In this document: positions 1 to 64,000 of the stretch, in pieces
Numbering within the stretch: the first letter of the stretch is position 1
Layout: each line of letters begins with the position of its first letter
NCBI RefSeq assembly: GCF_021654775.1
Contig: NZ_AP025343.1
Coordinates: 248,001 to 312,000 of the forward strand
DNA: 64,000 nt
From: Paenibacillus azoreducens
GTDB lineage: Bacteria; Bacillota; Bacilli; Paenibacillales; Paenibacillaceae
Reading direction: 5' to 3'
Position numbers and translations under genes: made by a program
Notes under the pieces: generated by a model
What the model was told of the DNA's origin: nothing
Seen by the model: only the letters and a program-made list of their open reading frames with translations
Database searches by the model: none

Positions 1-144
1 AAAACAGGAGATTAAGGACTACATAACCTATTACAACCACTACAGGTATCAATGGAATTTAAAAAAGATGACCCCTGTTCAATACAGAGATCATCTTCTT
101 CAATCTGCCTAGACTTTTTTTAAATGTCCTTTACATAGGGTACA
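1..144 (+). mobile_element. 3' end of an IS3-family insertion sequence
   Basis: The window opens inside an insertion sequence. It holds the last codons of an IS3-type transposase and then a short tail ending in ATAGGGTACA at about 144, as expected for the right terminal inverted repeat of an IS3/IS150-group element, whose ends finish in CA. The left end lies outside the window, so target duplication cannot be checked. The boundary at 144 is an estimate from the terminal CA. Confidence 0.7.
2..112 (+). CDS. IS3-family transposase OrfB, C-terminal end (partial)
   Basis: Only the last 36 codons are present, ending at a TAG. The peptide contains YYNHYRYQWNLKKMTPVQYR, the highly characteristic C-terminus of IS150/IS3-group DDE transposases, which catalyse cut-and-paste or copy-paste movement of the element. 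The catalytic DDE residues lie upstream of the window. Identification rests on this end motif alone, but the motif is very distinctive. Confidence 0.85.
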   Translation, partial: KQEIKDYITYYNHYRYQWNLKKMTPVQYRDHLLQSA

Positions 145-157
145 GTTTAGATAATCT

Positions 158-835
158 ATGCTTTTTAATTTTTGTGGCAAAAAACCTGTATTAATGATCT
201 TATCGTTATCAATGTTAGTCGCAATGATGTTTACATTCAGTACATCATCAGTTGTTAACGCTACGGCAAATGATGATACAAACAAACATCAAACAAAGGT
301 GGAAACTTTCGTACCTGATAATCCCGAACAGTTTATTAAAGAACATGGTTGGGAAAAGCCAACACCCGATGCTAAATTAGTCGAAGTAACACGTGTAGTC
401 GAAGTAACAAACTATAATGAAGAAAATAATTATATTGATGCAAACCCAGCTCTCGTTGGAAATGCAATTAGAAATGTAAAAAGTAAAAGTATAGGTCAAC
501 TTTGTGGTTCTACCGTACGAGCCAGAACTTCTGGTACAGGTAATGTTGATGGAGTTTTAAGTTTAATACAATCAACATCTGTTTCTAATACTTTTAGTGC
601 TACTGTTGGAATAGAAAAAAGTATTGTTTCCGCAGCAGTTGGGTTTGACGTTAGTAAAACAATGACAAAAACAACAAGTTATGCAGTAAATACAAAAGGA
701 AAAAACTATCAAATAGTAGCATATGATGATTATCAGGGTAAAAGTTTTGACGTTTATGATATTTTTGGATTCAAGGTGGGTAGCGGTACTGCTCTAGAAC
801 AAGTTGGTTTTTGTTATGCAGCATATGAAATCTAA
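158..835 (+). CDS. Secreted protein of unknown function, low GC
   Basis: A 225-residue protein with a positively charged start, a hydrophobic stretch at about residues 10-35 and a likely signal-peptidase site near VVNATA. The mature part is Thr/Ser/Val-rich with two cysteines (in LCGST and GFCYA) and no motif I recognise. Base composition is clearly AT-richer than the neighbouring genes, suggesting acquisition. The start lies only 14 bp after the presumed IS end and has no recognisable ribosome site, so the native promoter and possibly the first codons may have been lost to the IS. An alternative start is ATG at 194. Confidence 0.6.
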   Translation: MLFNFCGKKPVLMILSLSMLVAMMFTFSTSSVVNATANDDTNKHQTKVETFVPDNPEQFIKEHGWEKPTPDAKLVEVTRVVEVTNYNEENNYIDANPALVGNAIRNVKSKSIGQLCGSTVRARTSGTGNVDGVLSLIQSTSVSNTFSATVGIEKSIVSAAVGFDVSKTMTKTTSYAVNTKGKNYQIVAYDDYQGKSFDVYDIFGFKVGSGTALEQVGFCYAAYEI

Positions 836-853
836 TAACAGCTGCTAAAGGTT

Positions 854-884
854 AAGAGGTTGCTTTTAATGGCAACCTCTTTTA
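854..884 (+). terminator. Rho-independent terminator
   Basis: A perfect 10-bp stem, AAGAGGTTGC at 854-863 pairing with GCAACCTCTT at 872-881, is followed by T residues. It lies 19 bp after the stop codon of the secreted protein gene and fits as its terminator. Confidence 0.8.
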
Positions 885-1025
885 TTGACTCTGCTGGGTC
901 GGTTGGCAAAATGTCCTCATAAGAATCTTCAATAATTTTTGTGAGATCCTTAAGACCGAATTCTATCTCATAACCAATAATAGCACATTTTTTCCAATTG
1001 AAATTTGAAATTCAATTTATCGCAA

Positions 1026-1051
1026 TAAAAATAGCCCTTTTTATAAGGGCT
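1026..1051 (-). terminator. Rho-independent terminator of the MFS gene
   Basis: On the minus strand the sequence AGCCCTT...AAGGGCT forms a hairpin followed by ATTTTTATT. It lies about 30 bp downstream of the MFS transporter stop codon. Confidence 0.75.
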
Positions 1052-1081
1052 CAAGGAATTTTAAGTCTTATGAAGTGATTT

Positions 1082-2341
1082 TTATCCGGCCGCCTCCGTC
1101 TTGACGGCGTTTTGATGTTTGCGGTTTAGCGAAGGGAGCACGATCAGATAATAGGTGCTGACGATCAGCGTGCTCGCTGCCAGAATCCAGTAAAGCACAG
1201 TCACGGTGACCAGGGCAGGGAAAGTTATGGCGACAAACCCGAGTGCAAGCGCCTGACCGGCCGTGGCCAATGGTTCGATCCAACCGCTCACCCGGCCCAT
1301 GCTTTGCGGGTCAACCAGCTCAGGCAGCCAGCCGCCGAGAACGACATTAATCGGTGCAAGAATGATGCCAAGCAGCACCATGGCGGCGTAGTACAGTTGA
1401 AGATGGTCAAAGCTGCCTGCCACAATTGTCAGAGCGGAGACCAGGAAAAGTCCTGTAATCAATACGCTTACTTTTCCGACCTTTTTGACCAGCGGCGCAC
1501 TGAATGCACTCCCGACAAGATATCCGATGCCGAGAAATACCATGACCAGAGGGGTATGGACCTGATAGTGTTCGGGACTGAGCTTATATTTCATGGTGAA
1601 CAACGGGAGAATCGAAAACACGCCATTTACAATACCGAAAAAGAAGTTGCCGAGTATGATCGCAAGCAGCAGCCTAGAGCGGAGGATATATTTTAACCCC
1701 GAGCTGAAATCGGCGATGATGTTTTTGATGTGCAGATCCCGCAGCTTAGCTTTTCCGTTCGGCTGGCGGACATGGGCCGGGAAGCGGCAAACCGCGAGCA
1801 GAATGCCTGAGATGATAAAGCTGGCCGTATCGATGATAATAGCTCCTTCGATGCCAAGGTAATAATAGGCGGCCGACCCCATGCTCATACCGAACAGCAT
1901 AAAAATACCCATGATCGACATATTCAAGCTGGAAGCCTGAACATATTGCTCCGGCTTCATGATGCCTTGCAGCAGGCTTAATTCGGCAGGGGCAAAAAAT
2001 TTCGACACGGCGCTCCGCACAAAAAGGATGGCGAAAGCGGCGACAATCCAGTCTTCATGTATAACCACAAGCAGCAAAACTGACAATCCGGCCCTGATCC
2101 AATCGCTATACACGGCGATACGTTTGCGGTCCAACCGATCTGCCAGCACGCCGATAAACAGGAATACTGCGAGTGTCGGAAGGGAATACATCATCTCCGC
2201 TACCGTTGCATAGGAAGGTTGGTTGCTGAAGCGGTCAATCAGGTAAAAAGCGAAGGCCATCGTGCCGACCATCGTCCCAAGCTGGGACGCGAAAGTGGCC
2301 AAAAACATTCTTACGAAAATGGTGTTGCGAAACAGTTCCAT
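1082..2341 (-). CDS. MFS transporter (EntS/MdtG-like efflux type)
   Basis: A 419-residue integral membrane protein with about twelve hydrophobic segments. The MFS motif A region GVLADRLDRKRIAVYSD follows transmembrane helix 2 (residues about 63-80), as in drug and siderophore exporters. The start ATG at 2341 has GAGG about 11 bases upstream. It is transcribed alone, with its own terminator at 1026-1051. The substrate cannot be read from the sequence. Family assignment is firm; the efflux direction is inferred from similarity to the EntS/multidrug branch. Confidence 0.85.
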   Translation of the reverse strand: MELFRNTIFVRMFLATFASQLGTMVGTMAFAFYLIDRFSNQPSYATVAEMMYSLPTLAVFLFIGVLADRLDRKRIAVYSDWIRAGLSVLLLVVIHEDWIVAAFAILFVRSAVSKFFAPAELSLLQGIMKPEQYVQASSLNMSIMGIFMLFGMSMGSAAYYYLGIEGAIIIDTASFIISGILLAVCRFPAHVRQPNGKAKLRDLHIKNIIADFSSGLKYILRSRLLLAIILGNFFFGIVNGVFSILPLFTMKYKLSPEHYQVHTPLVMVFLGIGYLVGSAFSAPLVKKVGKVSVLITGLFLVSALTIVAGSFDHLQLYYAAMVLLGIILAPINVVLGGWLPELVDPQSMGRVSGWIEPLATAGQALALGFVAITFPALVTVTVLYWILAASTLIVSTYYLIVLPSLNRKHQNAVKTEAAG

Positions 2342-2724
2342 GCTGGGTAAACCTCATTTCTTTTGGATTTTGGAAAAGGCGAAGTTTAGCGAACTTCACT
2401 GCGATGCGTTCTAAAGAGCTTATGCCGGATCCATGGTCACGTTCCCGATATTCGTTCGTGGCGTTGATTTAAGTGTATATAAACATGTTTTTTCAGAAAA
2501 ACGTCGCTGGAATGATTTTGAAGTCGGTCTCCGGACCGAGGGTGAGGGTGAGGGGCTCCGCAGAAAGGCTTAATGCATAAATAAACAAGCCGCAGCATAC
2601 GGCGCTGCGGCTTGTTAAGCGTAATCAAAAGTGGTTTGCGGTTTAGGTTATGCCAAAAATGCAGGAATAACTTTAAAGCACATTAATTGACGATGGTATT
2701 TTTCCTTTCGAGCGGAATTTTTGC
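2342..2724. other. Intergenic region with one strong hairpin
   Basis: No convincing gene lies here. Open frames are short and lack ribosome sites. The region includes the upstream part of the MFS gene and the downstream region of lipL, with the 13-bp hairpin listed separately at 2584-2616. Confidence 0.5.
2584..2616 (-). terminator. Strong hairpin, probable terminator after lipL
   Basis: AACAAGCCGCAGC at 2584-2596 pairs perfectly over 13 bp with GCTGCGGCTTGTT at 2604-2616. The minus-strand flank TTATTTATGCATT is only moderately U-rich, so termination is likely but not certain. It lies about 110 bp past the lipL stop codon. Confidence 0.5.
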
Positions 2725-3564
2725 TTATTTGGGAGCATAACGCTGCCTAAGCTGATCGGCCATCGCCTCAACCTCCCGCGTGCCCGGGAGCGTTAGTTTG
2801 GCAGCCGAAGCGGCAATTCCCTCGGCTGTTTGCCGGCTGCGGATGACGTTTTTGACCGCTTCGGCGAAGCTCGCGGCAGCATGGGGACCGACTCCAGCCA
2901 GCTCGGCAAGGGAGGCGGTGCTGCTGCTTTCCACCTGCGGGAAGTCGCCGGTCTCCGCCCCTTTGCCTGCCCGGTCGTAAAATTCCCGAACGAGCCCGGC
3001 CCGCTCTTGCCCCGAGCCATCCGCGATGACAAAGGCCTGCACGACGAAGGCATTCGCCTGCCGTCGCTGCGCGATTCCGCAAAATTTCCGCCCGCCGATG
3101 CTCAGGTCGAAATCCCCGGGGCAATATGCGCCGGCGATTTCCCCTTTGTCGACCGAAACGCCTGTGTGGGCCAGCGCTGCGCGGATCAGGTCGTACATCC
3201 GCTCAAAGTCGCCGCGGAAACGCTCGTCGCCCGCCCCTTGCTTGGGCAGGATGAGCGACAGGTTTACGACGCCAAGGTCAAGCGGTACGGCGGCGCCTCC
3301 GGAATTGCGGATAGCGGTTTTGTACCCTAACGATTCCAGCCAGGCACAGGCTTTGGCCGCTCCCGGCAGACGGCTGTCGCGCAGCCCGATGATAAAGGAG
3401 CGGGGATGCCGCCAAATATGGCATAGAGGAGGTCCGCCTTTGCCGGTTTCTTTGCACAGCAGTTCGTCGAGCGCGAACGGATACAGCGCATCTTGCTGCG
3501 GATCAGGGTTCATCCGGTCCAGTATAAGCATGGAGCTGAATTCGTCGTTGATGATATCGGACAT
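2725..3564 (-). CDS. lipL: Octanoyl-[GcvH]:protein N-octanoyltransferase (LipL-like)
   Basis: A 279-residue member of the biotin/lipoate ligase fold. LipL moves octanoyl groups from the glycine-cleavage H protein to E2 subunits in Bacillus-type lipoate synthesis. Seen here: RNSGGAAVPLDLGVVNLSL (about 86-104), then GAYCPGDFDLSIGGRKFCGI, where Cys148 sits where the catalytic cysteine of LipL (Cys150 in B. subtilis) is expected. Lipoate-protein ligase A lacks this cysteine arrangement. The start ATG at 3564 is preceded by AAAGGAAGTGATCCCT; an upstream in-frame start would run into a repeat element and is rejected. Confidence 0.8.
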   Translation of the reverse strand: MSDIINDEFSSMLILDRMNPDPQQDALYPFALDELLCKETGKGGPPLCHIWRHPRSFIIGLRDSRLPGAAKACAWLESLGYKTAIRNSGGAAVPLDLGVVNLSLILPKQGAGDERFRGDFERMYDLIRAALAHTGVSVDKGEIAGAYCPGDFDLSIGGRKFCGIAQRRQANAFVVQAFVIADGSGQERAGLVREFYDRAGKGAETGDFPQVESSSTASLAELAGVGPHAAASFAEAVKNVIRSRQTAEGIAASAAKLTLPGTREVEAMADQLRQRYAPK

Positions 3565-3596
3565 AGGGATCACTTCCTTTCGCAAGCGAGTTTTTT

Positions 3597-3652
3597 GGGG
3601 TCCCCGCAAAGTATTTGGAATAAGCATCGAGCATGGGCTCCACTTTGTGGGG
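3597..3652. repeat. Interspersed hairpin repeat (CCCCGCAAAGT family), copy 1
   Basis: A GGGGTCCCCGCAAAGT arm and a CACTTTGTGGGG arm enclose about 30 bp containing GGAATAAGCATCGA. The arms pair over 11 bp, with one G-T wobble. Five further copies occur at 21874, 21941, 22008, 23191 (truncated) and 44039. It lies just upstream of lipL and immediately after the GNAT gene. Confidence 0.85.
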
Positions 3653-3659
3653 TATTGCT

Positions 3660-4445
3660 TTAAGCAGGAATAACGAATTGGATAATGTACTGATGGGCGA
3701 CATTTTCGTAGCCAATGGACTGATATAGCCGAATGGCGGCCTCATTTTCTTCAAAGACATTCAGATAAACATTAGGCGAAACGGCTGCTCCTGCTCGGGT
3801 CAGCTCTGCGCAAACCATTTTTCCTAAACCCTGTCTTCTAAATGCCGCATCTGTTCCAATATTCCCAAGTTCCACATAATCTTCGCTATAAATGTGATAG
3901 CCTCCTACAGCGATCAAACCTTCCTTTCCCGCCACGCCGAAGAAGGGATGATCCAGTTCTTCCTTGGTAAAGGCCATGGTCCCGAGTTTTTTCATCATGG
4001 ATTCAATCTGCCCAAAGTCAGCTGGCCCCAAGCGCAGCACACGCGGATCCGCCGAAGGCAGCATCTGATGATGTATATGCTTCATGAGAAGCAATTTTTC
4101 CGGAGGTGTGGAAAATGCAATCTGATCGCGAAGATCGGCCATGTCCTGTTCATGTACGATAAAGTTGCCAATGGCCTCAACGGGTAAATCCAGCTGTTCT
4201 TTCATAAAAGCCAGCACGGCCCGGAAATCAAACGATTTTTGTGCGGGAAAAACGGAAAAAGCGTGAAACGGAAGTCCTGTCAGGAAGGCTAAAACGCCAA
4301 GCAGCTCTCCTTGTTCCGTGAACTGCCCGTAATGCACTGTATTTTGCTTGCGTGATGTCAGGTACGAAAAATACAGAAAATGCCTTTCCCGATCGAGCGA
4401 TGCGAGGATGGCATCAAGCTCTCCCGGCGTTAATTTGCGAATCAT
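3660..4445 (-). CDS. GNAT-family N-acetyltransferase
   Basis: A 261-residue protein whose C-terminal half is a GNAT acetyltransferase domain. GNIGTDAAFRRQGLGKMV (about 194-211) contains the acetyl-CoA pyrophosphate-binding R-R-x-G-x-G pattern, followed by VYLNVFEENEAAIRLYQSIGY, the usual motif B. The N-terminal half looks like a degenerate GNAT-like or substrate-recognition domain, as in other two-lobed members. The start ATG at 4445 has AGGAGC 8 bases upstream. The acceptor is unknown. It is divergent from the TetR gene. Confidence 0.85.
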   Translation of the reverse strand: MIRKLTPGELDAILASLDRERHFLYFSYLTSRKQNTVHYGQFTEQGELLGVLAFLTGLPFHAFSVFPAQKSFDFRAVLAFMKEQLDLPVEAIGNFIVHEQDMADLRDQIAFSTPPEKLLLMKHIHHQMLPSADPRVLRLGPADFGQIESMMKKLGTMAFTKEELDHPFFGVAGKEGLIAVGGYHIYSEDYVELGNIGTDAAFRRQGLGKMVCAELTRAGAAVSPNVYLNVFEENEAAIRLYQSIGYENVAHQYIIQFVIPA

Positions 4446-4586
4446 GGTTCTGCTCCTATCCTTGTGTGTCTATTTATATTTCCTATTCGACATGGAGCTA
4501 TAAATATCCTTGGTATGCTTCTGCCGATTATCGCCAGATGAAAAGAGATGCTCGCTGTTCCTGGCCCCTTGTTAAATAAATAAGTA

Positions 4587-4640
4587 TTGAATCGAGTAAA
4601 TATATGGGATACAATATATAGAGACCGATCGGTCGGTCGT
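4587..4640 (+). promoter_or_regulatory. Promoter with TetR-type operator
   Basis: A -35 TTGAAT (4587-4592) and -10 TACAAT (4610-4615) with 17-bp spacing are followed at 4623-4634 by the perfect palindrome GACCGATCGGTC, extended by a further GGTC. The palindrome covers the expected transcription start, so a bound repressor would block initiation. It lies directly upstream of the tetR-like gene, and autoregulation is the natural reading. Confidence 0.75.
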
Positions 4641-4664
4641 ATTAAAATGAAAGGTCTGTTCGTT

Positions 4665-5276
4665 ATGAAAAAAAGTAAAGAGGAAGCTGAACAAACCAAA
4701 CAAGAAATCGTCGATGCGGCCAAGGGACTGTTTGCGGTGAAAGGTTACGCGGCAACATCCATGAATGATATCTGTACCGCCGCCGGCTGCAGCAGAGGTG
4801 GACTTTACCACCATTTTGAGAGCAAGGAGGACTTGTTTATTTACCTGGCGGATCAGGCCTTTACCGGGTCTTGGAAGAACTGGGACGAGGAGATCGATGA
4901 TGCGATGACGGCAACGGAGCAACTGTACGCCTATGCCGACTATTTTGTTGATACGCTCCAAAAGCCCCTTAACAAAGCAGGAGAAGAGTTTCTGAGCCGG
5001 GTCGGTCCGAATTCCGAAGCCGGACAGCGGTTTCTCGGCATTTTGACGACCTATATGCAGCGCTTCGAAAGACTCGTGCAAAATGGCCTTGACCGCGGCG
5101 AGTGGAAGGGTGACAACGTGCAGGAGCTGGCCATGATGATCCTCGGCTACTATTCCGGTCTCAGCGACAGTATCCAGTTGATGGGTAAAGGAGACGCCAA
5201 ACGGTTTTACCGCAAAGCAACGAAGCTTTTACTCGAAGGGATTCAAAAAAAAACGATTTCCCTAAGGGGGCGATGA
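4665..5276 (+). CDS. TetR/AcrR-family transcriptional regulator
   Basis: A 203-residue repressor. The N-terminal HTH is clear: AAKGLFAVKGYAATSMNDIC then AAGCSRGGLYHHFESKEDLF (about residues 18-59). The remainder is a helical ligand and dimer domain of the YsiA/AcrR sort. I chose ATG 4665, which has AAAGG 12 bases upstream. The upstream in-frame TTG at 4587 lies inside the -35 box and cannot be the start. The downstream glycosyltransferase starts 3 bp after the stop, so the two form an operon likely repressed through the palindrome at 4623. The ligand is unknown. Confidence 0.9.
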   Translation: MKKSKEEAEQTKQEIVDAAKGLFAVKGYAATSMNDICTAAGCSRGGLYHHFESKEDLFIYLADQAFTGSWKNWDEEIDDAMTATEQLYAYADYFVDTLQKPLNKAGEEFLSRVGPNSEAGQRFLGILTTYMQRFERLVQNGLDRGEWKGDNVQELAMMILGYYSGLSDSIQLMGKGDAKRFYRKATKLLLEGIQKKTISLRGR

Positions 5277-5279
5277 ATC

Positions 5280-6032
5280 ATGAATAGTCCATTTACATCC
5301 GGGTCCGATCAAAATATCAAGTTTACCGTTGTTATTCCAGCCCGAAACGAGGAGAAGTACATCGGCCGCTGCCTTGATTCGATTGCTGCAGCTGCCAAAC
5401 CTTATCCGGGACAGGTCGAAGTGATCGTCATGATCAACCGCTGTACGGACCGGACGGCTGAAATTGCCGAGTTATACGGCGCTGTCACGATACCAATCGA
5501 AAGCAAAAATTTGTCCCAAATTCGTAACGCCGGCATACACGCCGCTCGGGGCGAGATCATCGTCACGATTGACGCTGATAGCTGGGTGACGGACAACATG
5601 CTGACGGAAATCGAACGGCTGCTGCAGACAGGCAAATATATCGGGGGTGGCGTCCGCTCGGCTTTTGAACGAAATTCCCTCGGCATCGCCATGTCGGCGC
5701 TTGTGCTGATCGTTCCGCTCCTTTTCAAATACGGACTGTTAACCGTAGGCCTCTTCTGGGGCTACAAAAAGGATTTTGAAGCGATAGGCGGTTTTAACGA
5801 ACAGATGCTGATGGCGGAAGATATCGAGTTTGCCAGCCGCCTGAACAAATGGGGGAAGCGGAACGGGAAAAAATACGGTACCGTGACGAAAGCAGTAATG
5901 ACAACTTCATGCCGCAAGTTCGACCAGTACGGGGATTGGGGTCTAGTCAAAAATCCGAGGATCGTCCGCGCGTATCTGAAGGGCAATGACCGCGAATATG
6001 CGGATCAGGTCTATTACGAAGTCGAAAAATAA
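5280..6032 (+). CDS. Family 2 glycosyltransferase
   Basis: A 250-residue GT-A fold enzyme with VVIPARNEEKYIGRCLDSI at the N-terminus, the metal/nucleotide-sugar motif DAD at residues 98-100, and the AEDIEFASRL acceptor motif near residue 180. A hydrophobic stretch around 130-155 suggests membrane association. GGGGGCG lies upstream of ATG 5280. It is cotranscribed with the TetR gene. The sugar donor and acceptor cannot be determined. Confidence 0.85.
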   Translation: MNSPFTSGSDQNIKFTVVIPARNEEKYIGRCLDSIAAAAKPYPGQVEVIVMINRCTDRTAEIAELYGAVTIPIESKNLSQIRNAGIHAARGEIIVTIDADSWVTDNMLTEIERLLQTGKYIGGGVRSAFERNSLGIAMSALVLIVPLLFKYGLLTVGLFWGYKKDFEAIGGFNEQMLMAEDIEFASRLNKWGKRNGKKYGTVTKAVMTTSCRKFDQYGDWGLVKNPRIVRAYLKGNDREYADQVYYEVEK

Positions 6033-6060
6033 ATGAGCAGCATACGAAGTGTAAGATAAA

Positions 6061-6106
6061 AAAACCGGGACAACCTCATTCTAAGGCTCCCGGTTTTGCG
6101 TTTTTT
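6061..6106. terminator. Bidirectional terminator between convergent genes
   Basis: AAAACCGGGA (6061-6070) pairs with TCCCGGTTTT (6088-6097), with T-runs on both strands (GCGTTTTTT on plus, TTTTTTTATC on minus). It serves the glycosyltransferase on plus and the chemotaxis transducer on minus, whose stop codon is at the edge of the T-run. Confidence 0.85.
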
Positions 6107-6932
6107 AATGACCTCCAAGCAGCTTGCTGACAAATACCTTCATGTCTTCGCCCGTACGGTTCAACTGCTCGATAACCTCCATAAATTCGCCAACCAGTTC
6201 TGCTTGCTCCTGGGAGGATGTAGCGATCTGGGAGAAATCCGATTCCATTTGCCGAATCGAATTTTGGACGCTTCCCAGCGTTTCGGAAATTTGCGCCGTC
6301 GCCCGTTTCGTATCTTCGGACAGCTTGCGAACTTCCTTGGCGACGACATTAAACCCGGCCCCCAGTTGGCCGGCCCGTGCGGCCTCGATCGAGGCGTTCA
6401 GGCCCAAAATATTGGTCTGGTTAGAGATGTTGCCGATTAAATCGATTGTTTTATTGATGTTCGCGGATTCCTGAACCGCATTTTTGGAGTTGTCCAAAAT
6501 ATGCTCGCTGGTAGCGGAGAGTTCTTCGGAATGTGCGGCTACATTTTGGACCATATCGACAAGACGGCTGGAAATCCCCTCAATTTGCCCCATGTAATCT
6601 TCAAGCCGTTCCTGGTTCTCGTAGCTTTGCGCCATGGCCAGAGCCCCCACGATTACCCCTTGGTCATCGCGAACGGGAATGGCGGTTGCCAATATGCGTT
6701 TTCCGTAAATTTCCGCCGGAAGCTGTGTTGACGAGTGCTGCCCGGCAAGAGCTGTTCTCAGATTTTGATCTTCTTGTGGAATGGGGTCGCCCGCTTTGAG
6801 TCCGAAATCAATCGTATCCGAAGGCTCATAAAGCAAAAATGTTTCCAGGTCTGTTACCCCAATCATCATTTCTCCACCTATGATCTGTTTAATATACGGC
6901 ACCGCGGCGATGATTGCATCCAGAATATTCAT
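6105..6932 (-). CDS. Soluble methyl-accepting chemotaxis transducer (YfmS-like)
   Basis: A 275-residue cytoplasmic receptor without transmembrane segments. The first ~105 residues form a small sensory domain ([13 protein letters not shown]...GDPIPQ...[19 protein letters not shown]). The rest is an MCP signalling helix with the hairpin-tip sequence [18 protein letters not shown] and [14 protein letters not shown], which binds CheA/CheW. The length and layout resemble B. subtilis YfmS. The start ATG at 6932 has GGTGGAG upstream. The ligand is unknown. Confidence 0.85.
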
Positions 6933-7170
6933 CGTTCTCCACCTGACTCTCAATAAATTGGCAAAAATAAAATTGTGCCTGATTAGTCCTTGCGTTATCT
7001 ATTATATCGTCATTTTTTAGCACAATTGTGAGAAGGGGCGCTTCCACAATGAAAAATGGATGGAGATCAAGATTATGTAATTTGATCTTTATAAGGCGGA
7101 ATATGATATATTTAAGGTAGATAAATCAAAATTCCAATAATTGAAAATTAGACAAAGGCAGGTGGATTTC

Positions 7171-8214
7171 TTGACATCACGTAAATCGATCAATTGGGCT
7201 GCGCTGCTGTTTCTGGGCTGCTTTTGCCTGATTACGCTCACGGACAGCTATGTGGCACGGAAGGCGCCATTTGCTTCCGACCAGCGGGTGTTAAGTTATG
7301 CATTATTGATTGATTATGTACTTGTGATTCCTTTGATGTACTGGCTTTTGATTGTCCGAAAAAAAGGGGGCGGCGTGCTAAAGGCGCTTCAGATCATTCT
7401 GCCATGTGCCGTACTGGCCTGGTTTGCGCTGCCCGCATCTGGACGGGAACTTCTGACCGACGCCTCCCTGCCGCTGAAGCTTCTAATTGCCGCCTTCGAA
7501 GCACTGGTTATTTTCATAGAGGTCAAAATTGCGTATGGACTGGTCAAACGGTATCGGGAGGTTCGCCTGATGGAGAGCAGTACGGCGGAAGCGCTGCGGA
7601 TCAGCGTCACTAAAGGGCGGAATAAGCCGTCGGTGCTGGCTTCCTTGATTGTGAACGATCTATTGATGGTGTATTATTTGTTTTTCTCCTGGAAAAGGAA
7701 AGGCGTTCCATCGCAGCTTGGCGTCCTTTCGTTTACCTATCACCGCAAGAGCGGACAAATTCTGTTGGCTGCGGTATTTACGCATATTATCGTTATTGAG
7801 GCTTTTGCCATGCATCTGCTGGTGGCGAATTGGTCGGCAATAGCCGCGTGGATTTTAACCGGGGCGGATATTTGGTTGTTGTCGCACCTTTGGGCAGATA
7901 GCCGGGCATCGGCGCTTCAGCCGCTGGAAGTACGGGAAAATCAGCTGCGCATACGCTACGGCATGCGGATTCAGGCCGACATTCCATACGACTGCATCGC
8001 TCGGGTAGACACTGCGCTGGAGTTTCACCCGGATAAGGCAGAAAGCAAGCATGCCGTGCTCCCGGTCGTAACGCCTAATGTCCGGATCAAACTTTCGAAG
8101 CAGATGGAGGTGCAATCGCTGCTGTTTTTGCCGCGGAAGGTAGACACCATCTTCCTGGCGGTGGATGAGCGGGAAGACTTTGCGGGAATTTTGCGAGAAA
8201 AATGCAATTTTTAA
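7171..8214 (+). CDS. Membrane protein of unknown function
   Basis: A 347-residue protein with about six to seven hydrophobic segments: residues about 10-30, 45-65, 75-95, 100-125, 160-180 and a pair at 205-245. They are followed by a soluble C-terminal ~100 residues with alternating beta-strand character (LEVRENQLRIRYGMRIQADI), reminiscent of membrane-protein PH-like domains. I do not recognise a family. The start is TTG 7171, preceded by GCAGGTGGATTTC; the more upstream TTG at 7141 has no ribosome site. It is monocistronic, followed by the MITE-like repeat. Confidence 0.7.
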   Translation: MTSRKSINWAALLFLGCFCLITLTDSYVARKAPFASDQRVLSYALLIDYVLVIPLMYWLLIVRKKGGGVLKALQIILPCAVLAWFALPASGRELLTDASLPLKLLIAAFEALVIFIEVKIAYGLVKRYREVRLMESSTAEALRISVTKGRNKPSVLASLIVNDLLMVYYLFFSWKRKGVPSQLGVLSFTYHRKSGQILLAAVFTHIIVIEAFAMHLLVANWSAIAAWILTGADIWLLSHLWADSRASALQPLEVRENQLRIRYGMRIQADIPYDCIARVDTALEFHPDKAESKHAVLPVVTPNVRIKLSKQMEVQSLLFLPRKVDTIFLAVDEREDFAGILREKCNF

Positions 8215-8302
8215 CCATGAGTGAAATATAATATAGGACAGACCATCTCAGGTCAGCATGAACCGCCCGGCTGCGCCGGAAAGATTGTAACCATGACATA
8301 TA

Positions 8303-8488
8303 AGTGCGTGTTCAAAAAGGCCGGTTTTCAGCACCGAGAAGATTGGATGAAGCTAGGGACGAAAGGAGCGGAGCGTACGTAGTGGGTACGTGAGCACCGG
8401 AAGGCCCGGCTGAATTCAAGATTCGATGCCGAGTCCACTTCCTGATTTACTTCGTGATCAAAAGCGGACTTTTTGAACAACCTCTATA
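8303..8488. repeat. MITE-like element with TTCAAAAAG inverted ends, long copy
   Basis: A left end GTGTTCAAAAAGGCCGGTTTT and a right end CGGACTTTTTGAAC form imperfect inverted repeats around a GC-rich interior. A second, internally deleted copy lies at 44899-44963 with the same outer 30 bp on each side. No open frame of note is inside. It looks like a non-autonomous transposable element. The interior and ends can fold on themselves. Confidence 0.75.
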
Positions 8489-8567
8489 ACATAATTTGGC
8501 GCTTCCGGGCCATACTAAGGAAACAGCTGGGATGCTGCGAAAATACAGGATGAGGATGGGATACAAG

Positions 8568-8792
8568 ATGTACTTCGGCAAAAAAGCGGTTGAGGAAATT
8601 CCCGAGGCGGATACGGCGATTTGGAGCTGCACCAATGATGGCTGCAATGGTTGGATGAGGGATAATTTTGCTTTTGAGCAGGTGCCTGTATGTGCCCACT
8701 GCAATTCGCCCATGGTTAGCAGTACGAAAATGTTGCCCTTGGTCGTCAACGATCATCCTATTAAAATGCTCAAGAAGGGCACCTTGATATAG
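8568..8792 (+). CDS. YdjO-like cold-inducible small zinc-ribbon protein
   Basis: A 74-residue protein with WSCTNDGCNGWMRDNFAFE...VCAHCNSPMVSS. The two Cys pairs (CxxxxC and CxxC) and the GWMR core match the family of B. subtilis YdjO, a protein reported as cold-inducible with no established biochemical role. I start at ATG 8568, with GAGGATGGG about 11 bases upstream; the longer frame from 8496 runs into the edge of the MITE-like repeat region. A terminator follows at 8816. Confidence 0.8.
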   Translation: MYFGKKAVEEIPEADTAIWSCTNDGCNGWMRDNFAFEQVPVCAHCNSPMVSSTKMLPLVVNDHPIKMLKKGTLI

Positions 8793-8815
8793 GTGCACGC
8801 CATCATATGAAAAGG

Positions 8816-8853
8816 AAACAGGGTCTTTCATCGAGAAGACCCTGTTTCTCTTT
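8816..8853. terminator. Terminator between ydjO-like and ald
   Basis: AAACAGGGTCTT (8816-8827) pairs with AAGACCCTGTTT (8836-8847), followed by CTCTTTG on plus and by TTTTCATATG on minus. It lies between convergent genes and probably acts in both directions. Confidence 0.8.
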
Positions 8854-8878
8854 GACCGCCGGGATTGGCGGTGGCAAT

Positions 8879-10006
8879 TTAAATTGTGACTTTGCTGAAA
8901 GCTTTTTCGGCAGGAATGTATTCATATCCTAAATCGCGGGCTACCGCTTCATAGGTGACAAAGCCGTTGACCACGTTGGCACCGCTGCGGATGGCCGGAT
9001 TGGCGGCCAAAAGCTGCTGCAGCTCGGTATCCGCAAGTTTGAGGGCGAACGGCATCGTGGCATTGGTAAGCGCGAGCGTTGATGTACGCGGTACGGCCCC
9101 TGGCATATTCGCGACGGCATAATGAACGACGCCGTGTTTGACATAAGTCGGATTGTCATGCGTGGTAATATGGTCGATCGTTTCGACTACGCCGCCTTGG
9201 TCAATGGCCACGTCAACGATGACAGAGCCGGGTTTCATCGTTTTCACCATGTTTTCCGTCACCAAACGCGGAGCTTTGGCTCCAGGAATTAACACGCAGC
9301 AGATCAAGAGATCCGTTTCGGCGACAGCCTTGGCGATATTAGCCGGGCTGGAAACCAGCGTGCTGATCTGATTTCCGAAAATTTCGTCGAGCTGGCGCAG
9401 ACGGGGGATGCTGAGATCCAGCAGTGTTACATCGGCACCGAGACCCGCGGCGATTTTGGCGGCATTCATTCCGACGATGCCTCCGCCGATAATGGTTACC
9501 TTCCCCCGGGACACGCCGGGAACGCCGGAAAGCAAAATCCCTTTGCCGCCATGCGGACGTTCCAGAAGCTGGGCCCCGATCTGCGCGGCCATGCGTCCCG
9601 CCACTTCGCTCATCGGCGTAAGCAGCGGCAGCGTACCGTTTACATTTACCGTTTCATATGCGATGGCATGTACCCCGGAAGATACCAAGGCCTTTGCGAG
9701 CTCCGGTTCCGCCGCAAGATGCAGATACGTAAAGAGAATGAGGCCTTTGCGGAAATAACCGTATTCGCTAGGCAGCGGCTCTTTGACTTTCATGATCATG
9801 TCAGCCTGTGCCCATACTTCTTTGGCTTCCGCCATGATGATCGCTCCAGCTTCTTTATATTCCTCGTCGGTGAATCCGCTTCCAGCTCCGGCGCTTTGTT
9901 CTACGAGCACCTTATGCCCATGCTGGATGAATTCGATGACGCCTGCAGGAGTAACAGCTACACGATTTTCGTTATTTTTAATTTCTTTAGGAATTCCGAT
10001 GTTCAT
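8879..10006 (-). CDS. ald: Alanine dehydrogenase
   Basis: A 375-residue NAD-dependent enzyme converting L-alanine to pyruvate and ammonia, used for alanine catabolism and during sporulation. It begins [17 protein letters not shown] with Arg15. Lys75 (in KVKEP) and His96 (in YLHLAAE) sit at the known catalytic positions. The Rossmann motif [12 protein letters not shown] is near residue 165-180. The length is typical. The start ATG at 10006 has GGGGAG upstream. It is divergent from a PucR-type regulator matching AdeR, its known activator. Confidence 0.95.
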
Positions 10007-10226
10007 AACAGATCTACTCCCCATTCATTAAGTTTGCCTGAGCGACAACTTTTCAACATATATAAAAATTTTACAATTGATTGTTATACGTTGCATCATA
10101 CGTCTTGTCAATGCAATAAATCACATGACCGTACATTATGTTCAGTAGGCATGCCATGGCCGTATTGAAAATAGGCCGGCAACCTTCTATAATGTCACCA
10201 TCAAACCAGAGGGAGGTGACTGGCTC

Positions 10227-11879
10227 TTGGACGGATTTACGCTTTATATCAGGGATATGCTGAAGCGTCCCGTATTTCAGGGAGCACAACTGATTGCAGG
10301 CGCTGGCGGCATCGGGCGCAAGGTCGGATGGGTTCACATATTGGAGATTGCGAATGTAGCCCCGTTCGTCACCCAAAACGATCTTATTCTCACGACCGGC
10401 TTGTGGCTGCGCCATTATGAGCAGGAACATCTGTCCTATATGCAGCAGCTTATTCGCCAGGAAGCGGCAGGACTATGCGTCGAGCTTGGCACGAGCATTG
10501 AAAATATCCCCAGCGAAATTATTGAGCTTGCGGATGCATCCGATTTCCCCTTGATCGTATTTGAGCAGCCTGTCCGTTTCGTTGAAATTACCCAAGACAT
10601 TCATGGTCTGCTCATCAACCAGCAGCATCAGATGCTGAAAGATTTGGAGGCCTTTTCCCGCAAACTTCAGCAAATTACCCTTCAAAGCACCGACGTCAAC
10701 GCCATCCTCCATGTATTATATGAATATACCGGACAACAAGTTGTGTACCATTCTACCGTAGATACGAACAGATTTATGCCCCGTCATCTCTCCCAAGCCG
10801 ATACAGAAGAAATTACGGCCTTGTACCGGCGCAAGGTGGAAGGAAGCGAAGCAGCCCAGCAGAAGGCAAGCTTATTCGCACTTCCGGAGGAACGTCGGCT
10901 GCTCTCGCATCCCGTCATTTGCCTCGGACAGACGCTGGCGCATGTCGGAGTGGTGATCCCCGGCAAGCAGGAGCAGGACCGGATTACGCTGCTGCTGGAT
11001 TACACGGCCAAGTCGCTGGCGTCTCTTTTACTTAGGATGCTGTTTTTGGAAGAAAAAATGCTCCGCGATCAAAATCAGCTGATCCAGGATATTTTGAATC
11101 ATCAGATTGAGGATGAAGAAGAAGCGCGGGTCGGCATGGGGCTGCGTCCGCCAAAGCAAGCGGAGATATGGTTTGCTGGCGGAATTATGGAGCCGGAATT
11201 CAGTTTGGGGGAGGAACCCGACCGGGATAAGCTGGAATCGGCTCAGCAGGACCTGCTGGTCAGACTTCGTGCGCTTTTGAAAAAACATGCCCTGCATAAT
11301 CTGCTGATGCAAAAGGGGAGCCGGATTTATATATTGTGCGCGCGGGATAAATTCTCCAAGGAAGAGACGCCGGTCTCCCTACAACAAACGATTCGCAAAA
11401 TCACGGAACGTTTGCAGCAGCCGGCCTCCGGAACGCCTTCGTTCCAGCTGCATGTTGGTTTTGGCCTCATACGCACCCGGATGACGGAAATGCATCGCAG
11501 CTTCAAGGAAGCCGAGCAGGTGCTGGAGGTGATGCGTTCCGCCTCAGAGATACGGGAGGGGCTTTTTTATGACCGGATCGGAGTATACCGTCTTCTGAAG
11601 GCGGTTCCGGCGGAAGCGCTGGAATCATTTGTGCAGGATCAGCTCGGAGCCTTGATGGCATATGATCAGGAGCATCATCTTCATCTGCTGCCGACGCTCG
11701 ATATGTATTTGAAATGTATGGGTTCGAAAAATGATACGGCCAAAGCGCTGTTTATCCACCGGCAGACGCTTTATAACCGGCTTGACAAGCTTGCGGAGAT
11801 CTTAGGAGAGGATTATTTGGAGCCAAGCCGGCGCGTCTGCCTGGAAATGGCTTTGCTTGCGCTGCCGCTTATCACTTGA
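10227..11879 (+). CDS. adeR: PucR/CdaR-family activator of ald (AdeR-like)
   Basis: A 550-residue regulator. Residues about 5-125 are a PucR N-terminal sensor domain (LITGAG-type start, NDLILTTGLWLR, ELADASDFPLIVFEQPV). The middle is a GGDEF-like/GAF-like linker. The C-terminus is an HTH_30 domain (DTAKALFIHRQTLYNRLDKL, about 508-528). In B. subtilis, AdeR of this family activates ald in response to alanine; the divergent placement next to ald here supports the same role. The TTG start at 10227 follows GGGAGGTGACTGGCTC. Confidence 0.85.
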   Translation: MDGFTLYIRDMLKRPVFQGAQLIAGAGGIGRKVGWVHILEIANVAPFVTQNDLILTTGLWLRHYEQEHLSYMQQLIRQEAAGLCVELGTSIENIPSEIIELADASDFPLIVFEQPVRFVEITQDIHGLLINQQHQMLKDLEAFSRKLQQITLQSTDVNAILHVLYEYTGQQVVYHSTVDTNRFMPRHLSQADTEEITALYRRKVEGSEAAQQKASLFALPEERRLLSHPVICLGQTLAHVGVVIPGKQEQDRITLLLDYTAKSLASLLLRMLFLEEKMLRDQNQLIQDILNHQIEDEEEARVGMGLRPPKQAEIWFAGGIMEPEFSLGEEPDRDKLESAQQDLLVRLRALLKKHALHNLLMQKGSRIYILCARDKFSKEETPVSLQQTIRKITERLQQPASGTPSFQLHVGFGLIRTRMTEMHRSFKEAEQVLEVMRSASEIREGLFYDRIGVYRLLKAVPAEALESFVQDQLGALMAYDQEHHLHLLPTLDMYLKCMGSKNDTAKALFIHRQTLYNRLDKLAEILGEDYLEPSRRVCLEMALLALPLIT

Positions 11880-11938
11880 ATTCAAAATTCGGATGTTTGA
11901 CGAAAATAACAGCTTGAAGCAAAAGGATGAATCAAGGA

Positions 11939-12940
11939 ATGAAAAAAGTCGGACTTGTTATGAGAAAAATTCAATTTAGCGAAAACCAGGGCCCGCGCGT
12001 ATTTGCGGACCGATTGAAGGCGATCGGGGAGGAGCTCGGAATCGATATCGTGTTTATTTCCCCGGAGCGCCATGTCAGCGGATACGACTGGGTGCCGGGT
12101 TATGAACATGAAAAAGGCGACCTGGTCAACTACGACATCGTGCTCGATCAGATTAATCAAAATCGCATTGAACATGTTATCTATACGGTATCAGGTTTTA
12201 CCTATCTCAAGATGTTCGTTGAGAAAAGCGTGCTATTCCCGCACAGCTTCCCTGATCCTGCATTGACGGGGTACGAAATGATGAAGCCTTTTTATCAAAT
12301 GGTGGATAAAGCAATCGTGCAGACGGAGTTTCTGAAAGAGGAATTTGCCCGGAATTTCGGCGTCACCGATGTTGATGTCATTCCGATTGGATTCAGCGAA
12401 AGCTTGGCGCACAAGCATTTTGATCCGGCGCAAATTGTAGAGAACCGCATTCTGTGGATCGGGCGGGATGAGGAAAACCGCCGGCCGGATCTGGTGCTGG
12501 AGTATGCGAAGCGAAATCCGGACAAGGAGGTATTTATGGTTTTCGGCGGCGAGCGCTACCGGGAAAGCATGAAGAAATACGATATCCCGGATAATGTACG
12601 CCTGCAGTTTGCCTTAAGCCAAGATGAGGTATTCGCGCTGATGAATTCGGCGAAGGTGTACTGGAACTGCTCCCGCTTTGATACGTTTGCCATGCCGCTT
12701 ACCGAGGCGCTTGCAATGGGTAAGATCGTGGTCAAGCCGGAGCATCCTTGCTACCGCCATATCAATGCGCGCCATTCCTTTTCAGGCAATGAGGAAAACT
12801 CGTTCGAACTGGTGAACATGGCTGCCGCGCTGCCGCAATCGCATTCCATGGATAATCGCTATTATGCGTTTGACCAATTTTCAAGCCGGGTGATGAAAGA
12901 AGGATACCGAGATTTTTTTGATAAGTGGCTCAGAGATTGA
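11939..12940 (+). CDS. Family 1-type glycosyltransferase
   Basis: A 333-residue GT-B-like protein. The C-terminal half has RILWIGRDEENRRPDLVLEYA and the acceptor/nucleotide region FDTFAMPLTEALAMGKIVV (about 245-265), typical of GT4/GT1 enzymes. The N-terminal domain is short and unlike the common EPS enzymes. ATG 11939 has AAGGAT about 10 bases upstream, while ATG 11927 has its purine tract too close. It lies between adeR and the exporter pair with its own spacing. The substrate is unknown. Confidence 0.75.
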   Translation: MKKVGLVMRKIQFSENQGPRVFADRLKAIGEELGIDIVFISPERHVSGYDWVPGYEHEKGDLVNYDIVLDQINQNRIEHVIYTVSGFTYLKMFVEKSVLFPHSFPDPALTGYEMMKPFYQMVDKAIVQTEFLKEEFARNFGVTDVDVIPIGFSESLAHKHFDPAQIVENRILWIGRDEENRRPDLVLEYAKRNPDKEVFMVFGGERYRESMKKYDIPDNVRLQFALSQDEVFALMNSAKVYWNCSRFDTFAMPLTEALAMGKIVVKPEHPCYRHINARHSFSGNEENSFELVNMAAALPQSHSMDNRYYAFDQFSSRVMKEGYRDFFDKWLRD

Positions 12941-12963
12941 CGGAAGCCGCCTTAATCAGCGAA

Positions 12964-12981
12964 TATGTATGTATATACATA
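12964..12981. promoter_or_regulatory. Palindrome upstream of the exporter operon
   Basis: TATGTAT and ATACATA are separated by 4 bp. It is AT-only and could be an operator for a MarR-like or similar repressor of the ABC exporter pair. No regulator gene is adjacent and no promoter is clearly placed around it, so the role is speculative. Confidence 0.3.
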
Positions 12982-13036
12982 AAGCATAAGGTTTGAAAAA
13001 TGAACCTAATCTGATGCGCAAAAGGTGTGTTCATCG

Positions 13037-14782
13037 ATGGCCTTTTTTCACAAATATGTTCGGAGATACGGAAAGCTGTTTTGCGTAGCCGTGTTATTTT
13101 TGACGCTGGAGGCCTTTTGCGACTTGCTGCAGCCAACGATTATGTCGAAGGTGATTGATGAAGGCGTCGCCGCAGGGAGCATGAACAAAGTGTTTACGCT
13201 GGGCGGGCTGATGCTGCTCGTGACGGGAATCGGCGCTTTGTCGGCTTCGGTCCGCAACATCATTTCCAGCCATGTCTCGCAGCGGTTCGGGGCGGAGCTC
13301 AGATCCGATCTGTTCCGCCAAATTCAGTCGCTTTCGTTTGAAAATATAGACCGCTTTGACCGGGCGTCGCTGGTGACGCGTCTGACGAATGATGTTACGC
13401 AGGTGCAAAACTTCGTAAACGGTCTGATGCGTTTTTTCGTCAAAGCCCCTTTGTTGGGGATCGGCGCGTTGATTATGGCGCTCAGGCTCGATATTCATTT
13501 ATCCGTGGTGCTGGCCATCGTCGTGCCGATTGTGGCTGTCCTCATCATCATGAATATGAAAATCAGCTTTCCTTTTTTTATCCGCGTCCAGCGGGCGCTT
13601 GACCGGGTGAATGGAGTGATGAGGGAGTATTTATCCGGTGTGCGTGTCGTCAAGGCGTTCAACCGGTTTGATTATGAAGTGGATAAATTCCAATCCGCCA
13701 ATGATGAGCTGTCCGAGCGTTCCTCCGCTTCCATGCGCGTCATGTCGGTGTTTGGTCCGGGCATCTCTTTGGTTGTCAACTTCGGCATCATCGCCGTGCT
13801 GTGGCTCGGCGGCCTTCGGGTTGACCATGGGCAGATGCAGGTCGGAAGCATTATTGCGTTTATTAACTATATGACGCAAATTTTGTTTTCGCTCATGATG
13901 ATTTCGAACGTGTTTAACATGTTCGTCCGCGCCCGGGCTTCTGCGGGTCGGATTGGCGAGGTCATGGCGGCAGAGTGCGGGATGCCGGGGGATAAAAACG
14001 ATGTCCCATCAGGCCAACAGGAGCGGGGCCGGATCGATTTCGAGCATGTCAGTTTCGCCTATGCGGGTTCCTCGGGAGACCCGGTCATCCGCGATTTTTC
14101 ATTGACCTGCCTGCCTGGGCAAACCATCGGGATCATCGGTTCGACGGGTTCGGGAAAAACCTCGCTTGTTCACCTGATCCCAAGATTCTATGATGCCACT
14201 TCCGGTACGGTCAGAGTGAACGGAATGGATGTGCAGCAGATGGATCCGAAGAAACTGCGGGAATCGATTGCGATCGTTCCGCAGAAAATCATGCTGTTTA
14301 CGGGAACGGTGGAAGATAATCTGCGCTGGGGCAAAGAGGATGCAAGCGACGAGGAGCTGAAGCAGGCCGCTCGGATGGCGGAAGCGCATGATTTTATTAT
14401 GGCTTCTCCGGAAGGTTATCGCAGCCGGATCGGCCAGGGGGGAGTCAACTTTTCCGGCGGCCAGAAACAGCGGCTTTCCATCGCCCGGGCGCTGGTTAGA
14501 AAACCTGAAATCCTCATTTTGGACGATTGTACCAGCGCGGTAGACGTAGCGACAGAGAGCAGGATCAAACAGGCGTTAAGAACGTACGCCAAGGGTTTGA
14601 CCTGTATTTTGATCGCGCAGCGCATCACTTCGGTGATGGATGCCGACCGGATTGTCGTCATGGACCGGGGGGAAATAGCCGGCAGCGGCACGCATGATGA
14701 ACTGATGCAAAATTGCCGGGTGTACCAGGAGATTTACATGTCCCAAATGGGAAAGGAGATGTTGCCTAATGCCGCAGAATAA
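13037..14782 (+). CDS. ABC exporter subunit with degenerate catalytic site (BmrC/YheI-like)
   Basis: A 581-residue half-transporter with six transmembrane helices (residues ~15-300) and an ATPase domain. Walker A is GSTGSGKTS, the signature is FSGGQKQRLSIARAL, and Walker B is ILILDDCTSAVD, where Asp replaces the catalytic Glu after the Walker B Asp. That pattern marks the non-canonical partner of heterodimeric exporters such as BmrCD. The start ATG at 13037 has AAAAGGTG upstream. It overlaps the next subunit by 14 bp, so the two are cotranslated. Substrates are probably amphiphilic drugs or lipids, but this is not determined. Confidence 0.85.
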   Translation: MAFFHKYVRRYGKLFCVAVLFLTLEAFCDLLQPTIMSKVIDEGVAAGSMNKVFTLGGLMLLVTGIGALSASVRNIISSHVSQRFGAELRSDLFRQIQSLSFENIDRFDRASLVTRLTNDVTQVQNFVNGLMRFFVKAPLLGIGALIMALRLDIHLSVVLAIVVPIVAVLIIMNMKISFPFFIRVQRALDRVNGVMREYLSGVRVVKAFNRFDYEVDKFQSANDELSERSSASMRVMSVFGPGISLVVNFGIIAVLWLGGLRVDHGQMQVGSIIAFINYMTQILFSLMMISNVFNMFVRARASAGRIGEVMAAECGMPGDKNDVPSGQQERGRIDFEHVSFAYAGSSGDPVIRDFSLTCLPGQTIGIIGSTGSGKTSLVHLIPRFYDATSGTVRVNGMDVQQMDPKKLRESIAIVPQKIMLFTGTVEDNLRWGKEDASDEELKQAARMAEAHDFIMASPEGYRSRIGQGGVNFSGGQKQRLSIARALVRKPEILILDDCTSAVDVATESRIKQALRTYAKGLTCILIAQRITSVMDADRIVVMDRGEIAGSGTHDELMQNCRVYQEIYMSQMGKEMLPNAAE

Positions 14783-16667
14783 TCAGGCGCGTGATCAGCA
14801 GCAGACTCCTGTGCCGCAGGGGGGAGGCGCTCCCGGAGGAGGACCGGCGCCGATGCGGGGGATGGCGGCAAGCCGCGGTACCGGTGCAAAACCCAAAAAT
14901 TTTGGCGGCACCCTCCGGCGTTTATGGGGATATATCGGCAGGGAGCGTAAGCTCTTATCGCTTATTTTCTTGTTTATTTTGCTGGATGCCGCCGTCACGC
15001 TGCTTGGCCCGTATCTGATCGGCAGATCCATCGATACGATGACGCCGCGCATCGGCAGCGTGAATTTCGGCCTGCTGCAGCTGCTCATCCTTGTGCTTGG
15101 AGCGGCATACGTAACCGATGCAGTGCTGACGTTCCTGCAGGGTTGGCTTATGGCTGGCGTTTCCCAGCGGATTGTGGCTTCCTTGCGCCGGGCGCTGTTC
15201 GGGAAGCTGCAAAAGCTGCCGGTGGCTTATTTCGACGCCCGTTCCCACGGCGAGGTGATGAGCCGTCTTACGAACGACATCGATAATGTGAGCTCGACGA
15301 TTTCCCAATCAACGGTTCAGCTGATGTCAGGCGCGATTACAATCGTGGGTTCGCTGGTGATGATGATTATTTTAAGCCCGATCCTTACGCTGGCAAGCCT
15401 GATCACCGTACCGATTTTGTTTCTGCTTACGCGCACCGTCACCCGAAAGACTAAAGTGCTGTTCAAGGAGCAGCAGGTACAGCTTGGTAAGCTGAACGGA
15501 CATATTGAGGAGAGCATCTCCGGGATGGAAGTCGTCAAAGCGTTTAATCATGAAGACAAGGCGATAACCGATTTTGAAATGGTAAATGGAAAGCTGTTCG
15601 AGGTGGGATTAAAAGCACAGATCCGCTCGGGTTTCATGATGCCGATGATGAACGTGATCAACAATATCGGGTTTGCGGCCGTTGCTTTGGTAGGCGGGGC
15701 GCTTGCCGTCAAAAGTTTGATCACCGTCGGCGTTATTGCTAGCTTTATCAGTTATTCCCGTCAATTCGTCAGACCTTTGAACGACCTGGCCAATATTTAT
15801 AACCTGCTTCAATCCGGGGTCGCCGGCGCTGAACGCGTATTTGAGGTGCTGGACGAAAAAGAGGAGCCGGAGGATTCCGACGGCGCGAAGGTTTTGGATC
15901 AGATCCAAGGCGAGGTTGTATTCGATCAGGTCAGCTTCGGGTACCGACCGGAAGTACCGATATTGAAAAATATCAGCTTTACCGCGAAGCCGGGCAGCAG
16001 CACGGCGTTGGTCGGCCCGACAGGGGCCGGCAAAACGACGATCGTAAACCTGCTTACGCGCTTCTACGATGTCACTGCCGGTTCGGTCCGGATCGATGGA
16101 AAGGACATCCGGGATTATACCCGGGACAGCCTCCGGCGCAGCTTCGGTTTTGTTTTGCAGGATACCTATTTATTCTCGGGAACCATTAAGGAAAATATTA
16201 AATACGGCAAACCGGACGCGGGCGACGAAGAGGTCCGGATGGCTGCGGCCATGGCCAATGCGGACGTGTTTATCCGGCGTCTGCCTGAAGGATACGAAAC
16301 GGTCCTATCCGAGAACGGCGGCAACTTGAGCCAAGGGCAGCGCCAGCTGCTGGCGATCGCCCGCGTCATGCTTGCAAAGCCGTCCATTCTGATTCTCGAC
16401 GAGGCGACAAGCAGCATCGATACCCGTACGGAGCTGCATATCCAGGATGCGCTGCTGCATATGATGCAGGGCCGGACGACGTTTATTATCGCGCATCGTC
16501 TGAACACGATCCGGGATGCCGACACGATCATGGTCATCGACCATGGGGAAATTATCGAGCAGGGAAATCATGAACAGCTTATGGCTCAGAAGGGGTTTTA
16601 TGCTGAAATGTTCGAGAGCCAATTCAAAAATTTGGACCCCGCGACGGATGCTGCGAATGGAGAATGA
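14769..16667 (+). CDS. ABC exporter subunit with canonical catalytic site (BmrD/YheH-like)
   Basis: A 632-residue partner of the preceding gene. An N-terminal Gln/Pro/Gly-rich cytoplasmic tail (residues 1-50) precedes six transmembrane helices and the ATPase domain. Walker A is GPTGAGKTT, the signature is LSQGQRQLLAIARVM, and Walker B with catalytic Glu is ILILDEATSSID. The signature has LSQGQ, the variant expected opposite a degenerate partner. AAGGAG precedes ATG 14769 within the upstream gene. Confidence 0.87.
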   Translation: MPQNNQARDQQQTPVPQGGGAPGGGPAPMRGMAASRGTGAKPKNFGGTLRRLWGYIGRERKLLSLIFLFILLDAAVTLLGPYLIGRSIDTMTPRIGSVNFGLLQLLILVLGAAYVTDAVLTFLQGWLMAGVSQRIVASLRRALFGKLQKLPVAYFDARSHGEVMSRLTNDIDNVSSTISQSTVQLMSGAITIVGSLVMMIILSPILTLASLITVPILFLLTRTVTRKTKVLFKEQQVQLGKLNGHIEESISGMEVVKAFNHEDKAITDFEMVNGKLFEVGLKAQIRSGFMMPMMNVINNIGFAAVALVGGALAVKSLITVGVIASFISYSRQFVRPLNDLANIYNLLQSGVAGAERVFEVLDEKEEPEDSDGAKVLDQIQGEVVFDQVSFGYRPEVPILKNISFTAKPGSSTALVGPTGAGKTTIVNLLTRFYDVTAGSVRIDGKDIRDYTRDSLRRSFGFVLQDTYLFSGTIKENIKYGKPDAGDEEVRMAAAMANADVFIRRLPEGYETVLSENGGNLSQGQRQLLAIARVMLAKPSILILDEATSSIDTRTELHIQDALLHMMQGRTTFIIAHRLNTIRDADTIMVIDHGEIIEQGNHEQLMAQKGFYAEMFESQFKNLDPATDAANGE

Positions 16668-16708
16668 AGGGCCAAGACGCCTGATTTCAGCAGGTGCCTT
16701 CAGATTGT

Positions 16709-16748
16709 CGAGAAACCCTGTCCTTTTGGAGGCGTAGGGTTTTTCTCG
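16709..16748 (+). terminator. Probable terminator of the exporter operon
   Basis: CGAGAAACCCT (16709-16719) pairs with AGGGTTTTTCTCG (16736-16748), with a T-tract within the 3' arm. It lies about 40 bp after the second exporter gene. Confidence 0.6.
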
Positions 16749-16772
16749 CATTCCAATTTTTCTGAAATGCGC

Positions 16773-16957
16773 CTAACGAAACTGTGGAGCGTTATACCCA
16801 TAAAAATAGTACCGATTTAAATTTAACGAAACTACAGATCGCTATTTGGACGAAATATAGCCGGATGGACTATTTTTGAGCTGAATAGCGTTTCCCGGTT
16901 TCGTTAAAAGTTTTAGAAGCTCATTTTTGCCTAAATAACGATTGTAGGTTTCGTTAG
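16773..16957. repeat. 185-bp four-unit palindromic repeat element, copy A
   Basis: Four 23-bp units with consensus CTAACGAAAC-N5-A[GT]CG[TC]TAT. Units 1 and 2 point right, starting 16773 and 16823. Units 3 and 4 point left, ending 16907 and 16957. Copies B (27081-27265) and C (51524-51708) have exactly the same total length and the same 50-bp steps. Each unit is itself an imperfect palindrome (TAACGA/TCGTTA). It lies in the convergent space between the exporter pair and dedA. Confidence 0.9.
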
Positions 16958-17014
16958 CCTATGAACCGGCTGATTGGTCCGGCCAATGGGAAGCATGACG
17001 ATGCCCCGCCTTTC

Positions 17015-17665
17015 CTAGTCCTGCTCCTGATCAGAGTTTTGTTTGGGGGATGAGGTGTTGACGCCGGGAAAGCCGCCGTTTCTCTTTTTGTATTTCTTGA
17101 AAAGAACGACAAGGGCGACGATAGCGGCAAGGATGAACATGGACGCTGTAAAGTACTTGGCGGCGACATGCAGCAGCTGCTCGATATTCGGGCCGAGGAG
17201 TTTGCCGATCATGACGTATGCAAGCACCCATACCAAACCGCCGATGAAGTCCAGAATAATGAATGTGCGCAGACGGATTTTCAGCACGCCGGATACGTAA
17301 CCTGTGAAATGCCGCAATCCCGGCACAAAATAGCTGATCAGAATAAGCTTGTTGCCGTATTTGCCGAACCAGGACGTAACTTTCGCCAGGCGTGCCTGGT
17401 TCAAGAGCACGTATTTTCCGTACCGTTCCAAAAAAGGAGTACCAAGTTTATAGCCGATGTAATAGGTCACCGTTGTGCCTACGATGGCACCCACATAAGA
17501 ATAGAAAATGATGAGAGGAATATGAAAGTTTCCAAGCGAGGACATATGTCCGGATATGGCCATGGCGAGTTCCCCCGGGAAGGGGATAGCCAGAGATTCC
17601 GAAAAAAGCCCGATAAATAAAACAAGATAGCCGTATTGTTCAAAAAGATTGTTCATCCATTCCAT
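17015..17665 (-). CDS. DedA-family membrane protein
   Basis: A 216-residue DedA/SNARE-associated (VTT) protein. It has the diagnostic FPGELAMAISGH and a re-entrant helix near 28-45, YFVPGLRHFTGYVSG (about 110-125), and several transmembrane segments. DedA proteins act in undecaprenyl-phosphate or phospholipid translocation. Some give resistance to antimicrobial peptides. The start ATG at 17665 has AAAGGAG upstream. The C-terminal tail is hydrophilic and Gln/Asp-rich. Confidence 0.9.
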   Translation of the reverse strand: MEWMNNLFEQYGYLVLFIGLFSESLAIPFPGELAMAISGHMSSLGNFHIPLIIFYSYVGAIVGTTVTYYIGYKLGTPFLERYGKYVLLNQARLAKVTSWFGKYGNKLILISYFVPGLRHFTGYVSGVLKIRLRTFIILDFIGGLVWVLAYVMIGKLLGPNIEQLLHVAAKYFTASMFILAAIVALVVLFKKYKKRNGGFPGVNTSSPKQNSDQEQD

Positions 17666-18147
17666 ATGTTTGCTCCTTTATATTGGCGAAAAGTCTTATG
17701 CAGCCGCATATCATGCTTTGCGTAAGGACACTCGTGATTTCAGCCATGAGTTGTTTGGACATCTGTTTGGTCACACCAAGATAGATGCAGGAGAATTAAA
17801 TCCTGGTGTCTGTTCCATTCTAAAGAAATCGATGGATCATCGGAACTGACCGGAGTCCAGCAGCAAACTAGACTTTGGTCTGGCAGCGTGGTCATTGATT
17901 TAGACGGGAAAAGCTCCCCCATCCCTGCAGAAAAATAGATACGGGAGCCCCCGCCGGTTTTGTTTATCTTTAGCGTTGACAAGAAAACCCACACCAATAC
18001 ACCTACAAAAAGCCACGGATTGACATCTTCGAATCCTATGGGTCCGCTATACTCCAGCGCCTGATTTCTGGCGATCCGCCCGAGTAGGAAAGCAAAACAA
18101 AAAAGCATCCATTCTTTAAATTCAAGAATGAATGCTACTCCCATTAG
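17666..18147. other. Intergenic region without a supported gene
   Basis: Several open frames overlap here on both strands (for example a 134-codon minus-strand frame at 17740-18144 with an N-terminal hydrophobic stretch), but none has a ribosome site or a recognisable domain. The stretch may contain decayed coding DNA. Confidence 0.4.
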
Positions 18148-18276
18148 CTATTTATTGGAGCTGTGCTGCTTGTTCTGCAGCTTTGCGCTCGGCACATTTT
18201 CCCCGCGCTTATTTTTGCGCTGCTTTTCCTGCTGCTCATGAATCTTGTTTACAAAATCACGCGTGCTGTCCGTCAT
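18148..18276 (-). CDS. DUF4023-like small protein
   Basis: A 42-residue, highly charged protein, MTDSTRDFVNKIHEQQEK...SSNK. The pattern T-x-x-F-V-x-K-x-H...NK-x-G...KLQNKQHSSNK resembles the DUF4023 family of very small Bacillales proteins of unknown function. The start ATG at 18276 is preceded by AAGGGAGCG at suitable spacing. It is too short for ordinary gene finding and probably monocistronic. Confidence 0.7.
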   Translation of the reverse strand: MTDSTRDFVNKIHEQQEKQRKNKRGENVPSAKLQNKQHSSNK

Positions 18277-18347
18277 GCTAGCATTACGCTCCCTTCGTGA
18301 TCGAAATGGTATTCCATGTTACGATACCCGAAATCAAGGGATGGAAT

Positions 18348-18794
18348 TCATACGGAGGAGAGACATTCCTCCACGAACTGCAGCACTTCCGGGCGGAGGG
18401 GAACGAGGCCTTGATTGGTTGAATCGGGGTTCTTGCGCAGTTCCCAGAACTTATTCATCAGATCTTTATTCTCGCCAAAGGTTTGTTCGGACAGCCGCTC
18501 AATCTCGCTCGCAATAGCTTGCCCTTCGCTGGAATCCGGCGGTAATCCCGCCTTTAGACAATGCTCGATCCGGGCGATGACCCGAACCCAGCTTTGCGTC
18601 AGTTCGTCGCTGCTCTCCAGCCGCGGCAGCTTCTCTTTTAAAATCCTCAGTTCTTTTTCGTCAAAATAAGATTCCCAGCTGTTCGTACGCTCCCCCGATT
18701 TCTTTACCAGCGGCAGCAGCGCCTCCCAACGGATTTCGCCTTCCGCGCCGTTCTGCTGACGGCATTTGCATAAATTGCATGCATTTTTTTGCAT
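18348..18794 (-). pseudogene. 5'-truncated MerR/TipAS-type regulator remnant
   Basis: The 148-codon frame contains GEIRWEALLPLVKKSGERTN, WESYFDEKELRILKEKLPRL and ELTQSWVRVIARIEHCLKAG. This resembles the C-terminal antibiotic-binding TipAS domain of MerR-family regulators. The N-terminal MerR DNA-binding domain and dimerisation helix are missing, the first residues (NACNLCKCRQQ) do not fit the family, and no ribosome site precedes the ATG. I read it as a decayed gene. A free-standing TipAS-like protein is possible but less likely. Confidence 0.5.
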
Positions 18795-18899
18795 GAAGAT
18801 ATGAAGCGGACAGCTGTAATCCCTGTGGTTACGGCTTTTTCGCCGTTTTCATAGTGTGTACTTCTCGCAAACAAGCTTGATTTAATAAGACTTTAACGG

Positions 18900-18966
18900 T
18901 TGACAAAAACGGGTCAGCTGGTAGAATGATAACTGAAATCACTCAATTGAGAATGAATATCATTAT
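18900..18966 (+). promoter_or_regulatory. Promoter and Fur box of the ycl operon
   Basis: A -35 TTGACA (18900-18905) and -10 TAGAAT (18922-18927) are followed at 18948-18965 by TGAGAATGAATATCATTA, a good match to the Fur consensus GATAATGATTATCATTATC. The operator lies just downstream of the expected start of transcription, implying iron-dependent repression of the siderophore importer. Confidence 0.85.
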
Positions 18967-19047
18967 TACAATAGGTATTATTATGCATAACCAATTTCCT
19001 GCGTTTAGGAAGCGGATAAAGACTGGACAGAAAGAGTCGAACTTGTT

Positions 19048-20001
19048 ATGAAAATCAGGTACTTGTGGGCAGCATTCATTATTTTCTCATTCATTTCCTT
19101 GTTCGTCGGTGTTAAGGATATTTCGCCGATGGATCTTTTTCATCTGACTCCAGAGCAGCAGCAGGTATTTTGGATCAGCCGGCTGCCGCGGCTTGTAAGC
19201 ATTATTATTGCAGGCACCAGCATGAGCATCATCGGTCTCATTATGCAGCAGCTGACGCGCAACAAATTCGTGTCGCCGACAACGGCGGGTACGATGGACT
19301 CCGCGAGATTCGGCATTTTGGTGGCTATGATGTTATTTTCGAATGCCGGCATGCTGGAGAAGATTCTGGTGGCGTTTCTGTTTGCGCTGCTGGGCACTTT
19401 CATTTTCATGCGCATTCTGGATAAGGTGAAGTTCAAGGACGCGATTTTCATCCCGCTGGTGGGACTTATGTTCGGCAATATCGTCAGCTCGATCACGACC
19501 TTTTTTGCCTATAAAAACGACTTGATTCAGAATATGTCCTCGTGGCTGCAGGGGGATTTCTCAACGGTGCTCAAAGGGCGCTATGAAATGCTGTATATCA
19601 GCATCCCGCTGTTGATCATCGTCTATCTGTTCGCGAACCGCTTCACGATCGCGGGCATGGGCGAGGAATTTGCGGTCAACCTGGGGCTGAATTACAAGGC
19701 AGTCGTTAATATAGGCCTGGTGCTGGTGGCGGCGGTTTCCTCGGTGGTTATTCTGACGGTGGGGACGATTCCTTTTCTCGGTCTGGTCGTTCCGAACATC
19801 GTGACATTGTACCAGGGCGACCATCTGAAAAAGAACCTGACGCATACCGCCTTGCTCGGAGCTGTGTTTGTCCTGTTTTGCGACATTCTTGGCCGGCTCA
19901 TCATTTATCCGTATGAGATTTCCATCGGCCTGACGGTCGGCGTGCTGGGCAGCGCGATCTTTATTTTCCTACTCCTGAGAAGAAAGGCTTACGCATCATG
20001 A
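19048..20001 (+). CDS. yclN: Ferric-siderophore ABC permease (YclN-like)
   Basis: A 317-residue FecCD-family permease with about nine transmembrane segments. Characteristic sequences are SRLPRLVSIIIAGTSMSIIGLIMQQLTRN (about 45-72), near the start of the core, and GTIPFLGLVVPNIV (about 240-253), the coupling region contacting the ATPase. The order permease-permease-ATPase-binding protein and the low residue count match the petrobactin importer YclNOPQ of B. subtilis. It is the first gene after the Fur box and overlaps yclO by 4 bp. Confidence 0.87.
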   Translation: MKIRYLWAAFIIFSFISLFVGVKDISPMDLFHLTPEQQQVFWISRLPRLVSIIIAGTSMSIIGLIMQQLTRNKFVSPTTAGTMDSARFGILVAMMLFSNAGMLEKILVAFLFALLGTFIFMRILDKVKFKDAIFIPLVGLMFGNIVSSITTFFAYKNDLIQNMSSWLQGDFSTVLKGRYEMLYISIPLLIIVYLFANRFTIAGMGEEFAVNLGLNYKAVVNIGLVLVAAVSSVVILTVGTIPFLGLVVPNIVTLYQGDHLKKNLTHTALLGAVFVLFCDILGRLIIYPYEISIGLTVGVLGSAIFIFLLLRRKAYAS

Positions 20002-20942
20002 AAAAAAAGCTGATTTTCCTACTCGTGATTGCACTTGCGCTGATTGCCGTGTTCATGTTCATTCAGGCCGGAGGCAACTGGGATTACGTGCTCCCGCGCA
20101 GAGGCAAAAAAGTGCTGGCGATGGTCATCACAGGCGGAGCGATTGCTTTTTCCACGGTCGTTTTTCAGACGATTACCAATAACCGCATCCTGACGCCGAG
20201 CATTATGGGGCTCGATTCGCTATATATGCTGTTCCAGACTTTTATGGTCTACATATTCGGTTCGGCCGGTTTGACCATGATGGGCAAAAACGTGAATTTT
20301 ATTATATCGGTTGGCCTGATGGCGCTCTTTTCGCTTGTTTTTTACAAGCTGCTGTTTAAACGGGAGGGGCAGAACATATACTTTCTGCTGCTGCTTGGGC
20401 TGATCTTCGGCACTTTGTTCCAAAGTTTGTCTACATTTATGGAGGTCTTGATTGATCCGAATGAATTTCAGATCGTACAGGATAAAATGTTCGCCAGCTT
20501 CAATAATATCAACACGGAACTGCTCGTTTTGTCGATCGTTTTGATGGCTGGGATTGCGATATATTTTACGCGTTATGCCAAGTTTCTTGATGTTATTGCG
20601 CTTGGGAAGGACCAGGCGGTCAATCTGGGCGTGGATTACGACAAAGTCGTGAAGAGAATGCTGATCGTGGTGGCCGTGCTGATTTCCATCTCGACGGCTC
20701 TTGTCGGGCCGATTACGTTCTTGGGACTGCTTGTAGCCAATGTCAGTTATCAATTCATGCGTACTTATCGGCATCATTTTCTTATTCTAGGCTCCATGCT
20801 GCTCAGCGTGATCGCCCTGGTGGGCGGACAGCTGCTGGTCGAGCGGGTATTCACTTTCTCTACAACGCTGAGCGTCATCATCAATCTGGCCGGAGGGGTA
20901 TATTTCATCTACCTGCTTCTGAAGGAGAGTAAATCATCGTGA
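19998..20942 (+). CDS. yclO: Ferric-siderophore ABC permease (YclO-like)
   Basis: A 314-residue second FecCD-family permease, forming the membrane channel together with YclN. It has PRRGKKVLAMVITGGAIAFSTVVFQTITNNRIL (residues about 30-62) and GPITFLGLLVANVSYQF (about 235-251). The start ATG overlaps the yclN stop (ATGA) and the end overlaps the GTG of yclP, so the three are translationally coupled. Confidence 0.87.
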   Translation: MKKKLIFLLVIALALIAVFMFIQAGGNWDYVLPRRGKKVLAMVITGGAIAFSTVVFQTITNNRILTPSIMGLDSLYMLFQTFMVYIFGSAGLTMMGKNVNFIISVGLMALFSLVFYKLLFKREGQNIYFLLLLGLIFGTLFQSLSTFMEVLIDPNEFQIVQDKMFASFNNINTELLVLSIVLMAGIAIYFTRYAKFLDVIALGKDQAVNLGVDYDKVVKRMLIVVAVLISISTALVGPITFLGLLVANVSYQFMRTYRHHFLILGSMLLSVIALVGGQLLVERVFTFSTTLSVIINLAGGVYFIYLLLKESKSS

Positions 20943-21697
20943 TCGAGGTCAAAAACGTAACCAAACAATACAGCGGCAAAAAGGTCTTGGACGATGTGTC
21001 CGTCACGATTCGCAAAGGGAAAATCACTTCCTTCATCGGCGCCAACGGCGCAGGCAAAAGCACGCTCCTGTCGCTCATCAGCCGGCTCGCCAAAAAGGAT
21101 GGCGGGGATATTCTGATCGAAGGCGGCCCGATCGACAAATGCAAGAGCTCCGATCTGGCCAGGAAAATATCCATTCTGAAACAATCCAACCATATTAATG
21201 TTCGTCTTACGATCCGGGAATTGGTGAGTTTCGGACGATTTCCTTACTCGCAGGGCAAGCTGAAGCCGGAGGATTGGGAATACGTCGATGAGGCCATCCG
21301 GTATATGGAGCTGGAGGATCTTCAGCATAAATATCTGGATGAGCTGAGCGGAGGCCAGCAGCAGCGGGCGTATATCGCTATGGTTATCGCTCAAGACACG
21401 GAATACGTGCTGCTTGATGAGCCGCTGAACAATCTGGATATGAAACATTCCGTGCAGATTATGAAGGTGCTGCGACGGATGGTGGATGAGCTTGGCAAAA
21501 CCGTTATTATCGTCATTCATGACATCAATTTTGCTTCCGTTTATTCCGATGACATCGTGGCTCTCAAAGACGGGAGAGTCGTCAAAGAAGGACCCGCCGT
21601 GGAAATTATAGATTCCCCTGTGCTGAAACAGGTATACGGCATGGACATTCAGATTCAACACATCAACGATCACAAAATTTGCGTTTATTATGCTTAA
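20939..21697 (+). CDS. yclP: Ferric-siderophore ABC ATPase (YclP-like)
   Basis: A 252-residue ATPase that powers the importer. Walker A is GANGAGKST (about 34-42), the signature is LSGGQQQRAYIA, and Walker B is YVLLDEPLNNLD, with the switch His in VIIVIHDINF. The GTG start at 20939 overlaps the end of yclO. Unusually, about 440 bp separate it from the binding protein gene, filled mostly by three tandem hairpin repeats. Confidence 0.9.
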   Translation: MIEVKNVTKQYSGKKVLDDVSVTIRKGKITSFIGANGAGKSTLLSLISRLAKKDGGDILIEGGPIDKCKSSDLARKISILKQSNHINVRLTIRELVSFGRFPYSQGKLKPEDWEYVDEAIRYMELEDLQHKYLDELSGGQQQRAYIAMVIAQDTEYVLLDEPLNNLDMKHSVQIMKVLRRMVDELGKTVIIVIHDINFASVYSDDIVALKDGRVVKEGPAVEIIDSPVLKQVYGMDIQIQHINDHKICVYYA

Positions 21698-21866
21698 TTA
21701 ACATGTTCAACCTCTTACTGTTGGAAATTATATGGGTGCATGTCACGAACGCTAGGGCCCAGCTGAAACGGCGGCATCACATAATTTTATATAATTTCAT
21801 TTTTTCAAAAAGGGGTTTGGCAAGCGAAGGGGACGGAATTGGTTTTTTAAACATTCAGAAAGTATG

Positions 21867-22067
21867 AATTTCCGGGGTCCCCGCAAAGTAATCGGAATAA
21901 GCTTCGAAGGTCGCGCGTCACTTTGTGGGGTTGAATTTCCGGGGTCCCCGCAAAGTAATCGGAATAGGCTTCGAAGGTCGCGCGTCACTTTGTGGGGTTG
22001 AATTTCCGGGGTCCCCGCAAAGTAATCGGAATAGGCTTCGAAGGTTACGCGTCACTTTGTGGGGTTA
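21867..22067. repeat. Three tandem 67-bp copies of the CCCCGCAAAGT hairpin repeat
   Basis: GGGGTCCCCGCAAAGTAATC recurs at 21874, 21941 and 22008, an exact 67-bp period. Each is followed by GGAATA, a variable ~20 bp and the closing arm CACTTTGTGGGG. In RNA each unit would form an 11-bp stem. They sit between yclP and yclQ, where they could stabilise one mRNA segment or attenuate read-through. Units differ at only a few positions, implying recent tandem duplication. Confidence 0.9.
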
Positions 22068-22136
22068 TTTTAAAATCAGTCCGTCAACGTAGCGGTTACC
22101 GAACCTAATATATTATAAAATGATGGGGTGACCACA

Positions 22137-23120
22137 TTGAAAACAAGAAACATGTTCATGCTGATCATTTCCGCAATGCTGGTATTTGTACTGGCTGCTT
22201 GCGGTAACAATAAAAATGCTGAAACACCGATGAAGGAATCGGAAGCCAATGCGGCGACCGCGCCTGCCGATTCGGAAGAACTGACCGTCAAACATAAGCT
22301 TGGCGAAGCTAAAGTGAAAAAGAACCCGCAAAAAGTTGTCGTATTCGACTTCGGCATTCTGGACACGCTTGATAAGCTGGGAGTAAAGGTAACAGGTGTG
22401 CCGCAGGCCAACATTCCTCCATACCTGTCCAAATATGCGGATAAAGAAGCATATAAAAACGTCGGCAGCTTGAAAGAACCGGATTTTGAGAAAATTAACG
22501 CCTTGAACCCGGATTTGATCATCATTTCCGGCAGACAATCCGACGCCTATGAAGAACTGAACAAAATTGCTCCAACCGTATACCTTGGTCTGGATACCAA
22601 CCGCTTCATGGATTCTTTCAAAGAAAACATGAATACGGTCGGCCAAATCTTCGGCAAGGAAGATGAGATCAAAACCGAGCTGGAAGCGATCGACAAATCG
22701 ATTGCCGAAGTTCATGACAAAGCTGCCGCTTCCGGCAAAAAAGCGCTGATCGTACTGGCGAATGAAGGCAAGCTGAGCGCTTACGGTCCGAAATCCCGTT
22801 TTGGCATCATTCATGACGTGCTTGGATTTGCGGCGGCAGACGACAAAATCGAAGTATCGACGCATGGCCAAAGCGTAACTTCCGAATATGTGGCAGAGAA
22901 AAATCCGGATTACCTGTTTGTCGTAGACCGCGGAGCTGCAATCAAAGATAAGGAATCCGCTTCTGCGAAGGAAACGGTGGAAAACGATCTGGTGAAAAAC
23001 ACGAATGCATTTAAAGATGGACATATCGTCTACCTTGATCCGAACTACTGGTACCTTTCCGGCGGCGGTCTGTTGTCCGTACAGGAAATGGTAAAAGAAA
23101 TCGGAGACAGCATTAAATAA
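22137..23120 (+). CDS. yclQ: Siderophore-binding lipoprotein (YclQ-like)
   Basis: A 327-residue periplasmic-binding-type lipoprotein. Signal and lipobox end in VLAACG (Cys at about 20). The PBP2-type domain has NPQKVVVFDFGILDTLDKLG, the helix-backbone region ALNPDLIIISGRQ and the C-terminal DPNYWYLSGGG, all as in YclQ/FpuA-type petrobactin receptors. I start at TTG 22137, with GGGGTGA 6 bases upstream; the GTG at 22128 lies within that ribosome site. It may be read from the Fur promoter through the repeats. Confidence 0.87.
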   Translation: MKTRNMFMLIISAMLVFVLAACGNNKNAETPMKESEANAATAPADSEELTVKHKLGEAKVKKNPQKVVVFDFGILDTLDKLGVKVTGVPQANIPPYLSKYADKEAYKNVGSLKEPDFEKINALNPDLIIISGRQSDAYEELNKIAPTVYLGLDTNRFMDSFKENMNTVGQIFGKEDEIKTELEAIDKSIAEVHDKAAASGKKALIVLANEGKLSAYGPKSRFGIIHDVLGFAAADDKIEVSTHGQSVTSEYVAEKNPDYLFVVDRGAAIKDKESASAKETVENDLVKNTNAFKDGHIVYLDPNYWYLSGGGLLSVQEMVKEIGDSIK

Positions 23121-23145
23121 ATCCGTATATCCGTATACGAAGAAA

Positions 23146-23179
23146 GCCGCTTGCACTTGATGTGCGGGCGGTTTTTTTG
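23146..23179 (+). terminator. Terminator of the ycl operon
   Basis: GCCGCTTGCAC (23146-23156) pairs imperfectly with GTGCGGGCGGT (23162-23172), followed by TTTTTTTG. It lies 25 bp after the yclQ stop. Confidence 0.75.
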
Positions 23180-23186
23180 TATGAAC

Positions 23187-23220
23187 TTCCGGGGTCCCCC
23201 GCAAAGTAATCGGAATAAGC
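23187..23220. repeat. Truncated copy of the CCCCGCAAAGT hairpin repeat
   Basis: CTTCCGGGGTCCCCCGCAAAG and the following TAATCGGAATAAGC match the left half of the repeat, with one extra C. The closing CACTTTGTGGGG arm is absent. It directly follows the ycl terminator. Confidence 0.75.
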
Positions 23221-23311
23221 GGTTGAGAGTCGTTTCCTGAACATGCTTTAATAGGATTTAGAAAGAAATTGAGAGGTCTTTTCCAGATCAAAAAAAGGGA
23301 GAAGAGGACGT

Positions 23312-24469
23312 ATGGCCGGGCTTGAGTTTGAACCTTGCGATTATTCCGTCAGCTTTCAGGCTGAGAAAATCAACTTGCTTGCGAAAGAATACGCGCTGCT
23401 CGAATTTCTGTACCGTAATCGCGGTAAGGCTTTCAGCCGGGAGCAGCTGCTGGATCAGGTATGGCCTATGGAATATCCGGGCGAACGAACGGTGGACGAT
23501 CATGTGTACCGGCTCCGCAAAAAAATGAAGCCATGGAGCGGGAAAATTCAGCTGATCACCATGCGAGGGCTTGGCTACAGCCTCACCATAAAAGAAACGC
23601 CGGGACTTTCGGTCCCGTCGCTGACGGACAGCGGATTGCAGAAGCAAATCGGACAGCTGCTGGACACCTATCTTCTGTTAGGGCAAAGTCAATCGATGTT
23701 GGCCCTCGTCAATCAGCAGGAGCTTCTTGGCGTGAATATCAGCCCCTCCCACCAAATGTTTTTGAGGTTTGTGCGGGCAGATCTGGACTGGTTTCTGGAA
23801 AGCGATGCGGAAGACCGCGATAAATTATATTGGCTGCTGATGTTTTACTACTCTTTTTACATGGAACCGGAGAAAAGCCTGGATTACTTTGAACGGACGA
23901 TTGAATCGGGGATTTTACCGTTTGAGATGGATCGCGAGCTGAAAGTGTTAAACATCCTCGGTCTTTATGCAGATAATGGCCGTGTTGAAGAGGATCTGCA
24001 GCGAGTGCAAGAAGCTTATCGAATCATCGAAAAGGAGCAGGGTGAGCTGGACACCTTCAAGGTTCATATTGCCATGTCGGAAATGCATATCCATCTGGTC
24101 GCAGGCAGCATTCCAGAGGCAAAGCGCTGCTCCAAGCAGATCGAAGACATGCTGGCTGACGCTCCATATTTGCGGGAAATTAGCGCCTATCATGGTTTAT
24201 GCGGGAAATTGCAGCTGCTGCAAGGCCGCCGTCAAGAAGCCGCAGCTGCATTTGAATATGGCCTTGAGGCCGCCGAAGCGGCGCATAATGTACCGCTGCT
24301 TGCCCGGTTGATCATGGGTACGCTCCGTTTTTTGAAAACGACATATAGGGATCCCAAGCTGCTGCGGACTTTTCAGACTCGATATGATGAGTTTGAACGG
24401 GTATATAAGCCGGAGGCATATAAACAGCCCATGGAACAGATGATTGAGCGGATTTTGGGTTCTGTCTGA
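23312..24469 (+). CDS. Winged-helix regulator with helical-repeat C-terminus
   Basis: A 385-residue protein. Residues 1-95 form an OmpR/PhoB-type winged helix (LAKEYALLEFLYRNRGKAFSREQLL, then RTVDDHVYRLRKKMKP and ITMRGLGYSL) but lack a receiver domain. The remaining ~290 residues are all-helical and resemble TPR-like arrays (LQLLQGRRQEAAAAFEYGLEAAEAA). The layout recalls SARP/BTAD-type or LuxR-MalT-like sensors. GAAGAGGACGT precedes ATG 23312. The MFS gene follows 60 bp downstream and may be its target. Confidence 0.75.
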   Translation: MAGLEFEPCDYSVSFQAEKINLLAKEYALLEFLYRNRGKAFSREQLLDQVWPMEYPGERTVDDHVYRLRKKMKPWSGKIQLITMRGLGYSLTIKETPGLSVPSLTDSGLQKQIGQLLDTYLLLGQSQSMLALVNQQELLGVNISPSHQMFLRFVRADLDWFLESDAEDRDKLYWLLMFYYSFYMEPEKSLDYFERTIESGILPFEMDRELKVLNILGLYADNGRVEEDLQRVQEAYRIIEKEQGELDTFKVHIAMSEMHIHLVAGSIPEAKRCSKQIEDMLADAPYLREISAYHGLCGKLQLLQGRRQEAAAAFEYGLEAAEAAHNVPLLARLIMGTLRFLKTTYRDPKLLRTFQTRYDEFERVYKPEAYKQPMEQMIERILGSV

Positions 24470-24529
24470 TATTCCTCTGATATTTCTTCGTTAAAGTGAG
24501 AGTAATTCTGATGAAGCGGAGGAATATTC

Positions 24530-25837
24530 ATGTCTACTGCATCTGCAACAATCGGGCGCCGGGCATCCATTTGGAGCAACCGGATCTTTACTAAAATGTA
24601 CTCGGCTTATGCAATCTCATCTTTTGGCGAATGGTTCGACGCCTTTGCGATTGAGATTCTGGTGGCATACCGCTGGCATGCGGATCCGTTTATGATCGCC
24701 CTGATCCCGGTGATGATGGCTCTTCCCGGCATTCTGTTCGGCTCTTTTGCCGGCGTGATCGCCGACCGGTGGAAGAAGGTCAATCTCATGCTGCTGGCCG
24801 ATGCAGCCGAAACGCTGCTCACCATATTGCTGCTGTTTGCTCCCGGCATGTACTGGCTGCTGCCTTTGCTTGCGCTTCGGGCCGCTATGGGAGTGTTCCG
24901 CGTTCCGGCGCATCAAGCCTTGACGCGCCAGGTGGTCCGGGAGGATCAACTGCTCAAAGCAACCTCATATAACGGGCTCGTCAATCAATTTTCCAAAATC
25001 GCGGGGCCTCTTCTTGGCGCAGTGGCTTTAACGGTCATCTCACCGCAATTATGTATTTTGGTGAATGCCATCACGCGTTTTTTCTCCTGTGTTTTGCTGT
25101 TTACGCTGCGGCATATCGATGAAAATGCGAAGGTGGAGAAGCAGGAGGAGGCCGTTGTCGCGGAGAACGGTGAAGAGGTAAAGATGAGCTTCGTCCAATT
25201 GTGGAAACAGGGATGGGCGGTGCTGCTTCAGCGCCGGATTCTATGCAGCAGTTTTATCATCAATATGATCGTTATGCTCGTCATCTTGATGATCGATTTT
25301 CAATTTCCGACTTTGTACCGGGAAATCGCCCCTCATAACGAATCTCTGCTTGGCTCGATGGTTGCGGCCACGGGAGTCGGAGCGTTCATCACCATCCTGC
25401 TGCTGAATCGTCTTGGCAAAGTGAGGTACGGACTTGGCATTGGGGGAGGAGCCGCCCTCATTGGAGCCGCCTTTGGAAGTATGGGGCTCTTAAGAACGGG
25501 CTCGCATGAAATATGGAGCATCGTCTTGGGACTTGTGATCGGTGTCGGGAACGGGCTGTTTATCGTGACTTATAACTATGTCCTGCAGAAAGAAACCCCC
25601 GAAGGTTTGACTGGCCGGATTTTTGGCATCCAAAATATGTCCGTCAGCACGATGATGATCGGTGCGCCTTTAATCGGAGGTTTACTGATTCATGGAATGG
25701 GCGTGAGCAAGGTATTTTTCTTGCTGGGAACGGTTGTTTTAATTATTGGCGTTGTATGCATGGGTTTTCAGCGCATCTTATGGCCGGCAAAGTTCCAAAC
25801 AACGCAGCCGCAAGAGATGCGTGAGGTTTCCGGGTAG
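24530..25837 (+). CDS. MFS transporter
   Basis: A 435-residue, twelve-helix transporter with motif A-like GSFAGVIADRWKKVNLMLLAD (about 70-90). RVPAHQALTRQVVREDQLLKATSYN and QFSKIAGPLLGAVAL are typical of the EntS/macrolide-efflux-type branch also seen at 1082. Ribosome site GGAGGAATATTC precedes ATG 24530. It lies downstream of the winged-helix regulator. The substrate is unknown. Confidence 0.85.
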   Translation: MSTASATIGRRASIWSNRIFTKMYSAYAISSFGEWFDAFAIEILVAYRWHADPFMIALIPVMMALPGILFGSFAGVIADRWKKVNLMLLADAAETLLTILLLFAPGMYWLLPLLALRAAMGVFRVPAHQALTRQVVREDQLLKATSYNGLVNQFSKIAGPLLGAVALTVISPQLCILVNAITRFFSCVLLFTLRHIDENAKVEKQEEAVVAENGEEVKMSFVQLWKQGWAVLLQRRILCSSFIINMIVMLVILMIDFQFPTLYREIAPHNESLLGSMVAATGVGAFITILLLNRLGKVRYGLGIGGGAALIGAAFGSMGLLRTGSHEIWSIVLGLVIGVGNGLFIVTYNYVLQKETPEGLTGRIFGIQNMSVSTMMIGAPLIGGLLIHGMGVSKVFFLLGTVVLIIGVVCMGFQRILWPAKFQTTQPQEMREVSG

Positions 25838-25916
25838 CGGTCTCTTGGCCATTGCCTTATGCTGGTTTTTGGCCGTGAATGCGTTTATGCTTATGGTGAT
25901 GTATCTGATCTATTAA
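25821..25916 (+). CDS. Possible single-helix micropeptide
   Basis: A 31-codon frame beginning GTG inside the end of the MFS gene encodes RFPGSGLLAIALCWFLAV and a hydrophobic tail, a plausible single transmembrane helix, ending TAA. The ribosome site (AAGAG) is weak and overlap with MFS is 17 bp. It may be chance. Confidence 0.25.
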   Translation: MRFPGSGLLAIALCWFLAVNAFMLMVMYLIY

Positions 25917-25954
25917 CATTTTTTGAAATATAGAAAGGAATAGGGGAGGACGGC

Positions 25955-26971
25955 ATGATTCGATATCCGTTTTTAAAAGAAGGGGCCGCGATTGGCGCGA
26001 CGGCGCCTTCATCGGGCGTAGATAAAAGCTTGCATGGCTTGATCCGGGAGGCCAGCCGCCGTTTGGAAGAGGCGGGTTTTCAAGTGATTGCCGGGGATAC
26101 CGTTTGGACGCAGACAAAGGCGAAATCCGCTCCGGCGAAGATACGTGCCGCCGAATTCAACCGGATGCTGCGGGACGATGCCATCGATCTGATCGTGCCG
26201 CCTTGGGGCGGCGAACTGTTGATTGAGATTTTGGAGCATCTGGATTTTGAGAATATGCCGGAAAAATGGATTCTCGGTTATTCCGACATCAGCCTGCTGC
26301 TGTTGGCCGTTACGCTCAAAACCGGACTGGCAACGGCCCATGGCACGAGCCTGGCGGATTTGCGAGGCGAATATTCCGACGAGACGACGGCGATGTGGCG
26401 TACCGTGTTGTCTACGGCGGCCGGCGAATCCGTGATCCAGCATTCATCGGCAAAGTTTCAAAAAGAGTGGAATCATGCCGCGCCATCCCCATGTGTTTAC
26501 CATTTGACGGAACCGACCGAATGGAAAACGGTGTCCGGCAGCCAGGCCGTTCTGAAAGGCCGTCTGCTGGGCGGCTGTGTCGACGTCATCCGGCATGTGA
26601 TCGGCACGCCGTTTGGCGATGTCCGGCGTTTTCAGCGGGAGCAGATCGGCGGGGAACCGATTTTATGGTATCTGGAGAATTGCGAGTTGAATACGGCGGA
26701 TTTGCGCCGATCGCTGGTACAGATGAAGCTGGCGGGATGGTTTGATCATACTTCCGGCCTGATGTTCGGAAGAAGTTCAGCGAACCGCCCGATTGAAGAT
26801 TATACCGCCGAGGATATATACCGTGAGCTGGCGGAAGAACTGCAGATTCCGGTCATCTATGACATCGACTGCGGTCATGTTCCCCCTCAGGTCACTCTTA
26901 TCAACGGTGCTTACGCAGAAGTAGAAGTGGAGAACGGGCAGGGGAAGGTAACGCAGTATTTTAGGCCGTAA
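25955..26971 (+). CDS. S66-family LD-carboxypeptidase / MccF-like peptidase
   Basis: A 338-residue serine peptidase of family S66, which trims murein tetrapeptides or hydrolyses microcin C-type compounds. The nucleophile Ser is in GYSDIS (about 110-115), the Glu in WYLENCELN (about 240), and the His in DCGHVPPQ (about 310); together these form the Ser-Glu-His triad. Length and the PPWGG motif fit MccF-type members rather than LdcA. The ribosome site GGGGAGG precedes ATG 25955. Confidence 0.85.
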   Translation: MIRYPFLKEGAAIGATAPSSGVDKSLHGLIREASRRLEEAGFQVIAGDTVWTQTKAKSAPAKIRAAEFNRMLRDDAIDLIVPPWGGELLIEILEHLDFENMPEKWILGYSDISLLLLAVTLKTGLATAHGTSLADLRGEYSDETTAMWRTVLSTAAGESVIQHSSAKFQKEWNHAAPSPCVYHLTEPTEWKTVSGSQAVLKGRLLGGCVDVIRHVIGTPFGDVRRFQREQIGGEPILWYLENCELNTADLRRSLVQMKLAGWFDHTSGLMFGRSSANRPIEDYTAEDIYRELAEELQIPVIYDIDCGHVPPQVTLINGAYAEVEVENGQGKVTQYFRP

Positions 26972-27080
26972 GACGTTGGGATTAAGAAGCGAAGGTCGCG
27001 GAGCGTTAATAATCCGGTAGAGGCTTTTGGCGCTGGCTCAGTTAAGGGGGTTGAGCACATGCGCGTGGTGCGAAAAAGCG

Positions 27081-27265
27081 CTAACGAAACATGTAATCGT
27101 TATTCAGGCAAAATCAGCCTGCGAAATATTCTAACGAAACCAGGGATCGCTATTTATCAAAAATAACCGTGATTTCACCTTATTTCATCCGAATAACGAT
27201 ATGTAGTTTCGTTACGTTTGATTTGACCTTGTTTTTGCAGCCATAACGCTCCTAAGTTTCGTTAG
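27081..27265. repeat. 185-bp four-unit palindromic repeat element, copy B
   Basis: Units start at 27081 and 27131 (rightward) and end at 27215 and 27265 (leftward). They share CTAACGAAAC cores with N5 spacers that differ from copies A and C. Geometry is identical to the other two copies. It lies between the S66 peptidase and the polysaccharide-use operon. Confidence 0.9.
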
Positions 27266-27317
27266 CGTAGTTTAAACAGTCACCAGCGGTTTCCATGCAA
27301 GAATGAAAATCGTACAT

Positions 27318-27352
27318 ACGCCAAAGGACATCTTGTCCTGCGGCGTTTTTTC
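27318..27352 (+). terminator. Terminator upstream of the polysaccharide operon
   Basis: ACGCC-AA-AGGACA-TCT-TGTCCT-GC-GGCGT forms a two-part stem followed by TTTTTTCATTTTT. It separates the S66 peptidase transcript from the next operon. Confidence 0.75.
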
Positions 27353-27476
27353 ATTTTTGGCCGGCCGTTGCCTTACCTTAAAAAATCACCAGACTACAGC
27401 ATAGGACGCCATGCAGCCCCTGCCTTCCTGGCAGTACTATAAGAGCAAGCACGGAAGGAGGCGAAGGAAGCTCGTG

Positions 27477-28445
27477 ATGTCCAACAAAACGGAAACGGCT
27501 GCGCGGCTGCCCACCGGCATGAAGCCAAAAATAAGCAAGGACAACCGAATGTGGCGGTCAATTTGGAAGTACAAGGCGCTTTATTTGATTTCTATCCCCA
27601 GCATCCTCTATTTTCTGATTTTTAAATACATACCGCTGGGCGGCTCCGTCATTGCATTTCAGGAGTACAACATTTTTAAAGGTTTTAGCGGCAGCGATTG
27701 GGTCGGGTTCGCTCATTTTGCCGAAATGTTCAGGCATTACGATTTTTTGCGGATTTTGAAAAATACGGTGCTGATCGGGCTTTACGATTTGATTTTTGCG
27801 TTCCCGGCGCCGATTATTCTGGCGATCCTGCTCAATGAACTGCGGCTCGTGATGTTTAAACGGATTGTTCAAACCGTGGTGTACATGCCGCATTTCCTCT
27901 CCTGGGTGGTTATTGCCGGCATGTCGGTGGCGATTTTGTCGCCGACGACGGGTATTTTGAATCAGCTGCTTGGATGGTTTGGCATCGATCCTTTTTATTT
28001 TCTTGGTGATAACGCTTATATTCGCGGGGTGCTCGTAGGCTCGGGAATTTGGCGTGACACGGGTTACGGCACGATATTGTACTTAGCGGCCCTGGCAGGC
28101 ATTAACCCCGAACTGTATGAGGCGGCGCAAATCGACGGGGCTAACCGCTGGAAACAAACGCTGAAAATCACCCTGCCGGCGCTGCTGCCGACGATCATGA
28201 TTTTATTTCTGCTGCATATCGGCAAATTTCTGGATTTTGGCTTTGAACGGGTGTGGGTATTCCTGAATGCGCTGAACACTGAAAACGGCGAAATTCTCGA
28301 TACGTATATTTACCGGTCGGGGCTTTTATCGCAGCAGTACAGCTACACGACGGCGGTCGGATTATTCAAGTCGGTTGTCGGTCTGATGCTGGTGATGACG
28401 GGGAACTTCTTGAGCCGGAAAACAACGGGCGAAAGCCTGTATTAA
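27477..28445 (+). CDS. Carbohydrate ABC transporter permease (LplB-like)
   Basis: A 322-residue MalF/LplB-type permease with six transmembrane helices. The EAA coupling motif ELYEAAQIDGANRWKQTLKITLP is near residues 215-237. The long N-terminal frame before ATG 27477 is not used; AAGGAAG lies 8 bases upstream of this ATG. It is the first gene of a probable operon running to 37617. It imports sugar oligomers together with the next two genes. No ATPase is encoded here, so it would share an MsmX-type ATPase encoded elsewhere. Confidence 0.85.
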   Translation: MSNKTETAARLPTGMKPKISKDNRMWRSIWKYKALYLISIPSILYFLIFKYIPLGGSVIAFQEYNIFKGFSGSDWVGFAHFAEMFRHYDFLRILKNTVLIGLYDLIFAFPAPIILAILLNELRLVMFKRIVQTVVYMPHFLSWVVIAGMSVAILSPTTGILNQLLGWFGIDPFYFLGDNAYIRGVLVGSGIWRDTGYGTILYLAALAGINPELYEAAQIDGANRWKQTLKITLPALLPTIMILFLLHIGKFLDFGFERVWVFLNALNTENGEILDTYIYRSGLLSQQYSYTTAVGLFKSVVGLMLVMTGNFLSRKTTGESLY

Positions 28446-28463
28446 AAGGGGAGGGGAAACAGA

Positions 28464-29345
28464 ATGTATTCTAACGTCTCAAGAAGTTATAAAGCATTCA
28501 ATGTGTTTAATATCCTGTTCCTGACCCTGATCGGTCTGATGATGTTTCTCCCGTTTCTGAATGTTATCGCACAGTCGTTCAGCTCCTCGAGCGCCATTAC
28601 CGAGGGGAAGGTCAGCTTCTGGCCGGTGGAATTTACTCTGATCAATTATGAATATGTGTTTAGCGACGCTTCGATCTGGCGGGCTTTTGGGGTGTCAGTG
28701 TTCGTGACCGTCGTTGGTACGATGATCAATCTGATTGCCACGGCTACGCTGGCTTATCCGGTATCGAGACCCGAATATGTGGGCAGAAGGGTGATCGTGC
28801 TGATGGTGTTGGTGACGATGATATTCAGCGCGCCGCTGATCCCGAATTTTCTGCTCATCAAAAATCTGCATATGATGAATACCCCCTGGGCGTTAATCAT
28901 ACCGGGCGCGGTCAGCGCATTCAATTTTTTCGTCATGCATTCTTTTTTCAAGCAGCTCCCGCCCGAAATCATTGATTCCGCACGGATTGACGGCTGCGGC
29001 GAGTTGGGAATCATGATTCGTATGGTAACTCCGCTGTCCAAACCGGTTATGGCTTCGCTTGGGATTTTTTATGCAGTAAGTCATTGGAATTCGTATATGA
29101 GCGCTCTTTATTATATCGATCAGCCGAAATGGTGGCCCCTTCAGGTTAAGCTAAAACGAATGTTCGAAACGGACGATATCAGTATTGATCCCGGCGCTTC
29201 GCAGTTCAGCGATCTGGCGCATACCTCCCCCGAGGGGATTAAGATGGCGACGATCGTCATTGCGACGCTGCCGATTATAATGATCTATCCGTTTTTGCAG
29301 AGGCATTTCGTGAAAGGGCTTACGCTAGGGGCGGTTAAATCTTAA
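28464..29345 (+). CDS. Carbohydrate ABC transporter permease (YtcP/LplC-like)
   Basis: A 293-residue MalG/YtcP-type partner permease with six transmembrane helices. The EAA-like motif LPPEIIDSARIDGCGELGIMIRMVTPLSKP is near residues 168-195. The C-terminus YPFLQRHFVKGLTLGAVKS is the hallmark of this subfamily. It follows the first permease by 18 bp with AGGGGAGGGG upstream. Confidence 0.87.
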   Translation: MYSNVSRSYKAFNVFNILFLTLIGLMMFLPFLNVIAQSFSSSSAITEGKVSFWPVEFTLINYEYVFSDASIWRAFGVSVFVTVVGTMINLIATATLAYPVSRPEYVGRRVIVLMVLVTMIFSAPLIPNFLLIKNLHMMNTPWALIIPGAVSAFNFFVMHSFFKQLPPEIIDSARIDGCGELGIMIRMVTPLSKPVMASLGIFYAVSHWNSYMSALYYIDQPKWWPLQVKLKRMFETDDISIDPGASQFSDLAHTSPEGIKMATIVIATLPIIMIYPFLQRHFVKGLTLGAVKS

Positions 29346-29464
29346 AAAATGACAGGAACACATGAAGTTGCAACCTCACGCTCGCTTGAAATTTAAGGAT
29401 ACAATCTTCTTGCAAAATGAAGCTACCCGCGAGAAATTTCAATATTCGGAAAGAGGGGATCGGT

Positions 29465-31054
29465 TTGAAGAAGTGGGCAAGCTTGATGTTAACCTGTATG
29501 CTCGCCATCGGCCTTGCGGCTGGATGCTCGGGCAAAAATGAAACGAAGGAGGAGACCGCCGGCGGCGCGGAAACGAAAGGCGCGGAGAAGAAGACGGAAG
29601 CTGCGGACGGGGTAACTAAGTTTTCGATATCGCTGCGTACGCTCAACTTCGGGTATGTGGAGAAATCGCCGGATATCAATGCGGACAAATGGGTGAAAAA
29701 GCTGGAGGAGCTGACGAAAACCGATCTGGACATCCGCCTCGTGCCCCATAAAGAGTATGAGCAGAAGATGGCCCAAATGTTTGCCACTAATGAAATTCCC
29801 GATGTCGTGCAGGGCCAGGGCGGTACAACAGGCAAAGAAATGGCGGGCTCCGTGGAAGCAGGCGTATTTATGCCGCTGAATGATCTTTTGAAGCAGTACG
29901 GTCCGCATTTGCTCGAAAAAATTCCGAAAGAAGCATGGAATCGCATGACCTATCAAGGTAAAATCTATGGTATCCCGGAATGGCTGGGAAATCCTTCCCG
30001 CCGGGCGACATGGATTCGCAAGGACCTGCTGGAGAAAACGGGACTGCCTGTGCCCAAGACGGTCGACGATTATTTGAACGTGCTGCGCGCCTTCAAGAAA
30101 TTAGGCGTCGAGAACCCGTATATGGGACGGCAGGATTTTAAATACGCGGATACGTTTTTCGGTTCGTATGATGTGTTTCCATATCTAAGCCAGTTTGAGG
30201 AAGTAGACGGCAAGGTACAGCCGAAATTCCTTGACGAGGACAACATGATGAAAGCGCTATCTACTTATAAAACGATGTTTGACGAAGGGCTGATTAACAA
30301 AGAATTTGCAACGATCAACCCGACGACGTTCAAAAATACGATTTTGGCCGGCAAAGCGGGCATCTGGTCGATGAATGCGAACGAGCTGATCCAATGGCAG
30401 ACCCAAATGAAGGAAAGCGTGCCGGAAGCGCAGCTTGAAATTATTCCTTCTCCGGTCGGACCGGACGGCAAAGGCGGTTATTATCTCTATGGCGATGTGG
30501 CCCGTTCCTATTTCATTAATGCCAAATACGAGCATCCGGAAAAAATCATTCAATTCTTTGACTGGATGGTATCGGAAGAGGCGGAAGCATTTTTCACATT
30601 CGGGACTGAAGGCGAAAACTACACCAAAGACGGGGATAAAATCAATTACAAGCAGCCGACAGACGCCCAGGCCGTGGATGAAGAACGCTACCGCCAGGCA
30701 TTTCTGTGGCTGGTTCAAGATACAACTTACAATAAAGGCTCGCTTGGTCTAACGGAGGAAGGCAGAAATCTGATGAGCGTGTTTGACAATACGCTGGCGC
30801 ATGAAGGCCGGGACGGCATTGAGTTCGATCCGCGACTGGAAGCGCTGAAGAAGAACCCGGATATTACGCCGTTATCCGATACGCCTCCGCCGGTTCTGAT
30901 CACACATATGGTGAAAATGGTTTACGGCCAGGAGCCGATCGAAAATTGGCCTAAGGTGATTGAGGAGTGGAAATCCAAAGGGGGCAATGACGTTCTGAAG
31001 GAAGCTAATGAACGCTATCAGTCCAAGCAAGGCGTATTCCTGCCAAGAAAATAG
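29465..31054 (+). CDS. Extracellular sugar-binding lipoprotein
   Basis: A 529-residue lipoprotein (lipobox LAAGC at about 18-22) of the LplA/YtcQ type of solute-binding proteins, which present oligosaccharides to the two permeases. The mature protein has the typical GxxPDVVQGQGGTTGKEMAGSVEAG segment and a C-terminal NERYQSKQ end. I start at TTG 29465, with AGAGGGGATCGG upstream, which gives a compact signal peptide LKKWASLMLTCMLAIG; the longer frame lacks one. Confidence 0.85.
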   Translation: MKKWASLMLTCMLAIGLAAGCSGKNETKEETAGGAETKGAEKKTEAADGVTKFSISLRTLNFGYVEKSPDINADKWVKKLEELTKTDLDIRLVPHKEYEQKMAQMFATNEIPDVVQGQGGTTGKEMAGSVEAGVFMPLNDLLKQYGPHLLEKIPKEAWNRMTYQGKIYGIPEWLGNPSRRATWIRKDLLEKTGLPVPKTVDDYLNVLRAFKKLGVENPYMGRQDFKYADTFFGSYDVFPYLSQFEEVDGKVQPKFLDEDNMMKALSTYKTMFDEGLINKEFATINPTTFKNTILAGKAGIWSMNANELIQWQTQMKESVPEAQLEIIPSPVGPDGKGGYYLYGDVARSYFINAKYEHPEKIIQFFDWMVSEEAEAFFTFGTEGENYTKDGDKINYKQPTDAQAVDEERYRQAFLWLVQDTTYNKGSLGLTEEGRNLMSVFDNTLAHEGRDGIEFDPRLEALKKNPDITPLSDTPPPVLITHMVKMVYGQEPIENWPKVIEEWKSKGGNDVLKEANERYQSKQGVFLPRK

Positions 31055-31096
31055 AGCCCGATCCGTTTACTCGGCCCATAGTTCACCCGGTTGCCT

Positions 31097-31155
31097 TCAT
31101 CCGTGCAAAATCATTGGTTCAACTTATTTAGTCCCGATTCACCCATGCAAAATAT
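31097..31155 (+). promoter_or_regulatory. Direct repeats upstream of the response regulator
   Basis: TTCATCCGTGCAAAATCA (31097-31114) and TTCACCCATGCAAAATAT (31138-31155) match at 14 of the first 16 positions and lie 41 bp apart. A partial third copy TTCACCCGGTTGC is at 31082. Spaced direct repeats are the usual binding site of AraC-type regulators such as the one encoded immediately downstream. Confidence 0.45.
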
Positions 31156-31184
31156 ACGAAATCGAAAGGAGCTGCTACCGGAGC

Positions 31185-32222
31185 ATGTACCGAGTTCTTA
31201 TTGTCGACGACGAACCTATGATTCTGAAAGGATTGACGGTATTTTTGCGGCAGTCCGGGGTTGATATCGCCTCGATCCGCCCGGCCTCAAACGGCGAGGA
31301 GGCGCTTGCGGCGATAACGGAGGAGCTCCCCGATTTTGTATTTACGGATATCCGGATGCCGGTGATGGACGGACTTGCATTATGCGCGCGTATCGCGGAG
31401 ATGAATGCCCCGATTCAAACGGTCGTGATCTCGGGGTATGGCGATTTTACGTATGCGCAGACTTGCATCAGCTACGGTGTAAAAGAATATTTGCTTAAAC
31501 CGATCAGCAAGCGGGATTTGCAGGACACGCTCCGCAAACTTGTGCAGCGGGCGGAATCGGCGAAATCCGCCTCCTCTTATCTGTCCATGGCTAAGGTGGA
31601 CGAATGGATGCAGGAGATGGAGCAGGCGGTATATTACTTGAACCAAGAACGGGCGGAGGAGCTTCTGCAGATCTGGGAGCATGAGATGGCTTCATATCAT
31701 CTGCTGGACGCGCAGCGGATCGAAATGCTTGAGGAATTCCATGCTCTGCTCGCGAAAAAGCTGAAAGCCCGAGACGTAAACATCATGCTGCAGCCGCTGC
31801 AAATGGAGCGGGGGATGCCGTTCCCGGCCGCTTACCGGCAGTTTGCGGACGGTATTCGGCAAACGCTGCACTATCTGCAGAAGCGCAGGAAGGGCAAACT
31901 GAAGGACCCGATCGAAGAGGTGAAAAAATATATCGAGCACAATCTCGGCAGCGAAATATCGCTGGAGGAAGCTGCCGAACTGCTCGGGCTGCACCCGAAT
32001 TATTTCAGCGTCATGTTTAAGCAGATGACCGGGGAGACCTTCGTCCAATATCGGACGAAACGCCGGATGGAACATGCCAAGCGGATGCTGGGCGAAGAGC
32101 GGTACAGAATTACGGATATTTCCTATGCGGTTGGATACGCCGATCACTCCAACTTCACCAAAACCTTCAAAAAATATGAAGGCATTTCGCCTTCGGAATA
32201 CCGCCAGAAGCTGGGGATCTGA
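31185..32222 (+). CDS. YesN-type response regulator (receiver plus AraC HTH)
   Basis: A 345-residue regulator. Receiver domain: VLIVDDEPMILKG, phospho-acceptor Asp in FVFTDIRMPVMDG (about residue 54) and Lys in LLKPISK. The C-terminal AraC HTH (ISLEEAAELLGLHPNYFSVMFKQ and DISYAVGYADHSNFTKTFKKYEGISPSEYRQ, about 250-343) is complete. ATG 31185 has AAAGGAG 15 bp upstream and GGAG closer. It is coupled to the histidine kinase by 1-bp overlap and probably activates the surrounding transporter operon. Confidence 0.88.
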   Translation: MYRVLIVDDEPMILKGLTVFLRQSGVDIASIRPASNGEEALAAITEELPDFVFTDIRMPVMDGLALCARIAEMNAPIQTVVISGYGDFTYAQTCISYGVKEYLLKPISKRDLQDTLRKLVQRAESAKSASSYLSMAKVDEWMQEMEQAVYYLNQERAEELLQIWEHEMASYHLLDAQRIEMLEEFHALLAKKLKARDVNIMLQPLQMERGMPFPAAYRQFADGIRQTLHYLQKRRKGKLKDPIEEVKKYIEHNLGSEISLEEAAELLGLHPNYFSVMFKQMTGETFVQYRTKRRMEHAKRMLGEERYRITDISYAVGYADHSNFTKTFKKYEGISPSEYRQKLGI

Positions 32223-34078
32223 TGCTGCGTTTTTTTCGTAAAAGCATTTCGAACCGTATTTTCGGTTATTTCATGATCCTGATCGTCATTTCCTTGTCGG
32301 TGGTCGGCACCATCACTTATTTCCAATCCTCCAAGCTTCTGGACCGGCAGCTTGAACGGTATTTGTCGCAAATGATTGCCCATGCCGCCTATCATACGGA
32401 TCTGTATTTGCAAACATTCGATAATGCCAGCAAAACGATCTTGTCAAACGGCGATGTCTTGAAATTCATGGAGATGGACCCGGACAACGGTTACCAGTAT
32501 TATGAGCTGTCCCAGAAGATCCAAAGCGAGGTTTTTGATTCGGCATTTATTATCTATCCGCAAATCGAGCTGATATATATCATCAACCAGGACGGCAAGG
32601 CCATTACGACCAAGGATATCATTCAGGACGAAGTGAAGGATTACAAATCCTATTACGAGCTAATCGAAAAAAGTCTCCCGGAAAACGGCATGGGCGCGCT
32701 TATCAACTCGGCTTCGGTCGCGCCGGAGGATGACCAGTACATTACGTTTGTGAGACGGGTACGCGGCATCGTATCGCATAAACCGAGAGGCATTCTCGGA
32801 ATGAAGCTGAATACGCGGGAAATATCCAAACTATGGGGCCAAATGGATCTTGGGGATCAGGGGTATTCCTTTATTGTTGACGGTAAGGGGAACTTCGTGG
32901 ATAAGCCGAATCAGGCCGCGGCTAGCGAGTATATGAATGAAACCGTTAGGCGGAACCTGCTGGTTGGCGAGGAAACGTTCACGGCGCGTGTTGGCGGCAT
33001 GAAAAGGATGTATGTCTCGAAGCCACTGCATGCCGCCGATTGGCGCATGGTCATTTCGGTTCCGGTGAGCGAGCTGCGCCAGCCGATTCTGAACATCCGG
33101 TATACGACAGTCATCGCAGGGGCCGTCACTTTGCTGATCGCGCTCTGGATTGCCGGAAGATTCGGCAAGTCGCTCGTACAGCCGCTCAAGAAGCTTGTAC
33201 GGAACATGCGGCTGATGGAAAAAGGGGAGTGGCAAACCATCGATCCCGAAGACCGGCAGGATGAATTCGGTTATTTGATTCGCAATTATAATAAAATGTT
33301 AACCCGGCTGTCCGAGATGATTGAACGGGTGTATGAAGCGGAACTGAAATCCCAGAAGACCGAGCTGAATCTGCAAAGAATCGCGCTGGAGCAGCATAAG
33401 GCGGAATTCCAGGCGCTGCAGCTTCAGATTAACCCGCATTTTTTGTACAACACGCTGGAGACCATCAAGTGTTATGCGGTCGTGCAGGATTCCGAGGAGA
33501 TCATGGAAATGGTCGAAGCGATGGCGTCGATGCTGCGTTATGCCATTCAAACCAGTTTAACCGAGATTACGGTCGTCGATGAGCTCAAGCATGTGCTCAA
33601 TTACATGACGATCCTTCAGTACCGCACGCAAAGACAGTTTGAGCTGGATGTCGATATTCCGCCGGAACTGCTGCTTCACAGAATGGTCCGGCTTACTTTG
33701 CAGCCGCTGATCGAAAATATGTTTCAGCATGCTTTTCCAAACGGCATACAAAGTCAGCATCGCATCGGCATTCAAGGATTTGTGGAAGACGGCCGTTTTT
33801 TCCTCGTCGTGGCGGACAATGGAGAAGGCATGACGGATGAAAAACTGCATGCGGTAAGGGAGAAGCTCCGCTTGAACCAGCTTGCCGAAACGGACTCCCA
33901 TACGATGTACCATCAGGGTGGATTGGGACTCATGAACGTCCACCGCAGGATTCAAATGGTGTATGGCGACACGTATGGTTTAGCGATCGACAGCGTTATG
34001 CATGAAGGGACCAAAATCACGATGTCGCTGCCGCTTGACGGCAGCATGGCTTGCATATACGAGGAGGGAGCGGGATGA
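32222..34078 (+). CDS. YesM-type sensor histidine kinase
   Basis: A 618-residue membrane sensor. A transmembrane helix at about 12-32, an extracytoplasmic dCache-like sensor (about 40-285), a second helix near 292-312, a HAMP domain (about 313-370), and the His_kinase domain with phospho-acceptor in LQINPHFLYNTLETIK (about 399-414). The ATPase has LTLQPLIENMFQHAF and DNGEGM. It partners the preceding response regulator. The likely signal is a sugar bound by the cognate transporter system, by analogy with other YesMN pairs. Confidence 0.88.
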   Translation: MLRFFRKSISNRIFGYFMILIVISLSVVGTITYFQSSKLLDRQLERYLSQMIAHAAYHTDLYLQTFDNASKTILSNGDVLKFMEMDPDNGYQYYELSQKIQSEVFDSAFIIYPQIELIYIINQDGKAITTKDIIQDEVKDYKSYYELIEKSLPENGMGALINSASVAPEDDQYITFVRRVRGIVSHKPRGILGMKLNTREISKLWGQMDLGDQGYSFIVDGKGNFVDKPNQAAASEYMNETVRRNLLVGEETFTARVGGMKRMYVSKPLHAADWRMVISVPVSELRQPILNIRYTTVIAGAVTLLIALWIAGRFGKSLVQPLKKLVRNMRLMEKGEWQTIDPEDRQDEFGYLIRNYNKMLTRLSEMIERVYEAELKSQKTELNLQRIALEQHKAEFQALQLQINPHFLYNTLETIKCYAVVQDSEEIMEMVEAMASMLRYAIQTSLTEITVVDELKHVLNYMTILQYRTQRQFELDVDIPPELLLHRMVRLTLQPLIENMFQHAFPNGIQSQHRIGIQGFVEDGRFFLVVADNGEGMTDEKLHAVREKLRLNQLAETDSHTMYHQGGLGLMNVHRRIQMVYGDTYGLAIDSVMHEGTKITMSLPLDGSMACIYEEGAG

Positions 34079-34842
34079 CGATTGAACTGCTAGGGAAAAT
34101 CGCTTTGGTAACAGGCGCAAGCGCAGGGATTGGGCGGCAGATCGCGGAGACGCTTGCCGCGGCAGGGGCGGCCGTCGCCGTTCATTACCGGAAGGGGAAG
34201 GAAGAGGCGGAAGCGGCCGTCGCAAGCATCATCCAGGCAGGCGGCCGCGCGGCGGCATGTTATGCCGATGTGACGAAAGTTGGGGACATAACCTCGATGG
34301 TCGAGGAGATCGAAGCCAAACTGGGAGGATCCATCGATATCCTCGTGAATAATGCAGGCGACTTGATCAGCCGCGTGCCGAATACCGAGATGACCGAGGA
34401 GCATTATACCCGCGTCATGGATGTGAATTTCAAATCCTGTGTATTCATGAATAAACTTGTCATTCCCGGTATGATTGCCAAAGGCGCGGGGAAAATCATT
34501 CATTTGACCTCGGTGGCGGCGCATGACGGAGGCGGCCCCGGCGCATCCATATATGCGGCGAGCAAGGCTGCGGTAATGGCATATGCCAAAGGCCTCGCTA
34601 AAGAGGTTGCCCCGCATGGCATTAATGTGAACTGTATCTCACCGGGATTTATTGGACGAACCGCATTTCATGCCACACATACATCTAACGAAGGACGGCA
34701 GGCGACGGTGGCAAAAATTCCGCTCGGCCGGGAGGGCACTCCGCAGGATGTGGCGGATGCGGCGCTGTACCTGGCTTCCTCATTATCCGATTTCCTGACA
34801 GGAGAAACGATTGAGGTCAATGGCGGACTTTTCATGCGCTAA
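34075..34842 (+). CDS. Short-chain dehydrogenase/reductase (KduD/DehR-like candidate)
   Basis: A 255-residue classical SDR. NAD(P)-binding TGASAGIGRQIAE (about 12-24), NNAGD at about 90, catalytic Ser in HLTSVAA and Tyr/Lys in SIYAASKAAVMAY (about 154-166). The start ATG 34075 overlaps the kinase stop (ATGA) and follows GGAGGGAGCGGG. Its position between sugar-uptake genes, a heparinase-like lyase and a KdgF-like cupin suggests it reduces a keto-sugar acid from uronate breakdown, such as 5-keto-4-deoxyuronate products. This is inference from context. Confidence 0.8.
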   Translation: MTIELLGKIALVTGASAGIGRQIAETLAAAGAAVAVHYRKGKEEAEAAVASIIQAGGRAAACYADVTKVGDITSMVEEIEAKLGGSIDILVNNAGDLISRVPNTEMTEEHYTRVMDVNFKSCVFMNKLVIPGMIAKGAGKIIHLTSVAAHDGGGPGASIYAASKAAVMAYAKGLAKEVAPHGINVNCISPGFIGRTAFHATHTSNEGRQATVAKIPLGREGTPQDVADAALYLASSLSDFLTGETIEVNGGLFMR

Positions 34843-34860
34843 AAAACAGAGGATGGAGGC

Positions 34861-37197
34861 ATGCTTTTCATGAACGCCACGAATATGTTGTACCAGCCTT
34901 TAAGCGGTGATCTGACGGTTCAATACCACCCTGGCGAGGATACAAGGCTCAGCGAAAATCCGCCGCGGTTCACCTGGATTCCCGCCAAGCTGGAAGATGA
35001 CCGATATATGCTGGAGATATCCTCTTTGCCTGAGTTCGGCCCCAAAGAAACAAAAACTTACGGACCGATTCCCTTTAACTTTTTTACACCCGATGAGGCA
35101 CTGATTCCGGGCTGTTATTATTGGCGTTATGCACTTATCGATGGCCAAGGGGCGGAGGGTTCGCTGTCGGAATGGAGCCGGGTACGGAAATTTGAGGTCC
35201 CTGCCCATTTGCCGGAGACACCTTTGGCGGCGCGTGCGGAACGGTATGCGGGGGTACGGGCCGTACATCCGAGGTTGTGGCTGCAGGCAGATGAACTTGA
35301 AGCTTTCCGGGAACGGCTCAACCAAGATGCAGCTAGTACGGGCTGGCCGGAATTTTATGAGCGGTCGGTCCTGCCTTGGACCAGCCGGGAATTAATCGCG
35401 GAGCCCGCGCCGTATCCAGGCAATAAGCGGACGGCTGCGCTTTGGCGGCAAAGCTATCTGGCCTGCCAGGAGGTGCTGTACGCGATCCGGCATTTGAGCA
35501 TTGCAGCTGTCGTCCTGAAAGATGCGGCGCTTAAGGATCAGGCCAAGCGGTGGCTGCTTCATGCGGCTTCTTGGGATCCCGATGGGCCGACCAGCCGGGA
35601 TTATAACGACGAGTCCGCATTCCGGATCGCCGGGGCGCTCGCTTGGGGGTACGACTGGCAGTATGATGAGCTAACGGTTGATGAACGCGGGCTCGTCCGG
35701 GAAAGGCTGCTGCAGCGTACCCGCCAGGTCGCCGTTCATGTCATTGAACGTTCCAAAATCCATCAGGTGCCTTATGACAGCCACGCGGTTCGCTCCCTTT
35801 CTTCCGTATTGGTGCCTTGCTGTATCGCTTTGTTTGACGAAGAGCCGGAGGTCAGGGAGTGGCTGGATTATACGGTGGAGTATTATTACACGCTTTTCTC
35901 ACCTTGGGGAGGGGAAGACGGCGGATGGGCGGAAGGCCCGCACTATTGGACTACGGGTATGGCATATCTGACCGAAGCGCTGAATTTGCTGAAAAACTTT
36001 GCAGGGCTGGACGTATTCCGGCGGACGTTTTTTCAGCATACGGGGGATTTCCCCCTCTACTGCTACAGTCCCGTCGCGTCGACCCGCGCCTCGTTTGGAG
36101 ACAACTCCTCGCTGGGTGACGACATCATCAAGAAGGTAGGCTTCAACATGCGCCAGTATGCCGGGATTACGGGCAATGGCTGGTATCAATGGTATTACGA
36201 ACAGCTGAAGGACCGGAATCCGGAAGCGGATGATTTATTTTATAACTATGGCTGGTGGGACTTCCGCTTTGACGAGCTGATGTACCGCCATAATTATCCG
36301 CAGGTTCCGGCGGTGGAGCCTGAAGGAATAAAGCCGGTCAAATGGTTCCGCGACATCGGCTGGGTGGCGATGCATCATCAGATGCATAAACCGGCGGAGC
36401 AAATATCACTGGTCGCCAAAAGCAGCCGATATGGCTCCGTCAGCCACAGCCATGGCGATCAGGGCGCTTTTCTGCTGCATGCTTTCGGTGAGCCGCTTGC
36501 GATCGAAAGCGGTTATTATATCGCTTTTAACAGCTCCATGCACCTGAACTGGCGCAGGCAGACGCATTCGAAAAACGCCATACTGATCGATGGCCGCGGA
36601 CAGTTCGCGGATATGAACAAAGCGCTTAATATTGCGGCGAAGGGCGAAGTGGAGGATGCTTTCCACCTTAGGGATTACTCCTATGTGCGGATGAATCCGA
36701 CGCAGGCTTATCTTGAGCATGTGCCTTATTTGAAGCAGTATAAGAGGGAGATTTACTTTGTGCAGAATGCATATTTCGTGATCGTGGATTCGGTGGATCT
36801 GGAGCAGCCAGCCCGCATTCAATGGTTATTCCATACCCTTTACGAAATGGAACTGAGGGGGCAGTCGTTTCATGTTCACGGCCGCAAGGCTGATATGGAA
36901 GGCCGGTTTGTGTTCAGTTCAGCGGGGGATCTTGCTTTGACCCAGTCGGATGAATTTACGGGTGTGGACCCTGCGGAGATTGAAGGTTTGGAGAGACATT
37001 GGCATCTTCGCGCCGAGACGCCGGCAGCGGCCTCACACCGGATTGCCACGCTGCTTGTACCGAAACGCCACAGCGAGCGCGGCAAATACGTGTCGTATTT
37101 TATGGATGACCAAGGTTTTAGTTATAATCTCTATTTTACGGATAACGGGCGGACGCAGAAGATTGAGATCAGTAAAGCGTTTAAGATCGAAAATTAG
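34861..37197 (+). CDS. Heparinase II/III-family polysaccharide lyase
   Basis: A 778-residue protein with an N-terminal beta-sandwich-like region (DUF4962-type, residues ~20-120, WIPAKLEDDRYMLEIS...YYWRYALIDGQGAEGSLSEWS), an alpha/alpha-toroid (about 140-430; EDGGWAEGPHYWTTG), and a heparinase II/III-like beta domain starting around 500 (YGSVSHSHGDQGAFLLHAFG and LAIESGYY). Such enzymes cleave uronate-containing polysaccharides by beta-elimination and give unsaturated oligosaccharides. No signal peptide is visible, so it probably acts on imported oligomers. It is 18 bp after the SDR gene. Confidence 0.8.
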   Translation: MLFMNATNMLYQPLSGDLTVQYHPGEDTRLSENPPRFTWIPAKLEDDRYMLEISSLPEFGPKETKTYGPIPFNFFTPDEALIPGCYYWRYALIDGQGAEGSLSEWSRVRKFEVPAHLPETPLAARAERYAGVRAVHPRLWLQADELEAFRERLNQDAASTGWPEFYERSVLPWTSRELIAEPAPYPGNKRTAALWRQSYLACQEVLYAIRHLSIAAVVLKDAALKDQAKRWLLHAASWDPDGPTSRDYNDESAFRIAGALAWGYDWQYDELTVDERGLVRERLLQRTRQVAVHVIERSKIHQVPYDSHAVRSLSSVLVPCCIALFDEEPEVREWLDYTVEYYYTLFSPWGGEDGGWAEGPHYWTTGMAYLTEALNLLKNFAGLDVFRRTFFQHTGDFPLYCYSPVASTRASFGDNSSLGDDIIKKVGFNMRQYAGITGNGWYQWYYEQLKDRNPEADDLFYNYGWWDFRFDELMYRHNYPQVPAVEPEGIKPVKWFRDIGWVAMHHQMHKPAEQISLVAKSSRYGSVSHSHGDQGAFLLHAFGEPLAIESGYYIAFNSSMHLNWRRQTHSKNAILIDGRGQFADMNKALNIAAKGEVEDAFHLRDYSYVRMNPTQAYLEHVPYLKQYKREIYFVQNAYFVIVDSVDLEQPARIQWLFHTLYEMELRGQSFHVHGRKADMEGRFVFSSAGDLALTQSDEFTGVDPAEIEGLERHWHLRAETPAAASHRIATLLVPKRHSERGKYVSYFMDDQGFSYNLYFTDNGRTQKIEISKAFKIEN

Positions 37198-37299
37198 GGA
37201 TTCTTCACTGCAACGCCTTCATAGGCGGGGGATGAATGGCTCTTTGGAATAAGGGGGGCTTTGGGCAAGGAATCATATTTACGGAAGGGAGAATGTGGG

Positions 37300-37617
37300 A
37301 TGAGCAACATCGGGAAATGGGAAGATGCGGAACCTGGCGTCATCCGCAAAATCATGGAGCCGGGCGCGTCGCTGCTGCTGATGGAGGTTCATTTCGAAGA
37401 AGGAGCGGAAGGTTATGAGCATTCGCATCCGCATGAGCAGATGTCCTACTGCCTGAAGGGGAAAGTCGAGTTTACCATCGAAGGTGAGAAGACGGTCATC
37501 ACAGCCGGCGAAACGATTGTCATCCCGGGAGGGGCCAGACACGGCGCCAAAGCTCTTGAGCCAAGCGCCTTGCTGGACTGCTTTACGCCGGTGCGGGAGG
37601 ATTTGGTCCGCAGGTAG
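37300..37617 (+). CDS. kdgF: KdgF-like cupin (uronate ring-opening)
   Basis: A 105-residue single-domain cupin with the first metal motif GYEHSHPHEQMSYCLKGKVEF (two or three His and a Glu-like Gln) and the second GETIVIPGGARHGAKAL. KdgF opens 4,5-unsaturated galacturonate or glucuronate to 5-keto-4-deoxyuronate. Location after a heparinase-like lyase in an uptake operon strongly supports this role. ATG 37300 has GAAGGGAGAATGTGGG upstream. Another small cupin function cannot be excluded. Confidence 0.7.
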   Translation: MSNIGKWEDAEPGVIRKIMEPGASLLLMEVHFEEGAEGYEHSHPHEQMSYCLKGKVEFTIEGEKTVITAGETIVIPGGARHGAKALEPSALLDCFTPVREDLVRR

Positions 37618-37644
37618 AGATAGAATATGAGCTGTTTTAAGAGG

Positions 37645-37670
37645 AGCCCCAAAAGGGCTTTTTCTTTTTT
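37645..37670 (+). terminator. Terminator of the polysaccharide operon
   Basis: AGCCC-CAAAA-GGGCT is followed by TTTTTCTTTTTTT, 28 bp past the cupin stop. Confidence 0.8.
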
Positions 37671-37796
37671 TGCAGCTCTGTCATGGGCAATATAAGAGGG
37701 ATAAACGAGTCGGACTTCGAATCAAAATTCCTGATATTTAACTTTTTGATAATATTCACCGTTAATATTAGTAGTTCATTTCATAGGAGGGAAATA

Positions 37797-38744
37797 ATGT
37801 ATAAGTTGATGTTGGCGGTATCTATTCTGCTGGGCACAGTCACGGGGGCTGAAATGGCACATGCCCAGGCGGCGGAAACCACTTTGGATTTTGGGGATGG
37901 ATCGGTATACACAGGTCAGGTCAAAAACGGCAAACCGAATGGTAAGGGAACACTTATCTCAGGAAGACTTGGCCGATATGAAGGGAATTGGGTAAATGGA
38001 GTTAAATCAGGTTTCGGTAAATATACTTTTCATTTAAAGGAAGACAAAGTTTTCGATAAAGAGGACAAGCTATACCACGACAGGGATTGGAAGACACATT
38101 ACGAAGGGCAATGGGCCAATAATAGACAGAACGGGCAGGGGACTGAAGTTCATTCGATCCGTGATGCCAGTTATCAAAAGAAAGAAGATGGAGGCTGGAT
38201 TCAAAAGGAAGGTGGTTACAGCTACGAGATCCGGAAAGGATCATTTAAAGACGATGACTTCACGGCCGGGTACAGTGGTTATTTGGATGACGAATTCCAA
38301 GCGTGGTTTGCCTATAAGGACTCTAAAGTCGCTGTTAAAATGGAAGGCAAGTCCTTGAAGCTGATTGATCCGCGCAAGGTTCAGATGCTCGATTCAAATG
38401 CCGATGAGCAGTTGGCAAGCTATTCGTTTCATTACTCCAACAAGAATAACAAAAATCTTTACGATGAAATCCACCTGTCCCCCTCTGTGATTGCGGCAGG
38501 CACTTACAAAAATAATCAGATGATCGATGGCGTGAAAATAATCAAAAAGGTTTCCGGAATCGAAAGTACGTGGACCCAGCAGAGCTATAACAACGGCAAA
38601 CCGGGCGAAGTCAAAAATATTACCGAAACTGCTGCCGATCAAAGTTTTGCCAAATACCGCAGTTCTTACTTGTCTTTAATCACTCCTTATTTGAAGGGAT
38701 TCGATGAGATCCGCAGCAAGGCAGACACTTTTCTAAATCAATAA
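37797..38744 (+). CDS. Secreted MORN-repeat protein
   Basis: A 315-residue protein with a signal peptide (MYKLMLAVSILLG to about AHAQA, residue 24) followed by MORN-type repeats in the first third: YTGQVKNGKPNGKGTL, YEGNWVNGVKSGFGKYTF and YEGQWANNRQNGQGTE. The rest has no recognised domain. MORN proteins often act as surface or signal-presenting scaffolds, but the role here is unknown. ATG 37797 follows AGGAGGGAAATA. The stop lies directly at the edge of an IS1182 remnant. Confidence 0.75.
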   Translation: MYKLMLAVSILLGTVTGAEMAHAQAAETTLDFGDGSVYTGQVKNGKPNGKGTLISGRLGRYEGNWVNGVKSGFGKYTFHLKEDKVFDKEDKLYHDRDWKTHYEGQWANNRQNGQGTEVHSIRDASYQKKEDGGWIQKEGGYSYEIRKGSFKDDDFTAGYSGYLDDEFQAWFAYKDSKVAVKMEGKSLKLIDPRKVQMLDSNADEQLASYSFHYSNKNNKNLYDEIHLSPSVIAAGTYKNNQMIDGVKIIKKVSGIESTWTQQSYNNGKPGEVKNITETAADQSFAKYRSSYLSLITPYLKGFDEIRSKADTFLNQ

Positions 38745-38745
38745 A

Positions 38746-38947
38746 TAACTTTTCGCTTTCCCAATACGCGTAGTTTTCTTCCCCGCCATATCCAGCGTCC
38801 GCGACGACCGTTCCCGGCAGCTTGCCAAGAGCGGCCTTAACCTTCTCCAAGTGAGGCTTTAAGCAGCGTGTGTCCGTCGGGCGTTGATGCAGGCTGTAGC
38901 CGACAATAAACTGATTTTCCGTTCCGATCTGCACATTGTAGCTTCAT
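38746..38947 (-). pseudogene. IS1182-family transposase fragment
   Basis: The minus strand encodes YNVQIGTENQFIVGYSLHQR and then ADAGYGGEENYAYWESEKL, the internal catalytic region of IS1182-type DDE transposases. Both ends of the gene are missing. Remaining homology starts near 38947 and ends at the MORN gene stop, so the fragment may mark a deletion boundary. It is not functional. Confidence 0.85.
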
Positions 38948-38958
38948 GGTATATTGAA

Positions 38959-39028
38959 TGTACAAAGAAACCGTTCCTTTCATAAATGGTGGGTCGCACT
39001 TCCATTTTACTAAGAAACGGTTTCTTTT
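38959..39028. repeat. Inverted repeat beside the IS1182 remnant
   Basis: AAAGAAACCGTT (38959-38970) and AACGGTTTCTTT (39016-39027) are perfect inverted repeats with about 45 bp between them, followed by TTTG. It could be a residual IS end or a long-loop terminator. Confidence 0.5.
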
Positions 39029-39053
39029 TGTGTTTTTATATGGAGACGAACGA

Positions 39054-39184
39054 AGCAGCGGAGAGAACGAAGCAATTCCGGAAAAGCGGTAGCGGTCGCC
39101 TTTGTCCCCGATATATCTTCCTTTAAGATGAATTCAGGATATTTGGGGGCAACAGCGATTGGAGGAATGCTTCGTTCCGCAGCG
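39054..39184. repeat. Long imperfect inverted repeat (about 130 bp)
   Basis: The left arm (GCAGCGGAGAGAACGAAGCA, then GGTCGCCTTTGTCCCC) is matched in inverted order by the right arm (GGGGGCAACAGCGATT, then GCTTCGTTCCGC). ATCTT...AAGAT forms the tip at 39115-39129. The arms carry small indels. It looks like a degenerate MITE or folded mobile sequence. No convincing gene is inside. Confidence 0.55.
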
Positions 39185-39196
39185 TTCTTATAACAG

Positions 39197-39248
39197 ACAA
39201 AAGAGCCGCCCTGGGTCAAGTGACCTTGGGGACGGCCCTTTTTTTTCT
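39197..39248 (+). terminator. Terminator upstream of the ABC-2 transporter
   Basis: A GC-rich hairpin (AAAGAGCCGCCC...GGTCA-AGT-GACC...GGGACGGCCC) is followed by TTTTTTTTC. It blocks transcription entering from the repeat region to the left. Confidence 0.75.
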
Positions 39249-39350
39249 GATGCCTCTAATATACTCCCGGCTGCCCCAGAAACTATGTTAGTATTTGAAA
39301 AGAGAGATTTCTTGAACAGTCATAAAGCGGAAACAAGGGAGAGATGCAAA

Positions 39351-40151
39351 TTGACAGGAACGATAGGAAATGAAAACGAACCCGTCATATCCATCCGCAA
39401 TTTGGAAATGAGTTATGGAGACAAGCCGATTTTGCAAGGCATTGATCTGGAAGTGTACAAGGGACAAATTATTGGTTATATCGGTCCCAACGGTGCCGGC
39501 AAAAGCACAACGGTCAAAATTATGCTCGGCTTGGTATCGGGTTACCAGGGAGAGGTGCGTATTTTTGGCAGGGACATTGCGGACGGGGATATCGAATACA
39601 AACGCCGCATCGGTTACGTGCCCGAGGTAGCAGAGCTGTACGATAGCTTGACGGCACAGGAATACTTGGTGTTTGTCGGAGAGCTGTACGGACTTGCGCA
39701 GCGGAAGGCGGACCACAAGGCGAGACGGCTGATGGCCAAGTTTGGGCTGGAGGAAGTGTACTTCGATCGGATTTCTTCGTTCAGCAAAGGCATGCGCCAG
39801 AAAGTGCTGCTTATCTCGAGCCTGCTGCATAACCCGGATATTCTGTTTTTGGATGAACCGCTCAGCGGCTTGGACGCCAACAGCGTTATGATTGTGAAGG
39901 AGATTTTGGCGGCGCTGGCGGCGGAAGGCAAAACGATCTTTTATTCCTCGCATATCATGGATGTCGTAGAGAAGATCAGCAGCCGCATTTTGCTGCTTAA
40001 TGGGGGCCGCATCGCTGCCGACGGCAGCTTCGAGGAGCTAAAGGAGCAGTCGCATGAGCGCTCGCTGGAGCAGATCTTTAATGATCTGACCGGATTCCAT
40101 GAATATAAGGATGTAGCGTCGTCGTTTGTGTCGATCATTCAGGAGGTGTAG
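39351..40151 (+). CDS. ABC-2-type transporter ATPase
   Basis: A 266-residue ATPase with Walker A GPNGAGKST (about 44-52), signature FSKGMRQKVLLISSLLH, Walker B ILFLDEPLSGLD and switch His in SSHIMD. I start at TTG 39351, with GGGAGAGATGC upstream, because the long upstream frame runs through a terminator and a palindrome. It partners the following permease. The function (export of a lipid, peptide or polymer) is not determined. Confidence 0.85.
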   Translation: MTGTIGNENEPVISIRNLEMSYGDKPILQGIDLEVYKGQIIGYIGPNGAGKSTTVKIMLGLVSGYQGEVRIFGRDIADGDIEYKRRIGYVPEVAELYDSLTAQEYLVFVGELYGLAQRKADHKARRLMAKFGLEEVYFDRISSFSKGMRQKVLLISSLLHNPDILFLDEPLSGLDANSVMIVKEILAALAAEGKTIFYSSHIMDVVEKISSRILLLNGGRIAADGSFEELKEQSHERSLEQIFNDLTGFHEYKDVASSFVSIIQEV

Positions 40152-40155
40152 CCGG

Positions 40156-41781
40156 ATGGGGACGATCAAATGGCTGCAAATTCTTGATCCGCTGCGGCAT
40201 GTATTTGAAAAATTAGGCGTCGACTATGAGGTCATGCGCAAAATTTTGGAGATCAAGCTGCTGATGGACGGACGGCGGGCGCCAACGATCAATCCGAAAG
40301 CCAATAAAAATGCTGACGTGGCTTCGCAGTCCAACCAGTTCATTAAATCATTGGTGATTTATGTCATTCTGAGTATCGTGCTGGTGCCATTCGTGGTTAT
40401 GAAATTGAATTACATGTTCCAGATGAGCCTGGTGTTCGGCATTCTTATGTTTATGGTTACAACCTCCCTGATTTCCGATTTTTCATCGGTTATGCTGGAT
40501 ATTCGGGACCGTAATATTTTATTCTCAAGACCGATTCATCGCAAAACGATCAATATGGCGAAGCTGCTGCATGTGATCATATATTTGCTGCTGTTAACGG
40601 GGGCATTAACGGTAATTCCGCTCGTGGTCTCATTGTTTCGGCAAGGGGTTTTGTTTTTTCTGTTATTTTTGGTAGAGATCATTCTGATGGACATCTTTAT
40701 CGTCGCATTGACGGCGGCGCTGTATTGGCTGGTGTTGCGGTTTTTCGACGGGGAGAAGCTGAAGGATATTATCAACTATGTACAGATCGCGCTTACGATC
40801 GCCATCACAGTAGGTTACCAGTTTATCTCCAGGTTGTTTCAATTAGCGGATTTGGACATCGGTTTTACGGCGAAATGGTGGCAGATCTTTATTTTTCCAA
40901 CCTGGTTTGCGTCTCCGTTTGAATGGCTGATGGGCGGAAGCGGAAATACGTACGTGGTTATCTTCTCTATCTTGTCCTTTTTAGGGCCACTTTTGGCTTT
41001 ATGGATCTATTTCCTGCTGATGCCTTCCTTCGAACGTAATTTGCAAAAGCTGGCTTCCCATCAGGCCCGGGGCAAAACCGGCCGGTTTCGGCTTCAGGAT
41101 AAGCTGGCTGCCATTTTGTGCCGCGAAAACACGGAGAAGTTGTTCTTCCGTTTTGGCTGGGACATGATGGGGCGCGAACGTGATTTTAAACTGAAAGTGT
41201 ATCCACAGCTCGGGTTTTCAATCATTTTCCCGTTTATCTTCATGTTTAATATGCTGGGTTCAAAAGGCGGGTTCGCGGAGATGCGGACAGGCAATGGCTT
41301 CTTATTTCTCTATTTTTGCGCATTGATGATTCCGACCATGATCATGATGCTCAAGTTTTCCGGCAACCATAAAGGGGCATGGATTTATCAAACCGTTCCG
41401 CTGAAGGATGCGGCTCCGGTCTATAAGGGCACGCTTAAGGCGATGTTGGCCAGGTTGTTTGCTCCGATATTTGTTTTGCAGAGCATTATTTTCACGGTTA
41501 TTTTCGGTGTGCGGATCATCCCCGGCTTGATCGCAATTCTGCTCAGCGTTTTGCTGTACACGGTTTTGAGCTTTATGGTTTTGGAGAAAGGACTGCCGTT
41601 TTCGCAGCCTTTTCAGAATACGCAATCCGGCAACGGATTTGTTATTTTGGGATTGATGCTGCTGCTTGGAGTGTTTGCGGGAGCCCATTTCGGCTTTACA
41701 TTATTGCCTTACGGAGAGTACCTATGGATGCTGCTGTTGCTCGTCCTCAACTTCTTCGGATGGGAGCTGGCTTTCCGTTAA
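40156..41781 (+). CDS. ABC-2-type transporter membrane protein
   Basis: A 541-residue protein with about twelve hydrophobic segments in two clusters (about 70-320 and 350-541) separated by a soluble loop (FERNLQKLASHQARGKTGRF...ENTEKLFFRFGWDMMGRERDF). This is the size and layout of EcsB/YthB-type permeases working with a single ATPase. ATG 40156 has AGGAGGTGTAGCCGG upstream and follows the ATPase stop by 4 bp. Confidence 0.75.
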   Translation: MGTIKWLQILDPLRHVFEKLGVDYEVMRKILEIKLLMDGRRAPTINPKANKNADVASQSNQFIKSLVIYVILSIVLVPFVVMKLNYMFQMSLVFGILMFMVTTSLISDFSSVMLDIRDRNILFSRPIHRKTINMAKLLHVIIYLLLLTGALTVIPLVVSLFRQGVLFFLLFLVEIILMDIFIVALTAALYWLVLRFFDGEKLKDIINYVQIALTIAITVGYQFISRLFQLADLDIGFTAKWWQIFIFPTWFASPFEWLMGGSGNTYVVIFSILSFLGPLLALWIYFLLMPSFERNLQKLASHQARGKTGRFRLQDKLAAILCRENTEKLFFRFGWDMMGRERDFKLKVYPQLGFSIIFPFIFMFNMLGSKGGFAEMRTGNGFLFLYFCALMIPTMIMMLKFSGNHKGAWIYQTVPLKDAAPVYKGTLKAMLARLFAPIFVLQSIIFTVIFGVRIIPGLIAILLSVLLYTVLSFMVLEKGLPFSQPFQNTQSGNGFVILGLMLLLGVFAGAHFGFTLLPYGEYLWMLLLLVLNFFGWELAFR

Positions 41782-41818
41782 ATATATGTACCACCGAGGC
41801 ATCCTCGGCTATAAGTGT

Positions 41819-41857
41819 AAAACAAAGAATCCCTTTTTACAGGGGTTCTTTGTTTTC
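41819..41857. terminator. Bidirectional terminator
   Basis: AACAAAGAATCCC (41821-41833) pairs with GGGGTTCTTTGTT (41842-41854); both strands have T-runs next to the stem. It is shared by the ABC permease on plus and the convergent glycosyltransferase on minus, whose stop lies inside the stem. Confidence 0.85.
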
Positions 41858-42973
41858 TGATATAGGTTTGGAATCTCTCCCCCCATACAGGGAAGCTAAA
41901 CGGGAGGCGGTCTGGCTCCATGTAAAACGCTCAAGAACGATGCTGCGGCCGGCCTTGCCCAATGCGCTTCGAAGCACGCTGTTTTTGCCTAACCGGACAA
42001 GATATTCGGCAAAGGATTCAGGGCGATGGTAACGGTCAACCAGATAACCGCTTTCGCCATGCTTTACGATCTCAGGTATCCCTCCGGTTTTCGAGGCAAT
42101 AACGGGCAATCCAGAGGCCATGGCTTCCACATTGACAAGGCCAAAAGCTTCATGTCTTTGAGAAGGACACACAAAGCAATCCGCCAATTGGTACAGGCGG
42201 TGTATTTCCGCATGGCTGACTTTTCCGGCCCAAATCACGGAAACTCCCAGCTTTGCCGCCTGTTTTCGCAGCTGCTTCATATAAGCGGGGTTTCCCTTTC
42301 CGGCGATAACCAGTTTCACGGGCAATTGTCTGCTGGCCAGCTGTACGGCTTTCAGAAGAACGTGGACTCCTTTTTGGGGAATGATACGCCCTATGAAAAG
42401 GACGGTAAAGGTAAAATCCCCTTTCATTCGGTACTTTAATTTGGCTTGAGTCCGTTCGGCATCGCTTGGAGGATGAAAGCGCCCAGTATCCACCCCTAGC
42501 TCTACCGTGCGGATTTTTTGCGACACAGCGGGGAAACGGCTTGAGATCTTTTGGTTCAGGGAGCTGCTGTTAGCGATAATGAGATCGGCATGTTTGATAC
42601 TGGATGCAACATGGCTCGTTTGCGGGACAAAAGTGAGCGAATGGAGAAACAGAGTGACCTTCGTCTTCGGAGTAACAGCCTTTCGGATCACAGCCATGTA
42701 GTGAGGACGGTTGTCCACTTGAATACAATCGAATATTTTTCCGCGAAGATAGCGGAGAACGGACGCCAAATATATTTTGGGGCTTCCCGCACGAACCCGA
42801 ACGATTTCGACGCCCCCTTCTTTGCTTTCCGCAGGCAGTCCAGCCGCAGCCCTGCTCACCACGGTCACGCTGTGCCGTTTTGCAAGCAGTCTTGCGATGG
42901 AGAGGATGCAAATTTCGACCGAGCCGTTACCGGGAACGGGAAATTGTTCAGGCGCAACGATTAACAGGTTCAA
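41837..42973 (-). CDS. Glycosyltransferase family 4, CotSA-like
   Basis: A 378-residue GT-B enzyme. The N-terminal LNLLIVAPEQFPVPGNGSVEICI resembles the spore-coat glycosyltransferase CotSA. The C-terminal domain has LFIGRIIPQKGVHVLLKAVQ and the nucleotide-sugar motif HEAFGLVNVEAMASGLPVIAS (about 290-310). I start at TTG 42973, with GGAGGAAGAGAGAC upstream. It is divergent from a YheC/D-like ATP-grasp gene, and in spore formers such genes are commonly found together. A spore-coat role is inferred. Confidence 0.75.
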   Translation of the reverse strand: MNLLIVAPEQFPVPGNGSVEICILSIARLLAKRHSVTVVSRAAAGLPAESKEGGVEIVRVRAGSPKIYLASVLRYLRGKIFDCIQVDNRPHYMAVIRKAVTPKTKVTLFLHSLTFVPQTSHVASSIKHADLIIANSSSLNQKISSRFPAVSQKIRTVELGVDTGRFHPPSDAERTQAKLKYRMKGDFTFTVLFIGRIIPQKGVHVLLKAVQLASRQLPVKLVIAGKGNPAYMKQLRKQAAKLGVSVIWAGKVSHAEIHRLYQLADCFVCPSQRHEAFGLVNVEAMASGLPVIASKTGGIPEIVKHGESGYLVDRYHRPESFAEYLVRLGKNSVLRSALGKAGRSIVLERFTWSQTASRLASLYGGRDSKPISENKEPL

Positions 42974-43210
42974 GTCTCTCTTCCTCCTGTCTGGCAGATA
43001 GCCGCCGAATAAGGCCATACATAATTTGTATGCAGACTGGTTAACGTGAGTACGCTCTTTTGTCCGGTATAGTTTACCTAATATGTCTTGGAAGGGAGCA
43101 AGGGCCTGTGCAAAGGCAAAGGCAGCAGCATAATCTATATTATAAAAATATTTATTTTTGCCTTATCTATGCCTATGCCTATGAGAACGTTTGACAGGAG
43201 AGATCAAGAG

Positions 43211-43966
43211 ATGATCGCGAAAAAAAAGCAGCGTAGAACCTTGATGAGCAAGTGGACAAAAACGAAATTGTTGGAGAAGCACCATGACGTTAAATCAGTC
43301 ATACCGGACACGAGAAAGTTCAGTAAACCGGCTTTGAAGTCCATGCTGGATCACTATGAAATGGTTTATGTCAAACCGGATGTGGGGACTTTTGGAAAAG
43401 GCGTGACCCGGGTGGAGAAGCTGGATGGCAAGGGGTATTCCTATCAGCTGGGAACGAAAGAAAAAATGAATAAAGACTTTAATTCGCTGTATGAATCCCT
43501 TCACCGGTTAACGGGAAAAAAAATGTACCTTATCCAAAAAGGAATCCATCTCGTCAAATACAACCGCCGTTATTTTGATGTCCGCGTTATGGTTCAGCTC
43601 AGCCCGAAAGGAAACTGGGAAACGACTGGGGTGATCGGCCGCGTGGCGCATCCGGGGAAAATCGTGACGAATTACCATAGCGGAGGCAAACCGATGGATA
43701 TTAAGCGTCTGCTTGGAGCGCATATGTCCTCGGACCGTGCCCTGAAAACGATGGGGGTGCTGAAAAAATTGGGTGTGAAGGTTGCACGCCATATGCATGC
43801 CCAATATCCCGGATTCAGGCAAATCGGGCTTGACATTGGGTTTGACAAAACGTGGACGCCTTGGATACTGGAGGTCAATACCAATCCGGATCCGTATATT
43901 TTCAACCAGCTATCCGATAAGAGCATGTACCGCAAAGTCATGAGATATAGACGGGCATATCTTTAG
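43211..43966 (+). CDS. YheC/YheD-family endospore coat-associated ATP-grasp protein
   Basis: A 251-residue protein with ATP-grasp features: MVYVKPDVGTFGKGVTRVEK (about 54-73), FDVRVMVQLSP, and the metal-binding end IGLDIGFDKTWTPWILEVNTNPD (about 200-222). The YheC/D family includes spore-coat-associated proteins of B. subtilis. It is shorter than most members. ATG 43211 has AGGAGAG upstream. Substrates are unknown. Confidence 0.8.
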   Translation: MIAKKKQRRTLMSKWTKTKLLEKHHDVKSVIPDTRKFSKPALKSMLDHYEMVYVKPDVGTFGKGVTRVEKLDGKGYSYQLGTKEKMNKDFNSLYESLHRLTGKKMYLIQKGIHLVKYNRRYFDVRVMVQLSPKGNWETTGVIGRVAHPGKIVTNYHSGGKPMDIKRLLGAHMSSDRALKTMGVLKKLGVKVARHMHAQYPGFRQIGLDIGFDKTWTPWILEVNTNPDPYIFNQLSDKSMYRKVMRYRRAYL

Positions 43967-43983
43967 GTTTGGGATATAGGTTT

Positions 43984-44011
43984 AAAAACACCTCGGCAAG
44001 GGGTGTTTTTT
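43984..44011 (+). terminator. Terminator of the YheC/D-like gene
   Basis: AAAACACC-TCGGCAAGG-GGTGTTTTTT forms a short stem and U-tract, about 20 bp after the stop codon. Confidence 0.8.
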
Positions 44012-44037
44012 AGCAGTATAGAATTTATAAGTTTTTT

Positions 44038-44096
44038 TGGGGGTCCCCGCAAAGTATTTGGAATAAGCATCGAAGTATAGGCTCCACTTTGTGGGG
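44038..44096. repeat. Interspersed hairpin repeat (CCCCGCAAAGT family)
   Basis: It starts GGGGGTCCCCGCAAAGTATT and closes CCACTTTGTGGGG, with the internal GGAATAAGCATCGAAG. It is closest in sequence to the copy upstream of lipL (ATTTGGAATAAGCATCGA), forming one subtype distinct from the ycl copies (AATCGGAATAAGCTTCGA). Confidence 0.85.
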
Positions 44097-44351
44097 TTAT
44101 TTTACGTATCAGATAGTATAAACTTCAAGAAAAAGCATCCTGGGACCGCACAGAAGGACATCCTTAAAACACGGTCTGTTCACCTATGGAATTTCACTGA
44201 TAATTATGTTGAAAAGTACAAATGTCGATCATTATAGACTTTCACCCGGCGATCATATGATTTATAGTCGATTGCCTATATTTCTCACTTTGATTATGGT
44301 CCGAAGAAGTAGTACATTAATATATGAAATCATAAGGAGGTTTCTGAATTA
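44097..44351. other. Upstream region of the zinc-ribbon gene
   Basis: No gene and no strong hairpin were seen. It must carry the promoter of the gene starting at 44352. Composition is AT-rich relative to the coding parts. Confidence 0.4.
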
Positions 44352-44834
44352 ATGTTCTATGAAGACAATGAGAATTTAACCATCATGACCTACACCTTGA
44401 ATAGTGGCATTAAAGGAACTGTACCTTTATCGAATAAGCAAATTCAGGAATGGATCGAGTGCTATCGTACCGATGCAAAGTTCATCACAGCTATTGGCAA
44501 AGAGTTTTTTGGCCTCAATCCAGAGCTGGTTGCGGATTTCAAAGTGCATAACCGTTTCTCTAATTACGCCGAAGTGCTTAAGCCTGTGGGCAACCCTCCT
44601 GCCGAAGCAAACACCGATCAGCTGTCCAAGGCGTATGAAGAGAACCGCGTGTACTTTAAAGTCGACTGCAAATGCGGGACGACCTACACGACCTTTTCCC
44701 AATACTACACGACGAAATGGTATTGTTCCAAATGCAACGAGATCGTGTTTTTGGACAAGAAGAAGGGCAAAGTGCCTACGGAAAAAGGCGACGCCTGGTA
44801 CATGACCAACAAGTATTATGTATCCAGGGACTAA
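44352..44834 (+). CDS. Protein of unknown function with C-terminal zinc ribbon
   Basis: A 160-residue soluble protein. The first ~95 residues contain NSGIKGTVPLSNKQIQEWI, resembling a small helical domain. The end has VDCKCGTTYTTF...WYCSKCNEIVF, giving CxC plus CxxC ligands for one zinc. I do not recognise the family. AAGGAGGTTTCTGAATTA precedes ATG 44352. It is followed by the short MITE-like element and a terminator. Confidence 0.65.
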   Translation: MFYEDNENLTIMTYTLNSGIKGTVPLSNKQIQEWIECYRTDAKFITAIGKEFFGLNPELVADFKVHNRFSNYAEVLKPVGNPPAEANTDQLSKAYEENRVYFKVDCKCGTTYTTFSQYYTTKWYCSKCNEIVFLDKKKGKVPTEKGDAWYMTNKYYVSRD

Positions 44835-44898
44835 CAGGGATTTGCAAAAAGCATCAATTACAGGATGAAGATATAAAGGATCAGCAGAACTTGCTATT

Positions 44899-44963
44899 AG
44901 TGCGTGTTCAAAAAGGTCGGTTTTCAGCACAGATCAAAAACGGACTTTTTGAATGACCTCTAT
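44899..44963. repeat. MITE-like element with TTCAAAAAG inverted ends, short copy
   Basis: It shares GTGCGTGTTCAAAAAGG and CGGTTTTCAGCAC on the left and GATCAAAA, CGGACTTTTTGAA and ACCTCTAT on the right with the 186-bp copy at 8303. The 120-bp interior is deleted, so the two ends nearly abut. Confidence 0.75.
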
Positions 44964-44964
44964 T

Positions 44965-45011
44965 AAGGGACTGATTTCGGCCGGGCTCCGGTTGGAAACA
45001 GTCCTTTTTAT
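44965..45011 (+). terminator. Terminator downstream of the zinc-ribbon gene
   Basis: AAGGGACTG (44965-44973) pairs with CAGTCCTTT (44999-45007), followed by TTATTT. The loop (about 25 nt) contains an inner GC-rich stem. Confidence 0.6.
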
Positions 45012-45186
45012 TTGGCGTATGCTGATATCGGCCGTCTCGGCGCTTTTTTGCTTATGTTCATTAAATACCGTTCACAAGAAGCGGATCGCAGCAAGCAGGC
45101 AATAGACGCCGGATACGGCCGAATGAATTGGATATGTATGTAAATTCATATGACCTGATTAAAGGGATGCCTAAAATTTTAATATT

Positions 45187-45244
45187 TTGTGACATAATTC
45201 ACATTAGCTCATTTTCGGGCTTGAGAATGTGACATTTATCACAT
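45187..45244 (+). promoter_or_regulatory. Two Rex/Fnr-like operators upstream of cydABCD
   Basis: TTGTGACATAATTCACAT (45187-45204) and ATGTGACATTTATCACAT (45227-45244) both contain TGTGA-N6-TCACA, with centres exactly 40 bp apart. The first also fits the Rex consensus TTGTGAA-N4-TTCACAA closely. Rex (NADH-sensing repressor) and Fnr/CRP-type activators are known regulators of cyd genes in Bacillales. The sequence does not decide which protein uses which site. Confidence 0.75.
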
Positions 45245-45376
45245 TGAAGCCTTCTTTTGTCTGCCAGAATACATGAAGGAAAGGATTTTGCAAAGGTTCA
45301 AGGATATAAAAACTTGTGTTAGCGAATCCGAAGTTAAGGGGTTTGGCAGAATAATTTTGAGAAAGAGGGAAGAGAA

Positions 45377-46780
45377 ATGGATGTAGTTATGCTGTCTCGG
45401 ATCCAATTCGCAGCGACAACGATTTTTCACTTTTTCTTCGTGCCGTTGTCCATTGGTCTTGCATTCCTGATTGCAATCATGGAAACGATGTACGTCGTTA
45501 AGGGCAAGGAAGAGTATAAAAACATGGCGAAGTTCTGGGGCAAGCTGTTCCTCATCAACTTTGCGATCGGCGTCGTAACCGGTATTCTTCAGGAATTCCA
45601 GTTCGGCATGAACTGGTCGGCATATTCGCGTTTTGTCGGCGACGTATTTGGAGCGCCGCTGGCGGTCGAGGCGCTGCTGGCGTTTTTCCTGGAATCGACA
45701 TTTCTCGGTCTGTGGATTTTCGGATGGGAACGTCTTTCGAAAAAGGTTCACTTGCTTTGTATCTGGTTGGTCTCCATCGGAACGGTCTTTTCCGCGTTCT
45801 GGATTTTGGTGGCGAACTCCTTCATGCAGCGGCCTGTCGGTTTTACGATGAACAACGGCCGGGCCGAAATGAACGACTTTTTGGCGCTGATCACCAACGG
45901 TCAGTTGCTGCTTGAATTCCCGCATACGATTTTGGCGGCATTTATGACAGGCGCGTTCCTGGTTACAGGCGTGAGTGCGTATAAGCTGCTGAAAAAGCAA
46001 GATGTTCAATTCTTCAAAAAATCATTTATCATCGCGATTATCATCGGCATGGTGTCCTCGATTGGCGTTGCGCTCGTCGGTCACCAGCAGGCACAATATT
46101 TGGTGAAAACACAGCCTATGAAAATGGCTGCGACCGAAGCGCTGTGGGAAAACAGTGGCGATCCCGCAGCTTGGACGGTAACGGCATTCATCGACACCAA
46201 AAACCAAAAAAATACCGGGGAGTTCCAGATCCCTTATATGCTCAGCTTCCTTTCGTACAGTAAATTTTCCGGCGAAGTAAAAGGCATGAAAGAACTCCAA
46301 GCTCAATATGAACAAGAATACGGCCCCGGTAACTATATTCCGCCGGTTCGTACGACTTTCTGGAGCTTCCGGGTCATGGTAGCCAGCGGCTCCCTACTGA
46401 TTCTGTTCAGCTTGTACGGTGTATATCTTGCAGCACGCAAAAAGCTGGAGAACCGCAACAAATGGTTTATGCGGCTGATGGTGTTTTCAATTGCACTGCC
46501 GGAGATCGCGAATGCTTCGGGCTGGATCATGACGGAAATCGGACGCCAACCATGGACGGTATTCGGACTGATGACAACAGCGGACGGAGTTTCGCCTAGC
46601 GTCACCGCAGGCCAAGTGTTGTTCTCGATTATCGCTTTTGTGAGCATTTATGCTATTCTGGCGGTAGTTATGGTTTATCTGTTCATCCGCGTGATCAAAA
46701 AAGGTCCGTTTGAGGTTGTGAAGGAAGAAGTATCTAGTGATCCATTTGATAAGGAGGGATACCGTCATGCTATCTCTTAA
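45377..46780 (+). CDS. cydA: Cytochrome bd quinol oxidase subunit I
   Basis: A 467-residue haem-bearing subunit of the bd-type terminal oxidase, which reduces O2 with quinol at low oxygen. The N-terminus RIQFAATTIFHFFFVPLSIGLAFL carries the haem-ligand His18. GRQPWTVFGLMTT near residue 390 holds the conserved GRQPW motif. It is the short-Q-loop version usual in Firmicutes. The ribosome site GAGGGAAGAG precedes ATG 45377. First gene of cydABCD; its end overlaps cydB by 14 bp. Confidence 0.95.
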   Translation: MDVVMLSRIQFAATTIFHFFFVPLSIGLAFLIAIMETMYVVKGKEEYKNMAKFWGKLFLINFAIGVVTGILQEFQFGMNWSAYSRFVGDVFGAPLAVEALLAFFLESTFLGLWIFGWERLSKKVHLLCIWLVSIGTVFSAFWILVANSFMQRPVGFTMNNGRAEMNDFLALITNGQLLLEFPHTILAAFMTGAFLVTGVSAYKLLKKQDVQFFKKSFIIAIIIGMVSSIGVALVGHQQAQYLVKTQPMKMAATEALWENSGDPAAWTVTAFIDTKNQKNTGEFQIPYMLSFLSYSKFSGEVKGMKELQAQYEQEYGPGNYIPPVRTTFWSFRVMVASGSLLILFSLYGVYLAARKKLENRNKWFMRLMVFSIALPEIANASGWIMTEIGRQPWTVFGLMTTADGVSPSVTAGQVLFSIIAFVSIYAILAVVMVYLFIRVIKKGPFEVVKEEVSSDPFDKEGYRHAIS

Positions 46781-47786
46781 TGAGCTTTGGTTTGTGCTCG
46801 TTGCCGTTTTGTTTGTCGGATTTTTCTTCCTGGAAGGATTCGATTTCGGCGTCGGGATGTCTACGGGTATCTTGGCGAAAACCGATATGGAGCGCCGGGT
46901 GCTGATTAACTCCATCGGTCCTTTCTGGGACGGAAACGAAGTTTGGCTGCTGACGGCCGGCGGCGCGATGTTCGCCGCTTTCCCGAACTGGTACGCGACG
47001 TTGTTCAGCGGTTTCTATACCCCGCTTGTTCTGCTGCTGCTTGCCTTGATCGGCCGAGGTGTTGCCTTTGAATATCGCGGCAAAGTCGAAAAAGAGGCCT
47101 GGAGAAAGACATGGGATGTCGTCATTTTCATCGGCAGTTTGATTCCGCCGCTTCTGCTCGGCGTTGTGTTTGCCGATTTGATTAAAGGTTTGCCGATTGA
47201 CCAAGCGATGGAAATGAAAGCTTCGTTCTTCGGCGATATCGTGAATTTTTACTCCGTAGTGGGCGGCTTGACGATGGTTGTGCTTTGCCTCGTGCATGGA
47301 CTTCTGTTTACCACGCTGCGGGTAACGGGCGACCTTCAGGAACGCGCTCGCCGGATGGCACGCATGCTGATGGTGCCGCTGGCCGTACTGGTTGTGGCTT
47401 TCTTCGTTCTGACTTATTTCAATACTGAAATTTTCAACGTTCGCGGCGGTATTTTGACAGCTGTCATAGCGCTGCTGGTTATCGCATTTGCTCTGGCAGC
47501 CGTATTTTCCGGCAAGAAAAGAGACGGCTGGGCGTTTGGTATGACGGGTGCGGTGATCGTATTGACCATTGCTTCGTTTTTCATCGGATTGTTCCCGAAC
47601 GTGATGATCAGTTCCATCGACACCGCGTTCAACCTGACGGTAACCAACGCGGCTTCCGGTCATTACTCGCTGAAGGTCATGACGATCGTGGCTTTATCCC
47701 TGCTGCCTTTCGTGCTCGGCTATCAAATTTGGAGTTACTTTGTGTTCCATAAACGTGTTCATGAGAAGGGACATTTGGAATATTAA
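46767..47786 (+). CDS. cydB: Cytochrome bd quinol oxidase subunit II
   Basis: A 339-residue membrane subunit with about eight helices. The N-terminal LWFVLVAVLFVGFFFLEGFDFGVGM and FWDGNEVWLLTAGGAMFAAFP (about 52-72) are signature regions of CydB. ATG 46767 lies within the cydA end and has AAGGAGGG upstream; its stop overlaps the cydD start by 1 bp. Confidence 0.95.
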   Translation: MLSLNELWFVLVAVLFVGFFFLEGFDFGVGMSTGILAKTDMERRVLINSIGPFWDGNEVWLLTAGGAMFAAFPNWYATLFSGFYTPLVLLLLALIGRGVAFEYRGKVEKEAWRKTWDVVIFIGSLIPPLLLGVVFADLIKGLPIDQAMEMKASFFGDIVNFYSVVGGLTMVVLCLVHGLLFTTLRVTGDLQERARRMARMLMVPLAVLVVAFFVLTYFNTEIFNVRGGILTAVIALLVIAFALAAVFSGKKRDGWAFGMTGAVIVLTIASFFIGLFPNVMISSIDTAFNLTVTNAASGHYSLKVMTIVALSLLPFVLGYQIWSYFVFHKRVHEKGHLEY

Positions 47787-49522
47787 TGGATCGGAATTTA
47801 CTCGGCTACAAAGGGATAAAGCCAATACTTGCCTTCATACTGCTGTTAACGCTTGTGCAGAGCGTATCGATCATCCTGCTGGCAAGATGGCTGGCGGAGG
47901 TTCTCTCCGCCCTCTTTGCCGGTGAATCGCTACATTCGCAATACCCTAAAATCATGATGTTTCTCGGCGCGTTTCTGACCCGGCACATCATAAACTTTAT
48001 TCAGCAAAAAATCAGCTATGCTTTCGCTGAACGGACCGGAGCCAGCCTGCGGCAACAGGTGATGGATAAGCTTTTCCAATTGGGCCCGCGGTTCGCGAAG
48101 CAGGAAGGAACGGGAAATCTGGTTACGCTGGTGCTGGAGGGCGCGTCGAAGTTCCGGAACTATCTGGACTTGATCGTGCCGCGGATGGCGGGAATGTCGA
48201 TCATTCCATGGGTCATCCTGGTTTATGTTTTCATGCAGGATATTACATCAGGGATCATCTTGATCCTGACGATGCCGATCCTGATTGCGTTTTTGATTCT
48301 CGTCGGGCTGGCTGCCCGCAAGCATACAGAGAAGCAGCTGGACACGTACCGCACGCTGTCGAACCATTTTGTGGATTCGCTGCGCGGGCTGGAGACGCTC
48401 AAGCTGCTGGGACAGAGCCGCTCGCATAGCGATACGATCGCCCGGGTGAGCGACCGTTACAGATCAGCGACCATGCGCACTTTGCGCGTGGCCTTTCTGT
48501 CTTCTTTTGCCTTGGATTTCTTTACGACGCTGTCGGTGGCTGTTGTGGCTGTAGGTTTGGGTCTGCGGCTGATAGGCGGCAATTTGGATCTGCTCACCGG
48601 GCTGACGGTCCTGATTTTGGCTCCGGAATACTTTTTGCCGGTACGTATGGTTGGTGCGGATTTCCACGCCACCTTGGATGGGAAAGAAGCTGGGGCTGCC
48701 ATGCAGCTTATTATTGATGAGCCCTTGAATCAGGAAGGCGAAGAGTCCGCCGGTCAGGATAAGAAAGAACTGAACTGGACAAAGGACAGCCGAATAAGCC
48801 TGTCCCAGGTAGGTGTGCGGCATCAGGAGGATGGTCCGCATTCATTGCGCGAAGTGTCGCTTGATATTTGTGGTACGGGGAAAATCGGAATTATCGGCGC
48901 CAGCGGCGCCGGCAAATCCACTTTGATCGATGTGCTTGGCGGATTTTTGAAGCCGACCGAAGGGCATTTCTCCTTGGATGGATTGCAAATGGGTTCGCTT
49001 GCGACAGATAAGTGGAGAAAACTGACGACGTATATTCCGCAGCATCCTTATGTTTTTAGCAGCACGCTGGCTGATAATATCCGCTTCTACGTACCGGATG
49101 CGGAGGATGCGGACGTGGAACGTGCGGTGGCTGCAGCCGGGCTGTCGGAGCTGGTGCAGAACCTGCCCCTTGGCATCCGGGAAATGATCGGGAACGGCGG
49201 CCGCCAGCTGAGCGGCGGACAAGAGCAGCGAGTGGCGCTGGCCCGGGCGTTCTTAAGCGACCGTCCTGTTATTTTACTGGATGAGCCGACGGCGCATCTG
49301 GACATTGAAACGGAATATGAGCTGAAGCAGACGATGCTGCCGCTGTTTGAGAACAAGCTGGTGCTTTTGGCGACGCACCGTTTGCACTGGATGCCGGAGA
49401 TGGATCTGATTATCGTGCTGGAGCACGGACGGGTCGCGGAAACCGGCACACATGAGGAACTGCTTGCCCGTAAGGGAGCCTATTATGAGCTGATTCGATC
49501 GCAACTGGAGGGAGTAGAGTGA
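47786..49522 (+). CDS. cydD: Thiol reductant ABC exporter, CydD-type subunit
   Basis: A 578-residue ABC half-transporter required for bd-oxidase assembly through export of cysteine/glutathione-type reductants. Six helices are followed by the ATPase with Walker A GASGAGKST (about 372-380), signature LSGGQEQRVALARAF and Walker B VILLDEPTAHLD. In this order (bd oxidase, then two ABC genes) annotation names the first CydD, while B. subtilis nomenclature calls it CydC. ATG overlaps the cydB stop. Confidence 0.88.
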   Translation: MDRNLLGYKGIKPILAFILLLTLVQSVSIILLARWLAEVLSALFAGESLHSQYPKIMMFLGAFLTRHIINFIQQKISYAFAERTGASLRQQVMDKLFQLGPRFAKQEGTGNLVTLVLEGASKFRNYLDLIVPRMAGMSIIPWVILVYVFMQDITSGIILILTMPILIAFLILVGLAARKHTEKQLDTYRTLSNHFVDSLRGLETLKLLGQSRSHSDTIARVSDRYRSATMRTLRVAFLSSFALDFFTTLSVAVVAVGLGLRLIGGNLDLLTGLTVLILAPEYFLPVRMVGADFHATLDGKEAGAAMQLIIDEPLNQEGEESAGQDKKELNWTKDSRISLSQVGVRHQEDGPHSLREVSLDICGTGKIGIIGASGAGKSTLIDVLGGFLKPTEGHFSLDGLQMGSLATDKWRKLTTYIPQHPYVFSSTLADNIRFYVPDAEDADVERAVAAAGLSELVQNLPLGIREMIGNGGRQLSGGQEQRVALARAFLSDRPVILLDEPTAHLDIETEYELKQTMLPLFENKLVLLATHRLHWMPEMDLIIVLEHGRVAETGTHEELLARKGAYYELIRSQLEGVE

Positions 49523-51309
49523 GGGAAGAGAGCTGGCTTCGTCCTTATGTCCGGACGTACTGGGGACGTTTTCTGATCATCATTGCGCTGGGCTGCCTGA
49601 CGCTCCTGACCGCATCGATGCTCATGTTCACTTCGGGTTTTCTGATTTCCAAGGCGGCGCTGCGGCCGGAAAATATTCTGATGGTGTATGTGCCGATCGT
49701 GCTGGTGCGCACCTTCGGTATCAGCCGGGCGGTCGTGCATTACGTGGAGCGGCTGGTCAGCCACGATGCCGTGCTGCGGATCGTGTCGCTTATGCGCACG
49801 CGACTGTATCGGATCTTAGAGCCGCAGGCTTTGTTCATATCCTCCCGGTTCCGTACCGGAGATATGCTTGGCGTGCTGTCGGATGATATTCAATATTTGC
49901 AGGATGTTTACCTGAGAACAGTATTCCCGAGCATCGTGGCGCTGGTGATGTACATCGCTTCGATCGCTGCCTTGGGCTGGTTTGATGTCCGGTTTGCGCT
50001 GTTTATGGCTTTGTATATTTTCATTCTCGTTGCCGTACTGCCATGGGTGTCGCTGCTGATCACCAAGGCCAAAAGCCGCCTGGCGAAGCAGCAGCGCAGC
50101 AACCTTTACACCAAACTCACCGACGCAGTGCTAGGCATGAGCGATTGGGTCATCAGCGGCAGGCAATCCGCTTTTCTTGCCGCTTATGAAGCGGAAGAGA
50201 GGGAGGCGGCCCGCGTGAACAGCCAGCTCAAAAGCTGGGCGCGCTGGCGGCAGCTGATCGGGCAGACGGTTGTAGGCCTCAGCGTCGTGTCGATGGTTGT
50301 TTGGGCGGCCCGTGAATATGCCGGCGGGCATATTGCGCCAACGCTCATAGCGGCATTTGCTTTAGTGATGTTTCCGCTGATGGATGCATTTATGCCGGTT
50401 TCGGACGCAATCGAAAAGATACCGAATTACCAGAGTTCGCTGCAGCGGCTCTCGGAAATCGGCCGAATCCCCGGAGACGGGAATTCCCATGGCACGGCTG
50501 GTCAGACTGGAATGAAGGAGGATTCTTACGTTTCGGCTGAAGATGTCAGGCGTTTGGCTGGATCGGACGTCCACCTTACAGTACAGAACGTCAGCTACCG
50601 TTATGATGATGCTTCTCCGTGGTCATTGGAAAATGTATCGCTTGATCTGCCGCAGGGTAAACGGATCGCCATCATTGGGCGCAGCGGCGCAGGCAAATCG
50701 ACGCTGCTGAAGCTGATCGAAGGGGCGCTGGCTCCCTCGAAAGGGACCGTCTCCCTGAACGGAACGGAGGCATATGCCATTGGCGAACAGATGCCGCAGG
50801 TCGTGTCCGTGCTGAACCAAAGCCCGCATCTGTTCGATACGACGGTAGAGAACAATATCCGCCTGGGTGACCGCAGCGCGGAGGATGAAGACGTTCGGCG
50901 GGCGGCCGCCCAGGTGAAGCTGGACCGGCTGATTGCATCGCTTCCGCTTGGCTACAAAACGCCGATGCATGAGACAGGGCAGCGTTTCTCCGGCGGGGAA
51001 CGCCAGCGGATTGCTTTGGCGCGGGTGCTGCTTCAGAATAATCCTGTGGTCATCCTGGATGAGCCGACCGTCGGACTTGATCCGCGTACGGAAAACGATC
51101 TGATCGCAACCATACTGGAAACCATGAAGGGCAAATCCCTGGTTTGGGTCACGCATCATTTGGTTGGCGCCGAGCAGATGGATGAGATCATTTTTATGGA
51201 GAACGGACGTGTCGAAATGAGAGGCTCTCACGCGGAGCTGTTGGCCACATCGGAGCGGTACCGTAATTTATACCGGCTCGATCGCCCCGAGGCATTTATG
51301 GCGAAGTAG
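49519..51309 (+). CDS. cydC: Thiol reductant ABC exporter, CydC-type subunit
   Basis: A 596-residue partner of the preceding subunit. GTG start at 49519 overlaps the previous stop (GTGA). ATPase motifs: Walker A GRSGAGKST, signature FSGGERQRIALARVL, Walker B VVILDEPTVGLD, switch His in WVTHHLVG. LTASMLMFTSGFLISKAAL near residues 27-45 is typical of CydC. It is the last gene of the operon, followed by a terminator. Confidence 0.88.
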   Translation: MREESWLRPYVRTYWGRFLIIIALGCLTLLTASMLMFTSGFLISKAALRPENILMVYVPIVLVRTFGISRAVVHYVERLVSHDAVLRIVSLMRTRLYRILEPQALFISSRFRTGDMLGVLSDDIQYLQDVYLRTVFPSIVALVMYIASIAALGWFDVRFALFMALYIFILVAVLPWVSLLITKAKSRLAKQQRSNLYTKLTDAVLGMSDWVISGRQSAFLAAYEAEEREAARVNSQLKSWARWRQLIGQTVVGLSVVSMVVWAAREYAGGHIAPTLIAAFALVMFPLMDAFMPVSDAIEKIPNYQSSLQRLSEIGRIPGDGNSHGTAGQTGMKEDSYVSAEDVRRLAGSDVHLTVQNVSYRYDDASPWSLENVSLDLPQGKRIAIIGRSGAGKSTLLKLIEGALAPSKGTVSLNGTEAYAIGEQMPQVVSVLNQSPHLFDTTVENNIRLGDRSAEDEDVRRAAAQVKLDRLIASLPLGYKTPMHETGQRFSGGERQRIALARVLLQNNPVVILDEPTVGLDPRTENDLIATILETMKGKSLVWVTHHLVGAEQMDEIIFMENGRVEMRGSHAELLATSERYRNLYRLDRPEAFMAK

Positions 51310-51318
51310 AGTATTGGA

Positions 51319-51360
51319 GCAGGGCTGTATCGCTTGATAGCGGTATGGCTCTGTTTTTTT
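51319..51360 (+). terminator. Terminator of cydABCD
   Basis: CAGGGCTGTATCGCT (51320-51334) pairs imperfectly with AGCGGTATGGCTCTG (51339-51353), followed by seven T. Confidence 0.8.
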
Positions 51361-51523
51361 GGATTTTATGCTGTATTGCGGCCACATAAAGAATGTACTT
51401 TGCATGGCCTGTCGTACAGTGAACGGTTGGAAGCTTCTTCGTATCGGATTGAGCATGCATGGAATGGACGCGTCTGAATTCGTCCGAATGAGTCTGAATG
51501 AGTCTTAATGCGCCTGAATGCGC

Positions 51524-51708
51524 CTAACGAAACTGAGGAGCGTTATATTCACGAAAAGAGTGTTTTTTCAAATCTAACGAAACTCCAAAGCGTTATTTGG
51601 CGAAAATCCAGCTTCTTTACCGTCTATTTTAATCAATAACGTTTCCCGGTTTCGTTAGAGCATTTAGATGCGCTATTTTGACTAAATAACGATTGTGAGT
51701 TTCGTTAG
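51524..51708. repeat. 185-bp four-unit palindromic repeat element, copy C
   Basis: Units start at 51524 and 51574 (rightward) and end at 51658 and 51708 (leftward), the same geometry as copies A and B. A degenerate fifth half-unit (GATTGTGGGTTCCGTAAGC) follows at about 51733. It lies after the cyd operon. The rest of this 680-bp gap (51310-51988) shows no other gene. Confidence 0.9.
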
Positions 51709-51988
51709 AGTAATTTAGAAGCGCTGTCTACGATTGTGGGTTCCGTAAGCAATTGCAGAATGCTTGGTCCCGATGAGGTTTGGCGTAACTCGTGATCAAA
51801 TTCGCTACATCGAAGCCAAGGCGCTTCTCAAGCTCCGTCATCCAGCTGAACTGCCAACATCTAGGGCGCCACACCGCGCGCTGGAAGCCGCATGCGATAC
51901 AGAATTGTTATAAATGAATAAAATGATCTATTTTGCATCATCCTATATATAGGTGAATTGGTAAGCTGAAGGGGGTGCGCAAGCAATC

Positions 51989-52150
51989 ATGGAAAACAAC
52001 AATTCCCAGGAAGCAAGCAAATATGAGGTGCAAAGAACGGAACTGAACAAGATGCCGGTGCCGGACAAGCAAAGAGAGGAATTCGCGAAGGAAATGGTAA
52101 ATGACGCCAAGGAGGCGTTCGGCCAGCAGCAGTCCGAGGATAAAGAGTAG
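51989..52150 (+). CDS. Small hydrophilic protein of unknown function
   Basis: A 53-residue protein (MENNNSQEASKYEVQRTELN to the end SEDKE), rich in Glu, Lys and Gln, probably helical or disordered. The ribosome site AAGGGGGTG precedes ATG 51989 by 11-12 bases and a terminator follows at 52193, which support a real gene. I do not recognise a family. The composition recalls small stress or spore proteins but that is only an impression. Confidence 0.6.
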   Translation: MENNNSQEASKYEVQRTELNKMPVPDKQREEFAKEMVNDAKEAFGQQQSEDKE

Positions 52151-52192
52151 TACGGTTCATTGGAGCACTTTCGTAAATTACATTTGGATGAA

Positions 52193-52235
52193 GGAGGGTG
52201 TATCTCCGTAGTCAAAAATGGAGGCACCCTTTTTG
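52193..52235 (+). terminator. Terminator of the small hydrophilic protein gene
   Basis: AGGGTG (52195-52200) with inner CTCC pairs to GGAG and CACCCT (52219-52230), followed by TTTTT. Confidence 0.75.
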
Positions 52236-52297
52236 CTGATAAGACAAATACACGTAACGGATTCCAAAATAGACTGTATCTATTTGTTTCCAGTTGT

Positions 52298-52397
52298 GAT
52301 ATAATAAAGTTATTGGAATAGTGACCTAACGAATTCACATAACGTAGAGGGTTATTCTATTTTTAATAACCTTGTCCATTATGTGATTTTTTATTTT
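52298..52397 (+). promoter_or_regulatory. Extended -10 promoter and structured leader of the cold-shock gene
   Basis: TG-A-TATAAT (52297-52305) forms an extended -10. The transcript leader, about 130 nt, contains nested perfect stems: outer TCACATAA (52335-52342) with TTATGTGA (52379-52386), inner GGTTATT (52350-52356) with AATAACC (52365-52371). The outer stem is followed by TTTTTTATTTT. This is a candidate intrinsic terminator or cold-sensing RNA structure about 45 nt before the start codon. Confidence 0.6.
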
Positions 52398-52440
52398 CAA
52401 ATAGATGTCATGTAAAATTAAGAAAAAGGTGGGAATCCAG

Positions 52441-52641
52441 TTGGAAACAGGAACAGTAAAATGGTTTAACTCAGAAAAAGGCTTCGGTTTTATCGAAGTT
52501 GAAGGCGGTAGCGACGTATTCGTACACTTCAGCGCAATCGTTGGAGACGGCTACAAATCTTTGGACGAAGGCCAACGCGTAGAATTCAACATCGTGCAAG
52601 GCAACCGCGGACCACAAGCTGAAAACGTAGTAAAGCTCTAA
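52441..52641 (+). CDS. Cold-shock protein (CspB/CspD-like)
   Basis: A 66-residue single OB-fold RNA chaperone that binds single-stranded [26 protein letters not shown] has RNP1 (KGFGFI) and DVFVHFSAI has RNP2. ATTG start: TTG at 52441 follows AAGGTGGGAATCCAG; the longer frame from 52405 has no ribosome site. A perfect terminator follows at 52653. Confidence 0.95.
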
Positions 52642-52652
52642 TATAGAGGCTG

Positions 52653-52686
52653 ACGCCCCAAACAAACTTTGTTTGGGGCGTTTTTG
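52653..52686 (+). terminator. Terminator of the cold-shock gene
   Basis: ACGCCCCAAACAAA pairs with TTTGTTTGGGGCGT over 14 bp, followed by TTTT. Confidence 0.92.
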
Positions 52687-52809
52687 CATCTGCCGATTGC
52701 ATAATTCGTAGTAATTCAATATACTCTTATACATAGTAATTCGATGCATAGATAAACTAGGTAATAAAAATGTTTCTAGGTTAGTAAAAAACTTCTGAAG
52801 GAGAACATT

Positions 52810-53142
52810 ATGGCGGTCAATAAGGAGTTATTAAAAGGAAGTACGGCTATTTTGCTGCTTACGGTACTGAATAGAAAAGAAATGTATGGCTACGAATTGA
52901 TCAAGGAAATCGAGCGGAGTTCGGAAGGTGTATTTTTGATGAAGGAAGGCACGTTATATCCCATTTTACATACGCTGGAGGCTGAAGGTTGGCTGGATGC
53001 TTACTGGAGTACGTATGATGGGAGAAAGCGCAAGTACTACCGGATAACCGATCAGGGTAGAAACCAGCTTCGGGAGAAAAAGGAAGAGTGGATACAATTC
53101 CGAACAGCGGTGGACCGCGTTATTGGGGAGGGGATGTCATGA
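52810..53142 (+). CDS. PadR-family transcriptional regulator
   Basis: A 110-residue winged-helix repressor. LLKGSTAILLLTVLNRKEMYGYELIKEIE, KEGTLYPILHTLEAEGWLDAYW and RKRKYYRITDQGRNQL together are diagnostic of PadR. The stop overlaps the following membrane-protein start (ATGA). The pairing of PadR with a HAAS-domain protein downstream is a recurring Bacillales arrangement in which the PadR protein controls the operon. Confidence 0.9.
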   Translation: MAVNKELLKGSTAILLLTVLNRKEMYGYELIKEIERSSEGVFLMKEGTLYPILHTLEAEGWLDAYWSTYDGRKRKYYRITDQGRNQLREKKEEWIQFRTAVDRVIGEGMS

Positions 53143-54461
53143 GTCGGCCTGAAGAAAACGGGGCTGTAGCGATTTTTTTGAATCAGGTATGCAGTCATGT
53201 TCGAGCCAAGGAATTGCATCCCGAAATACGCGAAGAGCTATCCTCCCATATTGTTGAGCAGATGGAAATGCTGCAGGAGAATGGGATGAGCGTGGAAGCC
53301 GCCGCTGCCGAAGCAATCTGTCAGATGGGGGACCCTGCTCTTATCGGCAGGAATTTTCATCAGGCACATAAGCCGGTCATGGAATGGAAATTGGTTGTTA
53401 TTTTGGCGTTGATGGCGTTGATCGGCATTTTTGGGGTGTTTACCGCCCAGGAATCGGGGATGTATCCTCAGTTTGGTACTTCGCTCATCGAAAGGAAAGT
53501 GTTGTTTACTCTTCTTGGTCTTGCCTTCTTGGTTGGATTCTATTTTGTGGATTATTGTAAATTACAGAAATATTCTGGCGTATTGTTTTTCGGTGCCCTC
53601 GTGCTTATGGCATACGCGTATTTTGCGGAAATAGACATAAATGGAAGAAGAGTGTTTCTCGTTTTTGGTCCATTTAGTATTAATGCAATGGCCGCATCGC
53701 TCCCGGTGCTTCTCTTTGCTTTGGCAGGAATGAAACCGGCAAAAGAGTGGCGAGGAGGCTGGGAATACCTTATCCAACTCGTATACCGGGGTATATTACC
53801 TATTATGCTTTTTGTTCAGTCATCTTCCTGGTTTTATGGCCTTATCTATCTGATTGGCTTTTTGCTGCTGACATGGGTCACCAAGAAGAATACACCACAA
53901 TTTCTCGTACTGATCCTACCGCTGCTGTCTCTCTACATACTTGTGCTTACCCGGGTTGGACAATTGCAGCATCGGCTGCAAGCTTTCCTTTATCCGACCA
54001 GTGATGACAGCTACCAAATCATCCAAACCAAAGCGGCGATTGTCTCCGCAGGATGGTTTGGGCATGGATTTGCGGCACAGCTTGATACGCTTCCCTATGT
54101 TTACAGTGATTCGCTATTCCCGTATCTGATTTATTGTTTTGGCTGGGGCTCTGGAATACTTATCACCGGGCTTGTAATCTGTTTTATCATTCGTTTTTGG
54201 AAAATGAATGTTCTCATTCAGGATGTGTATGCGAAGAGAATCATGCTTGGATGGATGGCAGTATATGCCATCAGGATGTTATGGCCGATCCTTATGGCCT
54301 TTGGTATTGTTCCTATAGTCGGGGAGGTATTGCCATTCATCGGATACAGCGGGATGATGCAGGTTGTTGACTTTGCCGCTGCCGGGCTGCTGCTGTCTTT
54401 ATTCAGACGGAAGAATATGATTCCTGGAGAAATTGAAAATCCATCCCTACATCCAAATTAA
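53139..54461 (+). CDS. FtsW/RodA/SpoVE-like (SEDS) protein with N-terminal HAAS domain
   Basis: A 440-residue protein. Residues ~1-85 form a soluble HAAS/permease-prefix domain (RAKELHPEIREELSSHIVEQME, CQMGDPALIGRNFHQAH). Ten or so helices then follow with SEDS-like segments: LLGLAFLVGFYFVDY, RLQAFLYPTSDDSYQIIQ and KAAIVSAGWFGHGFAAQLDTLPYVYSDSLF. SEDS proteins polymerise peptidoglycan glycan strands. Whether the catalytic Asp is retained is unclear. Starts at ATG 53139 with GGAGGGG upstream, coupled to padR. Confidence 0.75.
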   Translation: MSRPEENGAVAIFLNQVCSHVRAKELHPEIREELSSHIVEQMEMLQENGMSVEAAAAEAICQMGDPALIGRNFHQAHKPVMEWKLVVILALMALIGIFGVFTAQESGMYPQFGTSLIERKVLFTLLGLAFLVGFYFVDYCKLQKYSGVLFFGALVLMAYAYFAEIDINGRRVFLVFGPFSINAMAASLPVLLFALAGMKPAKEWRGGWEYLIQLVYRGILPIMLFVQSSSWFYGLIYLIGFLLLTWVTKKNTPQFLVLILPLLSLYILVLTRVGQLQHRLQAFLYPTSDDSYQIIQTKAAIVSAGWFGHGFAAQLDTLPYVYSDSLFPYLIYCFGWGSGILITGLVICFIIRFWKMNVLIQDVYAKRIMLGWMAVYAIRMLWPILMAFGIVPIVGEVLPFIGYSGMMQVVDFAAAGLLLSLFRRKNMIPGEIENPSLHPN

Positions 54462-54552
54462 GCTGGGCGACTTAACTATTTTCTATAATGACAATGATCC
54501 AGTGCAGACGAAACAGCTGTTTGAACAACTGCAAAAACAAACAGGGGAATAG
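54433..54552 (+). CDS. Possible small protein overlapping the SEDS gene end
   Basis: A 39-codon frame from TTG 54433 to TAG 54552 encodes KIHPYIQIKLGDLTIFYNDN then DPVQTKQLFEQLQKQTGE, with protein-like composition. It overlaps the SEDS gene by 29 bp. The purine tract GGAGA is too close to the TTG for a good ribosome site, so it might be translated by coupling or might be a remnant. Confidence 0.35.
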   Translation: MKIHPYIQIKLGDLTIFYNDNDPVQTKQLFEQLQKQTGE

Positions 54553-54564
54553 GGGGAAACCATC

Positions 54565-55428
54565 GTGAACATACATCATATTTCGATTCAAGGCGCCGGA
54601 GAGTGGAATGAAGATGCCGTTATTTTGCGTTCGGACGGGGGATTCTATGGTGTAATTGACGGGGCGACTTCGCTTGTTCCTTTTCGGAGTGTCCATGGAG
54701 AAACAGGCGGAAGGTTGGCATCACAGATCATTAAGGATTATTTCAAACAGATTCCAGGCGATGATCGGCGGGATTTGGAGACCTTGGCGAAAGAAGCCAA
54801 CAAGCGGCTGGGAGAAGCCATGCGGGCGGAAGGCATTCGGATGGATCGCAAAAGCGAGCTGTGGACGGCTGCCATGGCGGTAGTCCGAGTCAAGGAGCAT
54901 CATATCGAATACGTGCAGGCCGGCGACTGCATGATCATGGCATTGTACCAAGATGGTTCCATACGGACGATCACACGCGATCATGTCGCTCATATCGGCG
55001 AAGAGTCGATGGCGGTCTGGAAAAAAGGAATCGATTCCGGAATTCGCAGCAAAGAGGCGCTGCGGGGGATGGTGCTACCTCACTTGCTGGAAAACAGGGA
55101 GAAGATGAACACCAGAGGCGGATATTCCGTATTGAATGGTTTGCCGGATGCGGATCGATACCTGGAGTACGGAAAAATCAACCGGATACGGCTTTCGGGT
55201 CTGCTGCTGGTGACGGATGGGCTTTTTTATCCGGAGGCATGGCCGCAGCCAGAAGCGGAGAACGACAACCTAAGGCCGGATGAGGAGCTCCTGCGCCGCG
55301 TCGCTTCGGAAGGACTAGAGCGTTATGCCAAGCGGCTGCTGGCTTTGGAAGAGGACGATCCCGAGTGCATCCGCTACCCTCGCTTGAAAATGTCGGATGA
55401 TAAAACAGGCATTTGGATCACGTTCTAG
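54565..55428 (+). CDS. PP2C-family protein phosphatase
   Basis: A 287-residue metal-dependent Ser/Thr phosphatase. GAGEWNEDAVIL carries the early Asp/Glu metal ligands, GVIDGATSLV the DG motif (about 32-36), VQAGDCMIM, then LVTDGLF and SDDKTGIWI the late Asp ligands. The central part is shorter than in PrpC. GTG start 54565 follows GGGGGAAACCATC. A terminator follows at 55464. The targets are unknown. Confidence 0.8.
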   Translation: MNIHHISIQGAGEWNEDAVILRSDGGFYGVIDGATSLVPFRSVHGETGGRLASQIIKDYFKQIPGDDRRDLETLAKEANKRLGEAMRAEGIRMDRKSELWTAAMAVVRVKEHHIEYVQAGDCMIMALYQDGSIRTITRDHVAHIGEESMAVWKKGIDSGIRSKEALRGMVLPHLLENREKMNTRGGYSVLNGLPDADRYLEYGKINRIRLSGLLLVTDGLFYPEAWPQPEAENDNLRPDEELLRRVASEGLERYAKRLLALEEDDPECIRYPRLKMSDDKTGIWITF

Positions 55429-55463
55429 CGCGTCGTTTTGTTAAAGATGTCCTACTAACTAAA

Positions 55464-55521
55464 GGAAGGGTCTGCGATTTTGCGGTTTTAACCGATAAGA
55501 GCAGATCCATTCTTTTTTTTT
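55464..55521 (+). terminator. Terminator of the phosphatase gene
   Basis: GAAGGGTCTGC pairs with GCAGATCCATTC, with an inner CGGTTTTAACCG stem in the loop, followed by nine T. Confidence 0.75.
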
Positions 55522-55629
55522 GGCGTCAGATCGGAGAGAACAAAAAAGATGGAAAGAATAGGCCTGTTCCGAAATTTTCCGCACCGATATAATAAAGACA
55601 AAAAAGAATCGGAATCTGCGGAGGAAATT

Positions 55630-57720
55630 ATGGAGCGAGAAACATACCGGATAGCACAGGAAGCCGACCGCTTTGTCGGAAGGGTGGAGGAACGGTCGCA
55701 GTTATCGAAGTGGCTTCAGGATGAAACGGCAAGGAGCCGGATATTTTCGATCACCGGCATGGGAGGGATCGGAAAATCCTCCTTAATGTCACAGCTGTCC
55801 CGGCTCGGCAAAAATGCGGGTTGTGTATGCCTGTGGTTGGATGGCCGGTCATTTACGCCTACGCCGGCGTCCTTTTTGGAGAGTTTATCGGCTGCCGCCT
55901 CACTGGAACAGCTGGAGCAAGCCGAACCGGGTTCGCTGCGCATTTTGACGAAAGCCGGACCGCTGAAGCGGGTTATGCTGTTCATAGATAATTTCGAGGA
56001 GCTGTCCCTGCTTGAGGGCTGGCTGCTGGATGCGTTTTTGCCCAAGCTGTCTTCCGCAGGCGTCGCGGTTCTGCTTGCTTCGCGGCCGCGCCTGCCTATA
56101 ACATGGATTACCCATCCAGTATGGGGGCTCAGAATGACGGAGTTTCGGCTGGCGCATTTTACGAATCAAGAAATGGTCGACTATATCCAATCCTTCGGGA
56201 CTTTCCCGGACGAAACGGTTGGACGGCTGGCGAGGTTGAGCGATGGCCATCCGCTGGCTTTGGCTTTGTCCGTCGAAACGGCCATCAAAGACAAGGCTTG
56301 CGGGCCGGACAAACAGATTATTTCGCAGTCCATCAGCGCCCGCGTGCTTCGCGAACTGGCCTCGGAGAAGCTGCAGCCGATGGTGGATGTTCTAACGGTC
56401 CTACCCGAAGCCAATCAGGAGATGCTGTCCCGTTTGACCGGCAGGACGGTCACTACGCAGCAGTTTCGCGAGCTGGCCGGACTATCCTTCGTTCGTTCCG
56501 GAACTGGGGGGCTGGCGCTGCATGACGTTGCCAGAATGCATCTGCTGAAGGACTTCCGGCAGCGGGAACCGAAGCGGCTTCTTGAGCTGCAGTGCTCCTC
56601 GGCACAGCTGCTGTATGGGAAGTTCCAGCGTGCGGACCGCAAGCAGCGCCGCGGAATCGCGTCGCAAATGCTGATGCTGAGCAAGGAGCTCCTATCTCCC
56701 CACAGAGGGTATGCGGATTTTTCGGGCGATTCGATCCCTCCTCTTGAGCAGCCTAACGCTGCGGACCTGCCCAATCTGCACCAGATGCTGGAAGAATGGT
56801 GCGTTTACAGCGTCGATCCTCATATGAACCGGTCCTACCATGATTTTCTGGATGAGCTTGCCGACCGCTTTCCCGAAAGCATCGCGATTGTACGCGATAG
56901 CCAAGGACGGCCCGCCGGCATGTTTATCATTGTACTGGTCTATTATGAAACGGGTTTGCTCCTTCAGCGTTATTTTCCGAATGAATTGTCGGAATGCTTC
57001 ACGGAAGAGGAATGGAAATGCGAGCCTGACAAGGCAGATACATACTTCCCGGTATTGACCGCCGCTACGAATTCGATGTCGGGTTATTCGAAGGAAGAGA
57101 TCATCGGGCTCTTAATGCTGGATCATTTGTCCCTGCTTGGGGATGGAAGCCGGGCCATTCTCGTTGCTACCAACGATGTCCTAAAGCAGCAGCTGCGCGG
57201 TATCGGTTTCCGCATCCGGCCGACGGCCACCCGAAATTGCGACGTATCATGGGCGGAAGCCCATATATTGGAACTCGACCTCCGCGAGGGGAATTTTGGA
57301 GATTGGGTGCTTTCGTTTTTTAAAGGAAGCGGGGAGATGGAGAGCGTTATGATGGATGTCTTCCACGCGTTGAGCCCAGGCGATCAAGAACGGCAATTAA
57401 GAAAAATACTTCTGTCGCTGCATGATCCGGTGGAACTGGAGAAATATGCGGGTGCATTTCCTGGCGTGGGCAGCGGCATCGATTTACAGCGGTTCATGCT
57501 CCGGTTAATGAAAATATCCGGGGAAGCCGGGCTGACGGAAGAATACGGTTCCCTTTTATACGCCGCTTATTGGCAGCACGCCGGTAATTCGGATGCCGCA
57601 GCGTTGGAGTGCAGCATGAGCAGGGCGACCTTCTATCGCTATCTGAAAAAAGCGATTGCCAATTTTGCCCGGGTGCTGGCGGCACAGCTTCAAAATAGCG
57701 CCATGGAACCTGAACATTAG
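55630..57720 (+). CDS. STAND-type ATPase with C-terminal HTH
   Basis: A 696-residue multidomain protein. Residues ~15-35 FVGRVEERSQLSKWL begin an AAA/NACHT-like ATPase with Walker A SITGMGGIGKSSL (about 41-53), Walker B RVMLFIDNFEEL, and HPLALALSVETA as in STAND proteins. The middle (about 420-590) has a GNAT-like look. The C-terminus SDAAALECSMSRATFYRYLKKAI is a DNA-binding-type HTH. ATG 55630 has GCGGAGGAAATT upstream; ATG 55549 (GGAGAG upstream) is an alternative, adding 27 residues. It is probably a ligand-gated transcription activator, targets unknown. Confidence 0.7.
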   Translation: MERETYRIAQEADRFVGRVEERSQLSKWLQDETARSRIFSITGMGGIGKSSLMSQLSRLGKNAGCVCLWLDGRSFTPTPASFLESLSAAASLEQLEQAEPGSLRILTKAGPLKRVMLFIDNFEELSLLEGWLLDAFLPKLSSAGVAVLLASRPRLPITWITHPVWGLRMTEFRLAHFTNQEMVDYIQSFGTFPDETVGRLARLSDGHPLALALSVETAIKDKACGPDKQIISQSISARVLRELASEKLQPMVDVLTVLPEANQEMLSRLTGRTVTTQQFRELAGLSFVRSGTGGLALHDVARMHLLKDFRQREPKRLLELQCSSAQLLYGKFQRADRKQRRGIASQMLMLSKELLSPHRGYADFSGDSIPPLEQPNAADLPNLHQMLEEWCVYSVDPHMNRSYHDFLDELADRFPESIAIVRDSQGRPAGMFIIVLVYYETGLLLQRYFPNELSECFTEEEWKCEPDKADTYFPVLTAATNSMSGYSKEEIIGLLMLDHLSLLGDGSRAILVATNDVLKQQLRGIGFRIRPTATRNCDVSWAEAHILELDLREGNFGDWVLSFFKGSGEMESVMMDVFHALSPGDQERQLRKILLSLHDPVELEKYAGAFPGVGSGIDLQRFMLRLMKISGEAGLTEEYGSLLYAAYWQHAGNSDAAALECSMSRATFYRYLKKAIANFARVLAAQLQNSAMEPEH

Positions 57721-57915
57721 GATATCTTGAGAGTACAGGAAAAATGAGACTGATTTGAGACGGGAACGGAAGAAGATCATGCTAAAATGAATGAGTCGAT
57801 GCTGATCTTCATGATTACATATTCGATGCCTGGAAGTTAGACTTGCTCGGGGTGCCTAATGATGGAAGCAAAAGGGGGACCGAAAAAGTTTTTTTATTGG
57901 TGCGTATTTTGGTGA

Positions 57916-57944
57916 TTGACAACGCATTTTGATTGGTTTATATT
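57916..57944 (+). promoter_or_regulatory. Sigma-A promoter of the SLH adhesin
   Basis: TTGACA (57916-57921) and TATATT (57939-57944) with exactly 17 bp between. Transcription would start near 57951, giving a leader of about 230 nt that contains the riboswitch-like structure. Confidence 0.75.
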
Positions 57945-58007
57945 GATCGACAGTTCCTATATACTAACTTTTGGTAGATCCATGGACAGGGATTAAGATT
58001 ACGCACA

Positions 58008-58110
58008 TCTGCAATAACGACAATTTTATATTTTGGCACACTAATCGAAAGGTTAGCTCGCAAAGCCTTGGAGTCTAACAGTCTTTATGACTTATGATCG
58101 TCCGGTTGCA
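58008..58110 (+). promoter_or_regulatory. c-di-GMP-I (GEMM) riboswitch, adhesin leader
   Basis: GGCACACTAATC-GAAA-GGTTAG forms the P2 hairpin with its GAAA tetraloop, followed by the hallmark CTCGCAAAGCC and GAGTCTAA and the receptor-stem end TATGATCGTCCGGTTGC. TGCAA at 58010-58014 can pair with TTGCA at 58106-58110 to close P1. Two positions depart from the usual GGCAAAC and GACGCAAAGC, so ligand preference should be tested. It lies 73 nt before the adhesin start. Confidence 0.75.
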
Positions 58111-58141
58111 ATTAATATCGTTAATGCAGCCGGGCTTTTTT
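58102..58141 (+). terminator. Riboswitch-controlled terminator of the adhesin leader
   Basis: CCGGTTGCA (58102-58110) pairs with TGCAGCCGG (58125-58133), followed by GCTTTTTTT. Its 5' arm is shared with the riboswitch P1 3' strand, so ligand-bound folding should prevent the terminator, predicting induction by ligand. Confidence 0.7.
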
Positions 58142-58182
58142 GTGTTCCGGGGAACTTAAACCAAAAAATCAAGGAGGAAGAG

Positions 58183-61100
58183 ATGAAGCGGGGTTTAAAA
58201 CTTGTAGTATCATGGCTGTTCATATTGACGGTGTTCACAGGATTCATTCCAGGCAATCTATTCTTAAGCCGGGTATCCGCAGCATCAAACGAGCTTATCT
58301 GGCCGAATCCCGGAGCAGTCAATCTGACCAAGACGGCCGATCCTGCAGGGAAAGGTCAATGGAATATCACGTTGACTGTTGAAGGAAAGAACATTAAAAC
58401 GACCTCGGATGTCGTGCTGGTCATCGACCGGTCCGGAAGTATGGACAAATCGGGCCGGATGACCAATGCCAAGTCAGCGGCGAACAAGTTTATCGATAAT
58501 CTGCTGATCAAAGATTCGACGACGAGAATCGCAGTCGTGACTTTCGATAAGACGGCGAGTGAAAAATCCTCCTTTGTTGAATTCGGACAGAAGGACAGGT
58601 TAAAGAACGTAATCAAAGAAATCACTGTCAGCGGAGAAGGCACCAACATTCAGGCGGGATTGAATAAAGCACGCATGATGCTGGCGGGAAGCCAGGCGCA
58701 AAATAAGGTTATCGTGTTATTAAGCGACGGCGCGCCGACTTACAGTTACAAGGCGTCGCATGCAGCGGCCTTTGGCTGGCCGGACAAAAAGTTTGACTTT
58801 ACCTTGTACGATTTCGATTATAATGACAATCAGATTCTCGGTAACGGCAAGGATTACAAACTGGATGAAGGATTTTTTGGAATAGGCCGCCAGGTATATA
58901 CCGTTAACGGCAAAAACGTAACAAACAATGGTATTGCATCCTTATCGGAAGCCAAACTTGCCTGGGACGGGGGCATAGGCATTTACTCGATCGGTCTTGA
59001 AGTCGGAAAAGACGCCGACGCCAAATACGTGCTGAACAGCGCCCAGAACAAAGGTTATTATTCATCCAGCAGCGCGGATTTGAGCAAGGTATTCTCCGAG
59101 CTGTCAGGTCAGATTTCCTACGCTGCCCAGAAAGCTGTCGTCACCGATCCCATGGGCGAGATGTTCAACAAGGTCGGCGAACCGAAGGTTTCGCAAGGAA
59201 CCATTGCTTGGGACGACAAAACGGAAACCTTCACATGGAACGTCGGCAGCATTATGGAGGGTTCTCCGGCTACTTTGACCTACAAGGTCGAAATGGATCC
59301 GAAGAAACATCCTGATCCGGATACGTTGTATCCGACCAATGGAACCACAACCATAAACTATACTGACATTAATAAGGATAATGTTACGAAGAACTTCGAA
59401 GTACCGAAGGTGAACTTTGGTAAAGGGTCCATTACCATAAAAGGCTATCGAGTGAATGCAGATGGTCAGCCGGTCAATGCCGAAGGCGTGGTTGTCGAAA
59501 AAGCCGAGCTTGCGCAGCAATTGTACAATCAGCCGTTCAAGCAGGACGGGAAGGAATCGCTGGATATCAATAAAACGTATTCCGTGGCGGCTCCTAACGT
59601 CGAAGGTTATCAGCTCGAAGTAGGCGACAATCCTACCAAAGTGAACTTGACTATAGATAAACCGACCCCAACGGTCTGGTTCGGGTTCATGGAGGCTGCC
59701 GAGCAGCATGTAGCGGTCAAGTATTTAGAAAAAGGAACGAATAAAGTACTGGCTGAACCGTCGGAAGCAAAGGGCATTAAGGGACAGCAAATTCTGCTTG
59801 AAGCGAAGAAAATCAATGGGTTTACCGCCGAAAAGGAAAGCGACAAGTATACCTTTACGGGCAAAGAAGGCCAGGAGTATGCATTCTACTATACTGCCGA
59901 CAAGCAAACGGTGACCGTCAAATACCTGGAGAAGAGTACCGGGAAGCCGCTTAAAGATCCTGTCACTGTAGATGGCTTTACAGGCAAGGCCGTCATGATC
60001 GATGCTCCTGCCATTTCGGGTTACGCGCCTGAGGAGTCAAGCATAAACTACACGTTTATCGCAAAAGATGGCCAGGAATTGATCATCTATTATCAAGCCG
60101 TCGGGCAGCAGGTAAGGGTGCAGCATTTGCTGGAAGGCACAGAGAAAGAATTGGCTGAGCCAACGATCCAAAAAGGCCATGCCGGCGATAAAGTAAATGT
60201 GGCGCTGCCGCTTCCGGGTTACACTCCGGTCAAGGATACCGGGACGTATACGTTCACAGCGGATGAAAAGCAGACCCATACCGTGTACTACACGGCAGAT
60301 AAACAAACGGTATCCATCCGTTATGTGGACCAAGCCACAAATGAAGAAATTCAGGATCGAGCGACCAAGGAAGGCGTGACGGGTCAAGTCATAACGCTGA
60401 TTGCTCCTCCGATTGCAGGTTATACGCCAGTAGAAGCCGAGGGCAAGTACACGTTCACTGCAGAACAAGAAGGCCAACAGTATACATTCTACTACACAGC
60501 TGAAAAGCCGGGAGAGGAAATCCGGACGATTAACGTCAGATACCTGGAAGAGGGAACGAATCAGGAACTTCAAGAACCTACGACCCGTCAAGGCGAGGTA
60601 GGCAAAAAAATCCTGCTTGAAGCTCCGCACTTCGAAGGTTATGTCACTGATCAATACGTCGTCGAATATCCGGTAACGTCTGAAGAGAAACAGGAATACA
60701 TCTTCTATTACAAGAAAGAAGCCCCTGAAGCTGAGCAGCGAACGGTACAAATTCATCATGTTGATCAAGAAACGGAGCAGCCCATTGCAGATCCAACGCC
60801 GCTTACCGGCAAGGTAGGCGAAAAACTACAGTGGCAGGCTGAGCCGATTACTGTTGCGGATGAAGTATATACGCCGGTGGAATTTAACCATGAATATCTC
60901 ATTACAGAAGCCCCGGAACAGGAATACACCGTTTACTACAAAAAGGGCAAGGATGAGACGATTCAGCAGCTTCTGGTCAAATTTCTGGATAAAGTAACGA
61001 ATGCGGAATTGGGACAAAAGACGTATTCAGGAAGAGCGGAAGATGCAATCACGATCAAGCCGGACCCGATCACTGTCGGCGGGGCAGTATACAAACCGGA

Positions 61101-62202
61101 GCAAGCGGAGTACTCCTACCGATTTACGGGAGAGCCGCATCAGGAACTGATCATTTATTTCATCAAAGACGAGATTCCGGTTGAGAAGGATCAAGAAGTA
61201 ACCGTGAAGTACCTTGAACAGGGAACAGGAGCCGTATTGGCAGCTCCGACCGTTGAGAAAGGCAAGGCCGGCAGCACCGTTACCTTAAAGGCTGCTTCTA
61301 TATCCGGTTATACGCCTGTAAAGTCTTCCACCGTATATCAGTTTGAGAATAAAGCAGGTCAGGAGTTTATTTTCTACTATACAAAAAATAGTCCGGTAAC
61401 GCCGCCTACCGATCCGACCCCAAGTACCCCTGGTTCTTCCTCGGGTAATTCGGGAAGCGTAACGCCGCTGCCTCCGGCACCGCCGGTTGTTAAGCCATCA
61501 CCTCCAGCGCCGCCAGCCGTTACGCCGCTGCCTCCGGCACCTCCGAAGCTTGAGACGGCAACCCATTACAACTATATCAATGGGTATCCCGACGGTATGA
61601 TCAAACCGGAGAACAACATCAGCCGCGAAGAAGTGGCAGCCATTTTCTACCGGTTGATGGATGATGCAACGCGCAGTGACTATTTGAAGAGCACCAGCTC
61701 CTATAAAGATGTTGAAGCTTCGCGTTGGTCCAGCAAAAACATTGCTACCATGGAAAACGCGAAAGTTATTACCGGCTATCCGGATGGAACCTTTAAACCG
61801 GGCCGCCCTATCACCAGAGCGGAGTTTGCGGCAATCGCTTCGAGATTTGACGATCTGGATGAGCAGAAGAACACGTTGTTCTCTGATATCAAGGGCCACT
61901 GGGCTGAGAAGTACATTGTTTCCGCAGCCAACAAAGGCTGGATCAAAGGTTACCCTGAGGGACAGTTTAAACCGGATCAGTACATTACGCGTGCGGAAGC
62001 CATGGCTTTCATCAACAGCGTATTAAATCGTAAAGTCAAGGTTGAGGGTATTCATAAGGATGCGAAGACATGGCCGGATAATACGCCGAATAAATGGTAT
62101 TACACCGATGTGCTCGAAGCGACCAACTACCATGAATACAGCAGAAACAACGATCAAACGGAAGCTTGGCAGCAAGTGAAGCCGGATCGGGTGTATCCTT
62201 AA
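58183..62202 (+). CDS. VWA/MucBP/SLH cell-surface adhesin (VMSP-like PPEP substrate)
   Basis: A 1339-residue S-layer-anchored protein. Signal peptide to about residue 34 (VSAAS). VWA domain about 75-345 with the MIDAS motif DRSGS at 82-86. About eight MucBP-type repeats at 505-1070 (each ~70 residues, e.g. VKYLEKGTNK...GQEYAFYYTA). A Pro-rich linker at 1095-1121 with TPLPPAPPVV, KPSPPAPPAV and TPLPPAPPKL. Three SLH domains at about 1123-1339 (NYINGYPDGMIKPENNISRE etc.) bind pyruvylated wall polymers. This matches P. alvei VMSP, whose linker is cut by PPEP-2. ATG 58183 follows AAGGAGGAAGAG. The earlier in-frame ATG at 58087 lies inside the riboswitch. Confidence 0.9.
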   Translation: MKRGLKLVVSWLFILTVFTGFIPGNLFLSRVSAASNELIWPNPGAVNLTKTADPAGKGQWNITLTVEGKNIKTTSDVVLVIDRSGSMDKSGRMTNAKSAANKFIDNLLIKDSTTRIAVVTFDKTASEKSSFVEFGQKDRLKNVIKEITVSGEGTNIQAGLNKARMMLAGSQAQNKVIVLLSDGAPTYSYKASHAAAFGWPDKKFDFTLYDFDYNDNQILGNGKDYKLDEGFFGIGRQVYTVNGKNVTNNGIASLSEAKLAWDGGIGIYSIGLEVGKDADAKYVLNSAQNKGYYSSSSADLSKVFSELSGQISYAAQKAVVTDPMGEMFNKVGEPKVSQGTIAWDDKTETFTWNVGSIMEGSPATLTYKVEMDPKKHPDPDTLYPTNGTTTINYTDINKDNVTKNFEVPKVNFGKGSITIKGYRVNADGQPVNAEGVVVEKAELAQQLYNQPFKQDGKESLDINKTYSVAAPNVEGYQLEVGDNPTKVNLTIDKPTPTVWFGFMEAAEQHVAVKYLEKGTNKVLAEPSEAKGIKGQQILLEAKKINGFTAEKESDKYTFTGKEGQEYAFYYTADKQTVTVKYLEKSTGKPLKDPVTVDGFTGKAVMIDAPAISGYAPEESSINYTFIAKDGQELIIYYQAVGQQVRVQHLLEGTEKELAEPTIQKGHAGDKVNVALPLPGYTPVKDTGTYTFTADEKQTHTVYYTADKQTVSIRYVDQATNEEIQDRATKEGVTGQVITLIAPPIAGYTPVEAEGKYTFTAEQEGQQYTFYYTAEKPGEEIRTINVRYLEEGTNQELQEPTTRQGEVGKKILLEAPHFEGYVTDQYVVEYPVTSEEKQEYIFYYKKEAPEAEQRTVQIHHVDQETEQPIADPTPLTGKVGEKLQWQAEPITVADEVYTPVEFNHEYLITEAPEQEYTVYYKKGKDETIQQLLVKFLDKVTNAELGQKTYSGRAEDAITIKPDPITVGGAVYKPEQAEYSYRFTGEPHQELIIYFIKDEIPVEKDQEVTVKYLEQGTGAVLAAPTVEKGKAGSTVTLKAASISGYTPVKSSTVYQFENKAGQEFIFYYTKNSPVTPPTDPTPSTPGSSSGNSGSVTPLPPAPPVVKPSPPAPPAVTPLPPAPPKLETATHYNYINGYPDGMIKPENNISREEVAAIFYRLMDDATRSDYLKSTSSYKDVEASRWSSKNIATMENAKVITGYPDGTFKPGRPITRAEFAAIASRFDDLDEQKNTLFSDIKGHWAEKYIVSAANKGWIKGYPEGQFKPDQYITRAEAMAFINSVLNRKVKVEGIHKDAKTWPDNTPNKWYYTDVLEATNYHEYSRNNDQTEAWQQVKPDRVYP

Positions 62203-62213
62203 ACCAATACAAG

Positions 62214-62250
62214 CAGAAAGCCCCCTCACCTGAGGGGGCTTTCTGTTATT
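62214..62250. terminator. Bidirectional terminator between adhesin and PPEP
   Basis: CAGAAAGCCCCCTCA pairs with TGAGGGGGCTTTCTG over 15 bp, with TTATTT on plus and TTGTATTGG on minus. It lies between the convergent genes. Confidence 0.9.
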
Positions 62251-62906
62251 TATTCGGCATTATTAAAAAGCTTGTCCACATATTGATAAGTCAACGGCGC
62301 GTTTGCCTTCAATTCGCCGCGTGTCGTGTCGTTGTATACATACATGCTGGCGGCTTCGGCAAAATACTCTTCAGGATAGGTTGAAAAGTAGCCATCGTTG
62401 CCATATTCAACACTGGCTTCTTTATCGAAGATACTTTTAAATTCAGGGCTCGCGCTTGCATTCCCGAAAACGAACCGATCTACCGCATGCATGGTTTCAT
62501 GGATTTCGAGATTAAATGAATTGTGGTTGTCGCCTTTTTTACTGTAACCGATCCGGACAACGACGTTTTTTTCGCTGACGCCGGGCACATCATCCCAGGT
62601 CAACCCCGTTCCTTCCCAGCCTCTTGGGGTCTTCCCTTTCAAGTAGCTGAGCTCAGGCACGTTCGTAATCTTATCGTTAGTCAAAATGACTTTGACCCCT
62701 TTATCATACAAAGTTTTAAGGATTGGCGCAGGAATTCTCTCCAGACGGCCCATCATGGCCTTGGCTTCCTTCGCGTTATAATTGCCTGACGGCAGGACAA
62801 CTAACTGATTGATGACCGGATCTTGTGCATGAACCTCAGATTTAGGAAACACGCCAACCAGTGCAAAAATAATAAGTACGGCAAGTATTTGTTTTGTCCA
62901 CTTCAT
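62250..62906 (-). CDS. Pro-Pro endopeptidase (PPEP-2-like metalloprotease)
   Basis: A 218-residue secreted zinc protease. Signal peptide to about residue 27 (VHAQD). The core has TPRGWEGTGLTWDDVPGV (about 93-110), zinc motif HETMH at 136-140, and TYPEEYFAEAASMYVYN (about 176-192), carrying the further zinc ligand and active-site Tyr. This is the anthrax lethal factor/PPEP (M34) family, whose PPEP-1 and PPEP-2 cut between two prolines. I start at ATG 62906 with GGAGGAATGTTCGGG spacing; the ATG 9 bp upstream sits against the ribosome site. It is convergent with the adhesin, its likely substrate. Confidence 0.88.
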   Translation of the reverse strand: MKWTKQILAVLIIFALVGVFPKSEVHAQDPVINQLVVLPSGNYNAKEAKAMMGRLERIPAPILKTLYDKGVKVILTNDKITNVPELSYLKGKTPRGWEGTGLTWDDVPGVSEKNVVVRIGYSKKGDNHNSFNLEIHETMHAVDRFVFGNASASPEFKSIFDKEASVEYGNDGYFSTYPEEYFAEAASMYVYNDTTRGELKANAPLTYQYVDKLFNNAE

Positions 62907-62954
62907 CCCGAACATTCCTCCAAAGCCTGCGATCCGAAAAGAAGGTCAGGCTTC

Positions 62955-63052
62955 AATATTGGCAGCTGGCTAGCATGGCGACAATAGATCGCGGTAGCTC
63001 CTATAGCTTTGCGCCCCCATTTTTCAATGAGTTTGCCTTTGTCAACCGGAAT
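62955..63052 (-). promoter_or_regulatory. c-di-GMP-I riboswitch 2 (proximal) of the PPEP leader
   Basis: On the minus strand: GACAAAGGCAAACTCATTGAAAAATG then GGGCGCAAAGCTATAGGAGCTACC and GCCATGCTAGCCAGCTGCC. The GGCAAAC, GAAA and CGCAAAGC elements and the ATGxTAGCCAG end are diagnostic of GEMM-I. Immediately downstream AAGCCTG...CAGGCTT forms a hairpin ending 1 base before the GGAGG ribosome site, suggesting a translational platform. Confidence 0.85.
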
Positions 63053-63088
63053 TGACATATGTAATTTGCCGGGCATTCATAAAGCGCC

Positions 63089-63120
63089 AAAAAACCCTTC
63101 TCACCGAAATAAGAAGGGGT
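63089..63120 (-). terminator. Terminator between the two PPEP riboswitches
   Basis: On the minus strand ACCCCTTCT-TATTTCGGTG-AGAAGGGTTTTTT is a strong intrinsic terminator about 35 nt past riboswitch 1. It implies transcription control by the first aptamer. Confidence 0.88.
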
Positions 63121-63145
63121 AAATAACAATGAATAACATTGCATC

Positions 63146-63240
63146 TTATATCGGTAACTGGCTGGCATGGCGAATGCTCGCGTTAGCCCCTGTAGTTTTG
63201 CGTCCCCATTTTTCAATGGGTTTGCCTTTATCATTTTTTA
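63146..63240 (-). promoter_or_regulatory. c-di-GMP-I riboswitch 1 (distal) of the PPEP leader
   Basis: On the minus strand: GATAAAGGCAAACCCATTG-AAAAATGGGGACGCAAAAC then TACAGGGGCTAACGCG and GCCATGCCAGCCAGTTACC. All core GEMM-I elements are present (GGCAAAC, GAAA-type loop, GGGGACGCAAA, CTAA). It is the first aptamer to be transcribed; the terminator at 63089 follows. Confidence 0.88.
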
Positions 63241-63269
63241 GGGTGCGAATAAATCTATAATCTACCATT

Positions 63270-63298
63270 ATATTAAATCCGCCTGATTTAATAGTCAA
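63270..63298 (-). promoter_or_regulatory. Promoter of the PPEP transcript
   Basis: On the minus strand TTGACT (63293-63298) and TAATAT (63270-63275) with 17-bp spacing. Transcription would begin near 63263, about 25 nt before the first aptamer. TATAAT 3 bp further on is an alternative -10. Confidence 0.55.
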
Positions 63299-63300
63299 GA

Positions 63301-63446
63301 AAAAGTATAATGCGTAAGAACTAGGATTAATGATGGGATTAGCTCCTTTTTCCTAGGTTTTGCATGGCGAAATCTGACGAAGCGTCGATAAAACAGGCAT
63401 TTGGAACGCGTTTGATACTGGAATACGAACGGAACAAAGTATCGAA
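63301..63446. other. Intergenic region upstream of PPEP promoter
   Basis: About 145 bp between the PPEP promoter and the terminator at 63451. I see no gene or strong structure in it. Confidence 0.4.
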
Positions 63447-63450
63447 GATA

Positions 63451-63480
63451 AAAAAGAGGCCTCGGAGGAGGTCTCTTTTT
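63451..63480 (-). terminator. Terminator of the WXG100-like operon
   Basis: AAAAAGAGGCCTC-GGAG-GAGGTCTCTTTTT is nearly perfectly symmetric with T-runs on both strands. It ends the minus-strand transcript from the small WXG100-like genes. Confidence 0.85.
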
Positions 63481-63594
63481 ACGTAAGATGAATAGCGGAT
63501 TCAAGGGTTTCGGTTGATGCTCGCAAGCTCTTGAAACTCTTCGGGATTTTGCAGCGGACGGGAAATTTCATTTATGGGAGCAATCGTGATAGCG

Positions 63595-63870
63595 TCAGCG
63601 TATGCTTTGGCGGTCAAGTTCTTCCATTCTATGAATATATCGCAGCAGTTGTTCCTTTTGAGCCTCAAGCTCTTGAATATGGACGGCTGCTTTTTGCAGG
63701 AAGGACTCCATTTGTTGAGATAATTTCTCCGCAGAAGCTCCCTTCCAATCATGAAGGCGGTTATAAATGGATTTGATTTGCTGCTCCTGAGTCTGCAGCT
63801 TTTGGCGCAGCAGCTGGCATTGCTGTACCGCCCTTTTAAGATCTTCCAATTCTAAAGAGATTTTGCTCAT
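63595..63870 (-). CDS. WXG100-like small helical protein (YwqH/YwqI-like)
   Basis: A 91-residue, mostly helical protein (MSKISLELEDLKRAVQQCQL...) with the W-x-G turn as DWKGASAEKL near residue 43. It resembles small partner proteins of LXG/WXG100 type VII secretion toxins (YwqH/YwqI type). ATG 63870 has CAGGGGGC upstream; the longer frame to 63972 lacks a ribosome site. The preceding gene (63917-64000) runs in the same direction. Assignment is by fold pattern, not strong sequence identity. Confidence 0.6.
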   Translation of the reverse strand: MSKISLELEDLKRAVQQCQLLRQKLQTQEQQIKSIYNRLHDWKGASAEKLSQQMESFLQKAAVHIQELEAQKEQLLRYIHRMEELDRQSIR

Positions 63871-63916
63871 ATTTTGTGCCCCCTGTTTTGTCCTAGGCAA
63901 TCTATTTCTGTTTATT

Positions 63917-64000
63917 TTAGGATTGATCCGCGATGATAAAGTCCTTTGCCTTGCGGTCGATATAGTTGGCAATTTCGGTAATCGATTCCTGATACCAACG
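63917..64000 (-). CDS. C-terminal end of a small protein, probably same operon (partial)
   Basis: The last 27 codons (RWYQESITEIANYIDRKAKD, then FIIADQS) of a minus-strand gene that begins beyond the window. The helix-rich end and its place just before a WXG100-like gene suggest another small type VII secretion-related protein, but too little is visible. Confidence 0.5.
   Translation of the reverse strand, partial: RWYQESITEIANYIDRKAKDFIIADQS

Follow-up and report, generated by a model that had tools for sequence, protein, structure and literature searches.

We identified a locus in Paenibacillus azoreducens in which c-di-GMP probably runs a self-shaving adhesion switch via RNA alone, a reading for which we infer ligand binding, switching, cleavage and cell release. 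Within the window (the whole 64,000-nucleotide stretch that was analysed), a surface adhesin gene and a convergent gene for a protease of the Pro-Pro endopeptidase (PPEP) family are each preceded by c-di-GMP-I (GEMM-I) aptamers. The aptamers are coupled to two opposite expression platforms, and both the platforms and the Pro-Pro sites of the adhesin are conserved.

An earlier note on this DNA had proposed GEMM-I-like aptamers, one before the adhesin and two before the protease, and a search with the Rfam covariance model RF01051 (gathering score 35 bits) recovered all of them. One aptamer lies 5' of the adhesin gene (58025..58113, forward strand; 59.4 bits, E 4e-9). Two lie in tandem 5' of the protease gene: the first at 63150..63236 (reverse strand; 86.6 bits, E 1e-15) and the second, gene-proximal one at 62958..63047 (reverse strand; 72.8 bits, E 2e-12). 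The entire 7.3 Mb genome holds five GEMM-I aptamers, three of which fall within the 5.2 kb of this locus. Position 20, the base that sets ligand specificity, with G marking the c-di-GMP type, is G in all three. Of 95 aptamers examined, 94 carry this G according to a pattern match and the remaining one on visual inspection; 6 of 101 aptamer matches, cut or containing N, were excluded from this tally. The genome also has 8 GGDEF and 3 EAL matches. The region ends, 57916 and 63298, each fall on the -35 hexamer of a promoter-like site, which reads TTGACA-17-TATATT for the adhesin gene (57916..57944, forward strand; 11/12 consensus positions) and TTGACT-17-TAATAT for the protease gene (63270..63298, reverse strand; 9/12). 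The scan returned 7 sites across the region versus 7.4 in shuffles, so both calls depend on where the sites lie. A terminator-like hairpin (62212..62247) is common to both convergent genes.

The adhesin gene (58183..62202, forward strand; ATG at 58183 after GGAGGA) encodes a 1339-aa protein with Pfam matches to VWA, GBS104-like Ig, MucBP and three SLH domains, in agreement with the VWA/MucBP/SLH adhesin with a Pro-Pro linker described before. Immediately N-terminal of the SLH domains is a proline-rich linker, TPLPPAPPVVKPSPPAPPAVTPLPPAP (61462..61542, forward strand), whose motifs TPLPPAP, KPSPPAP and TPLPPAP, directly ahead of the first SLH domain, are candidate cleavage sites. VWA, MucBP and SLH domains, PPxP adjoining the anchor and a PPEP-like gene alongside make this a VMSP-type adhesin, a name that refers to these domains.

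The adhesin leader contains an intrinsic terminator (58100..58141, forward strand; a hairpin of -20.8 kcal/mol plus a U tract), and the final 14 nt of the aptamer are also part of the 5' arm of this terminator. In predicted folds the platform and the aptamer are mutually exclusive: the terminator forms in the free fold and is missing once the aptamer is held. Because the terminator 5' arm lies within the aptamer, c-di-GMP should switch the adhesin ON. The overlap is present in 37 of the 37 adhesin leaders found in the family, and the terminator stem shows a weak excess of double-change cells (37 of 500 shuffles as high).

The convergent gene (62250..62915, reverse strand; probable start 62906 from comparison with relatives, several of which start MKW) encodes a secreted metalloprotease with the HExxH zincin motif HETMH and a Pfam match to ATLF, the domain family to which PPEPs belong. 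Its best match among solved structures is PPEP-2 (6fpc, E 2e-79), followed by PPEP-1 (Zmp1) entries (E 6e-53 to 3e-49). In the 6fpc alignment, numbered by hand, its Tyr, Arg and Glu residues align with Tyr174, Arg145 and Glu113, which PMC12828418 gives as PPEP-2 active-site residues. The S2' residue is Phe (in GYFS), not the Val175 of PPEP-2. The same paper describes the role of Val175 at S2' and places Phe there in PPEP-3 as well; therefore, the mismatch concerns specificity, not family membership. The protease thus likely belongs to the PPEP family and is of PPEP-2 type, as the earlier note had it, and is predicted to cut between prolines.

In the protease leader, the first aptamer is followed by an intrinsic terminator (63089..63118, reverse strand). 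An alternative helix, the antiterminator, pairs the aptamer 3' end, UACCGAUAUAAGA, with UCUUAUUUCGGUG of the terminator (63100..63157, reverse strand; -14.8 kcal/mol, 0 of 200 shuffles equally low). The antiterminator forms in the free fold and the terminator in the aptamer-held fold. Since the antiterminator claims the aptamer 3' end and the terminator comes next, c-di-GMP is predicted to turn the protease OFF. Both elements recur wherever the first protease aptamer was readable (32 of 32), and between 0 and 6.5% of 200 shuffles reached an equally low energy. Across 26 relatives the terminator stem has 17 double-change cells, whereas shuffles averaged 3.9 and 0 of 500 matched the observed value. 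These changes are confined to 2 of its 12 pairs. Its pair count and pair-type count were not above shuffles, being equalled or exceeded in 394 and in 83 of the 500, respectively. Antiterminator covariation was likewise not above shuffles (80.4% of cells paired versus 80.2%); the helix is nearly invariant, so covariation gave no proof of it.

The same wiring appears, as judged from sequence, in about thirty related species. An adhesin aptamer is present in 37 of 37 related loci, and a convergent aptamer in 30 of the 33 whose contig extends far enough. The tandem arrangement before the protease, noted before for the window, proved to be conserved, with at least two copies in 27 of 33 loci and one visible in three more. 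Of one set of 79 named loci, 18 were covered by a riboswitch search. Because GEMM-I is so widespread in this family, with 334 of 394 genomes carrying it, the argument depends on the position of the aptamers and not on their presence. The three loci lacking a convergent aptamer are L065, L094 and L098. For L065 and L094 this may be an artefact of their unreadable stretches, which exceed those of most loci by several hundred nt; L098 is the only one of the three without such a stretch. A class of shrunken second aptamers (49-58 nt; L083, L085, L087 and L089) was considered and rejected, because readable sequence ends inside or just after them.

Of 28 in-frame adhesins, 27 have PPxP directly before the SLH domains, as do 5 others with the SLH part in a different frame. 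The only in-frame adhesin lacking PPxP is that of P. dakarensis (L098), the same locus that lacks a convergent aptamer; one adhesin (L073) has PPxP outside the pre-SLH linker. Protease identity in related loci was inferred from position and, for six, also from matched proteins. In three of six protease/linker pairs (the window, L067 and L071), Phe or Met at S2' is paired with Ala at the linker P2' position; Val at S2' occurs with Ala in L069, with Val and Ala in L073 and with Val in L095, and L099 has Met at S2' and no in-frame linker. The protease pocket and the linker residue may thus be co-evolving, which we regard as a lead only. Elsewhere, L131 has a related sortase-type adhesin with an ON switch, then a sortase gene, and after it a protein with a transglutaminase fold, preceded by a tandem c-di-GMP-I-GGC switch; this protein might act as a different kind of shedding protease. 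The aptamer order of L132 is the same as that of L131.

Taken together, the earlier prediction that the adhesin is kept at high c-di-GMP and the protease made at low c-di-GMP now follows from the two opposite expression platforms, which the earlier note had not analysed. At high c-di-GMP, the adhesin aptamer would capture the terminator 5' arm and SLH-anchored adhesin would be produced, while the first protease aptamer would permit its terminator and the protease would be absent. The second aptamer, near the ribosome-binding site, is probably an extra brake on the protease. When c-di-GMP drops, adhesin synthesis would end, and the PPEP-2-like protease would be produced and secreted. The secreted protease would cleave the adhesin at its Pro-Pro sites next to the SLH anchor and so free the molecules that the surface already carries.

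The role of the second aptamer has a serious competitor, with an appreciable chance of being right though short of even: the first protease aptamer may switch by itself, the second being a spent duplicate that exerts no control in this strain. Downstream of the second aptamer, folding places a hairpin, AAGCCUG/CAGGCUU, and then the Shine-Dalgarno sequence GGAGG (62917..62953, reverse strand). No U-tract terminator follows this aptamer in the window, the hairpin folds alike with and without it, and the second aptamer of L074 retains a terminator, so the window may have lost one. However, the second aptamer still scores well above the RF01051 threshold and keeps G at position 20, the recurrence of at least two copies argues that it is maintained, and the bound-like fold leaves the first Shine-Dalgarno bases slightly less exposed (unpaired at 0.44 and 0.70 versus 0.78 and 0.88). 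Among three second-position aptamers scored, the middle copy of L079 fits an OFF platform, that of L074 does so weakly and that of L088, a cut sequence, does not.

Other departures from the proposed switch appear less probable. Some GEMM-I variants bind cGAMP, and the ligand of the aptamers here might likewise be 3',3'-cGAMP or some other dinucleotide; the G at position 20 and the GGDEF and EAL matches make this very improbable. It would be just as surprising if both genes responded in the same way, with the protease trimming the adhesin while the biofilm grows and not when cells leave it. Class I switches of either sign exist, CbpA being an ON case (PMC7423583), but we found no support for this reading here, and the two platforms are opposite and each conserved. 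That the main target of the protease lies elsewhere, on another surface or host protein, with the neighbourhood reflecting shared regulation only, is unlikely. In C. difficile, PPEP-1 does have a further substrate whose gene lies away from its own (PMC10413326); yet the near-universal PPxP before SLH, and the absence of PPxP and convergent aptamer in the same locus, favour the neighbouring adhesin as the substrate.

The proposed self-shaving switch makes a prediction about surface exit in many Paenibacillus species, with a testable sign per gene, and the related loci offer about 30 natural candidate protease/linker pairs for specificity studies. We can imagine, without yet expecting it, that RNA-gated surface shaving is general and modular among Firmicutes that use c-di-GMP: two opposite platforms on a single aptamer class would keep adhesin and shedding protease from being made together, tandem aptamers would give the protease a sharper response, and different enzymes could fill the protease position.

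In Pseudomonas, control acts on the activity of LapG, through a membrane protein that binds c-di-GMP, and not on protease synthesis through RNA; LapG and LapA are unrelated to the protease and adhesin described here. As predicted here, a surface adhesin is lost there when c-di-GMP drops, and surface protein is cleaved (PMC3032545). In the B. cereus group, the surface adhesin CbpA, which is rich in repeats, is under Bc2, a class I switch that c-di-GMP turns ON, as predicted for the adhesin here, and the available text mentions no partner protease under an opposite switch (PMC7423583). P. alvei PPEP-2, the closest structural relative of our protease, has an adjacent substrate gene with a PLPPVP site (PMC10413326), compared with PLPPAP and PSPPAP in the linker here, and Val175 where our protease has Phe. 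P. alvei DSM 29 (L086) has matching aptamers (69.4, 77.1 and 74.3 bits) and PLPPVP beside SLH in an adjacent frame, making c-di-GMP the likely control signal for the PPEP-2/VMSP pair. The earlier claim of novelty holds as far as the literature searched: 'PPEP-2' and 'riboswitch' were not found together in it, though it did not extend to the JBC 2018 article that first described PPEP-2 or to a PPEP phylogeny from 2021. The arrangement is not specific to one strain. The nearest precedent, also named in the earlier note, is C. difficile, where PPEP-1 (ZmpI, CD2830) and the adhesins CD2831 and CD3246 are under inverse c-di-GMP riboswitch control (PMC11477304, PMC6366702 and PMC6200980); another class I gene there, CD630_19900, goes up with c-di-GMP (PMC6200980). 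Both systems have a secreted Pro-Pro endopeptidase, adhesin substrates and cleavage near the wall anchor, the latter two predicted here. C. difficile combines class I OFF on the protease with an unrelated class, class II ON, on sortase-anchored adhesins, whereas here a single class would give opposite outputs on enzyme and predicted substrate in one locus, the protease leader carries tandem aptamers and the adhesin has SLH domains. The overall logic is therefore already known from C. difficile; what is new here is class I for both signs, the probable tandem brake and the SLH-anchored predicted substrate.

Two convergent genes occupy the final 6 kb of the window. One (58183-62202, + strand) encodes a surface adhesin of 1339 residues with VWA, GBS104-like Ig, MucBP and three SLH domains according to Pfam; the other (62250-62915, - strand) encodes a secreted PPEP-2-like zincin, which among solved structures matches Paenibacillus alvei PPEP-2 best (6fpc, E 2e-79) and Clostridioides difficile PPEP-1 next. 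These matches confirm the earlier note's description of a secreted PPEP-type protease convergent with a VWA/MucBP/SLH adhesin. The same note had placed one GEMM-I aptamer before the adhesin gene and two before the protease gene, and an Rfam search of the leaders found all three as c-di-GMP-I aptamers. The rest of the genome (7.3 Mb, one contig) contains only two further GEMM-I aptamers.

In the adhesin leader, the final 14 nt of the Rfam-defined aptamer (58025-58113, + strand) are taken into the 5' arm of an intrinsic terminator. Computed folding showed that the terminator forms in the free fold and cannot form when the aptamer is held, and thus the leader reads as an ON switch, which c-di-GMP should turn on. 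Aptamer and terminator overlap by 10 to 22 nt in all 37 adhesin leaders examined. When 27 leaders are aligned (24 of these 37, plus three from L131 and L135), 90% of the cells in the terminator stem are paired versus 21 to 41% when the stem is slid; the covariation excess in this stem is weak.

The first, distal protease aptamer (Rfam; 63150-63236, - strand) is followed, past a spacer, by a terminator found by the terminator scan (63118-63095 plus U tract, - strand). The 3'-terminal UACCGA of the aptamer pairs with UCGGUG in the terminator loop, and the bases after UACCGA pair with the terminator 5' arm, completing an antiterminator of -14.8 kcal/mol. In computed folds the free leader adopts the antiterminator and the aptamer-held leader the terminator; the leader therefore reads as an OFF switch, and c-di-GMP should turn the protease off at this aptamer. 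The antiterminator pairing is present in 32/32 first aptamers with readable downstream sequence (29 from loci with an adhesin and three from L101-L103; L073, being unreadable, was left out), and 0 to 6.5% of 200 shuffles fold as low. Across 26 aligned segments, 96.4% of terminator-stem cells are paired, with 17 double-change cells versus a shuffled mean of 3.9, above all 500 shuffles; all 17 sit at two pairs, and neither changing pairs nor pair types are more numerous than in shuffles. Almost no variation is seen in the antiterminator helix, whose pairing does not exceed shuffles. The opposite c-di-GMP signs proposed earlier for adhesin and protease are thus what the platforms predict, ON in 37/37 and OFF in 32/32 readable cases.

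The second, gene-proximal aptamer (62958-63047, - strand) ends 36 nt upstream of the ribosome-binding site. The hairpin after it has no U tract, and its end adjoins GGAGG; in the model, holding the aptamer makes the SD slightly less exposed. The second aptamer may act by translational control or may be a spent duplicate. Among related loci, the second aptamer of L074 retains a terminator, its weaker competing helix being matched by 15.5% of shuffles, and L079 has three protease-side aptamers, the second with the same platform as the first. At L088, the readable part downstream of the second aptamer is short.

With a cut-off of E <= 1e-40, a search of 394 genomes from the Paenibacillus family returned the adhesin N-terminal part in 37, which belong to 6 of 19 genera and include the window's own genome. 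Since GEMM-I is common in the family (334/394 genomes), its position, not its presence, carries weight. A leader aptamer precedes all 37 adhesin genes, and a convergent GEMM-I lies downstream of the adhesin in 30 of 33 loci with enough contig, Paenibacillus alvei DSM 29 (L086) among them. L070, L078, L090 and L091 were left out of the 33 because the contig ends before the neighbour; two of these four genomes have a tandem aptamer pair on another contig (L101, L102). Two or more convergent aptamers are present in 27 of the 30, the second match being partial in four where readable sequence ends; L073, L082 and L097 show one within readable sequence. No convergent aptamer was found in the readable sequence of L065 and L094, whose unreadable stretches are longer than at most loci, or in the fully readable L098 (P. 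dakarensis). L076 has an intact adhesin frame, whose stop is 3.1 kb away from the convergent aptamers, a greater distance than at most loci, and at L089 a c-di-GMP-I-GGC aptamer (RF03167, 70.3 bits; 5431-5510) stands divergent beside the protease-side tandem GEMM-I.

Of the 28 adhesins with the SLH part in frame, 27 carry PPxP no more than 90 residues ahead of the first SLH domain, the exception being L098. In L068, L086, L092, L099 and L100 an SLH part and PPxP sites are encoded in a different frame; for the other four of the 37 adhesins the reading reached no SLH part, and they fall outside this count. The five interrupted frames, that of P. alvei DSM 29 included, may stem from draft errors at repeats or from genuine loss. 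The residue after Pro-Pro is solely Val in 11 adhesins, Ala in 7 and Leu in 6 (24 together), and mixed in three; the window adhesin has Ala. PPEP-2 favours Val at this position (PMC10413326). By alignment, the S2' pocket of the window protease has Phe versus Val175 in PPEP-2, and PPEP-3 likewise has Phe there. Across six protein/linker pairs there is only a hint that the S2' residue goes with the linker residue.

Beyond the 37, 18 of 79 named adhesin-related loci were searched for riboswitches: seven, and eleven more distant, mostly clostridial. Among the seven, aptamers were found in three Paenibacillus loci (L131, L132 and L135, the last with tandem aptamers on both sides) and none in four Bacillaceae loci (L126, L127, L130, L136). 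Among the eleven, class I lies 5' of the adhesin in five and class II in one (L145); five have no c-di-GMP riboswitch there, and none has a second one. Nine of ten upstream aptamers of these wider loci run into a terminator starting inside the aptamer; for that of L141, the scan returned only a long imperfect hairpin.

Several neighbouring elements were also recorded. L131 (9610-15566) carries a sortase-type adhesin relative (LPQTG) under an ON GEMM-I beside a Sortase gene; next come a tandem riboswitch of the c-di-GMP-I-GGC type (RF03167) and a Transglut_core-domain gene, whose product is possibly an alternative shedding protease; L132 (9634-14432) has its aptamers in the same order. Upstream of the window protease, 63595-63870 (- strand) encodes a small protein resembling WXG100 (23.0 bits, under the cut-off of 27.3), and L135 has, on the far side of its convergent aptamers, a large protein judged by eye to resemble an EssC-type ATPase; a type VII secretion link to the locus is possible. 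Elsewhere in the window's genome, the best other GEMM-I (L002, G000:C1:6747292-6750379; 77.2 bits) has two neighbours recognised by eye: it lies 5' of a gene resembling nonribosomal peptide synthetases, and the gene on the opposite side resembles an Sfp-type phosphopantetheinyl transferase. This aptamer may place a peptide product under c-di-GMP control. A weak GEMM-I (L005, G000:C1:4576943-4580030; 42.3 bits) precedes a major facilitator type transporter gene (by eye) by ~580 nt.

Taken together, the adhesin/protease finding is genuine and conserved, and its mechanism can be read. No literature linking PPEP-2 to a riboswitch was found, although the likeliest sources lay outside the literature covered, and the claim to novelty is therefore limited. 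Within that literature, work on Pro-Pro endopeptidases and riboswitches did not overlap with work on Pro-Pro endopeptidases and Paenibacillus, and the word "riboswitch" does not occur in PMC12828418, PMC11460543 and PMC10413326. To that extent, what appears new is a variant in which a single riboswitch class, through two opposite platforms, would control both an adhesin and the protease that likely sheds it, tandem aptamers being a putative brake on the protease. An adhesin under a class I ON switch already has a precedent in the Bacillus cereus group (PMC7423583), and tandem c-di-GMP-I arrays in Bacillota have been reported for a transglutaminase-like gene (PMC12452182). The same logic is described for C. 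difficile, in which PPEP-1 is under a class I OFF switch and its adhesins are under class II ON switches (PMC11477304; PMC6200980).
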